Shown here: piece by piece, positions 1 through 43,179 of the stretch
Numbering within the stretch: the first letter of the stretch is position 1
Layout of the letters: each line of letters begins with the position of its first letter
Assembly: GCA_014377485.1 (NCBI GenBank)
Contig: JACMPM010000099.1
Location: 1-43,179, forward strand
Length of the DNA: 43,179 bases
From: Bacteriovorax sp.
Lineage (GTDB): Bacteria; Bdellovibrionota; Bacteriovoracia; Bacteriovoracales; Bacteriovoracaceae
Direction of reading: 5' to 3'
Translations under genes and position numbers: made by a program
Notes under the pieces: model-generated
What the model saw: only the letters and a program-made list of their open reading frames with translations
Database searches by the model: none
Told to the model about the DNA's origin: nothing

Positions 1-40
1 GTGAATTGAGAAGATTAAATTTCATAGGAAAAGGCTAACA

Positions 41-65
41 AAGACTTTATGGAATTTAAAGTCTT
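41..65 (-). terminator. Possible terminator hairpin after the DTW-domain gene
   Basis: A perfect 9-bp inverted repeat, AAGACTTTA (41-49) and TAAAGTCTT (57-65), with a 7-base loop lies just after the stop codon of the minus-strand gene ending at 73. On the minus strand only a short T run follows, and the stem is AT-rich, so termination is plausible but not strong. Confidence 0.35.
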
Positions 66-72
66 AATCTTT

Positions 73-843
73 CTAGTCTTTGTGAATAATTCTTCGAGTT
101 ATCTTACTTTTGGTACGTTCTTCTTTTTTTGTATAACCACTGCTGCTTTTTCTATAAGAAGTAAGACTGGGATTAAGTGCACATTGAATTTGAAAATTGA
201 TCATCTCTTTAAAAACATTAATCATATTATCCTGACTTCCATCTAATTTCTCCAATCCTCTTCTCTCACTCTCCGAAAGATAAAAATGAATGGACTCAAG
301 TGTCGAAAGACAATATTCAGCAGGCTGTTCTTTAATTAAAAATAATGATTCATGGATTGCCGTAAAGGAAACTCTAGGCAGTGAATTGATGTTAAGGGAT
401 AGCTTCATCATCTTCTTGGCACATGGCCATGTCCCATCGATGAGAAACACCACTAATTTTTTACTTTTTAAGTTTTGAAGTGGGGCAACATCATCACTCG
501 AAATATTTAACGATTTATCACCCGGATAAAGGACCATGCAATAATTTTGTGAATCGTTGATGATGGCATTAACAGCATCATCTTCGGTAAAATCTATTCC
601 TGAAATCATTTCTGAGTTTTTTAAACATGCCATTGAAATCCGGCCGGTGCCCATCTTTTCTTTTTTAGCTTCCATAGGATGCATGAGAAGAACAAAATGA
701 GTTTTAGTATCGAATGGTTTTATTAAATGGCACAAACAATTTTTCTGCAGGCGAAAACACTTAAAGCAAAACTCTTCTCGTTTAAAACTGACGATACTTT
801 CTTTTTGCTCAAGCTTTTTTTGAAGATAGGCTGCTTTATCCAT
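73..843 (-). CDS. DTW-domain tRNA-uridine aminocarboxypropyltransferase (TapT/YfiP family)
   Basis: Proteins of this family transfer the 3-amino-3-carboxypropyl group of S-adenosylmethionine to a uridine of tRNA (acp3U). Seen here: an N-terminal cysteine cluster (C26, C29, C36, C38), the stretch LMHPMEAKK followed by TGR (about 53-68), and the family signature DGTW at 136-139, in a 256-residue protein of normal size. The C-terminal 30 residues are Lys/Arg/Ser-rich and may contact RNA (inference). It is the last gene of a minus-strand run, 3 bases after the ArsC-like gene, and has no clear Shine-Dalgarno sequence, so translation is probably coupled to the gene before it. The family call is firm; the exact tRNA position modified cannot be read from sequence. 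Confidence 0.85.
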   Translation of the reverse strand: MDKAAYLQKKLEQKESIVSFKREEFCFKCFRLQKNCLCHLIKPFDTKTHFVLLMHPMEAKKEKMGTGRISMACLKNSEMISGIDFTEDDAVNAIINDSQNYCMVLYPGDKSLNISSDDVAPLQNLKSKKLVVFLIDGTWPCAKKMMKLSLNINSLPRVSFTAIHESLFLIKEQPAEYCLSTLESIHFYLSESERRGLEKLDGSQDNMINVFKEMINFQIQCALNPSLTSYRKSSSGYTKKEERTKSKITRRIIHKD

Positions 844-846
844 ATT

Positions 847-1188
847 CTAAAACTTTAATCCAGAATAAAATTCTTCATCAAATCCCATAGCAATAGTTTT
901 ATTGTTCTTTTCCAATACAGGTCTTTTGATCATTGAAGTATTTTCGCTTATAAATTTTATTTTCTGTGCAGGTGTTAAACCTTCGTATTCATCTTTAATC
1001 TTTTTATAGGTAATGCCCTTCTTATTAACAGGCAACTCTCCAAAGAACTCCCCCCATCGCTTGATTTGTTCTGGGGTCGGCGGAACTTTTTTAAAATCTA
1101 TGAATTGATATTCAATCTTTTTTTTGTCTAAAAATGTGCGCGCTTTTTTCACAGTATCGCAATTGGGAATGGCATACATAGTAATCAT
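847..1188 (-). CDS. ArsC/Spx-superfamily protein, YffB-like
   Basis: A 113-residue thioredoxin-fold protein of the arsenate reductase family. The start reads MYAIPNCDTVKKAR, with the single cysteine (C10) in the NCDT context typical of the YffB subgroup, and the conserved KRPVL segment lies near residues 88-92, a position occupied by the cis-proline loop in the family. YffB-type proteins are not proven arsenate reductases and their substrate is uncertain; the second and third redox cysteines of classical ArsC are absent. The ATG at 1188 has GAGG a few bases upstream. It sits 9 bases after the methyltransferase gene and 3 bases before the DTW gene, so all are probably cotranscribed. Confidence 0.8.
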   Translation of the reverse strand: MITMYAIPNCDTVKKARTFLDKKKIEYQFIDFKKVPPTPEQIKRWGEFFGELPVNKKGITYKKIKDEYEGLTPAQKIKFISENTSMIKRPVLEKNNKTIAMGFDEEFYSGLKF

Positions 1189-1197
1189 ATAAAACCT

Positions 1198-1818
1198 CTA
1201 TTTTTTTCTAAAAATAATAACAGATTTATTATCGTTAAAAATAATTTCTAAATGAAAACGATTGGCTAAATAAACTAGCGTTTCTTCTCGATAAAAAACC
1301 ACATGGGTTGGATCATTTTTATACCACCATGACTTATAGTCAATCTTGTCACTTATAAGCAGAGTCTTTACTGCCAATAGACCGTTAGGCTTAACCAGAC
1401 TTGCCAATAATTCCCAGTCTTCAACTGGTGTTTTAAAATGCTCAACGACTTCCGAAGAAGTCACTACCTCGTAAGTTCTTTTTAATGCTTCAAGGTTTGG
1501 GAAAAATAGCGGATCGTAATTTTCAACGACTCCTCCTTTTTCTTTGAGAAGGAGCGACAAAGTTGGTCCTGGTCCACAACCAAAATCCAAGGCTTCAAAG
1601 TTTTCAGGTAAAAAATCCACAAGTGGATCAACCAGACAATTTAAAAAATCAATATAGCCTTGGTCCTGCTCATTATTATTATGTGTAGAATATCTCTCAA
1701 AATCTTGAGTAGCATTCCAATGTAATAATGGATTTTTAAAAACAAGACCGCAGTGAGAGCATTCGAATGCTCCACTCGCTTTCAAGGAAGATGGTGTATG
1801 ACAAAGTAAACAATTCAC
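1198..1818 (-). CDS. Class I SAM-dependent methyltransferase with N-terminal zinc ribbon
   Basis: A 206-residue protein with CxxC pairs at C3/C6 and C20/C23 forming a probable zinc ribbon, then a Rossmann-type methyltransferase domain: the SAM-binding glycine motif DFGCGPG at 78-84, an acidic residue after the second strand (YDP, 101-103) and a VVEHF motif typical of Methyltransf_23-like enzymes. The layout (zinc ribbon plus methyltransferase) resembles small relatives of O-/C-methyltransferases acting on sugars or lipids, but no substrate can be assigned. The start codon is GTG at 1818, 12 bases after the stop of the YkgJ-type gene; no good Shine-Dalgarno sequence is visible. No ATG alternative keeps both cysteine pairs. 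Confidence 0.75.
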   Translation of the reverse strand: MNCLLCHTPSSLKASGAFECSHCGLVFKNPLLHWNATQDFERYSTHNNNEQDQGYIDFLNCLVDPLVDFLPENFEALDFGCGPGPTLSLLLKEKGGVVENYDPLFFPNLEALKRTYEVVTSSEVVEHFKTPVEDWELLASLVKPNGLLAVKTLLISDKIDYKSWWYKNDPTHVVFYREETLVYLANRFHLEIIFNDNKSVIIFRKK

Positions 1819-1830
1819 TTGGAGTTGATA

Positions 1831-2517
1831 CTATAGATCAATATCAATGAAAACGGATTTTTTCCGTGGTTCAGAATTTTTAGGACTTATATTTGGTTTA
1901 TTTTTTAGCAAAATTCGTCCAAGCATATTAGGTAGAGTTCCACTTTCTTTTGACATAAAAAATGAGCCCATAATTGCCATATCTGCTTGCTCTGTTTTTA
2001 GTAACCTAATTGTCTCCGGCTCACCATCGCCCGCGTGTGGAGAACACTGACTGGCCTCTCCTAGTACTGCATTTGTTCTGCAGACAGAAGGTCTATCGTT
2101 ATAGGCCTGGCAGCTGTCATCGGCACCTAAAAAAATACATCTACGGTTTTCGTAAGACAGTTGGTAAAAATCTTCAGGATTGTTGCCAGCTTTTATTTGA
2201 TTTTGCAAAAGAGCATAATCGATTTTTAAACCGTCATTAACTCTTGAAGCTAGTAGTTCTGCCTCATCTTCTGTGATGCCAACTTGCGTATGACAACAAC
2301 CTGAACAACCCTCTTTACAGGGAAGAAATTTTTGGACTATAGGGTGAGCAAATATAACGCTGTTGTAATCATCCACTACATGATGAACAAAACGGGCCCT
2401 TTCGAGAGGAGATGAGATTTTCTTTAAATGATCAATGACAAATTGGGTGATATTAGAGAAAGCAGGCTGACTCCGTAACTTTTCATAGGTCTGTTTAGCA
2501 ATGGCGGGAAAGTTCAT
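1831..2517 (-). CDS. YkgJ-family cysteine-cluster protein
   Basis: A 228-residue protein with the cysteine signature of the YkgJ/CxxCxxCC family: C67, C71, C74 and C75 (CKEGCSGCC), then RRCIFLG, DDSCQAY and RPSVCRT further on. The family is thought to bind a metal or an iron-sulfur cluster; its function is not known. The ATG at 2517 is preceded by GAGGAA, a good ribosome-binding site. This is the first gene of the run reading down to position 73 and is divergent from uup, with 111 bases between the two starts. Confidence 0.8.
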   Translation of the reverse strand: MNFPAIAKQTYEKLRSQPAFSNITQFVIDHLKKISSPLERARFVHHVVDDYNSVIFAHPIVQKFLPCKEGCSGCCHTQVGITEDEAELLASRVNDGLKIDYALLQNQIKAGNNPEDFYQLSYENRRCIFLGADDSCQAYNDRPSVCRTNAVLGEASQCSPHAGDGEPETIRLLKTEQADMAIMGSFFMSKESGTLPNMLGRILLKNKPNISPKNSEPRKKSVFIDIDL

Positions 2518-2593
2518 ATCGTTCCTCTAGGACCGAGATTCTAAATAAAATATTACCACATTGCTAAAGTATTCCCTATCAGCGGGGAATTAA

Positions 2594-2622
2594 TTGCCGA
2601 AAGCCCCCCTCCTCTCTATAAT
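2594..2622 (+). promoter_or_regulatory. Near-consensus promoter of uup, likely leaderless
   Basis: TTGCCG (2594-2599), a 17-base spacer and a perfect TATAAT (2617-2622). The uup ATG begins at 2629, only 6 bases after the -10 box, about where transcription would start. No Shine-Dalgarno sequence precedes the ATG. Confidence 0.65.
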
Positions 2623-2628
2623 CACTTC

Positions 2629-4524
2629 ATGAGTCTACTTTGTACCTTAAAAAATATTCGCTTGAGTTTTGGGCCAAAAATTATTTTTGATAATGCCCAA
2701 ATTTCCGTTTCAGTCGGTGACCGCATTGGTTTGCTCGGGCTTAACGGTAAAGGAAAATCGACTCTTTTTAAAATCCTTACCGGCGATATTATCCCCGATC
2801 ACTCTTCACCACCTTTTGAATTCAATAAGGCCCGTGGTGACGGTGACGAAAATAAGCGTTTTTCACTTTTCTATGTGCCTCAAGAACTTCCTCTTGAAGG
2901 GCTTGGCAATATTACTCTTAAAGATTATTTTTTTGTTTTCTACCCTGAACTTAAAATCGTCTTTGAAGCTTCTCTTCATCAATTTGAAGAAATGCACGGA
3001 TGGGATATGGTTCAAAATTATGAATCTTATCTCAAGTATTTTGGTCTTGAAGATCTAAACTTTCGCGTCCGTGATCTAAGCGGTGGCGAGCAGAAGAAAA
3101 TTTTATTAAGCCTTGGCCTCTCGAGCACTGCCAATTTAATTTTATGGGATGAGCCTACCAACCATCTTGATATTGAGACCATAAAACTTTTTGAAGATGA
3201 ACTCAACTCTACGGCAAAAGCATTCATGTTGATTACTCATGATCGTTTTCTTCTTTCTAAATTAACTCGTAAAATATTTCATATTCAACACGGTCGCATC
3301 GAAAGTTTTTCAGGTTCTTATACTGATTATCTCTCATTTTTAGAAAAGTCAGAACAATCAAAACTTCGTTTGTTAGACAAACTTAAAAACAATCTCGAGC
3401 GTGAACAAGCCTGGATGAGACAAGGCATTAAAGCACGAGGAACTCGAAGTAAAAAACGAGTGGAGTCCTTTCTCGGTTTAAAAGAACGTGTTTCTACCAT
3501 TAAAAGTGAAGCCAAAAGAAATCTCGATCTCACTCTCCAAAAATCAAATCGCCAAACAAAAGTGCTGGTTTCATTTAGTGACTTAACATTTGCCTATCCA
3601 TCTCAACCAACTCTCTTTGAAAATATCACCGGCGAAATTCACAAGGGCAATAAAATTGGTCTCCTTGGAAATAACGGCGTTGGTAAAACAACTCTCTTGA
3701 AACTTATTAAGCATGAATTGTCTCCTGTATCTGGAAGTATGAAAACAGCAGATAATTTACAGATTCAATACTTCTCACAAAAACGTGATGAGATGGAAAG
3801 TGATACGACTCCTTATCTCCTCTTGGGTGATGGATCAGACTTTGTTCTTTTACCTGATGGAACTAAGAAACATGTATCTTCTTATTTTGAGAGTTTTCTT
3901 TTTCATCGCGATGATATTCACCGCCCCCTAAAAACATTTTCTGGTGGAGAAAAAAGCCGCTTACAACTCGCTTTAAACCTCACCAAGATTGGCGATATTT
4001 TAATTTTCGATGAGCCTACCAACGATCTCGATCTTGAAACTATTCAAATCCTTGAGGAAAAACTCGCCGAATTCCAAGGTGCCGTCATTCTCATAAGTCA
4101 CGATCGTGCTTTTTTAAGTACTGTGACTAATAAAGTCTGGTTAATTGAAAATAAAAAACTGCAAAACTTTGAAGGTGGATATGAGCAAGTCGCACCTTAT
4201 CTTGAGGTTCTAGAACTTGAACGGGAATTAGCCGACGAGTCTCGTGAAAATCCACTGGCGTCAGTTTCCGCAGAAGCTCCTAAAAGCAATGTGAAGCTTA
4301 ATAACAAAGAAAAAAAGCGCCTTGAAACCATTTACGAAGACATTGAAAGCACTGAAGCTAAGACTAAGATTATCGAAGAAAAAATCGCCAATCTAGATTT
4401 CACAAAGCTTTCCGATCCAAAAAATCAGGAATTAAAAATTCTAACTGATGCCCAAGGCACCCTCGACGAACGCCTACTTTTTCTCTATGAAGAGTTAGAG
4501 GATCTCGAATCGCGGAATACCTGA
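2629..4524 (+). CDS. uup: ABC-F family ATPase, Uup-like
   Basis: A 631-residue cytoplasmic twin-ATPase protein without membrane segments. Domain 1 has Walker A GLNGKGKST (37-45), signature LSGGEQKK (150-157) and Walker B LILWDEPTNHLD (170-181). A linker with WMRQGIKARGTRSKKR (262-277) follows, a stretch typical of Uup. Domain 2 has Walker A GNNGVGKTT (347-355), FSGGEKSRL and LIFDEPTNDLD. The C-terminal Lys/Glu-rich coiled coil (about 545-631) matches the Uup C-terminal domain. ABC-F proteins act on the ribosome; Uup is also linked to DNA transposition and branched-DNA binding in other bacteria. The gene stands alone, divergent from the YkgJ run, and appears to be read from a leaderless mRNA. 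An antibiotic-resistance role is not indicated. Confidence 0.85.
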   Translation: MSLLCTLKNIRLSFGPKIIFDNAQISVSVGDRIGLLGLNGKGKSTLFKILTGDIIPDHSSPPFEFNKARGDGDENKRFSLFYVPQELPLEGLGNITLKDYFFVFYPELKIVFEASLHQFEEMHGWDMVQNYESYLKYFGLEDLNFRVRDLSGGEQKKILLSLGLSSTANLILWDEPTNHLDIETIKLFEDELNSTAKAFMLITHDRFLLSKLTRKIFHIQHGRIESFSGSYTDYLSFLEKSEQSKLRLLDKLKNNLEREQAWMRQGIKARGTRSKKRVESFLGLKERVSTIKSEAKRNLDLTLQKSNRQTKVLVSFSDLTFAYPSQPTLFENITGEIHKGNKIGLLGNNGVGKTTLLKLIKHELSPVSGSMKTADNLQIQYFSQKRDEMESDTTPYLLLGDGSDFVLLPDGTKKHVSSYFESFLFHRDDIHRPLKTFSGGEKSRLQLALNLTKIGDILIFDEPTNDLDLETIQILEEKLAEFQGAVILISHDRAFLSTVTNKVWLIENKKLQNFEGGYEQVAPYLEVLELERELADESRENPLASVSAEAPKSNVKLNNKEKKRLETIYEDIESTEAKTKIIEEKIANLDFTKLSDPKNQELKILTDAQGTLDERLLFLYEELEDLESRNT

Positions 4525-4598
4525 TCAAAGTATAAGGGAATAATTTACTCCTTAATTTATTTTTAAAAATCACGATAAGATCTGCATTAGGAGATGGA

Positions 4599-5069
4599 AT
4601 GAAAAAACCACTTTTTTCTGCATTATATATTTTGACACTTTTAACAGCTGGATTAACAATTCATCAGGCTTTCGCTCAAACGCAAAGAAGCCCATCGGTT
4701 GAACCAATTACAGAAGTTTCTATTGAAGAAAATAGACCTGTAATTAAAGAAGGCCAAACAGAACACGGCTTTGATTTCGCAGATAAAAATGCAGTTACCG
4801 CAATCGTTCCCGAAACAAAAAGAGTTCCTGCCAATATCACGACTAAATCCACCGAACACAATACTCCCTATTCTTATATTGGCCCAATGATCTTCTTGTT
4901 CGCACTTCCAATTGCTTTATGGATTATTATTTCTAAAAAAATGAAAAATACTGAAGTCGCAGAAAAGCTCGATTATTACCCGAAAACTTTTCAATTCAAG
5001 CCATACAAGACTGAATATCAAGAACAGGATTTTGATGATGAAGACCACAATCTTCCAAAAGCTTCTTAG
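4599..5069 (+). CDS. Small membrane-anchored protein with signal sequence, unknown
   Basis: Not recognised. The 156-residue product has a signal peptide (1-26, ending in AFA), a polar region of about 60 residues, one transmembrane segment (about 93-112, from YIGPMIFLFALP to the KKMKN stop-transfer) and an acidic tail of about 45 residues. With a cleaved signal, the central part would be periplasmic and the tail cytoplasmic. The ATG at 4599 is preceded by AGGAGAT. The gene lies 74 bases after uup and converges on the secreted-protein gene that ends at 5072. Confidence 0.65.
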   Translation: MKKPLFSALYILTLLTAGLTIHQAFAQTQRSPSVEPITEVSIEENRPVIKEGQTEHGFDFADKNAVTAIVPETKRVPANITTKSTEHNTPYSYIGPMIFLFALPIALWIIISKKMKNTEVAEKLDYYPKTFQFKPYKTEYQEQDFDDEDHNLPKAS

Positions 5070-5071
5070 TT

Positions 5072-5722
5072 TTAATTATTAAAAGTTTTCCACTTTCCAT
5101 CTCCAGCATAGAGAAAGACCTGACTGGTCATACGATATTTAACGATTAGTTCTTTAACTTGATCGTTATTTAAATCTTGCAGATACACTTGATAATTTCT
5201 TATATGGTAATGACCTTTAAGAGATTTATGCTCTTCGAAAAAACTTGGCCCCTTAAATACTGAAAGTGTTTTTAAATCATCATTGTCTATTGTTCCCACA
5301 TAGATTCTCGAAGTTCCCTGCATTTCAGTATAGCGACTCAAACCTTCATAATAGTACATAAGAAGGACGTATGTTTTGGGAGAAAGTCTTTTAAACTCAA
5401 TTCTAAAAAGATCTGAATCAAATCCCTTGGTCTCAAATCGATAACTGAAAATCTTTTTCTTCACTCCGCTTTTTTGCTCGAATATCTCAATCCAGTCTTC
5501 ACTGTCCTTTTTTACAAAGACGATTTGTTCAGGGTTGTTATCATGGTTAAGATCTAGAGCGTAATAAGGCGTGTGGATAAAATATGAGTATTTCTTGTCG
5601 GAAGCAGCGACTTCACCATTTGCCAACTCGCCGGAGAAGATTTGCCTAAAATAGCGCTCATCTTGGGGCATGGCCCTCCATGGCACTAACAGGAATAAAA
5701 GCAAAAATAAGAATTTACCCAT
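5072..5722 (-). CDS. Secreted protein with two FG-GAP/EF-like repeats, unknown
   Basis: Not recognised as a named family. The 216-residue product begins with a hydrophobic signal sequence (about 1-19) and has two related segments, ALDLNHDNNPEQIVFVKK near the middle and LQDLNNDQVKELIVKY near the end. Both follow the pattern D-x-N-x-D-x-x-x-E-[IL]-[IV], typical of FG-GAP or dockerin-like calcium-binding repeats in secreted beta-propeller proteins. The protein is too short for a full propeller. It is probably periplasmic or exported. It overlaps nothing and ends 2 bases from the convergent gene before it. Confidence 0.6.
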   Translation of the reverse strand: MGKFLFLLLFLLVPWRAMPQDERYFRQIFSGELANGEVAASDKKYSYFIHTPYYALDLNHDNNPEQIVFVKKDSEDWIEIFEQKSGVKKKIFSYRFETKGFDSDLFRIEFKRLSPKTYVLLMYYYEGLSRYTEMQGTSRIYVGTIDNDDLKTLSVFKGPSFFEEHKSLKGHYHIRNYQVYLQDLNNDQVKELIVKYRMTSQVFLYAGDGKWKTFNN

Positions 5723-5760
5723 TGATTTCAGTGTATATGACCTTTAAAAACTTAGCTAAT

Positions 5761-5784
5761 TCGCTAAATTTTCCTAGCTAGCGA
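5761..5784. promoter_or_regulatory. Inverted repeat between divergent genes
   Basis: TCGCTA (5761-5766) and TAGCGA (5779-5784) form an inverted repeat with a 12-base spacer. An overlapping alternative pairs TTAGC (5752-5756) with GCTAA (5763-5767), and CTAGCTAG sits at 5774-5781. The site lies in the 137-base gap between the divergent genes at 5722 and 5860 and could be an operator. Confidence 0.3.
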
Positions 5785-5859
5785 TTCCCATAAAAAAACA
5801 TTTCAGATACTATTAACTAACTTAAACTCTCGGCCTTTATCGATACAAAAAGGGAAAAA

Positions 5860-6609
5860 ATGGATTTCACTCTTTTATACACAAAAAACATGCAACAAGC
5901 GGTAGTTCGCACCTTCAAACTGAAAGAAACTCCTACCAGCAAAGTCATTGATCTGGCAGAAGCCAAGCAATATAACATTAACGGTTATATTTTTGCTGAA
6001 GATTTAAAAGGCGACGATTTTCTTGCAGGCCTTGAAAACGAAATAAAATTCTACCCAATCAGATCGCATACTGAATTTGACCTGTCATTGGAAGGTTTTG
6101 AAAAATTAACTTACGAAGATGCTAAAAAGATTTTCGATAAAATGCGCGAGAATTGGATTCTTCAAAACAATATTTCGTTAATTGAAGAAATTTTTAAAGT
6201 GAGAAATCATCTTCTTGGTCTTTGGCCAAATGACCGTTCGGGATTTTTTGAAGAGCTTTGGTTTATCTTGAAAACAAATCTTGGAGCATCGAACTTGAAA
6301 CTTATCTATAATGATATGATCAAGTCGAAGCAAGAGCATGAAAAAAATAAATTAGTAAAAGTAAAAGTTCAAGGCGATCGTTATCCAGAACTCGTTTCAT
6401 GCGACGAAATGGATGAGCACGTTTTAAAAAGTTATGAAAAAGATTTTGGAAATATTTTTGATATTACTGACTACAATAAAGAAAAAGGACAATTGGTTAT
6501 TTGCGCCAATATCAAAAAAAGTCCTGTTCTCATTATGGCCAATGTTTATCAGCTGACTCGGTTGCAAAAATCACTTCTTTCGTCTTTATTTGAAGGACTT
6601 AATTTATAA
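5860..6609 (+). CDS. Conserved-looking cytoplasmic protein, unknown
   Basis: Not recognised. A 249-residue soluble protein with no signal peptide, membrane segment or obvious catalytic motif. It has an alternating helix/strand composition: a helical stretch at about 110-160 with ENWILQNNISLIEEIF and FFEELWFILKTNLG, then a strand-rich C-terminal part ending in LVICANIKKSPVLIMANVYQLT. It is rich in Lys and Asp/Glu. The ATG at 5860 is preceded by AAGGGA. The gene stands alone between a divergent secreted-protein gene and a bidirectional terminator. No neighbour hints at its role. Confidence 0.6.
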   Translation: MDFTLLYTKNMQQAVVRTFKLKETPTSKVIDLAEAKQYNINGYIFAEDLKGDDFLAGLENEIKFYPIRSHTEFDLSLEGFEKLTYEDAKKIFDKMRENWILQNNISLIEEIFKVRNHLLGLWPNDRSGFFEELWFILKTNLGASNLKLIYNDMIKSKQEHEKNKLVKVKVQGDRYPELVSCDEMDEHVLKSYEKDFGNIFDITDYNKEKGQLVICANIKKSPVLIMANVYQLTRLQKSLLSSLFEGLNL

Positions 6610-6646
6610 AAAAATGCACCTCGTTTTTAATGAAGAGGTGCTTCTT
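6608..6646. terminator. Bidirectional intrinsic terminator
   Basis: GCACCTC (6616-6622) pairs with GAGGTGC (6635-6641) around a 12-base loop. On the minus strand the hairpin is followed by a run of seven T (complement of 6608-6614); on the plus strand by TTCTT. It lies between the convergent genes ending at 6609 and 6662 and can serve both. Confidence 0.75.
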
Positions 6647-6661
6647 AAAAAAAATATTTAT

Positions 6662-7735
6662 TTAAAAATTCAGAATTCTTCCTTTCACATTTAATTCTAA
6701 ATTTATTTTCACGGTCGGAGTTATATCTATTGTATTACTCACGTTTTTAATTGCACAGGTAGATTCCATCTCCAACGCTTGAACCTTTTTTAAAACAGGG
6801 TATTGAGTATTTTGATGTATCTCGATACTGGCCATATCTGTTTTAACCAATTTTTTCAAATTCAGATTAACTCTGAAAATTCCATTTAGATCTTTGATAG
6901 GATTCAATTCATTGAGGGGATAATTTTTCCCATTAATAATAATATCAAGATCCACTAGTTCACTAGTCTCCAGCGGGATTTTGATAAAACGATTAGTAGG
7001 TGCCTCTAATTTATATTGACAAGGATCACATACACCCGCCTCATGCATATCGCGTGTACATTTAACATTTTGTCCTCTCAACACTACTAAGGTTGTTTCT
7101 CTTAGAGAGTAATCTACATTTACTTCAAGTTCTAATATTTGATTGTTCGAAAAACTTAAAACCTTTTCATTAAAATCATTTCCAAGTGAAATTTTTTGTT
7201 GATTAAAATGAACATCATTTTCTAATAAATTATTTTTGGTAGCACTTAGTAAATAATAGACTTTATTTTTAAGTAAAAAATTATCAGGAGAATCTACCCA
7301 AGATAAAGTGGCGCCAGGTTCTGTTATCACTCCCAATTGAGCTAAGGCTTTGCTGCGCTCAATACCAGTTGGGACAAAGTAAATCTCCAATCGATCTTTG
7401 TAGGAGACAATCACTTCTGCAGCGTTTGCTCTAATTTTTTTGTATTCTTCTAAATTAAGCGAAGACGGATTAAACCCGTCGTTAGTGAAATTAAATTCAT
7501 CGCCATTTTTAACTTTAGAATTCTCATCCACTTCATCATTTTTCAGTAATTGATTGCTAAGAGATAAATTCAAAAGTTTCCTGCGGAGAATAGATTGATC
7601 ATCATGATGAGGAATGCTGAGATAAGCGGAATTATCAAAAGGAAGATTGCGGGCATTGGGGTCGCTCGAAGTTGAGTTGATGTTTTTACAAGCAACTGAC
7701 AAAAAGAGCAGAGTAAGTAGTAATTTGTGTTTCAT
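6662..7735 (-). CDS. Lipoprotein of unknown function
   Basis: Not recognised. A 357-residue product with a lipoprotein signal peptide; the lipobox LSVAC puts the lipidated cysteine at residue 16. The mature N-terminus (KNINSTSSDPNARN) is a polar linker. The remainder is rich in beta-strand patterns, with a cysteine pair in CTRDMHEAGVCDPC (about 226-239) that could form disulfides in the periplasm or at the surface. AGGAG lies 6 bases before the ATG at 7735. The gene ends in the bidirectional terminator and starts 109 bases after the end of the HIT gene. Confidence 0.65.
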   Translation of the reverse strand: MKHKLLLTLLFLSVACKNINSTSSDPNARNLPFDNSAYLSIPHHDDQSILRRKLLNLSLSNQLLKNDEVDENSKVKNGDEFNFTNDGFNPSSLNLEEYKKIRANAAEVIVSYKDRLEIYFVPTGIERSKALAQLGVITEPGATLSWVDSPDNFLLKNKVYYLLSATKNNLLENDVHFNQQKISLGNDFNEKVLSFSNNQILELEVNVDYSLRETTLVVLRGQNVKCTRDMHEAGVCDPCQYKLEAPTNRFIKIPLETSELVDLDIIINGKNYPLNELNPIKDLNGIFRVNLNLKKLVKTDMASIEIHQNTQYPVLKKVQALEMESTCAIKNVSNTIDITPTVKINLELNVKGRILNF

Positions 7736-7843
7736 AAGGTCTCCTATCTTTTTTAGCGATAAGAGGCTTCTATATTAATTATATGACTGAGGTTTAAATT
7801 TTGACTTGTAGGGACGAGTTTTTTCAAAAATGAAACAAGACTC

Positions 7844-8188
7844 TTAGCGACCGAAATGCCCCAGAGCTTCTCCACCAACAATATGAAAATGAGTATGAAA
7901 AACTGTCTGTCCTGCATCTGGTCCCTGATTAGTGACAACCCTGTAGCCATTTTTACTTAACTCACAACCTTTAGTATATTCGGCAATTCCGCGAAACATT
8001 TGAGCAATGGCTTCTGGATCGCCGCTCATTTCATTAATATTGGCGGTATGCTTTTTATGAACAAATAATAAATGGATTTTTGCCTGAGAATGAATATCAA
8101 CAAACCCAAAAACATGTTCATTTTCAAACACTTTTTGAGCAGCTATTTCGCCTTTAGCAATTTTACAAAATAAACAATTGGCGGCCAT
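7844..8188 (-). CDS. HIT-family nucleotide hydrolase (HinT-like)
   Basis: A 114-residue histidine-triad protein. The triad HTHFHIV lies at 98-104 (H98, H100, H102; the middle one is the nucleophile in the family), with CLFCKI at 5-10, EHVFGFVDIHSQA at 24-36 and GYRVVTNQG at 81-89. This is the full-length pattern of the Hint branch, which hydrolyses adenosine phosphoramidates and aminoacyl-adenylates. AAGGAA precedes the ATG. It is the last gene of the rho-prfA-murA operon, starting 6 bases after the murA stop. Confidence 0.92.
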   Translation of the reverse strand: MAANCLFCKIAKGEIAAQKVFENEHVFGFVDIHSQAKIHLLFVHKKHTANINEMSGDPEAIAQMFRGIAEYTKGCELSKNGYRVVTNQGPDAGQTVFHTHFHIVGGEALGHFGR

Positions 8189-8194
8189 TCTGGA

Positions 8195-9445
8195 CTATTC
8201 CTTAACTCGTTTTATTTTTGCACCTAATTGAGAAAACTTCTCTTCTAGTTTTTCATAACCTCGGTCCAAATGATAAACGCGCTGAAGTTCCGTGTCACCT
8301 TTTGTCGCAAGAGCAGCGATGATAAGAGCAGCGGATGCTCTCAAATCCGTACACATGATTGGAGCAGCGGAAAGAGTTGCTCCCCCTTCGATGATCGCTA
8401 ATTTTCCTTTCAAAGTAATATCAGCGCCAAGACGAATGAGTTCTGGAACGTGCATAAATCTATTTTCAAAAATATTTTCTGTAATTACAGAAATCCCTTT
8501 CACTTGCGTACATAGAGCAATCATTTGTGCCTGAGCATCAGTTGGGAAGCCAGGGAATGGAGCTGTATCAATTTGGCATCCTTTCAGGTCACTTTTAAAA
8601 ACCATGATGGTGTCTTCAGTCGTTTCAATTTTTGCACCCATTTTTTTAAGAGCGTCGATCACGAATTGCAAGTGACGGGACTTCACTCCCTCGATCGTAA
8701 TATTTGAGCCTGTCGCAAGTGCGGCCATTAGATAGGTGGCTGCTTCAATTCTGTCTCCGATAGCTTCGTAAGTGACTTCTTTAAAACTCTTCACCCCTTC
8801 AATAACAATTTTTTGAGTTCCAATCCCAGTGATCTTTGCACCCATGGCATTTAAAAAATGTGAGAGATCATCGATCTCTGGCTCTAGAGCAGCGTTATCT
8901 ATTGTAGTCACGCCTTCAGTGAAAACTGAGGCCATAATAAGATTTTCAGTAGCACCAACAGAAGGAAAAGCGAGAGTAAGACTTGTTGGCTGCATTTTTT
9001 TAACATTCGCTTCAACATATCCCGCGTGCAAAGTAATTTCGCAACCTAGTTTTTCTAAATTAGTTAAATGCAAATCAATTGGACGTGTTCCAATAGCACA
9101 TCCTCCCGGAAGAGAAACTTTTGCTTTTCCTAATCGAGCCAGAAGAGGACCAAGAACAAAAATTGAAGCACGCATTGTTTTAACTAAATCATAAGTCGCT
9201 TCATGAGAATTTAAAGTAGAAGCATCAAAAGTAGTGATGTTGCCATTTTTCGTCACTTGAACGCCAAGATTTGATAAAAGCTTGATCATCGTTTTTATAT
9301 CTTGAAGCTCAGGAATATTTTTTAAATGAATTGGTTTATCTGATAAAAGAACAGCGGCTAAAATAGGCAAATAAGCATTTTTAGCTCTAGAGATACGAAC
9401 CGAACCTGAAAGGGTGCATGGTCCAGTTATAATTAATTTATCCAT
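8195..9445 (-). CDS. murA: UDP-N-acetylglucosamine 1-carboxyvinyltransferase
   Basis: MurA transfers enolpyruvyl from phosphoenolpyruvate to UDP-GlcNAc, the first committed step of peptidoglycan synthesis, in the cytoplasm. The 416-residue length is typical. Seen: SRAKNA with Lys22, MRASIFVLGPLLAR at 91-104, and the active-site loop LPGGCAIGTRPIDLH with Cys116, the residue attacked by fosfomycin in Cys-type enzymes. PFPGFPTDAQAQ lies in the C-terminal half. GAGAGGAT precedes the ATG at 9445. It is part of the rho-to-HIT operon, linking cell-wall synthesis with translation and transcription termination genes. Confidence 0.97.
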   Translation of the reverse strand: MDKLIITGPCTLSGSVRISRAKNAYLPILAAVLLSDKPIHLKNIPELQDIKTMIKLLSNLGVQVTKNGNITTFDASTLNSHEATYDLVKTMRASIFVLGPLLARLGKAKVSLPGGCAIGTRPIDLHLTNLEKLGCEITLHAGYVEANVKKMQPTSLTLAFPSVGATENLIMASVFTEGVTTIDNAALEPEIDDLSHFLNAMGAKITGIGTQKIVIEGVKSFKEVTYEAIGDRIEAATYLMAALATGSNITIEGVKSRHLQFVIDALKKMGAKIETTEDTIMVFKSDLKGCQIDTAPFPGFPTDAQAQMIALCTQVKGISVITENIFENRFMHVPELIRLGADITLKGKLAIIEGGATLSAAPIMCTDLRASAALIIAALATKGDTELQRVYHLDRGYEKLEEKFSQLGAKIKRVKE

Positions 9446-9487
9446 TATTATCCTCTCGTTTACTTGGGTATCTAATTTTTTGTGCTG

Positions 9488-10378
9488 TTATTTCTTCAAT
9501 CTTAAAAAACGATTTCTGCCAGTATAGTCTTTTATGATTTCGACTTTAGCAAACCCTAGTTTTAAAGCCGTTTCACTCAAACCCGCTAAATGGTCCTCAT
9601 GACCTTCGATTAAACTCATCCCCTCGGGGGTTAATTTTTGATAAATACTTCTAAAAAAGTCTTCAAACCACTGATCGTAGAGATCATCATCCAAAAACAA
9701 TGCCATCGCTGGTTCGTAACTAAGTACTTGATGATGGATAGAAGCAAGATCTTTAAGACGTTTAATATAGGGCGGATTGGATAATATTATATCAAAATTC
9801 CCTTCCAGATCCTGAAGGCGGTCTCTTTTTAAAAACTTAATATTATGCTTAGCAGAAATTGCATAACGAAGATTGAAAAAATTCTCTTTTGCTAAGGTCA
9901 AGGCCTTGTCAGAAATATCTGTGGCCACAACGTCCAAAATTGCAAAATCTTCCATCATTAAAGTGAGTGCAATAACTCCCGATCCAGTCCCAACATCAAC
10001 GAGACGACATATTTTATTGCGATAGTTTTTTTGAATTTCTTGCGAAGTTAACTCCACTAAAATTTCAGTTTCACTTCTTGGAATCAAAACATCTGGTGTT
10101 ACTTTAAATAATGATCGATAAAAGTAAGCATAGCCGGTGATATATTCAAGAGGTACGCCAACACTCAATTTTTCTAAAAAAAAAGTAATCGGGTTAGTGC
10201 GATGAGGAATATAAGGAAATTCAAATAGCTCTTCTGAATCCACACCATTTAAAAAAGCGTGAAGTTTAATATCTGATCGCAAACGGTGAAGAGTGAGTCC
10301 TGGATAATTAGAGAGAAGAGATTTTTTTTCCTCATTAAAAAATGATTGTAAATAATCTTCTAGTCTCTTTATTGTCAC
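9488..10378 (-). CDS. prmC: Release factor glutamine methyltransferase
   Basis: PrmC (HemK) methylates the glutamine of the GGQ motif of release factors. The 296-residue protein has an N-terminal helical domain, IPRSETEILVE (99-109), the SAM motif VDVGTGSG (127-134), ATDIS (152-156) and the substrate-binding NPPY (201-204). The start codon is GTG at 10378 with AAGGTG upstream, 12 bases after the stop of prfA, whose product is its substrate. This prfA-prmC order is widespread. Confidence 0.95.
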   Translation of the reverse strand: MTIKRLEDYLQSFFNEEKKSLLSNYPGLTLHRLRSDIKLHAFLNGVDSEELFEFPYIPHRTNPITFFLEKLSVGVPLEYITGYAYFYRSLFKVTPDVLIPRSETEILVELTSQEIQKNYRNKICRLVDVGTGSGVIALTLMMEDFAILDVVATDISDKALTLAKENFFNLRYAISAKHNIKFLKRDRLQDLEGNFDIILSNPPYIKRLKDLASIHHQVLSYEPAMALFLDDDLYDQWFEDFFRSIYQKLTPEGMSLIEGHEDHLAGLSETALKLGFAKVEIIKDYTGRNRFLRLKK

Positions 10379-10390
10379 AGTCTACACACC

Positions 10391-11464
10391 TTATTCTTCC
10401 TGCCCTTTCATTAATTCAGCTTGGTGATGGGCGACTAAAGCTTCAGTGATAGCAGAAAGGTCTCCGTTCATAACCCCTTCGAGATTGTGAATAGTCAGAC
10501 CGATACGGTGATCACTAATTCTGTTTTGAGGATAATTATAAGTCCTAACTTTTTCAGAACGATCTCCTTCACCAATTTGTCCACGGCGCTCAGTATCGAT
10601 TTCATCTTTCTGGGCCTGAACCATTTTGTCAAAGATACGTGTTCGAAGAATTTTAAGAGCTTTTTCTTTGTTTTTTAACTGTGACTTTTGATCCTGGTTA
10701 GCAACTGACATACCCGTCGGTAAATGGGTTACCCGTACTGCTGAATCGGTAGTGTTAACTGACTGTCCACCTGCTCCACCAGAGCGGTAAACGTCAATTC
10801 TAAGTTCGTTCGGGTTCAATTCAAACTCCACATCATCAACTTCAGGCATGACGGCAACTGTGATAGTCGAAGTGTGTACTCGTCCCATCGTTTCAGTTTT
10901 TGGAACTCGCTGAACGCGGTGAACGCCTGCTTCCCATTTTAATTTTGAGTAAACTTTTTCACCTGTAACAGTAAAAATAACTTCTTTAATTCCCTGGTCA
11001 CTTTCTGAACTTGAATCAATTTCAATTTTATAGCCGAGCTGACGAAAATAGTTTTGGTACATTCGGAACATGTCGGCTACGAAGATCGAAGCTTCATCTC
11101 CTCCGGCACCAGCTCTCATCTCCATGACAACGTTTCGGTCATCTAGCGGGTCTTTTGGAAGAAGAAGAAGTTTTAAGCGTTCTTCTATTTCAGGCAAGAC
11201 TGCTTCAATTTCTGATAGTTCCATCTTGGCCATCTCGCGTAGATCTTCGTCTTTTTCATTGCGAAGAATTTCCTTTGAGCCGTCGAGGTTTTCTTTTAAT
11301 TTTTTGTATTCTCGGTAGGTAATAACGACGTCTTCAATATTAGCTCGTTCAGAAGAAATTTCTTTAAATTCTTTTTGACGATCATAGATTGAAGGGTCTG
11401 CTAGCTTTTCTGTAAGCATTTCATAGCGGCCAATAACAGCTTCTAATTTATCAAACATCGACAT
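10391..11464 (-). CDS. prfA: Peptide chain release factor 1
   Basis: RF1 reads UAA and UAG stop codons. The 357-residue protein has MRAGAGGDEASIF (116-128), the codon-reading tripeptide PKT (188-190) in the RVQRVPxTE context that marks RF1 rather than RF2, and the catalytic GGQ at 232-234 in SGGAGGQSVNTTDSA. The ATG at 11464 is preceded by AAGGCG at a slightly long distance; an alternative ATG two codons later is possible. It lies between the DUF1385 gene and prmC. Confidence 0.97.
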   Translation of the reverse strand: MSMFDKLEAVIGRYEMLTEKLADPSIYDRQKEFKEISSERANIEDVVITYREYKKLKENLDGSKEILRNEKDEDLREMAKMELSEIEAVLPEIEERLKLLLLPKDPLDDRNVVMEMRAGAGGDEASIFVADMFRMYQNYFRQLGYKIEIDSSSESDQGIKEVIFTVTGEKVYSKLKWEAGVHRVQRVPKTETMGRVHTSTITVAVMPEVDDVEFELNPNELRIDVYRSGGAGGQSVNTTDSAVRVTHLPTGMSVANQDQKSQLKNKEKALKILRTRIFDKMVQAQKDEIDTERRGQIGEGDRSEKVRTYNYPQNRISDHRIGLTIHNLEGVMNGDLSAITEALVAHHQAELMKGQEE

Positions 11465-11492
11465 ATACGGGCGCCTTAATTTTTTCTAGGGA

Positions 11493-12635
11493 TTAATTTT
11501 CTAAAAAATCATTTAATTTAAAATTACTTGTTTCGATATCTGCGAGTGAAGCGAAATCGATTTCATCTACTGTAATTTTTTTAGTGCTTGCTTCTTTCAA
11601 ATTGTATTTCTCTTCTAGCATAAGCACTGCTTTTATTGAAGCCAGAGCTATTTCCAACTGACTATCTTCCGGTTCTTTTGTGGTTAGTTTTTGTAAAAGT
11701 TTTCCAGGGTAACTCATGATTCTTCCCGGCAGCGAGTTAGGATCTTTTCCCACAAACTTGATCAACTCGTAAGAAATACCTGCAATAGGAAGTGTAAGCA
11801 CCACTTTAAATAACATTGCATAGGCATGTTTTAAAAGAACGGGAGAATGAGTTCCTACCGGCACAATCGCAAAAATAATGGCAAATAGAATAATAGAAAC
11901 AAACATCAAGAAGAAAATAAATGTCGTTCCACAGCGCGGATGAAATGTCGGATGTTTTCTGGCATTTTCAATCGTGAGCTCTTCACCTGCTTCAAAAGTT
12001 GAAATCGATTTATGTTCAGCACCATGGTACTGAAATACTTTTTTGATATCTGGAAGAAAACTAATTAGATAAATATAAGTCAGGAAGATAAAGGCTTTTA
12101 TGGTTCCATCGATTGCATGGAACTGGAAGCTTTGAAGATCCCACTTGGCTCCGCTATATTTTTCAATCACGGCAGTCAAAGCATGAGGAAGAAAAACAAA
12201 CAAACCAATCCCGAAGGCAAATGAAAAAGCGATAGAAATAAATGTTTCAAATCCTACTTTTTCTTTAGATTTTTTATTTTTCTCGTAATCACTTTCACTG
12301 ATACCTTTTTGCAGGGCTACTTTTTTGTTCTCTTCATCCATCGCTATGTTTGCAGAGTAATTAAGCGACACAACTCCATTAGCCATGGTTTCAATTAACA
12401 CTAAAACACCACGCAAGAATGGTTTTTTCAAAAACGAGAGCTTATTTGAAAGTCCGTACCATTGGTCGCGTCTAAGGCGGATTGAGCCGTCTGGCTTTCT
12501 CACCGCAACAACGAAAGCATTTGGGGATCTCATCATTACACCTTCAATCACCGCTTGACCGCCGATTGAAGCGTATTGTTTTGAAACGAGAATTATTATT
12601 TTAGTTAAAATATTTATCTTTTTATTTTTTATCAT
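11493..12635 (-). CDS. DUF1385 (YqhQ-like) membrane protein
   Basis: A 380-residue protein of the DUF1385 family, recognised by SIGGQAVIEGVMMRSP (23-38), a conserved N-terminal motif, and by FQYHGAEHKSISTFEAGE and HPTFHPRCGTTFIFF, with the conserved His, Cys and Glu residues. Several transmembrane segments are visible (about 135-160, 180-200, 240-265, 275-295). Biochemical function is not established. Family members often sit beside prfA/prmC, as here. The ATG at 12635 lies 8 bases after the rho stop and has no Shine-Dalgarno sequence, so translation is likely coupled to rho; no later standard start precedes the conserved motif. Confidence 0.88.
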   Translation of the reverse strand: MIKNKKINILTKIIILVSKQYASIGGQAVIEGVMMRSPNAFVVAVRKPDGSIRLRRDQWYGLSNKLSFLKKPFLRGVLVLIETMANGVVSLNYSANIAMDEENKKVALQKGISESDYEKNKKSKEKVGFETFISIAFSFAFGIGLFVFLPHALTAVIEKYSGAKWDLQSFQFHAIDGTIKAFIFLTYIYLISFLPDIKKVFQYHGAEHKSISTFEAGEELTIENARKHPTFHPRCGTTFIFFLMFVSIILFAIIFAIVPVGTHSPVLLKHAYAMLFKVVLTLPIAGISYELIKFVGKDPNSLPGRIMSYPGKLLQKLTTKEPEDSQLEIALASIKAVLMLEEKYNLKEASTKKITVDEIDFASLADIETSNFKLNDFLEN

Positions 12636-12643
12636 AAATTTAA

Positions 12644-13891
12644 TTAAGAGTTCATTGAGTCCAAAAAGTCAGCATTAGATTTAGTTTTCGTAACTTTTGA
12701 AAGTACAAACTCCATTGCATCTATTGGAGACATAGCGTGAAGCACCTTTCTCAAAAGGTACGAACGCTGAAGATCTAGAGGAGCTAAAAGCAGATCTTCT
12801 TTACGAGTTGATGATTTGTTAATATCAAGTGCAGGGAAAATTCTTTTTTCAAGAAGTTTTCTGTCCAATTGAATTTCTGAGTTACCAGTACCTTTGAACT
12901 CTTCAAAGATAACTTCATCCATCCTTGAACCTGTATCGATAAGAGCTGTTGCGATGATCGTAAGAGATCCTCCGCCTTCGATGTTACGAGCAGATCCAAA
13001 AAATCTTTTCGGTTTATGAAGAGCATTTGAGTCAACCCCACCAGAGAGAATTTTCCCGGAAGGTGGAACGACTGTGTTGTATGCGCGAGCAAGACGAGTG
13101 ATTGAATCGAGAAGAATAATTACATCTTTCCCAGCTTCCGTTAAACGTTTTGCTTTTTCGATTACCATTTCTGCAACTTGAACGTGGCGAGAAGCAGGTT
13201 CATCGAAAGTACTTGAGACAACTTCTGCGCGAACGTTTCTTCTCATATCTGTAACTTCTTCCGGACGTTCGTCAATTAGAAGTACAATCAACACTGACTC
13301 AGGATGATTTGTAGTAATAGCGTTGGCGATATCTTGAAGTAAAACTGTCTTACCAGCTTTTGGTGGAGCAACAATTAAACAACGTTGTCCAAATCCTTGT
13401 GGAACAAACAAATCAATCAAACGAGTTGAATAATTAGTTGGATGGTATTCAAGGTTGATTTTTTTCTCAGGATATAACGGAGTCAAGTTATCAAACAGAA
13501 CTGTTTTTTTATGTTTTTCAGGTGATTGTGAATTGATTTCGTTAACTTTTACTAGCGCGAAATATCGCTCCCCTTCTTTTGGTGGGCGAATTTCTCCTTC
13601 AACTGAATCCCCTTTACGAAGACCGAATTTTCTAATTTGTGATGGTGATACATAAATATCATCAGCCCCAGGAAGGTAGTTATAAAGTGGAGATCTTAAA
13701 AATCCAAATCCGTCTGGAAGAATTTCGAGGACGCCGTTACCGAATATAGATTTATCATCTTTCGCTGTTGCTTTTAGAATGGCGAAAATGAGTTCGTGCT
13801 TTTTTAAATTACTTGGGTTTTCTATTTGTAGTTCTTCAGCCTGAGTTGTGAGTTCGGCGATGTCTTTTTCTCTGAGTTCGTTAAGATGCAT
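12644..13891 (-). CDS. rho: Transcription termination factor Rho
   Basis: Rho is the hexameric RNA helicase that ends transcription. The 415-residue protein has the N-terminal Rho domain (about 1-45), the cold-shock RNA-binding domain ([18 protein letters not shown], 51-68), Walker A APPKAGKT (175-182), Walker [17 protein letters not shown] (257-272), the Q-loop region ([18 protein letters not shown]) and the R-loop ([12 protein letters not shown]). There is no acidic or Arg-rich N-terminal insertion. The ATG at 13891 is preceded by AGGAG. It is the first gene of the operon to the HIT gene, and its leader of about 140 bases may allow autoregulation. Confidence 0.97.
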
Positions 13892-13980
13892 TTGAGTAGG
13901 ACTCCTGTTTGCGGTAAAAATATATTGGGAAATTAAAAATTATTGAAATAGTAGAAAGAACCGAATTTTAATGAAACCTC

Positions 13981-14016
13981 TTAGTGATAATTTTCGGTGA
14001 ATGATGGATGGAACAT
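13981..14016 (-). other. Possible 11-codon leader ORF upstream of rho
   Basis: On the minus strand ATG at 14016 opens an 11-codon frame (MFHPSFTENYH) ending in TAA at 13981, inside the rho leader. There is no Shine-Dalgarno sequence. In Escherichia coli a leader peptide frame (rhoL) also precedes rho, but no sequence relationship is claimed. Confidence 0.2.
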
Positions 14017-14037
14017 TTTTGAATATTTATAATGTCT

Positions 14038-14065
14038 ATATTAACCTCCCGATCTTTTCTGTCAA
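14038..14065 (-). promoter_or_regulatory. Candidate rho operon promoter
   Basis: On the minus strand a perfect TTGACA (14065-14060) is followed after 16 bases by TAATAT (14043-14038), a 4/6 match to the -10 consensus. Transcription would start near 14030, giving a rho leader of about 140 bases. Other -10 choices with 18-19 base spacers exist. Confidence 0.5.
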
Positions 14066-14088
14066 GAAAAATGCCTGCCGATTGTGTC

Positions 14089-14117
14089 TTGTGTCGCTTA
14101 TTTTTCTGAGCTATACA
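14089..14117 (+). promoter_or_regulatory. Candidate ruvX promoter, likely leaderless
   Basis: TTGTGT (14089-14094), a 17-base spacer and TATACA (14112-14117). The ATG chosen for ruvX at 14126 follows 8 bases later and has no Shine-Dalgarno sequence, so the transcript would start at or next to the start codon. Confidence 0.5.
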
Positions 14118-14125
14118 TCTTCTAT

Positions 14126-14584
14126 ATGCTAGATTTTTCAACGTATAAGCGCTTTAAAACATTCGAAAATAAAACAATTTTGGCCATAGATTTTGGTTTT
14201 AAGGTCATTGGGACCGCTTTTTTCAAGCCAGGCGTTGACCCTTTTCCTTACATGGGGCAAAAAATAATCTTTAAATCCCAGCTTGAAACCATTGAAACTA
14301 TCAAACAAATCGTTGCCGATGAAAGTGTGGATATTCTGGTTTTAGGGATTCCCTATTTTATCGATGGATCTGAAAGTGAAACTACTAAATTAATTAAACA
14401 TTTTGGTGAACATCTAAAATCTAGTTTTAAAACTTTAGAATTTTTTGAACAAGATGAAACCCTCACAACGAAATCCGCCAAGGAACGAATGCAAAACTCA
14501 CCACAATTCAATTTTAAAATTGATTTCACACAGATTGATTGCCTTGCTGCCGTCATCATTTTAGAAGATTTTATTCGTTCGTAG
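14126..14584 (+). CDS. ruvX: Putative pre-16S rRNA nuclease / RuvX (YqgF family)
   Basis: A 152-residue RNase H-fold protein (normal 135-150). Family motifs in order: ILAIDFGFKVIGTAFF (catalytic Asp in the first strand), VDILVLGIPYFIDGSES (usual form VVGLPxxxDGS), DETLTTKSAKERM (usual form DERLTTxxA) and the last acidic motif IDCLAAVIILEDFI. The arginine of DER is replaced by threonine, but the acidic residues are kept. A GTG at 14084 would add 14 residues; the ATG at 14126 is preferred because it fits the promoter and the usual N-terminus. Its end overlaps the convergent secreted-protein gene by 14 bases. Confidence 0.8.
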   Translation: MLDFSTYKRFKTFENKTILAIDFGFKVIGTAFFKPGVDPFPYMGQKIIFKSQLETIETIKQIVADESVDILVLGIPYFIDGSESETTKLIKHFGEHLKSSFKTLEFFEQDETLTTKSAKERMQNSPQFNFKIDFTQIDCLAAVIILEDFIRS

Positions 14585-16283
14585 TAAAAACTTTATAATC
14601 CGCATCTACTTTCTGTGCCCGTCTTCCTGTTTGATCTATAAATTTAAATTCTTCCAATAATGATTTTTGTTCTCTTCTACTGGCTTCAAGTCCGCTAAGC
14701 CCTTTGGCTCCAAGACTTCTATAATGTTGAACTTGTGATTCCAATCTTTCAAAAATTTCATCGGCTGCTTCAGCAGTATTTTTCCAACCGAGTCTTTTTG
14801 CATCTATCGCAAATTGTTGTTTCACGTATTCACTCATACCTTTCTTTACTGCAACTTGGTCTCCGGCGTGGGAAGCCAAATCAAGGTAATTTTCCAAAGT
14901 TTTAGTTCGGTTAAAATATCCTTTATCTTTTTCGACAATATTTTTAACTTTATCTAGGCCCATTTGATAATAAACTTTTGCTGCTTTTGCATCGTACCCC
15001 TGTGCCATTTCTCCTAACAATCTTGCAGCATTGGCCTGTGCGGCCGGATCTTTCGCGGATCGAAAATCTTCCAGGAAATTATTTAATTTATTGAGCATGC
15101 TTTGTTTTGCTTTAGGATTCTCGTACTTCATTTGTATTTCAATGGAAGAAGTAATTATTTTTTTTGCTTCTTCTGTTGTTATCTGGCCAGTGATACCACT
15201 TCTCATTAAAAGAGCGCGTTCTTCATCATTGAAACCAGCTTCTTTTAAAATTTTTGCTTTTTTTCTTAAGTCATCAGGAGTGTAGTCAAAATAACCTCGA
15301 CCTTCTTTTAAACCAATTTCATGAGCTTCAATTACCGCTTTCTTCTGAGCATCAGTGAGTTCCTTTTCAAGCAGTACGGCTGCTGCTCTTTTACGTTCCG
15401 CAGACAATAGTTTTGCTGTATCTTTTAAATCAATTTTTTCTTCAGCTGCGATTGCTCTGCTTATCGCGCCAAGAGCTTTCTTTGATTTCACAACCGCGCT
15501 GATTTTAGAGATTGCCGATTTCACCCCCATGCCCATTGCAGCGTCTACAATTAAAGATGAAATACCAGCACAAACCATTTCTGCTTTTACCTTTGGCGTA
15601 TAACATTCGTACCGAACTTGAGCTCCTTCCATTGCAGATTTCAATAATTTCATTATATCTGAACCACTCGCCTGAGTTGTAGCTATAGGGGAAACCTTTT
15701 TCCCGGTATCAATCGCTGCTCTTCTCTCTCTCATCGTTACGTCTTGATAATTTTGATAACGGGCAAATAGAAGTTTATCTACTTCAGCACAGCTCGCATC
15801 TTCTAACCATCGGCCTAAAAATTGCTCACTCAATTTAAATCGAGAGTCATCAATTGTTAAATTATAAGCCGTAAGAAGTTCTCTTTTTTTCTCTACGCTT
15901 GTATTACATAATTGAGTATCGTGAAAGCCTTTGACGACTGCTTCCGAAATTTTACCGGGGATTTTCGCGAGATCTAGTAAGTTTTCACCTGAAATTTTTA
16001 ATCCGCTAAAAATACAATCTTTCAAACTCATATTAGTGAGTTTGTTTTCCTCCATTGATTTGGCATCACATTGAATGATTTTCTTTTTTTCAGCTCCAAC
16101 TAAATCAATTTCAAGTTCTTTACAGTTATATTGTTCTCTTTGTAAAAGGCATGTTGATGACAGACTATTTTGGGCAAGAGTTACGAATGGAGTAATTCCA
16201 TTGTTATTTTTCACCACACATTGTTGAGCAAAGGCAGCGGATATTGTGAAAAAAGTAATGAGAAGCGAGAGAAAAATTTTCAT
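14571..16283 (-). CDS. Large secreted alpha-helical protein, unknown
   Basis: Not recognised with confidence. A 570-residue product with a signal peptide (1-19, SAAFA), a Cys-rich N-terminal part (C22, C45, C54 and others up to about 145, likely disulfide-bonded in the periplasm), then a region with AGISSLIVDAAMGMGVKSAIS (amphipathic or membrane-active looking, about 233-253), and a long helical C-terminal half containing ELTDAQKKAVIEAHEIG and YTPDDLRKKAKILKEAGF. The last pattern recalls long secreted proteins of predatory deltaproteobacteria, but that is from memory and unverified. The gene is monocistronic, with 14 bases of convergent overlap with ruvX. Confidence 0.65.
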   Translation of the reverse strand: MKIFLSLLITFFTISAAFAQQCVVKNNNGITPFVTLAQNSLSSTCLLQREQYNCKELEIDLVGAEKKKIIQCDAKSMEENKLTNMSLKDCIFSGLKISGENLLDLAKIPGKISEAVVKGFHDTQLCNTSVEKKRELLTAYNLTIDDSRFKLSEQFLGRWLEDASCAEVDKLLFARYQNYQDVTMRERRAAIDTGKKVSPIATTQASGSDIMKLLKSAMEGAQVRYECYTPKVKAEMVCAGISSLIVDAAMGMGVKSAISKISAVVKSKKALGAISRAIAAEEKIDLKDTAKLLSAERKRAAAVLLEKELTDAQKKAVIEAHEIGLKEGRGYFDYTPDDLRKKAKILKEAGFNDEERALLMRSGITGQITTEEAKKIITSSIEIQMKYENPKAKQSMLNKLNNFLEDFRSAKDPAAQANAARLLGEMAQGYDAKAAKVYYQMGLDKVKNIVEKDKGYFNRTKTLENYLDLASHAGDQVAVKKGMSEYVKQQFAIDAKRLGWKNTAEAADEIFERLESQVQHYRSLGAKGLSGLEASRREQKSLLEEFKFIDQTGRRAQKVDADYKVFTTNE

Positions 16284-16387
16284 AGAATCTCCAATCCCAT
16301 TATTCTAAATCAGTTATCCTTATATCTAACTAGGAATATATGTCCATTGTTTAAAAGCTAACGGACTCGCGGTAACCTAAGGATATT

Positions 16388-17434
16388 ATGAAAAAACCTC
16401 TAACAATATTTTTAATTGGGGCTCCTCTCTTTGCCCTCCTTTTAGTGGCAATTAGAATTTATTATTCGGCTGTTGTCTGGCGCTATCAAGGACCTGATGC
16501 GGATTTTATTATCACGCCAAATGAAAATTTTGCATCGATAAATACAAGGCTATCCAGAGAGCATTTGATTTCATCAGCAAGACTTTTTCACCGCTATTCA
16601 CAATTTAAAGGTGTATTGAATAAATTTAAAATCGGACATTATATAGTCAGACATAATTCAAATCTACTGGATGTCTTCAATATATTTATCAATGAAAAAA
16701 GCCAAGTGATGCTCTTCACTGTTCCTGAAGGGAAGAATATGTATGAGATAGCTCATATGTTAGAGGCCAGCTCAATTACTAATTATATTGATTTTATCAA
16801 TCTTGCACGAGACAAAAAATTCCTGGAAGAATTGGGCCTTCACACTGATTCTGTTGAAGGATATCTCTATCCAGAATCTTATGACCTGACCCCCAACTTG
16901 TCAGCAAGATCTGTTATAAAACTTATGGTCAGACAATTTCAGAAAAAAATTGCAACGGTGGATTTTTCAAATTCAAGAATGACCCCAAGACAAATTTTAA
17001 TCTTGGCTTCCATGGTAGAAAAAGAAACCGGCGATAAAAAAGAAAGGCCAATAATCGCTGGTGTTTTTTTCAATAGACTTAAACTCAGAATGAGACTTCA
17101 GTCTGATCCCACTACGATCTATGGAAAGTTTGAAGAGTATAACGGTAACCTTACTAGAAAAGATTTGATCACGCCTTCTCCTTATAATACATATACCATT
17201 CCGACTTTACCTATAGGACCAATAAGTAATCCCGGTATTGATTCAATTAAAGCAGTACTCAATCCTGCTCTTCATAAATATCTTTATTTCGTAAGCCAGA
17301 ATGATGGCACTCATATTTTTTCAGAATCTTATGAAAAGCATGAAGCGGCTGTTGAGAAATGGCAAAAAAACGCCAAGAATCGCGAAGGACGTAGTTGGCG
17401 CAATCATAAAGATGCAGACGATAAGGAAAAATAA
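16388..17434 (+). CDS. mltG: Endolytic murein transglycosylase MltG (YceG-like)
   Basis: MltG cleaves nascent glycan strands at the inner membrane and is proposed to end glycan polymerisation. The 348-residue protein has an N-terminal membrane anchor (about 7-25), a LysM-like part, VPEGKNMYEIAHML (112-125), EGYLYPESYDL (157-167) and the catalytic region ILASMVEKETGD (205-216) with the glutamate of the EKE motif (211-213), followed by RPIIAGVFFNRLKLRMRLQS and DPTTIYG. The tail is Lys/Glu-rich. AAGGAT precedes the ATG at 16388. It often neighbours ruvX in other bacteria; here a secreted-protein gene on the other strand separates them. Confidence 0.93.
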   Translation: MKKPLTIFLIGAPLFALLLVAIRIYYSAVVWRYQGPDADFIITPNENFASINTRLSREHLISSARLFHRYSQFKGVLNKFKIGHYIVRHNSNLLDVFNIFINEKSQVMLFTVPEGKNMYEIAHMLEASSITNYIDFINLARDKKFLEELGLHTDSVEGYLYPESYDLTPNLSARSVIKLMVRQFQKKIATVDFSNSRMTPRQILILASMVEKETGDKKERPIIAGVFFNRLKLRMRLQSDPTTIYGKFEEYNGNLTRKDLITPSPYNTYTIPTLPIGPISNPGIDSIKAVLNPALHKYLYFVSQNDGTHIFSESYEKHEAAVEKWQKNAKNREGRSWRNHKDADDKEK

Positions 17435-17447
17435 ACTTAGCTTTAAA

Positions 17448-17744
17448 TTATGAAAGAGTTGGTTCAACCAATTTTAACGTTCTGCGAGCGTAATCTCTTA
17501 CCAGCATGTCTTTGTCACTTGATAAACGTTTCAATGTTTCAACAGGCGTTAACGGATTCTTAGCCACTTCATGACGAACAGTAATAGCAACATGACGAGT
17601 GAGAATATCTAATATTCTTGGGCTAACGTTTTTTGACTTTGCCAATTCGACAGCTACACCTGGCTTATCTTCTTTTAAAAATTGAAACATTTTTTCTTCG
17701 TCTCTGCATTCGCGAACCAATGCTAAATATTCTTCTGCGTACAT
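17448..17744 (-). CDS. Small HEAT/leucine-rich-variant repeat protein
   Basis: A 98-residue helical protein. The part VRHEVAKNPLTPVETLKRLSSDKDMLVRDYAR has the spacing of leucine-rich variant (LRV) or HEAT repeats (VRxxVAxNPxTPxExLxxLxxDxxxxVR), and an earlier segment ELAKSKNVSPRILDILTRH repeats the pattern imperfectly. Such proteins usually mediate protein contacts. The ATG at 17744 is chosen because GGGAG lies 8 bases upstream; a TTG five codons earlier has no ribosome-binding site. It converges on mltG with 13 bases between. No partner can be named. Confidence 0.7.
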   Translation of the reverse strand: MYAEEYLALVRECRDEEKMFQFLKEDKPGVAVELAKSKNVSPRILDILTRHVAITVRHEVAKNPLTPVETLKRLSSDKDMLVRDYARRTLKLVEPTLS

Positions 17745-17828
17745 GAAGTGAACTCCCAAGATAGATTTTTTATTCGCTTTTATTATTTCTACTTATATTA
17801 ATTCATCATGTGAAATCTTGTAAACTTT

Positions 17829-17908
17829 TTTGACACTTTTCCCCATATGTTTGACACATTTTCAGTCAGTAGATGATAGTTAATGGTAGTTTTTTCCCTT
17901 GTGTCAAA
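17829..17908. promoter_or_regulatory. Three copies of TTTGACAC upstream of the DksA-like gene
   Basis: TTTGACAC occurs at 17829-17836 and 17850-17857, exactly 21 bases apart (two helical turns), and in inverted form GTGTCAAA at 17901-17908, overlapping the candidate -35 box of the downstream promoter. The spacing suggests a protein-binding site. Each TTGACA inside the motif could alternatively be a -35 element. Confidence 0.45.
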
Positions 17909-17928
17909 AACCAAAAACAGAGTATACT
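17899..17928 (+). promoter_or_regulatory. Candidate promoter of the DksA-like gene
   Basis: TTGTGT (17899-17904), an 18-base spacer and TATACT (17923-17928, 5/6 match). The mRNA leader to the GTG at 18022 would be about 85 bases. Confidence 0.45.
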
Positions 17929-18021
17929 TATTTTGTTGTGACTCATGCGTTATTTTTTAATAAGCATGAAATTAGTAATGAGTTGATCATAGATGAGAGA
18001 CTCTTTTTCAAGGAGGAATGT

Positions 18022-18393
18022 GTGGAGAAAGCAAAAATGGAAAAGTTTAAAACACTACTCCTGCAAGCTAAAGTTAAAATCATGAACAGTGGTATTCTTC
18101 GCTCAACCGAAGATCTAACTGTTTCTTCAGATGACCTTTCTGATGAAGCTGATTTAGCTACTAGTGTGATCAATCAACAAGTCACATTCAATATGAGACA
18201 AAGAGAACTGGGAAAACTTAAAGCAATCGAAGAAGCTCTTTATAGAATGGAGCAAGGAACTTACGGTCACTGTGAAGAATGCGATGAAGGCATCGGTGAA
18301 AAACGTTTAGAAAATCAACCTTGGACTACTCTTTGTATTACACATGCAGAAGAGCAAGAAAGAGAAAATCAAAAATTTGTCAAAGCAATGTAA
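18022..18393 (+). CDS. DksA/TraR-family zinc-finger transcription regulator
   Basis: DksA-type proteins enter the secondary channel of RNA polymerase and modulate initiation, often with ppGpp. The 123-residue product has an N-terminal coiled coil with DLSDEADLATSVINQQ (aspartates at the expected tip region) and a C-terminal zinc finger: GHCEECDEGIGEKRLENQ, then LCITH, i.e. CxxC-x17-CxxH with histidine in place of the fourth cysteine. The GTG at 18022 is chosen because AAGGAGG (18010-18016) lies 5 bases upstream; an upstream in-frame start at 17899 would add 41 residues without homology-like features and would lie over the promoter. A strong terminator follows. Confidence 0.88.
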   Translation: MEKAKMEKFKTLLLQAKVKIMNSGILRSTEDLTVSSDDLSDEADLATSVINQQVTFNMRQRELGKLKAIEEALYRMEQGTYGHCEECDEGIGEKRLENQPWTTLCITHAEEQERENQKFVKAM

Positions 18394-18428
18394 TTAGAGT
18401 CTCTGGCGCACAACATTTTCCGATATAT

Positions 18429-18460
18429 AAAAAACCCTCCTTTATTGGAGGGTTTTTTTT
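18429..18460. terminator. Strong bidirectional intrinsic terminator
   Basis: AAAACCCTCC (18431-18440) pairs with GGAGGGTTTT (18447-18456) around a 6-base loop, followed by T to 18460. A-rich bases before the stem give a T tract on the minus strand too. It ends the DksA-like gene and can end the convergent lipoprotein gene. Confidence 0.9.
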
Positions 18461-18469
18461 GCTTGTTTG

Positions 18470-18646
18470 CTAACAAAGATTACTCGAACGAGAATAGTGC
18501 CTGCTCGATTTCTTCGGCTTCATGTCTTGTTTCATATCTTGTTCCATAGCTTTTCTCTCGTGGTTGATTACTCTATTCTCACAAGAGAAAAGTCCCATAG
18601 ACATCAAGATAAATAAAAAATAAAATCTAAAAAGTCCGTTTTTCAT
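18470..18646 (-). CDS. Small lipoprotein, unknown
   Basis: A 58-residue product with a lipoprotein signal sequence; lipobox GLFSC gives Cys22 as the lipidated residue. The mature part of 37 residues is strongly charged (NRVINHERKAMEQDMKQDMK) and ends in a Ser/Arg-rich tail. Entericidin-like small lipoproteins have similar size, but no homology is claimed. The ATG at 18646 is preferred over a GTG at 18661 because GAGGG lies 6 bases upstream. It converges on the DksA-like gene across the strong terminator. Confidence 0.6.
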   Translation of the reverse strand: MKNGLFRFYFLFILMSMGLFSCENRVINHERKAMEQDMKQDMKPKKSSRHYSRSSNLC

Positions 18647-18813
18647 GCTATACCCTCGCACACCTCATCCTAGAGGATTCGCCCGCTTGTCAGGCTACTC
18701 ATATAGAGAGCAAGTTTAAGGCCAGAGTTTTAGTGTCATTTTTTCACTGATTGTTCCTCTCAACCATTTCTGGTTTATAGTCCAATACAATATTTCAAAT
18801 TAGGAGATTACCA

Positions 18814-19182
18814 ATGAAAACACTTCTTACTTTAGTCCTGCTTAGCACCTTTTCCGGCCTGGTACATGCCTCTGAAGTGCCTCAACTTCAATGCCTCGGG
18901 ACCGAGCCATTTTGGGGAATTACGACTGATGCAAATGGGACTTTGAGCATGAGTGACCCTATGTCTGACTCAAAAAGGGACTATTCTAAGGCTACAGTAA
19001 AGTCTGCACAGGGAACGACAGCTGACTTCGCCTTTCAGATCGAGGCAACAAACGAAGCCAGCAATACGCTTAAGCTCAACGTCGTGAAGGCAGAATGTAA
19101 TGATGGAATGTCGGAGAATATTTACCCTTATACTGCTTTAGTAGATGTAGATGACAGAATTTTATTTGGATGTTGTTACTAG
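18814..19182 (+). CDS. Secreted COG3650-like protein
   Basis: A 122-residue exported protein with a signal peptide (1-19, ending VHA). The motifs LQCLGTEPFWGITTD near the mature N-terminus, ECNDGMSENIYPYTALV and the C-terminal GCC match my recollection of the COG3650 group of small periplasmic or membrane proteins, whose function is unknown; some resemble the META/HslJ fold. The ATG at 18814 has AGGAG upstream. A possible -10 box TACAAT lies at 18786-18791. Confidence 0.7.
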   Translation: MKTLLTLVLLSTFSGLVHASEVPQLQCLGTEPFWGITTDANGTLSMSDPMSDSKRDYSKATVKSAQGTTADFAFQIEATNEASNTLKLNVVKAECNDGMSENIYPYTALVDVDDRILFGCCY

Positions 19183-19266
19183 GAATACTGACCAAAGTTT
19201 ATACAGGTTTTCAAAGTTTTATCGATCGTTATCTAGACACTTGAACTAAATCGCTAATATGACTAC

Positions 19267-19331
19267 TGGTTCTCTTGGCCTGAAGCTTGCTCTTTAAGGC
19301 TGGAGAACCAATTAAGCGAAGAGCTCTTCGC
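19267..19331 (+). promoter_or_regulatory. Structured leader or operator before the S8 protease
   Basis: TGGTTCTC (19267-19274) pairs with GAGAACCA (19303-19310), and the stem continues inward through GCCT (19278-19281) with AGGC (19297-19300), a long imperfect hairpin. Six bases later comes GCGAAGAGCTCTTCGC (19316-19331), a perfect 16-base palindrome. No T tract follows either, so these are not intrinsic terminators. The protease Shine-Dalgarno AAGGGA (about 19341) comes just after. Confidence 0.5.
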
Positions 19332-19352
19332 AAGATCTATTAAGGGATTATT

Positions 19353-20489
19353 ATGAACAAGCTGACCATTAAAAAGATCATTCTAGCTCATGTGATTGCG
19401 ACTATGTCGTTTTCAGCGATGTCTCAATCCACCACTCCCATCTCTAGAGTCGGGACTCCTCGAATCACAGAAGAGAGACCTTACTTCGATCCAAAAGATC
19501 TCACATCAACTTACGTAAGTTGGGGTGTAAATCCCAGCAATCCAGCGAGCATCAATCTTCTTGAAGCCTGGAAGAAATTTAAAAAGAGAAGAGAAATTGT
19601 TGTAGCAGTAGTAGATACTGGTATTGATCGCGAGCATCCATTTTTAGAGAACAATATTTTTGTAGAAAACGGAAAGGTTGATCCTTCTAACTTCGGTGTA
19701 GATTTTTCAAAAGATAAAAAAGGCAAAGGAACTCCAACTGATAATCATGGTCATGGAACTCACGTTTCGGGAATCATTAAAAGCATTTATCCAGACGTTA
19801 AGATTTTAGCTCTAAAATACTATAACCCAAGTGCTTCTGGAGTTGATAATTTAAATTCAACTGTTGAAGCTTTGAGATATGCAGTTGACCACAACGTAGA
19901 TGTAATTAACTACTCTGGTGGTGGACCGGAAGCTGCAAGCGAAGAACTTCGAGTTTTAAAAGAAGCTGAAAGAAAAGGTATTCTAGTAGTAGCTGCCGCA
20001 GGAAACGAAGAATCAAATATCGATGATAAGAAGAAAGCATATTTTCCAGCAAGCTATGGATTAAAAAATATCATAACAGTTACCGCATATGATGAAGATT
20101 TGAAGATCTTAAATTCTTCTAACTATGGACATACAAGTGTTGATATCTTTGCTCCTGGTTACAGAATTAAATCTTCTCTACAAAATGGTAGAACTGGATA
20201 CTTAACCGGAACAAGTCAGGCAACTGCATTTGTAACTGGAGTAGCAGCTCTTATAAAGGCTGAGTTTCCGCAACTCTCAACTGAAAAAATTAAAGAAATC
20301 ATTAAAGCATCAGCTAGAAAAGAAATTACGATGGAAGGGAAATGTGTAACTGGAGGACGTTTAGATGCTGGTTCTGCTCTAGCTCTAGCTGCTCAAATGT
20401 CGGGTGAAACTACTGTACAAAGACAATTGGCGAATTCAAATAAAGAAGAGCCGAAAGAAGGAAAAATTATTTACCGAATTGCGAATTAA
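19353..20489 (+). CDS. Secreted subtilisin-like serine protease (S8 family)
   Basis: A 378-residue exported protease: signal peptide (about 1-24), a short propeptide-like stretch (25-60) and an S8 catalytic domain. Catalytic residues by motif: Asp88 (VAVVDTGID), His134 (DNHGHGTHVSG), oxyanion-hole Asn218 (AAAGNEE) and Ser288 (GTSQATAFVTG). The last motif departs from the usual GTSMAxPHVAG: Met to Gln and Pro-His to Ala-Phe, though the triad is intact. A C-terminal tail of about 35 Gln/Lys/Glu-rich residues follows the domain. The ATG at 19353 has AAGGGA upstream. Its 3' end overlaps the convergent zinc-ribbon gene by 23 bases. A role in prey or protein degradation is possible only by analogy. 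Confidence 0.92.
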   Translation: MNKLTIKKIILAHVIATMSFSAMSQSTTPISRVGTPRITEERPYFDPKDLTSTYVSWGVNPSNPASINLLEAWKKFKKRREIVVAVVDTGIDREHPFLENNIFVENGKVDPSNFGVDFSKDKKGKGTPTDNHGHGTHVSGIIKSIYPDVKILALKYYNPSASGVDNLNSTVEALRYAVDHNVDVINYSGGGPEAASEELRVLKEAERKGILVVAAAGNEESNIDDKKKAYFPASYGLKNIITVTAYDEDLKILNSSNYGHTSVDIFAPGYRIKSSLQNGRTGYLTGTSQATAFVTGVAALIKAEFPQLSTEKIKEIIKASARKEITMEGKCVTGGRLDAGSALALAAQMSGETTVQRQLANSNKEEPKEGKIIYRIAN

Positions 20490-21135
20490 TAATATCTTTA
20501 TACTTCACGGTCATGGTGAGAACTGTGGCCGTAATAATAGAAACTTTCAAAAAATACTCAACTCTTAAAACACCCCATAAGCGATACTCTAAAGTCTGTT
20601 CTAACCATGGCTTTTCGAGCTTCGACTTATTATTAATCTCATCAGCTGCTTGAAGATAAAAAAGTAATTCCTGGCCTACCAAACTACTATCATTTTCAAG
20701 AAGCAATACCTGCAAAATTGAAGAGTGAACACCGTAGCGTAGAAGCTCATCAATCAGCTCCATGCTTTCTACATAAAACAATCTTCTTTGATCATTTGCT
20801 AACATGTCTGATGAATTAAAAGCAGAAATTAAGTCTGAGAAACGTTTTTCCAGCTTTCTCACATAGCTTTTAGCTATAGAAGATTTTTTATTTTCTAAGA
20901 CCGGAAAAAAACGATTAAGCTTATTAAAACTTTCAATATATCGCTCTTTTATTCCATATAAGCTCTTCGCACCAAAGGGCTCGCCGATAGGATGATACTG
21001 CAAAGATCTCCCACAAGACTCGCAAGACTTTTCACTAATATAGACTGACTGACAAAACGGACAGCGTTTGACTGGCCTATAGGCAGTACTTGGAATCCTT
21101 AGTGTTTCTTGGCTAATTCTAAAATCATAATCCAT
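20467..21135 (-). CDS. Zinc-ribbon protein with C-terminal membrane segment, unknown
   Basis: A 222-residue protein with a double CxxC zinc ribbon (C25, C28, C38, C41: CPFC and CESC), a long helical middle and one probable transmembrane segment near the C-terminus (about 192-210, YFLKVSIITATVLTMTV), so most of the protein should lie in the cytoplasm as a tail-anchored protein. No catalytic motif is visible. It diverges from lnt with 64 bases between starts. No Shine-Dalgarno sequence precedes the ATG; TACACT lies 7 bases before it, so a leaderless mRNA is possible. Confidence 0.6.
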   Translation of the reverse strand: MDYDFRISQETLRIPSTAYRPVKRCPFCQSVYISEKSCESCGRSLQYHPIGEPFGAKSLYGIKERYIESFNKLNRFFPVLENKKSSIAKSYVRKLEKRFSDLISAFNSSDMLANDQRRLFYVESMELIDELLRYGVHSSILQVLLLENDSSLVGQELLFYLQAADEINNKSKLEKPWLEQTLEYRLWGVLRVEYFLKVSIITATVLTMTVKYKDIINSQFGK

Positions 21136-21182
21136 AGTTAAAAGTGTAAGATGAAAACTCTCTCATTGGCAAATAATCCAAA

Positions 21183-21188
21183 TATAAT
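21183..21188 (+). promoter_or_regulatory. -10 box just before lnt
   Basis: A perfect TATAAT lies 11 bases before the lnt ATG at 21200, and no Shine-Dalgarno sequence is present. The -35 region at a 16-18 base spacing is poor, so this is weaker than the uup and tcdA promoters. Confidence 0.4.
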
Positions 21189-21199
21189 TACTATCAATC

Positions 21200-22768
21200 A
21201 TGACTTCTAATTCACGTTATAAACATTACCATCCTTTCCTCTTCTCTTTACTCGGAGGAATGTTGTACGCCAGCGGTTTTCCCTTGGTAATAGGATATTC
21301 ATTTTTCTTAGGACCAATGATTGGATTTTTTCTTTTTAACTTTGCCCTTCTTCAAGAGCGCTTAAAAGCTGGACCAAGTTTAAAAAAGCAGATGCTCGTT
21401 GCCCTTGCTTTTTCATTGGGGTTTTATCTTTTTGGTTTTTATTGGATTCCTCAAACTCTGAAAGAATTTGGAGGTCTGAATTTCCCAGTCAATCAAATCT
21501 TGGGACTGGTCTTTTCACTCGTTATCATCCCTCAAGCATATATCTATACAGCAATTCAGAGAAAAATCAGCCATCCGGCCTTATTAGCTATTATATACGT
21601 AGTTCTTGAAGAATTTACTCCACAGCAATTTCCTGCTCATCTAGGCCATAGTTTTCTCTCTCTCACTCCCACTCTTCCACTAAGACTTGCTCCCATTTTT
21701 GGTGCCCCGGTTTATTCGTTTCTCACTGCCTTCTTTGCTCTCCTGGTAATAAGTCATATTAGGACAAAAAAAATTCCAGTACTTTCGTACTCTCTTTTTG
21801 GATTGATGATTATACTAAATTTCATTTTACCTGCTCCTTTTAAAGGTGCCCCACTTCCTCCATTAAACGTGAGAGTCGTTCAACCTAATATTGGAAATTT
21901 TCTAAAGATTGATTCTGAACGAGGCGGACAAAATTCTCTTCGCAGTGTTTTTGATAATTATTACGAACTAAGTACTGCACCTTCTTCAAAACCTCTGGAT
22001 CTTATCGTCTGGCCGGAGACATCATTCCCCACTTTGATTGCCAGTGAAATTATGAAAAAAAATAATGATCTGGAAATTCCAGGTACCCTGTCTCAAATTA
22101 TAGAAAAAACTCAAGCTGAACTTTTTATTGGTGGTTATGATTTAAAACCAAGCATTGGAACTGGGGATTATCAAAGTCAGTATAACTCTGCTTTTCTTTT
22201 TGGGACCGATATGAAATTGAAAGAAGTGTATCGCAAGATTCATTTAATTCCATTTGGTGAAGGGCTTCCCTTTGGTCCATTCAATCAAATTTTGAGTAAA
22301 TACATCACCAATGTTTCTTATTTTGCCGAAGGTGAAAATTTTTCTCTTTTTAAAACTAAAAATGGAATCCCATTTATTAGTGTTATTTGTTACGAAGTTC
22401 TTTTTTCCGATTTCGTAAGAGAGTTTTTAAACAAACAAGATACTGCGCCGCAATTTTTAATAAACCTGACAAATGATTCTTGGTACGGGAATACCGCCGA
22501 ACCTCATCAGCATTTATTTTTGGCAAAATGGCGAGCACTTGAATTTAATATTCCGGTTATAAGATCCACTAATACTGGTATCACGACTATTATCATGTCT
22601 GATGGTTCAGAGTCTCCAAGGCTTACCTTTGAAGAAAAGAAAGTTCTCGACGTAGAGTTAAAGCTTAATACAAGAGAAAGCACCCTTTACCAACGTTTTG
22701 GTTTATGGATGGTGCTTCTTCTTGCTTCAATAATTTATTTTATAGATATGAAATTTCGTAAACTTTAA
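21200..22768 (+). CDS. lnt: Apolipoprotein N-acyltransferase
   Basis: Lnt adds the third acyl chain to lipoproteins at the inner membrane. The 522-residue protein has about six N-terminal transmembrane segments (within 10-210), a nitrilase-type periplasmic domain and a final membrane segment (about 500-517). The Glu-Lys-Cys triad is present: Glu273 (VWPETSFP), Lys346 (YRKIHLIPFGE) and Cys397 (ISVICYEVLF). Length and motifs are normal. It converges on the sugar-phosphate isomerase gene with a 4-base overlap. The many lipobox proteins in this window would be its substrates. Confidence 0.95.
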   Translation: MTSNSRYKHYHPFLFSLLGGMLYASGFPLVIGYSFFLGPMIGFFLFNFALLQERLKAGPSLKKQMLVALAFSLGFYLFGFYWIPQTLKEFGGLNFPVNQILGLVFSLVIIPQAYIYTAIQRKISHPALLAIIYVVLEEFTPQQFPAHLGHSFLSLTPTLPLRLAPIFGAPVYSFLTAFFALLVISHIRTKKIPVLSYSLFGLMIILNFILPAPFKGAPLPPLNVRVVQPNIGNFLKIDSERGGQNSLRSVFDNYYELSTAPSSKPLDLIVWPETSFPTLIASEIMKKNNDLEIPGTLSQIIEKTQAELFIGGYDLKPSIGTGDYQSQYNSAFLFGTDMKLKEVYRKIHLIPFGEGLPFGPFNQILSKYITNVSYFAEGENFSLFKTKNGIPFISVICYEVLFSDFVREFLNKQDTAPQFLINLTNDSWYGNTAEPHQHLFLAKWRALEFNIPVIRSTNTGITTIIMSDGSESPRLTFEEKKVLDVELKLNTRESTLYQRFGLWMVLLLASIIYFIDMKFRKL

Positions 22769-23757
22769 GACTTAAGAGAAAAACCTTCTTTTAATAGTTC
22801 GTGTAAACGAATGAAGCCCAAGAATTTCCCATCGTCAATTACTGGTAAAAGTTGAAGCGAGCGAGTTTTACTTTCCATTAATTCAAGTGCCTCAAAAGCC
22901 AGATTATCAGGACTGATTACGACCGGTTTATTATTCATAATATCTTGAACGAGAGTTTTAAGACCGAGATTTTCTCGAGTGAAAGTACGTCTAATATCCC
23001 CTTCAACCACAATCCCTAAAAATTTGCCATCTTCGACAATCGCGCATCCACTGACTGGATACTTGGTCATGAGTAAAATAACTTCCTGAAGTGTTTGATC
23101 GGGAGTCAGCACAGGGCATGAAGAGGCTTTGATCATCAAATCTCTAACTTTCATGCGCAATGATTTACCGAGAATTCCTCCTGGGTGATTGACAGCAAAT
23201 CCTTCACGCGAGAGTCCTGTAAGAGACTCTAGTAAAACGGCCATAGCATCTCCCATTGCAAGAGCGACGGTTGAGCTGGTGGTTGGAGCTTGATTATTTA
23301 TACAGGCTTCTTTTTCGACAGAGCAATCAAATACAATTCCGCATTGTTCACCTATTGGAGACGATGCTGCTCCTATTAAGCCGATGCGATTTTCTTTTTT
23401 AGTAGTTAGGAATGGAAGAAGTTTTAATACTTCTTCCGTCGTACCGGATTTGCTTAACAAAACGATAGCGTCAGACTTTCTCACGCGACCTAGGTCTCCA
23501 TGTAAAGCTTCGGTCGGATGTAAATAAAATGATGGAAGTCCCAGCGAAGTAAAAGTGGCAGCGCATTTTTGAGCGATAATGCCAGACTTTCCTACTCCAC
23601 AAAAAATGAGTGCAGATTCTGTGTTGAGTAATTCTTGAAAAAGAGCCGCTAGTTTTTCAACTTGGACATTTCCAGATTTTTCTAAAAGAGCGGCAGCTCT
23701 CTCTAAAGCTTTTGCCTCAAGTCTTAATACATCTGCCATAGTTTTGGTGTGGACCAT
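22765..23757 (-). CDS. kdsD: Arabinose-5-phosphate isomerase (KpsF/GutQ/KdsD family)
   Basis: Interconverts ribulose-5-phosphate and arabinose-5-phosphate, the first step to the Kdo of lipopolysaccharide. The 330-residue protein has an N-terminal SIS domain (FCGVGKSGIIAQK and LHPTEALHGDLG, about 50-90; LLSKSGTTEE; NHPGGILGK at about 190-198) and two C-terminal CBS domains (about 205-260 and 270-328), the standard architecture. AAGGAAC precedes the ATG at 23757. KpsF, GutQ and KdsD cannot be told apart by sequence reading alone; with a single copy here and no capsule or gut genes nearby, KdsD is preferred. Confidence 0.88.
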   Translation of the reverse strand: MVHTKTMADVLRLEAKALERAAALLEKSGNVQVEKLAALFQELLNTESALIFCGVGKSGIIAQKCAATFTSLGLPSFYLHPTEALHGDLGRVRKSDAIVLLSKSGTTEEVLKLLPFLTTKKENRIGLIGAASSPIGEQCGIVFDCSVEKEACINNQAPTTSSTVALAMGDAMAVLLESLTGLSREGFAVNHPGGILGKSLRMKVRDLMIKASSCPVLTPDQTLQEVILLMTKYPVSGCAIVEDGKFLGIVVEGDIRRTFTRENLGLKTLVQDIMNNKPVVISPDNLAFEALELMESKTRSLQLLPVIDDGKFLGFIRLHELLKEGFSLKS

Positions 23758-23817
23758 ACGTTCCTTCTTATCAAATAACTTTCTCTTATTTTTAATCTTC
23801 GTTACAATGTATTTAAG

Positions 23818-24360
23818 ATGATAAAAAGTTTTTTACAACTAATAAAGATTTCTTTCTGCGGAATGCTGGCTTGTGTCCTATTATCAGGCTGTTCTTCGTA
23901 TGAAAACTTTAAGCAGGTCAGCGAAGATTTGGAAATTCCCAGTCAAGTCTACCGCGCTGACTATAACAAAGTCTGGCAAGAAGTTATGAAGATCACCAAT
24001 AAATATGACCGAGAGATTTATAACCAGGAAGCTGGTGTAATCAAAACCCGCTGGATGGACAATACTCTTGAGCTCAATTTTGCGGATTCATTTGGATCAA
24101 ATGACGCTGTTAAATCAGCCCAATTTAAATTGATCATCAACGTTGTAAAAGGTTACCGCGGGAATAAAGAAGTTTGTAAGGTCACAGTGTTTAGAAGACA
24201 AAGGGTTGAACAAGACTTTCTTCAAGGCTGGAAAGTTATTCGCAGTGACGGAATCTTAGAAAAAGCCATTCTTTATCGATTAGAACGATCTCTTGCAATC
24301 GAGTCAAAACTCCAACTAATTGAAGAAAAGAAAAGTAAAGAAGCAGAAAAGAATTTTTAA
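23818..24360 (+). CDS. Lipoprotein, unknown
   Basis: A 180-residue product with a lipoprotein signal peptide; lipobox LLSGC gives Cys25. The mature protein begins SSYENFKQVSEDLEIPSQVYRADYNKVW and continues with alternating strands, then a charged helical tail (IEEKKSKEAEKNF). The YNKVWQEVMKI and AGVIKTRW patterns recall BamC-like or DUF3576-like domains, but I cannot assign it. TACAAT (23803-23808) lies 9 bases before the ATG and no Shine-Dalgarno sequence is seen. The gene diverges from the isomerase gene with 60 bases between and ends one base from the convergent HEAT-repeat gene. Confidence 0.65.
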   Translation: MIKSFLQLIKISFCGMLACVLLSGCSSYENFKQVSEDLEIPSQVYRADYNKVWQEVMKITNKYDREIYNQEAGVIKTRWMDNTLELNFADSFGSNDAVKSAQFKLIINVVKGYRGNKEVCKVTVFRRQRVEQDFLQGWKVIRSDGILEKAILYRLERSLAIESKLQLIEEKKSKEAEKNF

Positions 24361-24361
24361 T

Positions 24362-25147
24362 TTATTCAATTGTTGAACTGAGTGCCATTCTCTGCCAAAA
24401 GATTCTTTTTGCCTTACTGTCTGTCTCTGGAGATTTCTGACCTGTGATCATTGCCAGCGATTGATCCATCTCATTGAAAATATCGTTGTATTTATCTTTT
24501 TGAATCATCTTTATAAGGGCGGCTTTTGCTTGTTCAAATTTTAATTCACCCACAGTTATAATCACTGATTTAATTATATTTGAGCGCTTGGTTTTTAATT
24601 CTTTTCCATTCAAAGTCGGTTGATAATAATTTTTCTTATCATATAACATTGCCCAGACTTGAGGTGCAGACTTAGTAAGCTTCAACGTTCGAATATTGTC
24701 TAGAGCTTGAGAGCGAACAATGAATGAATCGTCAGTTAATAACATTGCATAGCTAGCTCCATAGTCTTTTTGCCTTAAAGCAAGCATCGTTTTCAAACTC
24801 GCCATTCTCATAACCCAGTTTGGATGTTTTAAAAACTTAGCTAAAAATGGAGCCGACTTATCACCCATAATTTGTCCAAGTAAAAAAGTGGCAACCCAAC
24901 GATTTTTATCCGGGTACTTTCCGTTTTTCATGACTTCAATCAAGGCCTCTACAGATTGTCCGCCATGTTTAAGAGTTTCTGCCTTAAGTTCAGCGATTTG
25001 ATTTTTATCAGAATAATTGATCATATATTTTTGCAAGAGAACATCTTTAACTTCGCTTGCATTGATTGAAGCGTTGACGGTCATACAAAATGACAGAGCA
25101 ATAAACAAAGAAGTATTTTGGAGCAACTTAAAGTTAAATTTTTGCAT
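24362..25147 (-). CDS. Secreted HEAT-repeat protein
   Basis: A 261-residue product with a signal peptide (about 1-27) and helical repeats of HEAT type: GGQSVEALIEVMKNG, KSAPFLAKFLKHPNWVMRMASLKTMLAL, DDSFIVRSQALDNIRTLKL and EQAKAALIKMIQKD, four to five units with the Val-Arg at the turn. It probably scaffolds protein contacts in the periplasm. AGGAG lies 6 bases before the ATG. It follows the coiled-coil membrane protein gene by 33 bases and may share its transcript. Confidence 0.75.
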   Translation of the reverse strand: MQKFNFKLLQNTSLFIALSFCMTVNASINASEVKDVLLQKYMINYSDKNQIAELKAETLKHGGQSVEALIEVMKNGKYPDKNRWVATFLLGQIMGDKSAPFLAKFLKHPNWVMRMASLKTMLALRQKDYGASYAMLLTDDSFIVRSQALDNIRTLKLTKSAPQVWAMLYDKKNYYQPTLNGKELKTKRSNIIKSVIITVGELKFEQAKAALIKMIQKDKYNDIFNEMDQSLAMITGQKSPETDSKAKRIFWQRMALSSTIE

Positions 25148-25180
25148 TCCTGGGATCTCCTAAAATTTTAGACTTAAAAT

Positions 25181-26101
25181 TTACCCTAGCATTTTTTCAA
25201 ATTCAGACAGAAGTTCTTCCGCTGATTTTTGTTCGCCTTCCACGACAGGAACATCTTCTGGAACTTCAACCACAGCAGCTTTTGCTGCCGGCTTATTTTC
25301 TTCTATCGCCCGAGCCATTTCAGCTTCTAAATCAATTTCTTCTTCCATTACTGGTGCTGCAACTGTGGCAGGTGCTGGTATAGCTGCAGCAACTACTGCC
25401 TCTGGAATTTTCACTTGAGCCCCTCTTCTTAAGGCAGCCAATTCAGCTTTAAGCTGGTCATTTTCTTGTTGAAGTCTTTTTAAATTAGCCAAATCTTCTT
25501 CGATAATTTCGTATTCTTTTAAGCGTTCGCGCAGGTCATTGCGCTCGTTTGTGACAACCGTCAAATCCTGCTTCAGATTAGGGTCTCCGCCACTGCCCGC
25601 TTTTGCCTCTGCCAATTGCGCTTGAAGTGCAGCTACATCTTTTTTAAGCATGTCAGCTTCAGCACTTCCACCTTTACCTGAACCTAACTCTTGCATTCTT
25701 TTTTCGAGATCAGAAATCTGCTTTGTGCGGTCATTTAATTTTAAAGAAAGGGATGCGATCTCAGCGTTCTTTTGATTCACTTCTTCTGATCCAGAACCTA
25801 CTCCAATATTCATTGATGATGGTAAATCACCAACGGCAACCACAGAAGGAATTCCATTGCCCATATCCAAACCACCGCCTCTAAAAAGAGATGATTTTAA
25901 TGCAGTAGAATTTTGAATAATTGAATCGAGATAATTTTTTACTACGCTTGCTGGTATTTCATGAGTGAGTTGATGAAATTTTTTTCTGTTATAAAACCAG
26001 TAAGCAATAATACTTGCCATGGTGATTAGCAACATCATGCTAAAAACAGTTATTGTTTCATCTGTAAATTTTGTAAGAATTAAACGTAATGTTTCTGACA
26101 C
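25181..26101 (-). CDS. Membrane-anchored coiled-coil protein, unknown
   Basis: A 306-residue protein with one N-terminal transmembrane segment (about 17-36, FSMMLLITMASIIAYWFY), a Gly/Ser linker, a coiled coil (about 108-235, broken by two Gly/Ser-rich stretches, e.g. LGSGKGGS and KAGSGGD), an Ala/Pro/Val/Glu-rich linker and a conserved-looking acidic end, SAEELLSEFEKMLG. The orientation is probably cytoplasmic for the long part. The start codon is GTG at 26101 with AAGGGACC upstream. A cell-envelope or polar scaffold role is a guess; no catalytic domain is present. Confidence 0.65.
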   Translation of the reverse strand: MSETLRLILTKFTDETITVFSMMLLITMASIIAYWFYNRKKFHQLTHEIPASVVKNYLDSIIQNSTALKSSLFRGGGLDMGNGIPSVVAVGDLPSSMNIGVGSGSEEVNQKNAEIASLSLKLNDRTKQISDLEKRMQELGSGKGGSAEADMLKKDVAALQAQLAEAKAGSGGDPNLKQDLTVVTNERNDLRERLKEYEIIEEDLANLKRLQQENDQLKAELAALRRGAQVKIPEAVVAAAIPAPATVAAPVMEEEIDLEAEMARAIEENKPAAKAAVVEVPEDVPVVEGEQKSAEELLSEFEKMLG

Positions 26102-26139
26102 GGTCCCTTCCTAGGATAATCTTTTTCAATCTAAGATAA

Positions 26140-27081
26140 TTATATGCTTTTACTGAAAATTGACAAGATCTCTGAGTGCAAAGGAGCTCTTCCCGCCACA
26201 ATTGTTTCTTGGAAGGGATGGAATTTCTGACCAGCATAATCAGTTACTACAACTCCAGACTCTATACAGATAAGTCCGGCAGCAGAAACATCCCAAGCGG
26301 CCAGGCCTCTTTCCCAAAAGCAATCAAAAATTCCCTTGCTCACATAACAGAGATCAAGAGCAGCACTCCCCATTCGGCGAATTCCCCGACTTCTGCCAAT
26401 CATGTTTTTAAATAAAGTGAATTCCTCATCAAAGACCGGTCCTTTTTCAGTGGTAAACCCGGTAACTAATAAAGAGTTTTTAAGGCTTTTGATATTGCTA
26501 GATTTTTTTAAAGAAGTTATTTTTGATTTTTTAGCAGAAAGGTTGATGGTTTTAGTTCCCTTTCCCTTTATAGCATAAAAACATTCTCCAGAACTTGGTC
26601 TTAAAACAACCCCAACTACCGGTTCACCAAAATGGGCGAGCGAAATACAGACGCCAAAATAATCCAAACCGTTTAAGAAATTATTGGTACCATCCAGTGG
26701 GTCAATAATCCAAACCCATTCTTTATTTTTTAAAAAATCATAGCGAGACATTTCGCCTTTAAACTCTTTAAAGGCGCTCTCTTCGGCCAGAATAAAGTGA
26801 TCTGGATAGATTTTTTTGATCCCGTCCATAATGATTTTTTCTGATTCAGTATCAGCATTTGAGGCAATGCCCTGAGCTTCTTTGACAGTAATTTTGAGTG
26901 AAGAAATACGAAGCTGTTTCTTCATTAAATGTGCACCGGAAATTTTAGCCAGCTTTAAAGACAGTTTTAAAACATCATCATAATTTACTTTTACTATTTT
27001 TTTAGTAATTATTTTCGTCGTCTTCGTAGAGATCAACGTCTTGTTCGCTGTATTGGTCTTCGTCGTCGTTTTGGCTTTCAT
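26140..27081 (-). CDS. Inositol-monophosphatase-family phosphatase (SuhB-like)
   Basis: A Mg-dependent phosphatase of the IMPase family. Motifs: SNADTESEKIIMDGIKKIYP, ILAEE (metal Glu), WIIDPLDGTNNF (motif A, metal-binding Asp residues) and GLAAWDVSAAGLICIESG (motif B, WDxxAG). Substrates of relatives include inositol phosphate, histidinol phosphate, NADP and 3'-phosphoadenosine-5'-phosphate. The domain needs the helix starting YDDVLKLSLKLAK, yet there is no standard start codon between the end of yacG and that helix, so the start lies inside yacG. The ATG at 27081 with GGGA upstream is chosen (313 residues); ATG codons at 27096 and 27150 are alternatives. The first 30 residues are Lys/Thr-rich because they share DNA with the acidic tail of YacG. 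Confidence 0.82.
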   Translation of the reverse strand: MKAKTTTKTNTANKTLISTKTTKIITKKIVKVNYDDVLKLSLKLAKISGAHLMKKQLRISSLKITVKEAQGIASNADTESEKIIMDGIKKIYPDHFILAEESAFKEFKGEMSRYDFLKNKEWVWIIDPLDGTNNFLNGLDYFGVCISLAHFGEPVVGVVLRPSSGECFYAIKGKGTKTINLSAKKSKITSLKKSSNIKSLKNSLLVTGFTTEKGPVFDEEFTLFKNMIGRSRGIRRMGSAALDLCYVSKGIFDCFWERGLAAWDVSAAGLICIESGVVVTDYAGQKFHPFQETIVAGRAPLHSEILSIFSKSI

Positions 27082-27268
27082 TTTGCTTGTTCCCATTATT
27101 TTGATCAGTCTGATTTTTTTCTTTAGTAGGAACTCGATAACTTTCTTCAAACCAATGTCCGAGGTCTATCATCTTGCATCTTTCACAGCAGAAAGGTCTG
27201 AACTCTGATTTATAATAAGAAAAAACTTTGTCGCATTGAGGACAATTTACTTGTAATAATTTATTCAT
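27002..27268 (-). CDS. yacG: Zinc-binding YacG-family protein with acidic tail
   Basis: YacG proteins bind zinc through four cysteines and inhibit DNA gyrase in Escherichia coli. The 88-residue product has CPQC (9-12), PFCCERCKMIDLGHWFEE (31-48) and YRVP, the full family signature. A long acidic tail of Asp, Glu, Asn and Gln (about 53-88) extends beyond the usual length. The tail is encoded by the same DNA as the start of the phosphatase gene in another frame. The start overlaps the stop of the aminotransferase gene by 4 bases (ATGA), so the two are translationally coupled. Confidence 0.88.
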   Translation of the reverse strand: MNKLLQVNCPQCDKVFSYYKSEFRPFCCERCKMIDLGHWFEESYRVPTKEKNQTDQNNGNKQNESQNDDEDQYSEQDVDLYEDDENNY

Positions 27269-28050
27269 GCTAACTCACCATACCGCCCAAAAGCTGCTAC
27301 TACTTTTAGAAAAAGAGAGTCCTTTTTATCAAACATTAAATCTTCAAATTGCTCAACAAAACGTATTCCTTTAATCGAATTAGTTAACCAGATTTCTCGC
27401 GCTTTGAGAAGGTCTGACTTTGAAACGGGCACTTCTTTAATATTGAATTCCTGATATTGTAGTTTTTCTATAAGTTTTTTTCTAGTTACGCCATCTAAGA
27501 TGGTCGTTGAAGGTGGAGGAGTTATAATATCCCCTTCTGCATTAACTATAAATATATTAGAGGTGCTGGCCTCAGTTATATTTTGAGCATTATCAAAAAA
27601 CAAAACGTCATCGTAATTTTTAAATTTAGCCCTGACCAATTCCAAATCCGACTCAATATAATTTGATAATTTTAAAAATGATGGAATTAATCCCGCCGTC
27701 TTAACTTTTAGTGCAGACATTAATTTTACAGAATCTCTATGAGTTTCCAGAGCACGCTGCTGCAGATGAATACAATCATCAAAAATTGTGAGCCTGAAAT
27801 AATAATTCTTAATAGATTGAGAGTTAGAGTTTTTAAATACCTCTTCAACATAGTGCTTGATTTTTTCTATATTTTGAGCCCAACCAATTGTGGGAAATAA
27901 GAAATCAGCTCCCTTCACCAGACGTTCGAGATGAGAGTCAAGGAAAAGAATTCTTCCATTGTAAGAAATGAACGAAGTAAAAATTACATGACCTCTCTGT
28001 AGAGAGTTAACTTGATAGTGTTGTGCCATTTCACTTGATAATATATTCAT
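27265..28050 (-). CDS. Class IV pyridoxal-phosphate aminotransferase-like enzyme
   Basis: Fold-type IV PLP enzyme (branched-chain or D-amino-acid aminotransferase, or 4-amino-4-deoxychorismate lyase, PabC). Seen: LFLDSHLERLVKGADFL, FRLTIFDD, SFLKLSNYIESDLELVRAK with the lysine expected to bind PLP, ENITEASTSNIF-like DNAQNITEASTSNIFIV, and TTILDGVTRKKLIE. At 261 residues it is nearer to PabC/D-amino-acid enzymes than to IlvE (over 300). The ATG at 28050 is used; an ATG at 28029 is also possible. It diverges from the reductoisomerase-like gene. The substrate cannot be fixed by reading alone. Confidence 0.78.
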   Translation of the reverse strand: MNILSSEMAQHYQVNSLQRGHVIFTSFISYNGRILFLDSHLERLVKGADFLFPTIGWAQNIEKIKHYVEEVFKNSNSQSIKNYYFRLTIFDDCIHLQQRALETHRDSVKLMSALKVKTAGLIPSFLKLSNYIESDLELVRAKFKNYDDVLFFDNAQNITEASTSNIFIVNAEGDIITPPPSTTILDGVTRKKLIEKLQYQEFNIKEVPVSKSDLLKAREIWLTNSIKGIRFVEQFEDLMFDKKDSLFLKVVAAFGRYGELA

Positions 28051-28125
28051 TGATTGCTCTGGCCCCTTTCTGGATATAAGTGTAGCTTTAAGAAATTAGA
28101 ATTGCCAAGTGATTCAAGGAAAGAT

Positions 28126-29049
28126 ATGTCAAAGCAAAGCCCCATCGCCCTCATCGGATTTGGCTCACAGGCCAAGGCTTGGGCGTTAAATCTCAGAGAC
28201 TCGAAGGCAAGCTTTAAAATTGCCCTAAAGCCCAATAGTGCATCTAGAGCAAAGGCCATCGAAATGGGTTTTGAATGTATTGAACTTGAAAATCAAAACC
28301 TAGAAAATTTTTCAACTTTCTTAATGCTTATTCCAGACGACAAACATCTTTCTTTTTTCGATCGAAATCACAAATTTCTAAAAAAAAATTCTCACTTTAT
28401 TTATGCTCATGGATTCAGCCTTTCTAAAGATCGCTTACACGAAAAATACTCTCAATTTTCTCATTCACTTCTTGCTCCTAAGGCCATCGCCAGCGATGTA
28501 CGTTTTCAGTATGAGACAAAGGGAAAAATTGGTGCAGCTTTTTACGCTCAAACTATTGAAAATGAAATTGTCTTAAAAAATCTTGCGGTAGAGGTTGGCT
28601 TTACAGCTCTCTATAAAAGTCATTTTGATGAAGAATGCATCGCCGATCTTTTTTCAGAACAGTCGCTTCTATGCTCAGTTATTCCTTACGTCTCACTAAA
28701 GTCTTATAATCTCCTCAGAAAAAATGGAGTGTCAGCAGAAGTAGCTTTCATGGAATGTTATCTAGAATTAAAGTCAATCTCTCATGCCTTTGTTACGCTG
28801 GGACCTCAAGCTTTTTTTAATCTGATTTCTCCCAATGCTCTTATTGGCTCACAAAAAGGAAGAGAATTATTATTAAGTGAATCTTTCGATAAGGCCTTAG
28901 AGCAAATATTCTTAGATATAAAAAACAAACAATTTTTTAAAGAAGTAGAAATTGATGCCGACCTTCTTCGTCAAAAAGTTTTGAAAGAATGGGATCAAGA
29001 AGAACTTTCACAGACCTTTATTAAATTAAAACCAGAGTTAATTGTATGA
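28126..29049 (+). CDS. Diverged class I ketol-acid reductoisomerase homologue, candidate ketopantoate reductase
   Basis: A 307-residue homologue of IlvC. The Rossmann N-terminus IGFGSQAKAWALNLRDS (10-26) matches the IlvC glycine motif with a Gly-to-Ala change; KPNSASRAKAIEMGFE (35-50) is the NADPH loop region; AHGF (94-97) and LAPK (116-119) are kept. But the invariant GPG after APK is AIA (APKAIASDVR). In the knotted C-terminal domain the metal residues remain: DLFSEQ (Asp174, Glu178) and MECYLELK (Glu210, Glu214). The ISNTAEYG region is ISPNALIG. Its stop overlaps the panB start (ATGA), and coaX follows. IlvC can reduce ketopantoate in bacteria lacking PanE, so this is inferred to supply pantoate; a true acetohydroxyacid reductoisomerase is the alternative. 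Start ATG at 28126 has AAGGA upstream. Confidence 0.75.
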   Translation: MSKQSPIALIGFGSQAKAWALNLRDSKASFKIALKPNSASRAKAIEMGFECIELENQNLENFSTFLMLIPDDKHLSFFDRNHKFLKKNSHFIYAHGFSLSKDRLHEKYSQFSHSLLAPKAIASDVRFQYETKGKIGAAFYAQTIENEIVLKNLAVEVGFTALYKSHFDEECIADLFSEQSLLCSVIPYVSLKSYNLLRKNGVSAEVAFMECYLELKSISHAFVTLGPQAFFNLISPNALIGSQKGRELLLSESFDKALEQIFLDIKNKQFFKEVEIDADLLRQKVLKEWDQEELSQTFIKLKPELIV

Positions 29050-29831
29050 CTTATTTAAATCTTAAAACAAATTCCAAACTTAATACTCGCCAGATTCGCG
29101 GCTTTAAAAAAAGTACCGCCAACCGAACAATGCAAATGTTGACCTGTTATGATTTTCAAACGGCACAAGTTTTAAACGAAACAAGTCTCGATTTGATTCT
29201 TATTGGCGACAGTCTTGGAAATGTTATTTTAGGTTATGACTACACTATTGAAGTAAGTGTTGAGACCATGATTTTATTTTCAAAGGCCGTTAAAAAAGGA
29301 GCTCCTAATAAATTCGTAATAGCAGATCTTCCGTTTGGAAGTTACGCCTCAATGGAATTAGGACTTGCAAACTCAATTAAACTTTTTCAACAAAGTGGTG
29401 TTGAAGCTCTTAAACTTGAGGGTGCCTATCCTTATGAACTTCAATTGATAGAAAGACTGACCCAAATTGGAATTCCAGTTATGGGTCACATAGGTCTGAC
29501 TCCTCAATCTGTTCACGAACAAGGTGGTTACTACACTCACGGAAAAGACGAAAATTCTCAGGAAAAATTAATGAAAGAAGCATTGGCACTTGAAGCGGCC
29601 GGATGCTTTTCAATCGTATTGGAATTTGTAGAAGAAAATCTCGCGAAAAACATTACTGAAAAATTAAAAATTCCTACTATTGGAATTGGATCAGGATTTG
29701 GGACTGACGGACAAGTTCTGGTCATCAATGATCTTCTTCATTTAGGAAAAAATGATCCTCCGAAATTCTGTAAACCAATTGCTAATTTATATGCAACAAA
29801 AAAACAATTAATTGAAGAATACCTAAAATAA
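29046..29831 (+). CDS. panB: 3-methyl-2-oxobutanoate hydroxymethyltransferase
   Basis: PanB adds a hydroxymethyl group from methylene-tetrahydrofolate to 2-oxoisovalerate, giving ketopantoate. The 261-residue length is normal. Seen: MLTCYDFQTA (31-40), ILIGDSLGNVILGY (51-64, with the metal-binding Asp55), VIADLPFGSY, LKLEGAYPY, GIPVMGHIGLTPQSVH, and IVLEFV with the glutamate that acts as base in the family, then IPTIGIGSG. It overlaps the reductoisomerase-like gene by 4 bases and is directly followed by coaX (TAA then ATG), so the three are one translational unit. Confidence 0.96.
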   Translation: MTYLNLKTNSKLNTRQIRGFKKSTANRTMQMLTCYDFQTAQVLNETSLDLILIGDSLGNVILGYDYTIEVSVETMILFSKAVKKGAPNKFVIADLPFGSYASMELGLANSIKLFQQSGVEALKLEGAYPYELQLIERLTQIGIPVMGHIGLTPQSVHEQGGYYTHGKDENSQEKLMKEALALEAAGCFSIVLEFVEENLAKNITEKLKIPTIGIGSGFGTDGQVLVINDLLHLGKNDPPKFCKPIANLYATKKQLIEEYLK

Positions 29832-30542
29832 ATGCGAATCATAACTGTAGACAACGGCAATACAAATCCTCATGTTGGCATTTTTCAAGATGAAAAACTG
29901 CAATCCGTTATACCTTTAAAAGATTTTACGAAACTACAAGACGACTTTATTCTTATCTCTGATGTTGGAGCACCTCTTCCTTTTATACCTAGCTTTGATT
30001 TAAAAACAAAACGCCATTCAAAAGAAAATAATTATTTTTTTGATATGCCTGTTCAATATGCAGAGACTTTAGGTGATGACCGGCTGATATCGTCCTATTC
30101 ACTCTTTAAGCAAATAAAACCTGATGAGACAATTCTCCTCATTGATGCAGGAACATTTATAACGATGGATCTTATAAGCGAAAAAGGATTCCTTGGAGGT
30201 TATATATTTCCAGGGCTGAATGCATTTTTATTTTCTTACCAAAAAGGATCCAACTTGAGAATTCTAGCACCCAAAAAAGATTTTAAAATGACGGGACTTC
30301 CTCATTCAACCGAGGATGCAATACTAGGGGCAGCGGATTGTTATCTGGATTCGGTTTTAGAAAGCATAATAAAAACAACTTCCCCAAGTAAGATTGTAAT
30401 CACCGGGGGAAGTTTAGAATTGATCAAAAATAAAATTTTAAAACTTAATTTATCAGAAGTTCAAATTGAGACATGTCGTCACTTAATACACTCATCCCTT
30501 TTTTTGATATTTCAACATCATCTTCGTCCAAAATATCCTTAA
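29832..30542 (+). CDS. coaX: Type III pantothenate kinase
   Basis: CoaX phosphorylates pantothenate, the first step of CoA synthesis. The 236-residue protein has the ASKHA-fold motifs: IITVDNGNTN (3-12, phosphate loop with Asp7), LGDDRLI (80-86, usually GxDR), LLIDAGTFITMDLI (102-115) and FLGGYIFPGL (120-129), and ends with KIVITGG. It begins right after the panB stop. Its last 98 bases overlap the convergent small gene ending at 30445. panC and a coaBC gene are not in the window. Confidence 0.9.
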   Translation: MRIITVDNGNTNPHVGIFQDEKLQSVIPLKDFTKLQDDFILISDVGAPLPFIPSFDLKTKRHSKENNYFFDMPVQYAETLGDDRLISSYSLFKQIKPDETILLIDAGTFITMDLISEKGFLGGYIFPGLNAFLFSYQKGSNLRILAPKKDFKMTGLPHSTEDAILGAADCYLDSVLESIIKTTSPSKIVITGGSLELIKNKILKLNLSEVQIETCRHLIHSSLFLIFQHHLRPKYP

Positions 30543-30744
30543 GACGAACTGGAATTTCAACTGCACGGTATTTTTTCCCATTAGTCGTTCTAATCCAATA
30601 TCCTTTCACTAATTTTTCTTCAACAACCATACGGATAGGTTTTAAACTAATAATATGATCAACATTAATCAATAGTGATTCAAAAACATTATCAACTGAT
30701 TGACCATCTTTTGGTGAAACAATTCTAAATTTCTCTAAGGCCAT
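30445..30744 (-). CDS. Small protein of unknown function
   Basis: Not recognised. A 99-residue acidic soluble protein with strand-rich patterns (LLINVDHIISLKPIRMVVEE, YWIRTTNGKKYRAVEIP) and an acidic tail; the VDHIxxLKP and TxNGKxY pattern faintly recalls FlbD-like small regulators, too weakly to name it. The ATG at 30744 is chosen because GAGG lies 5 bases upstream; two earlier ATG codons lack a ribosome-binding site. The last 98 bases lie inside the end of coaX on the other strand, so one of the two ends could be misjudged. Confidence 0.6.
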   Translation of the reverse strand: MALEKFRIVSPKDGQSVDNVFESLLINVDHIISLKPIRMVVEEKLVKGYWIRTTNGKKYRAVEIPVRLKDILDEDDVEISKKGMSVLSDDMSQFELLIN

Positions 30745-30820
30745 AAATTCCTCTTTTGTCATAATTGCAGTTAGAGGATTATAGGCGAATGCCAATAAGT
30801 TAAAAGGGAGTTTGTAAGAT

Positions 30821-31537
30821 TTACATCTTTTGAATAACTCTAAGTCTTATTGCTACAAAGAGACTTATGAAGACCGGTAGGAAAAAACCTAAAAATTGCA
30901 ATTGAAAGTAAGCGACGGCCCCGATTAGAGAACCCAGGAAAAAGGAAATGAAGATCCCCAAGCGGCACCAAGTGGCGAATACTTCGGGTTTATGCAGCTT
31001 TTTTCTAGTCGTCCAGATTCTCACTAAACCAATACCAAAATCCGTCGTCAATCCCGTTAAATGAGTCGTGCGAATGACGGCCCCTGATGCCGAAGAAATG
31101 ACAGCATTTTGAAGACCGCAAGTGAAAGATAATAGAAAAAGTAAAAAATAATCGCGTCCAAAGTTAAAAGGCTCACCAAATTCACCAAAATAACCAGTAG
31201 AACCATAAATGGCGATAAATAAAAGATTGATAATTATTATAGAAAAAACAAATGAATATCTTGGACTCTTTTCTCTGATACGCTGTCTTTCTATTGACCA
31301 TGCTGAAAGCATTGCCCCAAAAACAAAAAAAACTGGTACAAGAAGCATCCCAAACATTTCACCAGCATGTTGCCTGGCCCCGTCAACTCCTGCAAGTGTT
31401 GCAAACCCCGTCACGTGAGAAACAAAACGGTGAACAGAGAGATACCCTCCGCTATTCAATGCTCCTCCTTGGAAGGCGAGCAAGAACCAAATAAATAAAT
31501 TTCGAGGGTCGTATAATGTATCTTGATCTCTAAACAT
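30821..31537 (-). CDS. YoaK/DUF1275-family membrane protein
   Basis: A 238-residue integral membrane protein with about six hydrophobic segments. The motifs GGALNSGGYLSVHRFVSHVTGFA (split around residues 24-46) and GLQNAVISSASGAVIRTTHLTGLTTD (split around 140-165) are typical of the YoaK/DUF1275 family (internal duplication with Gly/Asn-rich loops and THxTG). The function of the family is not known; transport is suspected. It diverges from tcdA with 56 bases between starts. Confidence 0.85.
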   Translation of the reverse strand: MFRDQDTLYDPRNLFIWFLLAFQGGALNSGGYLSVHRFVSHVTGFATLAGVDGARQHAGEMFGMLLVPVFFVFGAMLSAWSIERQRIREKSPRYSFVFSIIIINLLFIAIYGSTGYFGEFGEPFNFGRDYFLLFLLSFTCGLQNAVISSASGAVIRTTHLTGLTTDFGIGLVRIWTTRKKLHKPEVFATWCRLGIFISFFLGSLIGAVAYFQLQFLGFFLPVFISLFVAIRLRVIQKM

Positions 31538-31559
31538 CCACTAATTATTACCATCTGAC

Positions 31560-31588
31560 TTGGAAATGGAAAGGCATATATGTATAGT
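31560..31588 (+). promoter_or_regulatory. Near-consensus promoter of tcdA, likely leaderless
   Basis: TTGGAA (31560-31565), a 17-base spacer and TATAGT (31583-31588, 5/6). The tcdA ATG at 31594 follows after 5 bases, with no Shine-Dalgarno sequence. Confidence 0.6.
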
Positions 31589-31593
31589 TTATT

Positions 31594-32403
31594 ATGCAAA
31601 ATGAATTTGATTATGCTGATTTTAATCAGCGCTTTGGTGGCATCGCCAGACTTTATGGAGTTGAAGGTTTAAAAAAACTTTTGCATTCGCATGTTCTAGT
31701 TGTAGGCCTTGGTGGAGTAGGAACTTGGGCAGCAGAAGCACTTGCAAGGTCCGGAGTAGGGGCTATTACTTTAGTTGATCTCGATGATATCTGTATCACT
31801 AATACTAACCGCCAAATTCATGCTCATAATGCAATGTTTGGAGTGATGAAAGTAAAAGCTATTTCCGATCGCATTCTTGCCATTAACCCACAATGTAAAG
31901 TTCATGCTATTGAAGAATTTTTTACTTCCAGCACTGCAGAAATGATTCTTGATAGAAAATATGATTACGTTATTGATGCTATAGATAGTTTGCAAAATAA
32001 ATGCGTGCTAGCTTCTAAGTGCCAAGAGAAAAAATTTCCGTTAATCGTAACTGGTGGAGCTGCAGGAAAAAAAAATCCATCAATGATTAAAGTTGATGAC
32101 TTAGGACAGGCTTGTAACGATTCTCTTTTATTTTCACTTCGAAAAAGATTGCGCCAAGAATTTTCTTTTCCATCAGGAGAGAATTGTTCTCGAAGTAAAA
32201 AACAGGTTTTTAATATAGCTTGTGTCTATTCTGCAGAGGAACAAATGTTTCCTAAAAGTGATGGAAGCGTTTGTAATATAGCTGATCTTGAAACAAATCC
32301 TAAATTAGATTGCGAAACAGGAATGGGCTCCGTCACACACATCACCGGTATTTTTGGATTTATGGCCGCAAGTCATGTCATTAATCAACTAACACTTTTT
32401 TAA
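31594..32403 (+). CDS. tcdA: tRNA threonylcarbamoyladenosine dehydratase
   Basis: TcdA (CsdL) cyclises threonylcarbamoyladenosine at position 37 of tRNA to the hydantoin form, using ATP. The 269-residue protein is an E1-like enzyme: FGGIARLYG (14-22), nucleotide-binding VVGLGGVGTWAAEALARSG (36-54), LVDLDDICITNTNRQ with the Arg, VIDAIDSLQNK, and GSVTHITGIFGFMAA near the end. Length and motifs fit TcdA better than ThiF or MoeB, which carry more zinc cysteines. Its last 4 bases overlap the convergent TPR gene. Confidence 0.92.
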   Translation: MQNEFDYADFNQRFGGIARLYGVEGLKKLLHSHVLVVGLGGVGTWAAEALARSGVGAITLVDLDDICITNTNRQIHAHNAMFGVMKVKAISDRILAINPQCKVHAIEEFFTSSTAEMILDRKYDYVIDAIDSLQNKCVLASKCQEKKFPLIVTGGAAGKKNPSMIKVDDLGQACNDSLLFSLRKRLRQEFSFPSGENCSRSKKQVFNIACVYSAEEQMFPKSDGSVCNIADLETNPKLDCETGMGSVTHITGIFGFMAASHVINQLTLF

Positions 32404-33998
32404 AACGTATAGCTAAGCTCAGTACCAACGATTTGCTTTTGATACCTGGACTCAGCTTGTTTAGAAGAGTTCTCTGTAAAATTATAATTAACTGCCAATC
32501 TTATTTTATTAGTAAAGGCTTTTGAGATTTCAATGCCTGGATTGAGAATAAGTTCATAGCCTTTTAATTCTTTAAGCTCTTTTGTATCAGTAATTGTAGC
32601 GGAAACAATCATCTGAAATGTATAGGTAGGTACAAATTCGAAGACTAGATAGACGATGCGTACCAAGTAAGTGTTGTTGCTTAATGTTTCATTATCGTAA
32701 TACCTAAGCTGGCTCATATCAAAGGTGGCAATTAACAAATGTTGGCCTTCGTTTAAAAAGACGTATTGATCAGCACTTAAACTCAACGTTTTATAATTAG
32801 CAAATCCTGTTTCATCAGTATAATCAGAACGTCTTAGTTTGAAATAAGTTTCACCTGAACTAGCAAGAGAGAGCTGTTCGCCAATACCTACCGTATAACT
32901 TTTAGAAAAAAAGATTTGCTGATGATTAATTTTCCAATCTTTATAAACTGAGGCATACTCCATGTCCAAAAGAAAGCTGGCAGGTTGTCCATTAACTGTA
33001 TGTTCAAATTTATTCCGAATTGCAGAACTAATCGAAATGGAATCATTCCTATAAACTTCTGGAGTTTCCTGAGCTTTGTGTTTAGTGTATGTAAGTCTAA
33101 GCTCTGGAGTAATAATCACTTTTTTCTTAACTACAAAATCATATTTACCAAAAACTTCTGTTTCATAAATTGTAGAAGATTTTTTTGTAAGCGCTATGTT
33201 GTCATCATACTTTAATCTTTGAGCAACATTGGCGTAGAGCCTGTCCGGTGAAATCCTTCGCCCGTTTAATAAGATATTTGGATCAAGTTTGAATTCTTCA
33301 ACAAGATCGCGCATTAATTGTTCACTTTCTATACCGACTTGTGAAGTGAGATCTATGTCTATCGTTTTTCTCAAAAGAGGAAAAATATATCTTGGAATAT
33401 AATTTACTAAATTAATATCCAGACGTATTAAATTTCTCTCCACAGTCTTCAAGGATTCTTCTTCTCTTCTCATCATCTTTAAGAGAATTTTGGTATATTG
33501 AAACAATGAAATTTGCAAAAACTTTTTGTCTGTTTTTCCGTCTTTAATTAATTTTCGATAACTGGCTTTTGCCATGACAACGTCGTCAATTAGTTCTGAG
33601 ATATATGCTACATAATAAATGGAAGCAGTGTAATTAATTTTTTTTCCTGCTGATTTTGAAAATTCGTACCGAGCCTGCTTTAAATTATTGTTAGCATAGA
33701 GAGCTTGTCCGTATTCATAATGAAGATCTACGCTAGAATCATCTTCATTGACAGCATTTTTAAAATATTGAATGGCTTCATCGTATTTTCTTAGACGCGA
33801 ATAACATAGACCAATAAGAAAGTCTTTTTTACCTTGTACCAGCATTTTGTTATCAACTGATTTCAGTGAATCAATCGCTTCTTGATACTGTTCTGCCTGA
33901 AAAAGTTTTGTGAAATCTGGAGGGACCTGTGCAAATATTTCAAAAGATAAAAACAGAAACGCTATAATTAATAGCTTCTTAAAAATCAGCTTGGTCAT
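32400..33998 (-). CDS. TPR protein with predicted C-terminal outer-membrane beta-barrel
   Basis: A 532-residue exported protein: signal peptide (1-23), TPR-like helical repeats (about 25-160, such as LIGLCYSRLRKYDEAIQYFKNA and DLHYEYGQALYANNNLKQARYEF), a middle region, and a C-terminal half (about 270-532) of alternating strands with many aromatic residues and ending in ELSYTF. A terminal phenylalanine is the usual signature of a BAM-inserted barrel. The architecture resembles Slam (DUF560) or other TPR-porin proteins, though no specific homology is claimed. The gene follows the FecR gene; a terminator hairpin lies between, 19 bases before its ATG. Confidence 0.7.
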   Translation of the reverse strand: MTKLIFKKLLIIAFLFLSFEIFAQVPPDFTKLFQAEQYQEAIDSLKSVDNKMLVQGKKDFLIGLCYSRLRKYDEAIQYFKNAVNEDDSSVDLHYEYGQALYANNNLKQARYEFSKSAGKKINYTASIYYVAYISELIDDVVMAKASYRKLIKDGKTDKKFLQISLFQYTKILLKMMRREEESLKTVERNLIRLDINLVNYIPRYIFPLLRKTIDIDLTSQVGIESEQLMRDLVEEFKLDPNILLNGRRISPDRLYANVAQRLKYDDNIALTKKSSTIYETEVFGKYDFVVKKKVIITPELRLTYTKHKAQETPEVYRNDSISISSAIRNKFEHTVNGQPASFLLDMEYASVYKDWKINHQQIFFSKSYTVGIGEQLSLASSGETYFKLRRSDYTDETGFANYKTLSLSADQYVFLNEGQHLLIATFDMSQLRYYDNETLSNNTYLVRIVYLVFEFVPTYTFQMIVSATITDTKELKELKGYELILNPGIEISKAFTNKIRLAVNYNFTENSSKQAESRYQKQIVGTELSYTF

Positions 33999-34010
33999 TT
34001 CAATCCATTG

Positions 34011-34041
34011 AAAAAAAAGAGCATCCTTAATGGATGCTCTT
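34011..34041 (-). terminator. Intrinsic terminator between the FecR and TPR genes
   Basis: On the plus strand AAGAGCATCC (34017-34026) pairs with GGATGCTCTT (34032-34041) around 5 bases. Read on the minus strand the stem is followed by a T run (complement of the A run at 34011-34018), a strong terminator. It sits directly before the TPR gene start at 33998. Confidence 0.8.
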
Positions 34042-34095
34042 AGGTTTTTATTAACTATAAATTAAATTCAATTATTCTGCATTAAAATATCTTCT

Positions 34096-35688
34096 TTAAA
34101 TCTTTGGCGGACTATCTGGCAGTGTAATTGTTGGAGGCTGCTCTTGGTGATGTTCATGATGTTTAACTGGTGGTGGTGAAACAATAATTGGTGTTGGCTC
34201 AGTCACGTTTGTCCAGATCGGAGCAGCTGCAATCGGATTAGGAGCATTTATTGGAGTAGGAGCAATAATTGGCGGCGGGGCAACGATTGGAGCGGGAGCA
34301 TTTATTGGAGCAGCCGCAATAATCGGAGGTGGAGCATTAATAGGTGCTTGAGCGTCTATTGGAGCAATTCTAGTCGGAGCTTGAACGGGAGCAATAGATG
34401 CTGTTGGAGCAGTGGCGGTACTCGCTCCTTTGACTGGTTGTGGAGCTGTTGCATCTGTCGAAGTAGCAGCATCCACTCTTGTCACAGTCGGCGCGCTGGT
34501 ATTTGCAGTAGTCGAATCCGTTGGCACAACTGATCTGGTTGAAACAGAAGCAGCTACTGGAACCTCATTTGAGTTGCTTTCTTTAACATCAGGTCTAGAA
34601 TCCGCAGTTCGTTGCTCGATTCTTTTATCGACTTTTCCTTTATTTTGATCTGTTCCTGAAGGTTGAAATTGCCCTTCACTAGAGAGCTCATAACCATTTG
34701 GAGCTTTAAATTGTCCAGACCTCTCATCTACTTTTCCAAAATTATCAGCGATCACGAAAGTTTTGGTTGCATGATCAAATTTTGAATCCGGCGGTGGTGC
34801 GATAATATTTACTGTTTTTAAATCAATAATAGCTCCAGCTGAAGGCTTATACTCATGAGTTTTATCATTGAAAAATCCTTTAGCCTCAACGGCTTCAGCT
34901 TTTATTATATCTGGCGAAACATTGATAAAAACAGCACTGTCTACTCCTGGAGGGACTATATCGCGGAATTGCTTTTTATTTTTTGTATCCTCATCAAGAC
35001 CTGTTTTATTTTCTTTAAGTGCATCAAGCTGCTTCGGAGCTAATTTAGTTGGTACAAGAGCTCTATCTGAAATTGCTAAATTAACGGCTGAAATTTGTCC
35101 CTGTCTAACAAGCACTGCCGTACTGTTTGAGACAAGCATCTCTAGTTTTTTCTGTTCAAATACTTCATTTTGATTGGCCCTATCAATATGGGCCATAACG
35201 ACTTTACCTTCAAAAACAATGAGGGAACTGTTTTGATTAACAGGATTATAATTAACTTGAAAATCTGTTCCGCGAATTCCCATGGCAGATGACTTTGTCT
35301 GAATATAGAGTTTGCTTTTACTCTTATCGTCCATTTCCATATAATTTTTTGTAACTTCAGCCCTCATTTGTCCCTTGATTAATTTTATGATCCCGGCTTC
35401 ATTTTTGGGAAATGCCTGGATAAGCATTGAGCTGGATGGTCCTAGATTGATTGTCGATTTGTCTATAAAGATGAGCTTAATAAAGCTTTTCGCATACGTA
35501 ATAATTTCTGCTCCCTCAGGAAGAGTCTGATCCAATTTAATGTCAATTTGTGTTCCATCGTTAAGCTTGGCCTTTACTTTTCCTTTTATTAAAAGAACGG
35601 TTGCAACGCTATTATCAAAAGCAAAAATTTCACTAGTAATTGAAAGCATTAGGATAAAGAAAATTACAAAAATATTCTTCAAGTTCAT
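34096..35688 (-). CDS. Secreted FecR-domain protein with Pro/Ala hexapeptide repeats
   Basis: A 530-residue exported protein with a signal peptide (1-23), a FecR-type domain (about 27-165; LPEGAEIITYAKSFIKLIF and SAMGIRGTDFQV), a lower-complexity region and a C-terminal tail with eight Pro-Ile-x-Ala hexapeptides (443-490), then a His-rich and Pro-rich end (HHEHH at 511-515). Without a sigma factor gene nearby, FecR here is more likely a periplasmic or surface structural module than an anti-sigma regulator. GGAGAA precedes the ATG. The gene lies upstream of the TPR/barrel gene and a palindromic promoter region lies before it. Confidence 0.78.
   Translation of the reverse strand: MNLKNIFVIFFILMLSITSEIFAFDNSVATVLLIKGKVKAKLNDGTQIDIKLDQTLPEGAEIITYAKSFIKLIFIDKSTINLGPSSSMLIQAFPKNEAGIIKLIKGQMRAEVTKNYMEMDDKSKSKLYIQTKSSAMGIRGTDFQVNYNPVNQNSSLIVFEGKVVMAHIDRANQNEVFEQKKLEMLVSNSTAVLVRQGQISAVNLAISDRALVPTKLAPKQLDALKENKTGLDEDTKNKKQFRDIVPPGVDSAVFINVSPDIIKAEAVEAKGFFNDKTHEYKPSAGAIIDLKTVNIIAPPPDSKFDHATKTFVIADNFGKVDERSGQFKAPNGYELSSEGQFQPSGTDQNKGKVDKRIEQRTADSRPDVKESNSNEVPVAASVSTRSVVPTDSTTANTSAPTVTRVDAATSTDATAPQPVKGASTATAPTASIAPVQAPTRIAPIDAQAPINAPPPIIAAAPINAPAPIVAPPPIIAPTPINAPNPIAAAPIWTNVTEPTPIIVSPPPVKHHEHHQEQPPTITLPDSPPKI
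34219..34362 (-). repeat. Eight 18-base coding repeats (hexapeptide Pro-Ile-x-Ala)
   Basis: Inside the FecR-domain gene eight degenerate 18-base units encode PIDAQA, PINAPP, PIIAAA, PINAPA, PIVAPP, PIIAPT, PINAPN and PIAAAP. The period is exact at the protein level but the DNA copies have diverged, so recent expansion is unlikely for most units. Confidence 0.85.
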
Positions 35689-35718
35689 TGTATTCTCCAG
35701 ATTCTATTGTCATGGATG

Positions 35719-35793
35719 ACTTATTAGAATTATAAGTGAATTTATCGCTTAAGAGCTTATCGGTAATTAACTTATTAGAATTAGATAAGTTAA
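35719..35793. promoter_or_regulatory. Twin palindromic sites upstream of the FecR gene
   Basis: The 14-base ACTTATTAGAATTA occurs at 35719-35732 and 35770-35783, 51 bases apart. Each copy is part of an inverted repeat: ACTTAT with ATAAGT (35719-35724 and 35732-35737), and TTAACTTAT with ATAAGTTAA (35767-35775 and 35785-35793). On the minus strand a perfect TATAAT (35734-35729) lies in the first site, 40 bases before the FecR ATG, so a bound protein would cover the -10 box. Confidence 0.6.
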
Positions 35794-35861
35794 ATCATAA
35801 CATTCTTTTTGGGCTGACAATAATTTGAGTCAGTTTGTCGTCTCAATCATCGCAAAAAATA

Positions 35862-36002
35862 TTAATCAGGTAAATGGACGAGGTAATCTCGTGTATCAAA
35901 ACCAAGTTCGCTAAAGCGATCTTTAATAGAATGCATATAATTGATTGAAGGAAATTCCCCTCTTTTGAGACCAATTCCATGGTGTGAAAAATCAGACTTC
36001 AC
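35862..36002 (-). CDS. Possible 46-residue microprotein coupled to the NTF2-like gene
   Basis: Not recognised. A GTG at 36002 overlaps the stop of the upstream gene (GTGA) and has AGGGA 8 bases upstream. The 46-residue product is soluble, with a His/Gly start (DFSHHGIGLKRGEF) and a plausible helix (MHSIKDRFSELGF). It could be a real small gene or a remnant of a longer one. No membrane segment is seen. Confidence 0.4.
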   Translation of the reverse strand: MKSDFSHHGIGLKRGEFPSINYMHSIKDRFSELGFDTRDYLVHLPD

Positions 36003-36361
36003 TTGAATGTTCCCTGATGAAAAATCATTTGCCAGTGGGTCTGTCCTTTTCTCCAAAGCGAGCTTCTTAAAGCAACTCTCTCTTCAATTAAATTATTTTC
36101 CCTAAAAGAAACATAAGTCAGTAAAAAAATATCAGCCGATAATTCTTTTACTTTATAGTCGCGAGATTCAATTTTGAGGGAACTATTTTTGTCTTCGAGA
36201 GGCAGACGCGTAAGAATATCTTTTTTGGTCCAGACATTTCCCGAAGAACCGAATTCATAAAAATCATCCGCGATTAGTTGTTCAAGTCTTTCTTGATTAG
36301 ATCTTGTCAAAGAAGTATGCAACTCTTTTTCATAGGAGATAAGTAGTTCTTCAATTGTCAT
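35999..36361 (-). CDS. NTF2-like (DUF4440) protein
   Basis: A 120-residue SnoaL/NTF2-fold protein. LLISYEKELHTSLTRSNQERLEQLIADDFYEFGSSG (split in the middle), TKKDILTRL, VALRSSLWRKGQTHWQMIFHQGT are the typical DUF4440 pattern (L-x-x-DDFxExG, then WxMxxHQGT). Such proteins are small binding or isomerase modules. It starts 11 bases inside the end of the flavoprotein gene, so the two are coupled. Confidence 0.75.
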   Translation of the reverse strand: MTIEELLISYEKELHTSLTRSNQERLEQLIADDFYEFGSSGNVWTKKDILTRLPLEDKNSSLKIESRDYKVKELSADIFLLTYVSFRENNLIEERVALRSSLWRKGQTHWQMIFHQGTFK

Positions 36362-36923
36362 TTAATCCTACTCGGTAAGCATCATAAATAATGCTGTCTC
36401 GTTTTTTCTCATTAGCATTGGTAAGCGAACCATAACTGGTAACTGAAACTGGACTCACACCACAAAATTCGAGTATCGCTTTTTTCATCATGTTTACTGC
36501 TGGATGAAAATAGGCAAGATAAAGCCACATAACTGGAGCATCACTCGCCATAATTAAACGCGCACTTCTACCAGTAAGCAATTTATCCCACATCGAACTA
36601 TTCTCACGAAATTTGAAAGCAAAGTTTGGTAAAAAAATACGGTCAATAAAACCTTTCAAGAGAGCTGGTGGTGCTGACCACCAAACAGGAAAAACAAAAA
36701 CTAAATGATTGGCCCATTTTATTAAACGTTGAGCCTCTATTAAGTCAGGCTCTAGAGTTTGAGGCCGATTTAAACTTTTCAATATGGGATCGAAGCACAA
36801 ATCAATTAGATTGATCCGCATGACGTCTCCACCTTTTTCCATAGCCCCTTTTTCGTAGGAATCAGCAAGGCGTGCACAAAAAGAACTTTTATCTGGATGA
36901 CCGAGAATAATCAGTGTTCTCAT
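36351..36923 (-). CDS. NAD(P)H-dependent flavodoxin-fold oxidoreductase (quinone reductase type)
   Basis: A 190-residue Flavodoxin_2 protein of the MdaB/KefF/NQO group: LIILGHPDKSSFCARL (4-19), FVFPVWWSAPPALLKGFIDRIF (split around residue 87) and the WW-S-P-LKGF flavin-binding pattern. It probably reduces quinones or other electrophiles with NAD(P)H. It overlaps the coaD gene by 4 bases and the NTF2-like gene by 11. No transporter such as KefC is adjacent, so quinone reductase is preferred. Confidence 0.85.
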   Translation of the reverse strand: MRTLIILGHPDKSSFCARLADSYEKGAMEKGGDVMRINLIDLCFDPILKSLNRPQTLEPDLIEAQRLIKWANHLVFVFPVWWSAPPALLKGFIDRIFLPNFAFKFRENSSMWDKLLTGRSARLIMASDAPVMWLYLAYFHPAVNMMKKAILEFCGVSPVSVTSYGSLTNANEKKRDSIIYDAYRVGLNDN

Positions 36924-37426
36924 GTAATGGCCTTGTCTCCATGAAGCTTATGAAGAATTTTTTTGGCAATAGAAGGCATAACGTATTGATCGATTCGTTC
37001 ATTTAATTGAGCAAGTTCGCGAATTAAAGTAGATGAAATGGTGGCAAAGTGAGGCTTGGCAAAAAGACAAATGGTTTCTAATTCTTTATTGATTCCGCGA
37101 TTCCCAACCGAGAGTTCTAATTCCATTTGATAATCTGAAGAATTTCTGAGTCCACGCAATAAAAACTTAGCACCTTTTTCTTCAGCAAAACGAGCAATTG
37201 TCCCTTCGTGTGAGCATATTTCAACATTCTTTAATTTATAATAATCTACATAGGCACGCATCATCTCCAAACGCTCTTCCAGAGTGAACATATAGGTCTT
37301 ATGGGGGTTGGTAGCTGCAACCCAGATGATCTTATCGAAATGTGTAGCTGCTCTCATCATGATGTCAGCATGTCCCCATGTTGGAGGATTAGCACTAATG
37401 GGATAGACAATACTTTTTTCAGTCAT
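36920..37426 (-). CDS. coaD: Phosphopantetheine adenylyltransferase
   Basis: CoaD adenylates 4'-phosphopantetheine to dephospho-CoA. The 168-residue protein has a nucleotidylyltransferase start, VYPISANPPTWGHADIMMRAA (7-27, His19 of the T-x-GH motif), ATNPHKTYMFTLEERLEMM, FLLRGLRNSSDYQMELELS (the CoaD RGLR-x-x-DF/Y-E motif) and ISSTLIREL. The usual GSFDPxTxGH is here SANPPTWGH, and the loop usually reading LLVD-A is GTIARFA, so it is somewhat diverged. NadD is excluded by the RGLR motif. It diverges from leuS, and GAGAG precedes the ATG. Confidence 0.82.
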   Translation of the reverse strand: MTEKSIVYPISANPPTWGHADIMMRAATHFDKIIWVAATNPHKTYMFTLEERLEMMRAYVDYYKLKNVEICSHEGTIARFAEEKGAKFLLRGLRNSSDYQMELELSVGNRGINKELETICLFAKPHFATISSTLIRELAQLNERIDQYVMPSIAKKILHKLHGDKAIT

Positions 37427-37547
37427 ATTTATTCTCTCAATTTTTTAATTTCCCTTCTATTATACACTTTATAAAAAGAATTCCTAGTGTTAGACTTTTG
37501 ACTTCCAAAAGACAAACTTACGGGTTCATTTACCAAGGATTTTCATC

Positions 37548-40001
37548 ATGTCCGAGAACAGCTCTGAAAACACTACAGAAAACAAATTCGAGTACAACTT
37601 CCAACAAATTGAAAAAAAGTGGCAAAAGTATTGGGAAGAAAACAAAACTTTTAAAACTGATAATCCGAATAACACTGGAATAAAAAAACCAAAATATTAC
37701 GCTCTAGACATGTTTCCATTTCCTTCAGGCGATGGACTCCACGTAGGACATCCGGAAGGATATACAGCTACTGATATTATGTCCCGCTACAAAAGAATGC
37801 TGGGCTTCAATGTACTTCACCCAATGGGTTGGGACTCTTTTGGCTTGCCAGCTGAAAACTATGCGATGAAAACTGGTACGCATCCAGACGTCACTACTAA
37901 AAAAAATATTGCGACTTTTACCCGCCAATTAAAATCTCTTGGGTTTTCTTATGACTGGGATCGAGAACTGGCGACATCAAATGTCGATTATTATAAATGG
38001 ACACAGTGGATTTTTGTCCAGTTATACAACAAAGGTTTGGCTTACGAGGATCATATAAATGTTAACTGGTGCCCCAATTTAAAAACAGTTCTTGCTAACG
38101 AAGAAGTGGTTGACGGTAAATCAGAAGTTGGTGGACATCCGGTTATACAAAAGAAAATGAATCAGTGGATGCTTCGAATCACTCAATATGCTGAAAGGCT
38201 ATTAGTTGATCTTGATGAAGTAGACTGGCCTGAAAGCATAAAAGAAATGCAACGAAACTGGATTGGAAAATCTGAAGGTGCGACAATTAAGTTTCAAGTT
38301 GATGGGTCTAATGAATCAATTGAAGTTTTCACTACAAGACCAGATACTCTTTTTGGAGCGACCTATATGGTTATCGCTCCCGAACATGCTCTCGTTCCAA
38401 AAATCTCAGCTGCTGATAAAAAAGATGAGATCAATAAATATATTGAAGTCTGTAAACTCAAAAACGATTTAGAGAGAACTGAACTCAATAAAGACAAGTC
38501 TGGTGTTTTCACCGGCGCCTTTGCAACAAACCCAGCTAACGGTAAAAAAATTCCTGTATGGATTGCTGACTATGTTCTTGCGACGTATGGAACAGGCGCC
38601 ATCATGTCAGTTCCAGCTCATGACGAACGCGATTATGAATTTGCCAAGAAATATAATCTCCCTATCGTACAAGTTTTGGAAGGTGGAAACATTGAAGAAA
38701 CTGCTCACACCGGTGAAGGGAACCATATCAATTCTGATTTTTTAAACGGAACAAGCAAACTCGATGGCACGAAGAAAATGATCGAATGGCTTGAACAAAA
38801 AAAATTAGGTACGAAAAAAATAAATTATAAACTTCGCGACTGGATTTTTTCTCGCCAAAGATATTGGGGAGAACCTTTCCCTCTTTTAAAATATGAAGAT
38901 GGAACAATTCGTTGTCTTGATGCTGATGAACTTCCTGTAGTCCTTCCAGAGTTGGAAAAATTTGAACCATCTGGAATTGGCGAGTCTCCACTTGCCAATG
39001 CGACTGACTGGTTGTGGATTATTGATCCAAAAACCGGGAAGAAAGCAAAACGTGAAACAAACACTATGCCTAACTGGGCGGGCTCATGCTGGTACTATCT
39101 TCGTTTTTGCGATCCGAAAAATGAAAAGGAACCATGGAATGCCGAGATCGAAAAATACTGGATGCCGGTCGATCTCTATGTCGGTGGAGCAGAGCACGCT
39201 GTCCTTCATTTATTATACGCGCGCTTTTGGCACAAAGTTTTATTTGATCTGGGTTTTGTTTCCACCAAAGAACCTTTTAAAAAATTAGTGAACCAGGGAT
39301 TAATTCTTGCCAGTGATGGTGAGAAAATGAGTAAGTCTCGTGGAAATGTTGTTAACCCCGATAGCGTTGTAGCGGAATTCGGTGGTGACTCATTACGACT
39401 TTATGAAATGTTCATGGGACCTCTTGAAAAAGTAAAACCTTGGAAAGCAGATGGTGTAAAAGGCGTTTATAATTTCTTAAACCGAGCTTATAGATTTTTT
39501 GCAGATCCAGCACATATCGCAAGTGGATCTGAAAGTGATGAGACTCTAAAAATTCTCCACAAATCAATTAAGAAAGTGACTCACGATTACGAAAATATGA
39601 GATTCAATACTGCAATCTCTACTTTAATGATTTTCACTAATCATTGCTACAAAGTTGGACATGTTACAAAAGAGACTGCTGAAATCTTCACACTGCTTCT
39701 TGCTCCAATGGCACCTCATGCGGGTGAAGAAATTTGGGAGATACTTGGTCACAAAAAAACTCTTGCGTACCATACCTGGCCTACCTTCAGCGAAGAGCTG
39801 GCCCTTGATGACACTATTACTGTAGCCGTCCAGGTAAATGGAAAACTTCGCGCAACACTAGAAGTCGAACCAGGAATCACTCAAGAAGAAATTCTGGCGA
39901 TGGCAAAAGCTGAAGAAAATGTAGCAAAAAATTTAGTTGGAACAATTGTAAAAGAAATTTATGTTCCTGGTAAAATTGTAAACTTTGTTGTTAAAGCCTA
40001 A
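37548..40001 (+). CDS. leuS: Leucyl-tRNA synthetase
   Basis: An 817-residue class I synthetase. HVGH (in [16 protein letters not shown], about 66-79) is the HIGH-type motif, the CP1 editing domain is present ([12 protein letters not shown] and [21 protein letters not shown]), and [10 protein letters not shown] gives the KMSKS motif. The C-terminal anticodon-binding domain and the final [16 protein letters not shown] region are complete. AAGGA lies 8 bases before the ATG at 37548. metG follows 16 bases after the leuS stop. Confidence 0.97.
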
Positions 40002-40017
40002 AAAATTAAGAGGATCT

Positions 40018-41571
40018 ATGACTGAAAAATTTTATATCACTACTGCAATCGATTACCCAAACGGTATTCCACATATGGGTCATGCCCTGGAAAAAGTCAT
40101 CAGTGATGCTTATAATCGCTGGCACAAATTCTTAGGTTTTGAAACTTATTTTGTGACTGGAACAGATGAGAACGGACAAAAGCTTCTTGAAGCAGCTAAA
40201 GCAGCTGGCATTCCTACTCAAGAATATGTAGATACCAATTCAGCAAAATTTAAAAAATTAAGCCATGACTTAAATGTTTCTAATGATGACTTCATTAGAA
40301 CAACCGAAAAACGTCATATCGATGTCTGCAATGAGCTTTGGACAAAATTAGAAAAAAAAGGCGACGTTTATTTCGGAGTCTACTCTGGTCAGTACTGTCT
40401 TGCCTGCGAGTCTTTTTATACTGAAACTCAGGCTCCAGATAATATTTGTCCGGCCCACAATACAACGCTCGTAAAAAAAGAAGAAGAAGGTTACTTCTTC
40501 AAAATGAGTTCATATCAAGAATGGATTATATCTTATATTAAAACTCACCCGACATTTATCGTTCCTCAATCTTCATATAATGAAATGCTCTCACGCCTTG
40601 AGGGTGACAAATTAAGAGACCTTCCTATTTCTCGTCCGAACGAAAATTGGGGAATTCCAGTTCCCGGGAATCCTAAGTTTGTTATGTACACTTGGTTTGA
40701 TGCTCTTATTAATTACTACGCTGCCGTTGCACATACCGATAAAGAAAAATTCTGGCCTGCCTCTATGCACGTTATTGGAAAAGATATTACCTGGTTTCAC
40801 ACTGTCATCTGGCCAATTATGCTTCACGCTGCTGATATCGCAATTCCTAAGCAAGTTTATGTTCATGGAATGATTCTCGCAGAAGATGGAAAGAAAATGA
40901 GTAAGTCGTTGGGCAATGTTGTTGATCCAAATGATATGCTGGCAAAATATCCACTGGATAGTTTTCGCTATTATCTGCTTCGCGCTATTCCCGCTCAAAA
41001 TGATGGACGTTTTTCTGAAAAAGAATTAATTGAAAAACAGAATGCTGAATTAGGAAATAGTTATGGGAACTTAATCATGAGAGTTCTAAAACTTTATCTA
41101 AAAGACAACGCACCTACTCTAGATGGAACAGGAGTTACTCAAGAAGTAAATTTCGATGACTGTTTTAAAAAGATGAAAGAATATATGGAAAAACGCGAAC
41201 ACAACAGAGCACTGGAAGTTTTATGGGAAGGTGTGAACAGTATGAATCAATACGTGAACATTAAAGAACCATGGAAGCTAAAAGAAGATAAGGTGGCCTT
41301 AAAACAAGTTGTGTATAACTGTGTATACTCTATTCACGCACTCTCTACTCTTCTCTCTCCATTCCTCCCTGATACGGCCTTGAAGGCACTTCAACCTTTA
41401 GGAGTACAATTAGGTCGCTTTGAAGATGTTAAGTTTGGAACAACGACTTATGAGCTTACAGAGCCAACTCCATTATTTCCAAAGATCGATTTGCCTGAAG
41501 CCCCAAAACCAGAACCTAAAGCGCCAAAGCCGCCCAAAGCGCCTAAAGTAGCCAAACCAGAAATGGCTTAA
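40018..41571 (+). CDS. metG: Methionyl-tRNA synthetase
   Basis: A 517-residue class I synthetase. TTAIDYPNGIPHMGHA carries the HMGH motif, CLACESFYTETQ and ICPAHN form one CxxC/CxxH zinc knuckle (the type of the Thermus-like class), KKMSKSLGNVVDP is the KMSKS loop, and a Lys/Pro/Ala-rich tail (about 493-517) replaces the C-terminal dimerisation domain that some MetRS carry. The ATG at 40018 with AGAGGA upstream is chosen; a start at 39985 would lie within leuS and add 11 residues. It is cotranscribed with leuS. Confidence 0.96.
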   Translation: MTEKFYITTAIDYPNGIPHMGHALEKVISDAYNRWHKFLGFETYFVTGTDENGQKLLEAAKAAGIPTQEYVDTNSAKFKKLSHDLNVSNDDFIRTTEKRHIDVCNELWTKLEKKGDVYFGVYSGQYCLACESFYTETQAPDNICPAHNTTLVKKEEEGYFFKMSSYQEWIISYIKTHPTFIVPQSSYNEMLSRLEGDKLRDLPISRPNENWGIPVPGNPKFVMYTWFDALINYYAAVAHTDKEKFWPASMHVIGKDITWFHTVIWPIMLHAADIAIPKQVYVHGMILAEDGKKMSKSLGNVVDPNDMLAKYPLDSFRYYLLRAIPAQNDGRFSEKELIEKQNAELGNSYGNLIMRVLKLYLKDNAPTLDGTGVTQEVNFDDCFKKMKEYMEKREHNRALEVLWEGVNSMNQYVNIKEPWKLKEDKVALKQVVYNCVYSIHALSTLLSPFLPDTALKALQPLGVQLGRFEDVKFGTTTYELTEPTPLFPKIDLPEAPKPEPKAPKPPKAPKVAKPEMA

Positions 41572-41774
41572 TAGACTGCCTCAAAAAAGACCCGAAATTC
41601 AAGAATTAAACTTAAGGGCCTACAAGAAAATACAATATTTTTTAGTGGGCCTATAACTTAATCAACCTATTATAACTTCTAGTCTTATTCAGATTCTAAC
41701 GAATCAGTTCGGCCAGATTTGTGAAACGGACGTAAAATTTGAGTATAGACTCTTTAATCTTATTTTTTGGTGCA

Positions 41775-42032
41775 ATGATGGATGAAGAACAATTAGCATT
41801 AGTAGAAGAAGGACTTAATCTTTTAATTAAAAAGTTTAAGCGAAATACAAATGAGGGTGATCTTCAGAGAATGAAAATCGCTCAAGATGCTAAAGCCGCT
41901 ATTCGCAAAGTTATGCTCTCTTTGGCCATTAAAGGAGATATTAAAGATATCGTGCCGGTCATAGAAACAGGAAAAGGTGCCGGTTGGGAAGTGACTGATT
42001 TCGACGATAAGATTATTCGATACCATGCCTAG
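41775..42032 (+). CDS. Small protein of unknown function
   Basis: Not recognised. An 85-residue helical, charged protein (DEEQLALVEEGLNLLIKKF, AKAAIRKVMLSLAIKGDIKDIVPVI). The start is uncertain: ATG at 41775 or 41778, neither with a good ribosome-binding site; a TTG at 41739 would add 12 residues. A loose -10 (TATAGA, 41744-41749) lies upstream. The 200-base gap before it shows no other feature. The gene is followed by the hairpin before the YqeY gene. Confidence 0.5.
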   Translation: MMDEEQLALVEEGLNLLIKKFKRNTNEGDLQRMKIAQDAKAAIRKVMLSLAIKGDIKDIVPVIETGKGAGWEVTDFDDKIIRYHA

Positions 42033-42063
42033 TCTTGTCCGCTCGTTAAATTTATTCAATAAT

Positions 42064-42090
42064 AGCCTCCACTAACCAGGGGGCTTTTTT
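42064..42090 (+). terminator. Terminator-like hairpin overlapping the yqeY ribosome-binding site
   Basis: AGCCTCC (42064-42070) pairs with GGGGGCT (42079-42085), one G-U pair, around 8 bases and is followed by TTTTTT to 42090. The yqeY ATG begins at the next base. The GGGGG run at 42079-42083 is the only Shine-Dalgarno-like sequence for yqeY and lies in the stem. Confidence 0.65.
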
Positions 42091-42504
42091 ATGTTCGATA
42101 AAATCACTGAAGATATCAAGAAAGCAATGTTTGCTAAAGATAAAGAGCGTCTTGATGCTTTACGCTATTACAAAAGTTTGTTGATAGAAAATAAAACAGC
42201 TAAGACTGCACCAATTGCTGAAATGGACGTGTTAATCAAACATGTAAAGAAACTAAGAGATTCACTTGAGAGTTTCCCACCTGAAAATGAAATTCGCAAA
42301 AAAACGGAAAGAGAGATAATTATTCTTTCTGAGTATATGCCAACCCAATTGAGTGAAGATGTCGTTCGTGGATACATCCAGGAAATAATAGCAAAAACTC
42401 CTGGTGTGAATGCCGGTCTTGTGATGAAAGAATTGAGCCCTAAAATTAAAGGCCAGTTCGATAGCAAAATTGCTAACGAACTAGTTAAAGCTGCTCTTTC
42501 TTAG
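42091..42504 (+). CDS. YqeY/GatB-like (GatB_Yqey) domain protein
   Basis: A 137-residue helical protein of the YqeY family: the start DKITEDIKKAMFAKDKERLDALR matches MxxxDxxxAMKAKDKxRLxxLR, and YMPTQLSE and PGVNAGLVMKELSPKIKGQFDSK are typical of the second helical half (related to the GatB C-terminal domain that contacts tRNA). The role in bacteria is uncertain; amidotransferase-linked tRNA binding is assumed. The ATG at 42091 fits the family N-terminus. The convergent gene overlaps by 4 bases. Confidence 0.85.
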   Translation: MFDKITEDIKKAMFAKDKERLDALRYYKSLLIENKTAKTAPIAEMDVLIKHVKKLRDSLESFPPENEIRKKTEREIIILSEYMPTQLSEDVVRGYIQEIIAKTPGVNAGLVMKELSPKIKGQFDSKIANELVKAALS

Positions 42505-43179
42505 TTTTTACAAGTGATCGAGACTGGAAAGTGATCACTTAAAATTTCTTGATAGAATCTATAATAAAACGCATTGGTGAGTTGATTCGTGAAGATTCTT
42601 CTTTTGAAACCGTCAATGCGTTCTTGCATTTGAAAATCATCTGCAACAACTTCATTATTTTTAATGGTTAACATTCCTGTTAATTGAGTCGTGTACGAGC
42701 TTACCAAACGATCCATTTTCATTTTACCTGCACTCGTCAAAGGATAATCTAGCTTCGAAGGAAGAGGTGCATCATCGGAGGGAACATCGCCGCCAACTGA
42801 AACTCCATCATCAAAAGGTGCAAAACCTTTATTAACGACAGAAACTGAATTCGTAGTCCGGACCATGTACATTTTTTCGATATCACTTTCGATATCTGAT
42901 TTATAATAATTGTAAACCTGTCCTTCATCGCAACTCGGGAAGGCGGATTTATCTAAAACAAAGTGGTCATAAGAACTCGCAACACCATTTGTTTCTTTTC
43001 CATCCCCCATGTATCGAGGAGGAGAAATTGTTGAGGCCTCATTGATCAATAAACTTCCACCAGGAAAAGTCTTCAACACTTCGGCCCAATAGGGATTGTT
43101 GCCCATTAAATTTGTATCAGAAACAAACATAATATTATTGTCATTATATTTTTTTCTAAAACGATTCATAAAGTTTAGA
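42501..43179 (-). CDS. C-terminal part of an endonuclease/exonuclease/phosphatase-family protein (cut by the window end)
   Basis: The frame stays open to the last base, so the true start lies outside the window; an internal ATG at 43169 is not taken as the start. The visible 226 or so residues include MFVSDTNLMGNNPYW (SDxN of the EEP fold), a DHFVLDKSAF region and, near the C-terminus, SDHFPVSI, the hallmark SDHxPV motif of the endonuclease/exonuclease/phosphatase superfamily (metal-dependent DNase I-like enzymes). The catalytic start of the domain (with the N-terminal Glu) is missing here. Whether the substrate is DNA, lipid or another phosphoester cannot be told. Confidence 0.7.
   Translation of the reverse strand, partial: LNFMNRFRKKYNDNNIMFVSDTNLMGNNPYWAEVLKTFPGGSLLINEASTISPPRYMGDGKETNGVASSYDHFVLDKSAFPSCDEGQVYNYYKSDIESDIEKMYMVRTTNSVSVVNKGFAPFDDGVSVGGDVPSDDAPLPSKLDYPLTSAGKMKMDRLVSSYTTQLTGMLTIKNNEVVADDFQMQERIDGFKRRIFTNQLTNAFYYRFYQEILSDHFPVSITCKN

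What the first reader, a model, noticed from the sequence alone, without database searches (positions are those of the whole stretch)
19267..19352. Structured leader with a 16-base perfect palindrome before the S8 protease
A long hairpin (8-bp outer stem with inner pairs) is followed 6 bases later by GCGAAGAGCTCTTCGC and then the Shine-Dalgarno sequence. No T tracts follow. This could be a cis-regulatory RNA or a dimeric repressor site controlling a secreted protease.
Basis: seen in the sequence. Interest (0 to 1): 0.6.

Follow-up and report, generated by a model that had tools for sequence, protein, structure and literature searches.

The report
Enhancer-driven protease promoter with leader hairpin
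The first 'hairpin' is really a sigma-54 promoter with a conserved upstream enhancer-like site, and the palindrome behind it is an evolutionarily maintained RNA stem-loop near the start of the messenger for a subtilisin-like protease of Bacteriovoracaceae (Bdellovibrio-like bacteria), most likely there to keep that messenger intact.

Summary
The outer hairpin (19267-19310) spans a sigma-54 (RpoN) -24/-12 promoter, TTGGC-N7-TTGCT (19275-19291), kept upstream of this S8 protease in nearly all genus and family relatives. The predicted start is 19302, so the hairpin's 5' arm is not transcribed. A 17-bp dyad, TGTCTAAAnTTTAnACA (here TGACCAAAGTTTATACA, 19189-19205), sits about 112 bp upstream at a helically phased distance. 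It looks like an activator enhancer and recurs with sigma-54 sites before other exported-protein genes (64 matches against 4 control). GCGAAGAGCTCTTCGC (19316-19331) lies in the 51-nt 5'UTR. In relatives its letters change but pairing is kept: 98% of cells paired against 71% in shuffles, 16 double-change cells against 5. Leaders of several other genera carry unrelated stems at a similar place. This is an RNA stem-loop, not a repressor operator or terminator. The best mechanism, inferred and untested, is mRNA protection like the aprE (subtilisin) leader of Bacillus or vacA of Helicobacter. New member of a known kind, inside an apparently undescribed sigma-54 regulon.

The parts
19189..19205 (+). 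Putative activator (bEBP) enhancer / UAS, TGACCAAAGTTTATACA (family consensus TGTCTAAAnTTTAnACA), starting 113 bp upstream of the predicted start
   Evidence: PWM trained on the genus scores held-out genera 13.3 bits vs 2.4 shuffled; 12 of 23 start at -114..-110 (0.6 expected) and the positions show helical phasing
19208..19239 (+). Weaker repeats of the enhancer half-sites (CAAAGTTTTATCG, CTAGACA), possible second site
   Evidence: secondary PWM hits at -94 and -79 recur through the genus
19275..19291 (+). Sigma-54 (RpoN) -24/-12 promoter TTGGCCTGAAGCTTGCT
   Evidence: conserved upstream of nearly all genus and family S8 orthologs; 27 genome matches vs 4 for the reversed control; rpoN present
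19267..19310 (+).
   Evidence: 70.8% of cells paired vs 65.4% shuffled, retained mainly in close relatives
19302..19352 (+). Predicted 51-nt 5' UTR; start inferred as 12 nt after the C of the -12 element
   Evidence: sigma-54 spacing rule; conserved GAGAAC at the start
19316..19331 (+). Leader RNA stem-loop GCGAAG-AGCU-CUUCGC
   Evidence: 6 of 6 pairs show double changes, 97.9% of cells paired vs 71.2% shuffled, covariation score 0.964 vs 0.365, 0/500
19342..19346 (+). Shine-Dalgarno AAGGG, left free by the stem-loop
   Evidence: sequence; TTAAGGGATTATTATG conserved in the genus
19353..20489 (+). S8 subtilisin-like protease, 378 aa, with an N-terminal signal peptide (by eye); triad D88/H134/S288 inferred from motifs
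   Evidence: PF00082 1e-48; subtilisin relatives in the PDB; invariant D88, H134, S288 in 22 orthologs

Best explanation
The segment is the control region of an exported subtilase in a Bacteriovoracaceae bacterium. An unidentified bacterial enhancer-binding protein binds the dyad at 19189-19205 (with weaker sites nearer) and opens RNA polymerase-sigma54 at 19275-19291; transcription starts near 19302. The 51-nt leader folds into one short stem-loop at +15 to +30 and leaves the Shine-Dalgarno free. The stem-loop is kept as structure, not sequence. It most likely protects the mRNA, by hindering 5'-end-dependent or scanning attack by the RNase E/G-type nuclease, so the protease message persists once enhancer-driven transcription has made it. 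Shown by comparison: the sigma-54 promoter, the phased dyad, the covarying stem and its fixed place in the leader. Inferred: exact start site, that the dyad binds an activator and which one, and the stabilising function.
For: Sigma-54 site in nearly all orthologs and RpoN plus about 10 sigma-54 activators in the genome. Dyad held-out test and phasing. Dyad plus promoter pairs 64 vs 4 control in the family. Leader hairpin at p<0.05 in 12 of 13 genus members (Fisher 3e-11) and in other genera combined (1.7e-5; 7 of 23 singly), but not in three control segments. Compensatory changes in all six pairs. RNase E/G gene present. Precedents: aprE 5' stem-loop (Hambraeus 2002, cited in PMC3997798 and PMC7509114) and vacA, where breaking the stem lowered mRNA level and half-life (PMC4843948).
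Against: No transcript data: the start site is inferred from promoter spacing. In this genus about 14 unpaired nucleotides precede the stem, more than the classical E. coli 5'-end shield tolerates (my knowledge), so protection would have to work on scanning or by another route. Several other genera (L018, L023, L027, L029, L069) lack a good leader hairpin, and most other members of the putative regulon lack one too.
Confidence: 0.5

Rival explanations
1. The stem-loop acts on translation: as a ribosome standby structure, an insulator that keeps the Shine-Dalgarno unpaired, or part of a CsrA site (GGA motifs flank it).
For: csrA is present; GGA occurs at the leader start, after the stem and at the Shine-Dalgarno in several species.
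Against: The stem ends 10 nt before the Shine-Dalgarno and does not cover it; the GGA at the start is missing in L003 and L006 and L009, and the one after the stem is missing in this genome.
Confidence: 0.27
2. The stem-loop affects early transcription by sigma-54 polymerase (promoter escape, backtracking) rather than mRNA fate.
For: Its place is fixed relative to the promoter in the genus.
Against: Other promoters of the same dyad class lack such a stem.
Confidence: 0.1
3. The palindrome is a DNA operator for a dimeric repressor.
For: Perfect dyad between promoter and gene in this genome.
Against: Eight distinct arm sequences, spacing between arms varying from 3 to 7 nt, only pairing kept; unique in the genome.
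Confidence: 0.04
4. The outer hairpin plus the palindrome form a longer leader RNA (riboswitch-like) made from an upstream promoter.
For: The whole segment folds better than shuffles (z -2.5); outer arms pair in several close relatives, with a little covariation (6 double-change cells vs 2.3).
Against: No Rfam match; the loop and inner arms are the conserved sigma-54 promoter; outer pairing is near shuffle level over the genus.
Confidence: 0.06

Closest known systems
[quoted passage not shown]
   Same: short 5' UTR stem-loop on the mRNA of a secreted S8 protease
   Different: different phylum, no sequence relation tested or known; here sigma-54 driven; stem starts at +15; stability not measured
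Helicobacter pylori vacA 5' UTR stem-loop (PMC4843948)
   Same: leader stem-loop on a secreted-protein mRNA in a Gram-negative bacterium
   Different: function there was measured; here only inferred
Sigma-54 promoters with upstream enhancers (NtrC/NifA-type bEBP systems)
   Same: -24/-12 element TTGGC-N7-TTGCT, dyad site about 100 bp upstream in helical phase
   Different: dyad TGTCTAAAnTTTAnACA is not the NifA (TGT-N10-ACA) or NtrC site that I recall; its activator is unknown

Membership tests
Sigma-54-dependent promoter | -24/-12 elements TGGC-N7-TTGC with GG and GC 12 nt apart | tested here: met
   19275-19291; conserved in nearly all family orthologs
Sigma-54-dependent promoter | rpoN and enhancer-binding activators in the genome | tested here: met
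Sigma-54-dependent promoter | upstream site at a conserved, phased distance | tested here: met
   binding by an activator not tested
Sigma-54-dependent promoter | loss of transcription without rpoN | not testable with these tools
   needs a mutant
5' UTR mRNA-stabilising stem-loop (aprE, ompA, vacA type) | stem-loop in the transcribed leader, structure conserved | tested here: met
   (given the predicted start site)
5' UTR mRNA-stabilising stem-loop (aprE, ompA, vacA type) | few unpaired bases 5' of the stem (ompA rule, from my knowledge) | tested here: not met
   about 14 unpaired nt from the predicted start in this genus; 2-8 in some other genera
5' UTR mRNA-stabilising stem-loop (aprE, ompA, vacA type) | shorter mRNA half-life when the stem is broken | not testable with these tools
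   needs an experiment
Known Rfam cis-regulatory RNA | match to a family model | tested here: not met
   no match in the window
Intrinsic terminator / attenuator | G+C-rich stem followed by a T tract | tested here: not met
   no T tract
DNA operator for a dimeric repressor | conserved arm sequence and fixed spacing | tested here: not met
   arms and spacing vary, pairing kept

The most novel reading that the evidence does not exclude
Bacteriovoracaceae have a dedicated sigma-54 regulon of exported proteins, run by one unknown activator through the TGTCTAAAnTTTAnACA enhancer, that times prey-digesting or surface functions; the protease carries in addition a leader stem-loop, widespread in the family and conserved in structure but not sequence, that sets how long its message lasts.
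Probability: 0.3. Interest if true: 0.65.

Novelty: new member of a known kind. Interest (0 to 1): 0.45.

Why it matters
My searches of the held literature found nothing on sigma-54 promoters of Bdellovibrio-like predators beyond passing mentions. This gives a precise promoter, a candidate enhancer and a leader for an exported protease, a genome-searchable enhancer motif, and a list of candidate co-regulated exported proteins. It also gives a clean case where structure but not sequence of a leader stem is kept, apparently convergent with the Bacillus subtilisin leader.

Tried and rejected
Rfam search of the whole window: nothing. Terminator or attenuator: no T tract. Sigma-70 promoter near the site: hits not above chance. 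Palindrome as a dispersed repeat: single copy in the genome. Leader hairpin as a general feature of the putative regulon: rejected, most members lack it. Whole-leader minimum-energy z-scores were blunt (mean z -0.98 over 28 leaders), so I then scored single hairpins in the first 45 nt, with control segments; that second score was chosen after seeing the first. MAFFT does not align the stem arms in register, so arms were paired by hand from the hairpins and counted; this leans towards the structure, but permuted arms and slid registers score far lower. The UAS matrix was seeded by eye from the same promoters; its own shuffle comparison is circular, so only the held-out test (trained on the genus, scored on other genera) is used as evidence. 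Plasmid collection: no match.

Full report
Observation. The sequence at 19267-19352 is as described: arms TGGTTCTC (19267-19274) and GAGAACCA (19303-19310), then GCGAAGAGCTCTTCGC at 19316-19331, then AAGGG and the ATG at 19353. The segment folds into both hairpins. The palindrome is single-copy in the genome. A 16-base palindrome alone is expected about 0.7 times per 43 kb, so it needed comparative support.

Gene and organism. The ORF 19353-20489 encodes a 378-aa S8 protease (PF00082) with a hydrophobic N-terminal signal (by eye) and the invariant motif residues of DTGID, HGHGTHV and GTSQAT, related to subtilisins in the PDB. Named close relatives are Bacteriovorax and Bacteriovoracaceae MAGs. 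Orthologs occur in all 14 genus genomes held and in most family genomes.

The outer hairpin is a promoter. Upstream of the orthologs the strongest conserved block is TTGGC-N7-TTGCT, the sigma-54 -24/-12 element, in the genus and in most other genera, where the flanking sequence is otherwise little alike. Two genus members (L010, L012) have GTGCA in place of TTGCT. In this genome the pattern occurs 27 times against 4 for the reversed control; about half of the 27 lie inside long ORFs and may be chance. rpoN is present. The predicted start is 19302, so the 5' arm is not transcribed. The outer pairing is retained in some close relatives but lost in others: 70.8% of cells paired against 65.4% in shuffles, six double-change cells against 2.3. 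I treat it as an inverted repeat straddling the promoter with weak support, not as an RNA.

The enhancer. A 17-bp dyad, consensus TGTCTAAAnTTTAnACA, starts 111-113 bp upstream of the predicted start in most promoters, and otherwise mostly one to three helical turns nearer. A matrix trained on the genus alone scores 23 promoters of other genera at 13.3 bits against 2.4 for shuffled sequence, 16 of 23 above the 99th percentile; 12 of 23 lie at -114 to -110 where 0.6 are expected; phase coherence at 10.5 bp is 0.64 (Rayleigh p about 1e-4). The promoters are related by descent, so these probabilities are approximate. Searching family genomes for dyad plus promoter gave 64 matches against 4 control (my sum over G000-G034 of the table). 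The genes that follow nearly all encode proteins with signal peptides or lipoboxes, by eye. The protease orthologs themselves are among those 64.

The palindrome is a leader RNA stem. In the genus the element at about +13 to +34 is GCGAAG/CTTCGC, GCAAATA/TATTTGC, GCGAAAG/CTTTCGC, GCGAAT/ATTCGC, AGCAGA/TCTGCT, AGTAGAAA/TTTCTACT, AGTGAG/CTCACT and so on, with loops of 3-7. Counted on the arms, all six pairs have double changes; 97.9% of cells pair against 71.2% in shuffles, covariation score 0.964 against 0.365, and slid registers fall to 21-53% paired. The hairpin score has p<0.05 in 12 of 13 genus leaders (combined p 3e-11) and in 7 of 23 other-genus leaders (combined p 1.7e-5), but in only one of 108 control segments. 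Examples from other genera are GGGCAA-GUAUGU-UUGCCC (L019), GAGAG-GCAA-CUCUC (L021) and GCAGGAAC...GUUCCUGU (L022, L065). Genus members are not independent, so the combined p overstates; the compensatory changes do not rest on it.

Mechanism. Conservation of pairing without sequence at a fixed place in the leader, with a free Shine-Dalgarno and no T tract, points to structure acting as a barrier. Stabilising leader stem-loops are established for B. subtilis aprE, itself a secreted subtilisin (Hambraeus 2002, as cited in PMC3997798 and PMC7509114), and for H. pylori vacA (PMC4843948). The genome has an RNase E/G-type nuclease. Against the simplest version, about 14 unpaired bases precede the stem here. 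CsrA is encoded, but GGA motifs in the leader are not consistently conserved, so CsrA control is a weaker rival.

Confidence by part: sigma-54 promoter 0.95; conserved upstream dyad as activator site 0.85; leader RNA stem-loop 0.92; mRNA protection as its role about 0.5; activator unknown.

Noticed in passing
20467-20489: The downstream gene on the minus strand (20467-21135, zinc-ribbon-like by eye, no Pfam hit) overlaps the 3' end of the protease by 23 bases; the same convergent overlap appears in several relatives (e.g. L003, L005, L006).
   Followed up: partly
L185 (G000:C144 near 74349-74450), L145, L147, L149, L150: A second conserved member of the dyad plus sigma-54 class: a 113-116-aa exported protein (MKALFITIFAVMSFGASASIVCHTPRSNK...), function not looked up, leader of 28-29 nt and no hairpin.
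   Followed up: partly
L142 and L144 (G012, G006): A short divergent lipoprotein gene shares the same dyad with the protease, with its own sigma-54 site TTGGCTTCCAGCTTGCT and a small leader stem.
   Followed up: partly
18814-19182: Small exported protein (LQCLGTEPFWGITT motif) just upstream of the dyad; no Pfam or NCBIfam match.
   Followed up: no
18429-18458: Intrinsic-terminator-like hairpin with T tract after the DksA/TraR-like gene.
   Followed up: no
L046 (G000:C81 near 119042): Another intergenic sigma-54 site in this genome whose leader holds a strong stem CTAGATT-GCTAACT-AATCTAG.
   Followed up: no
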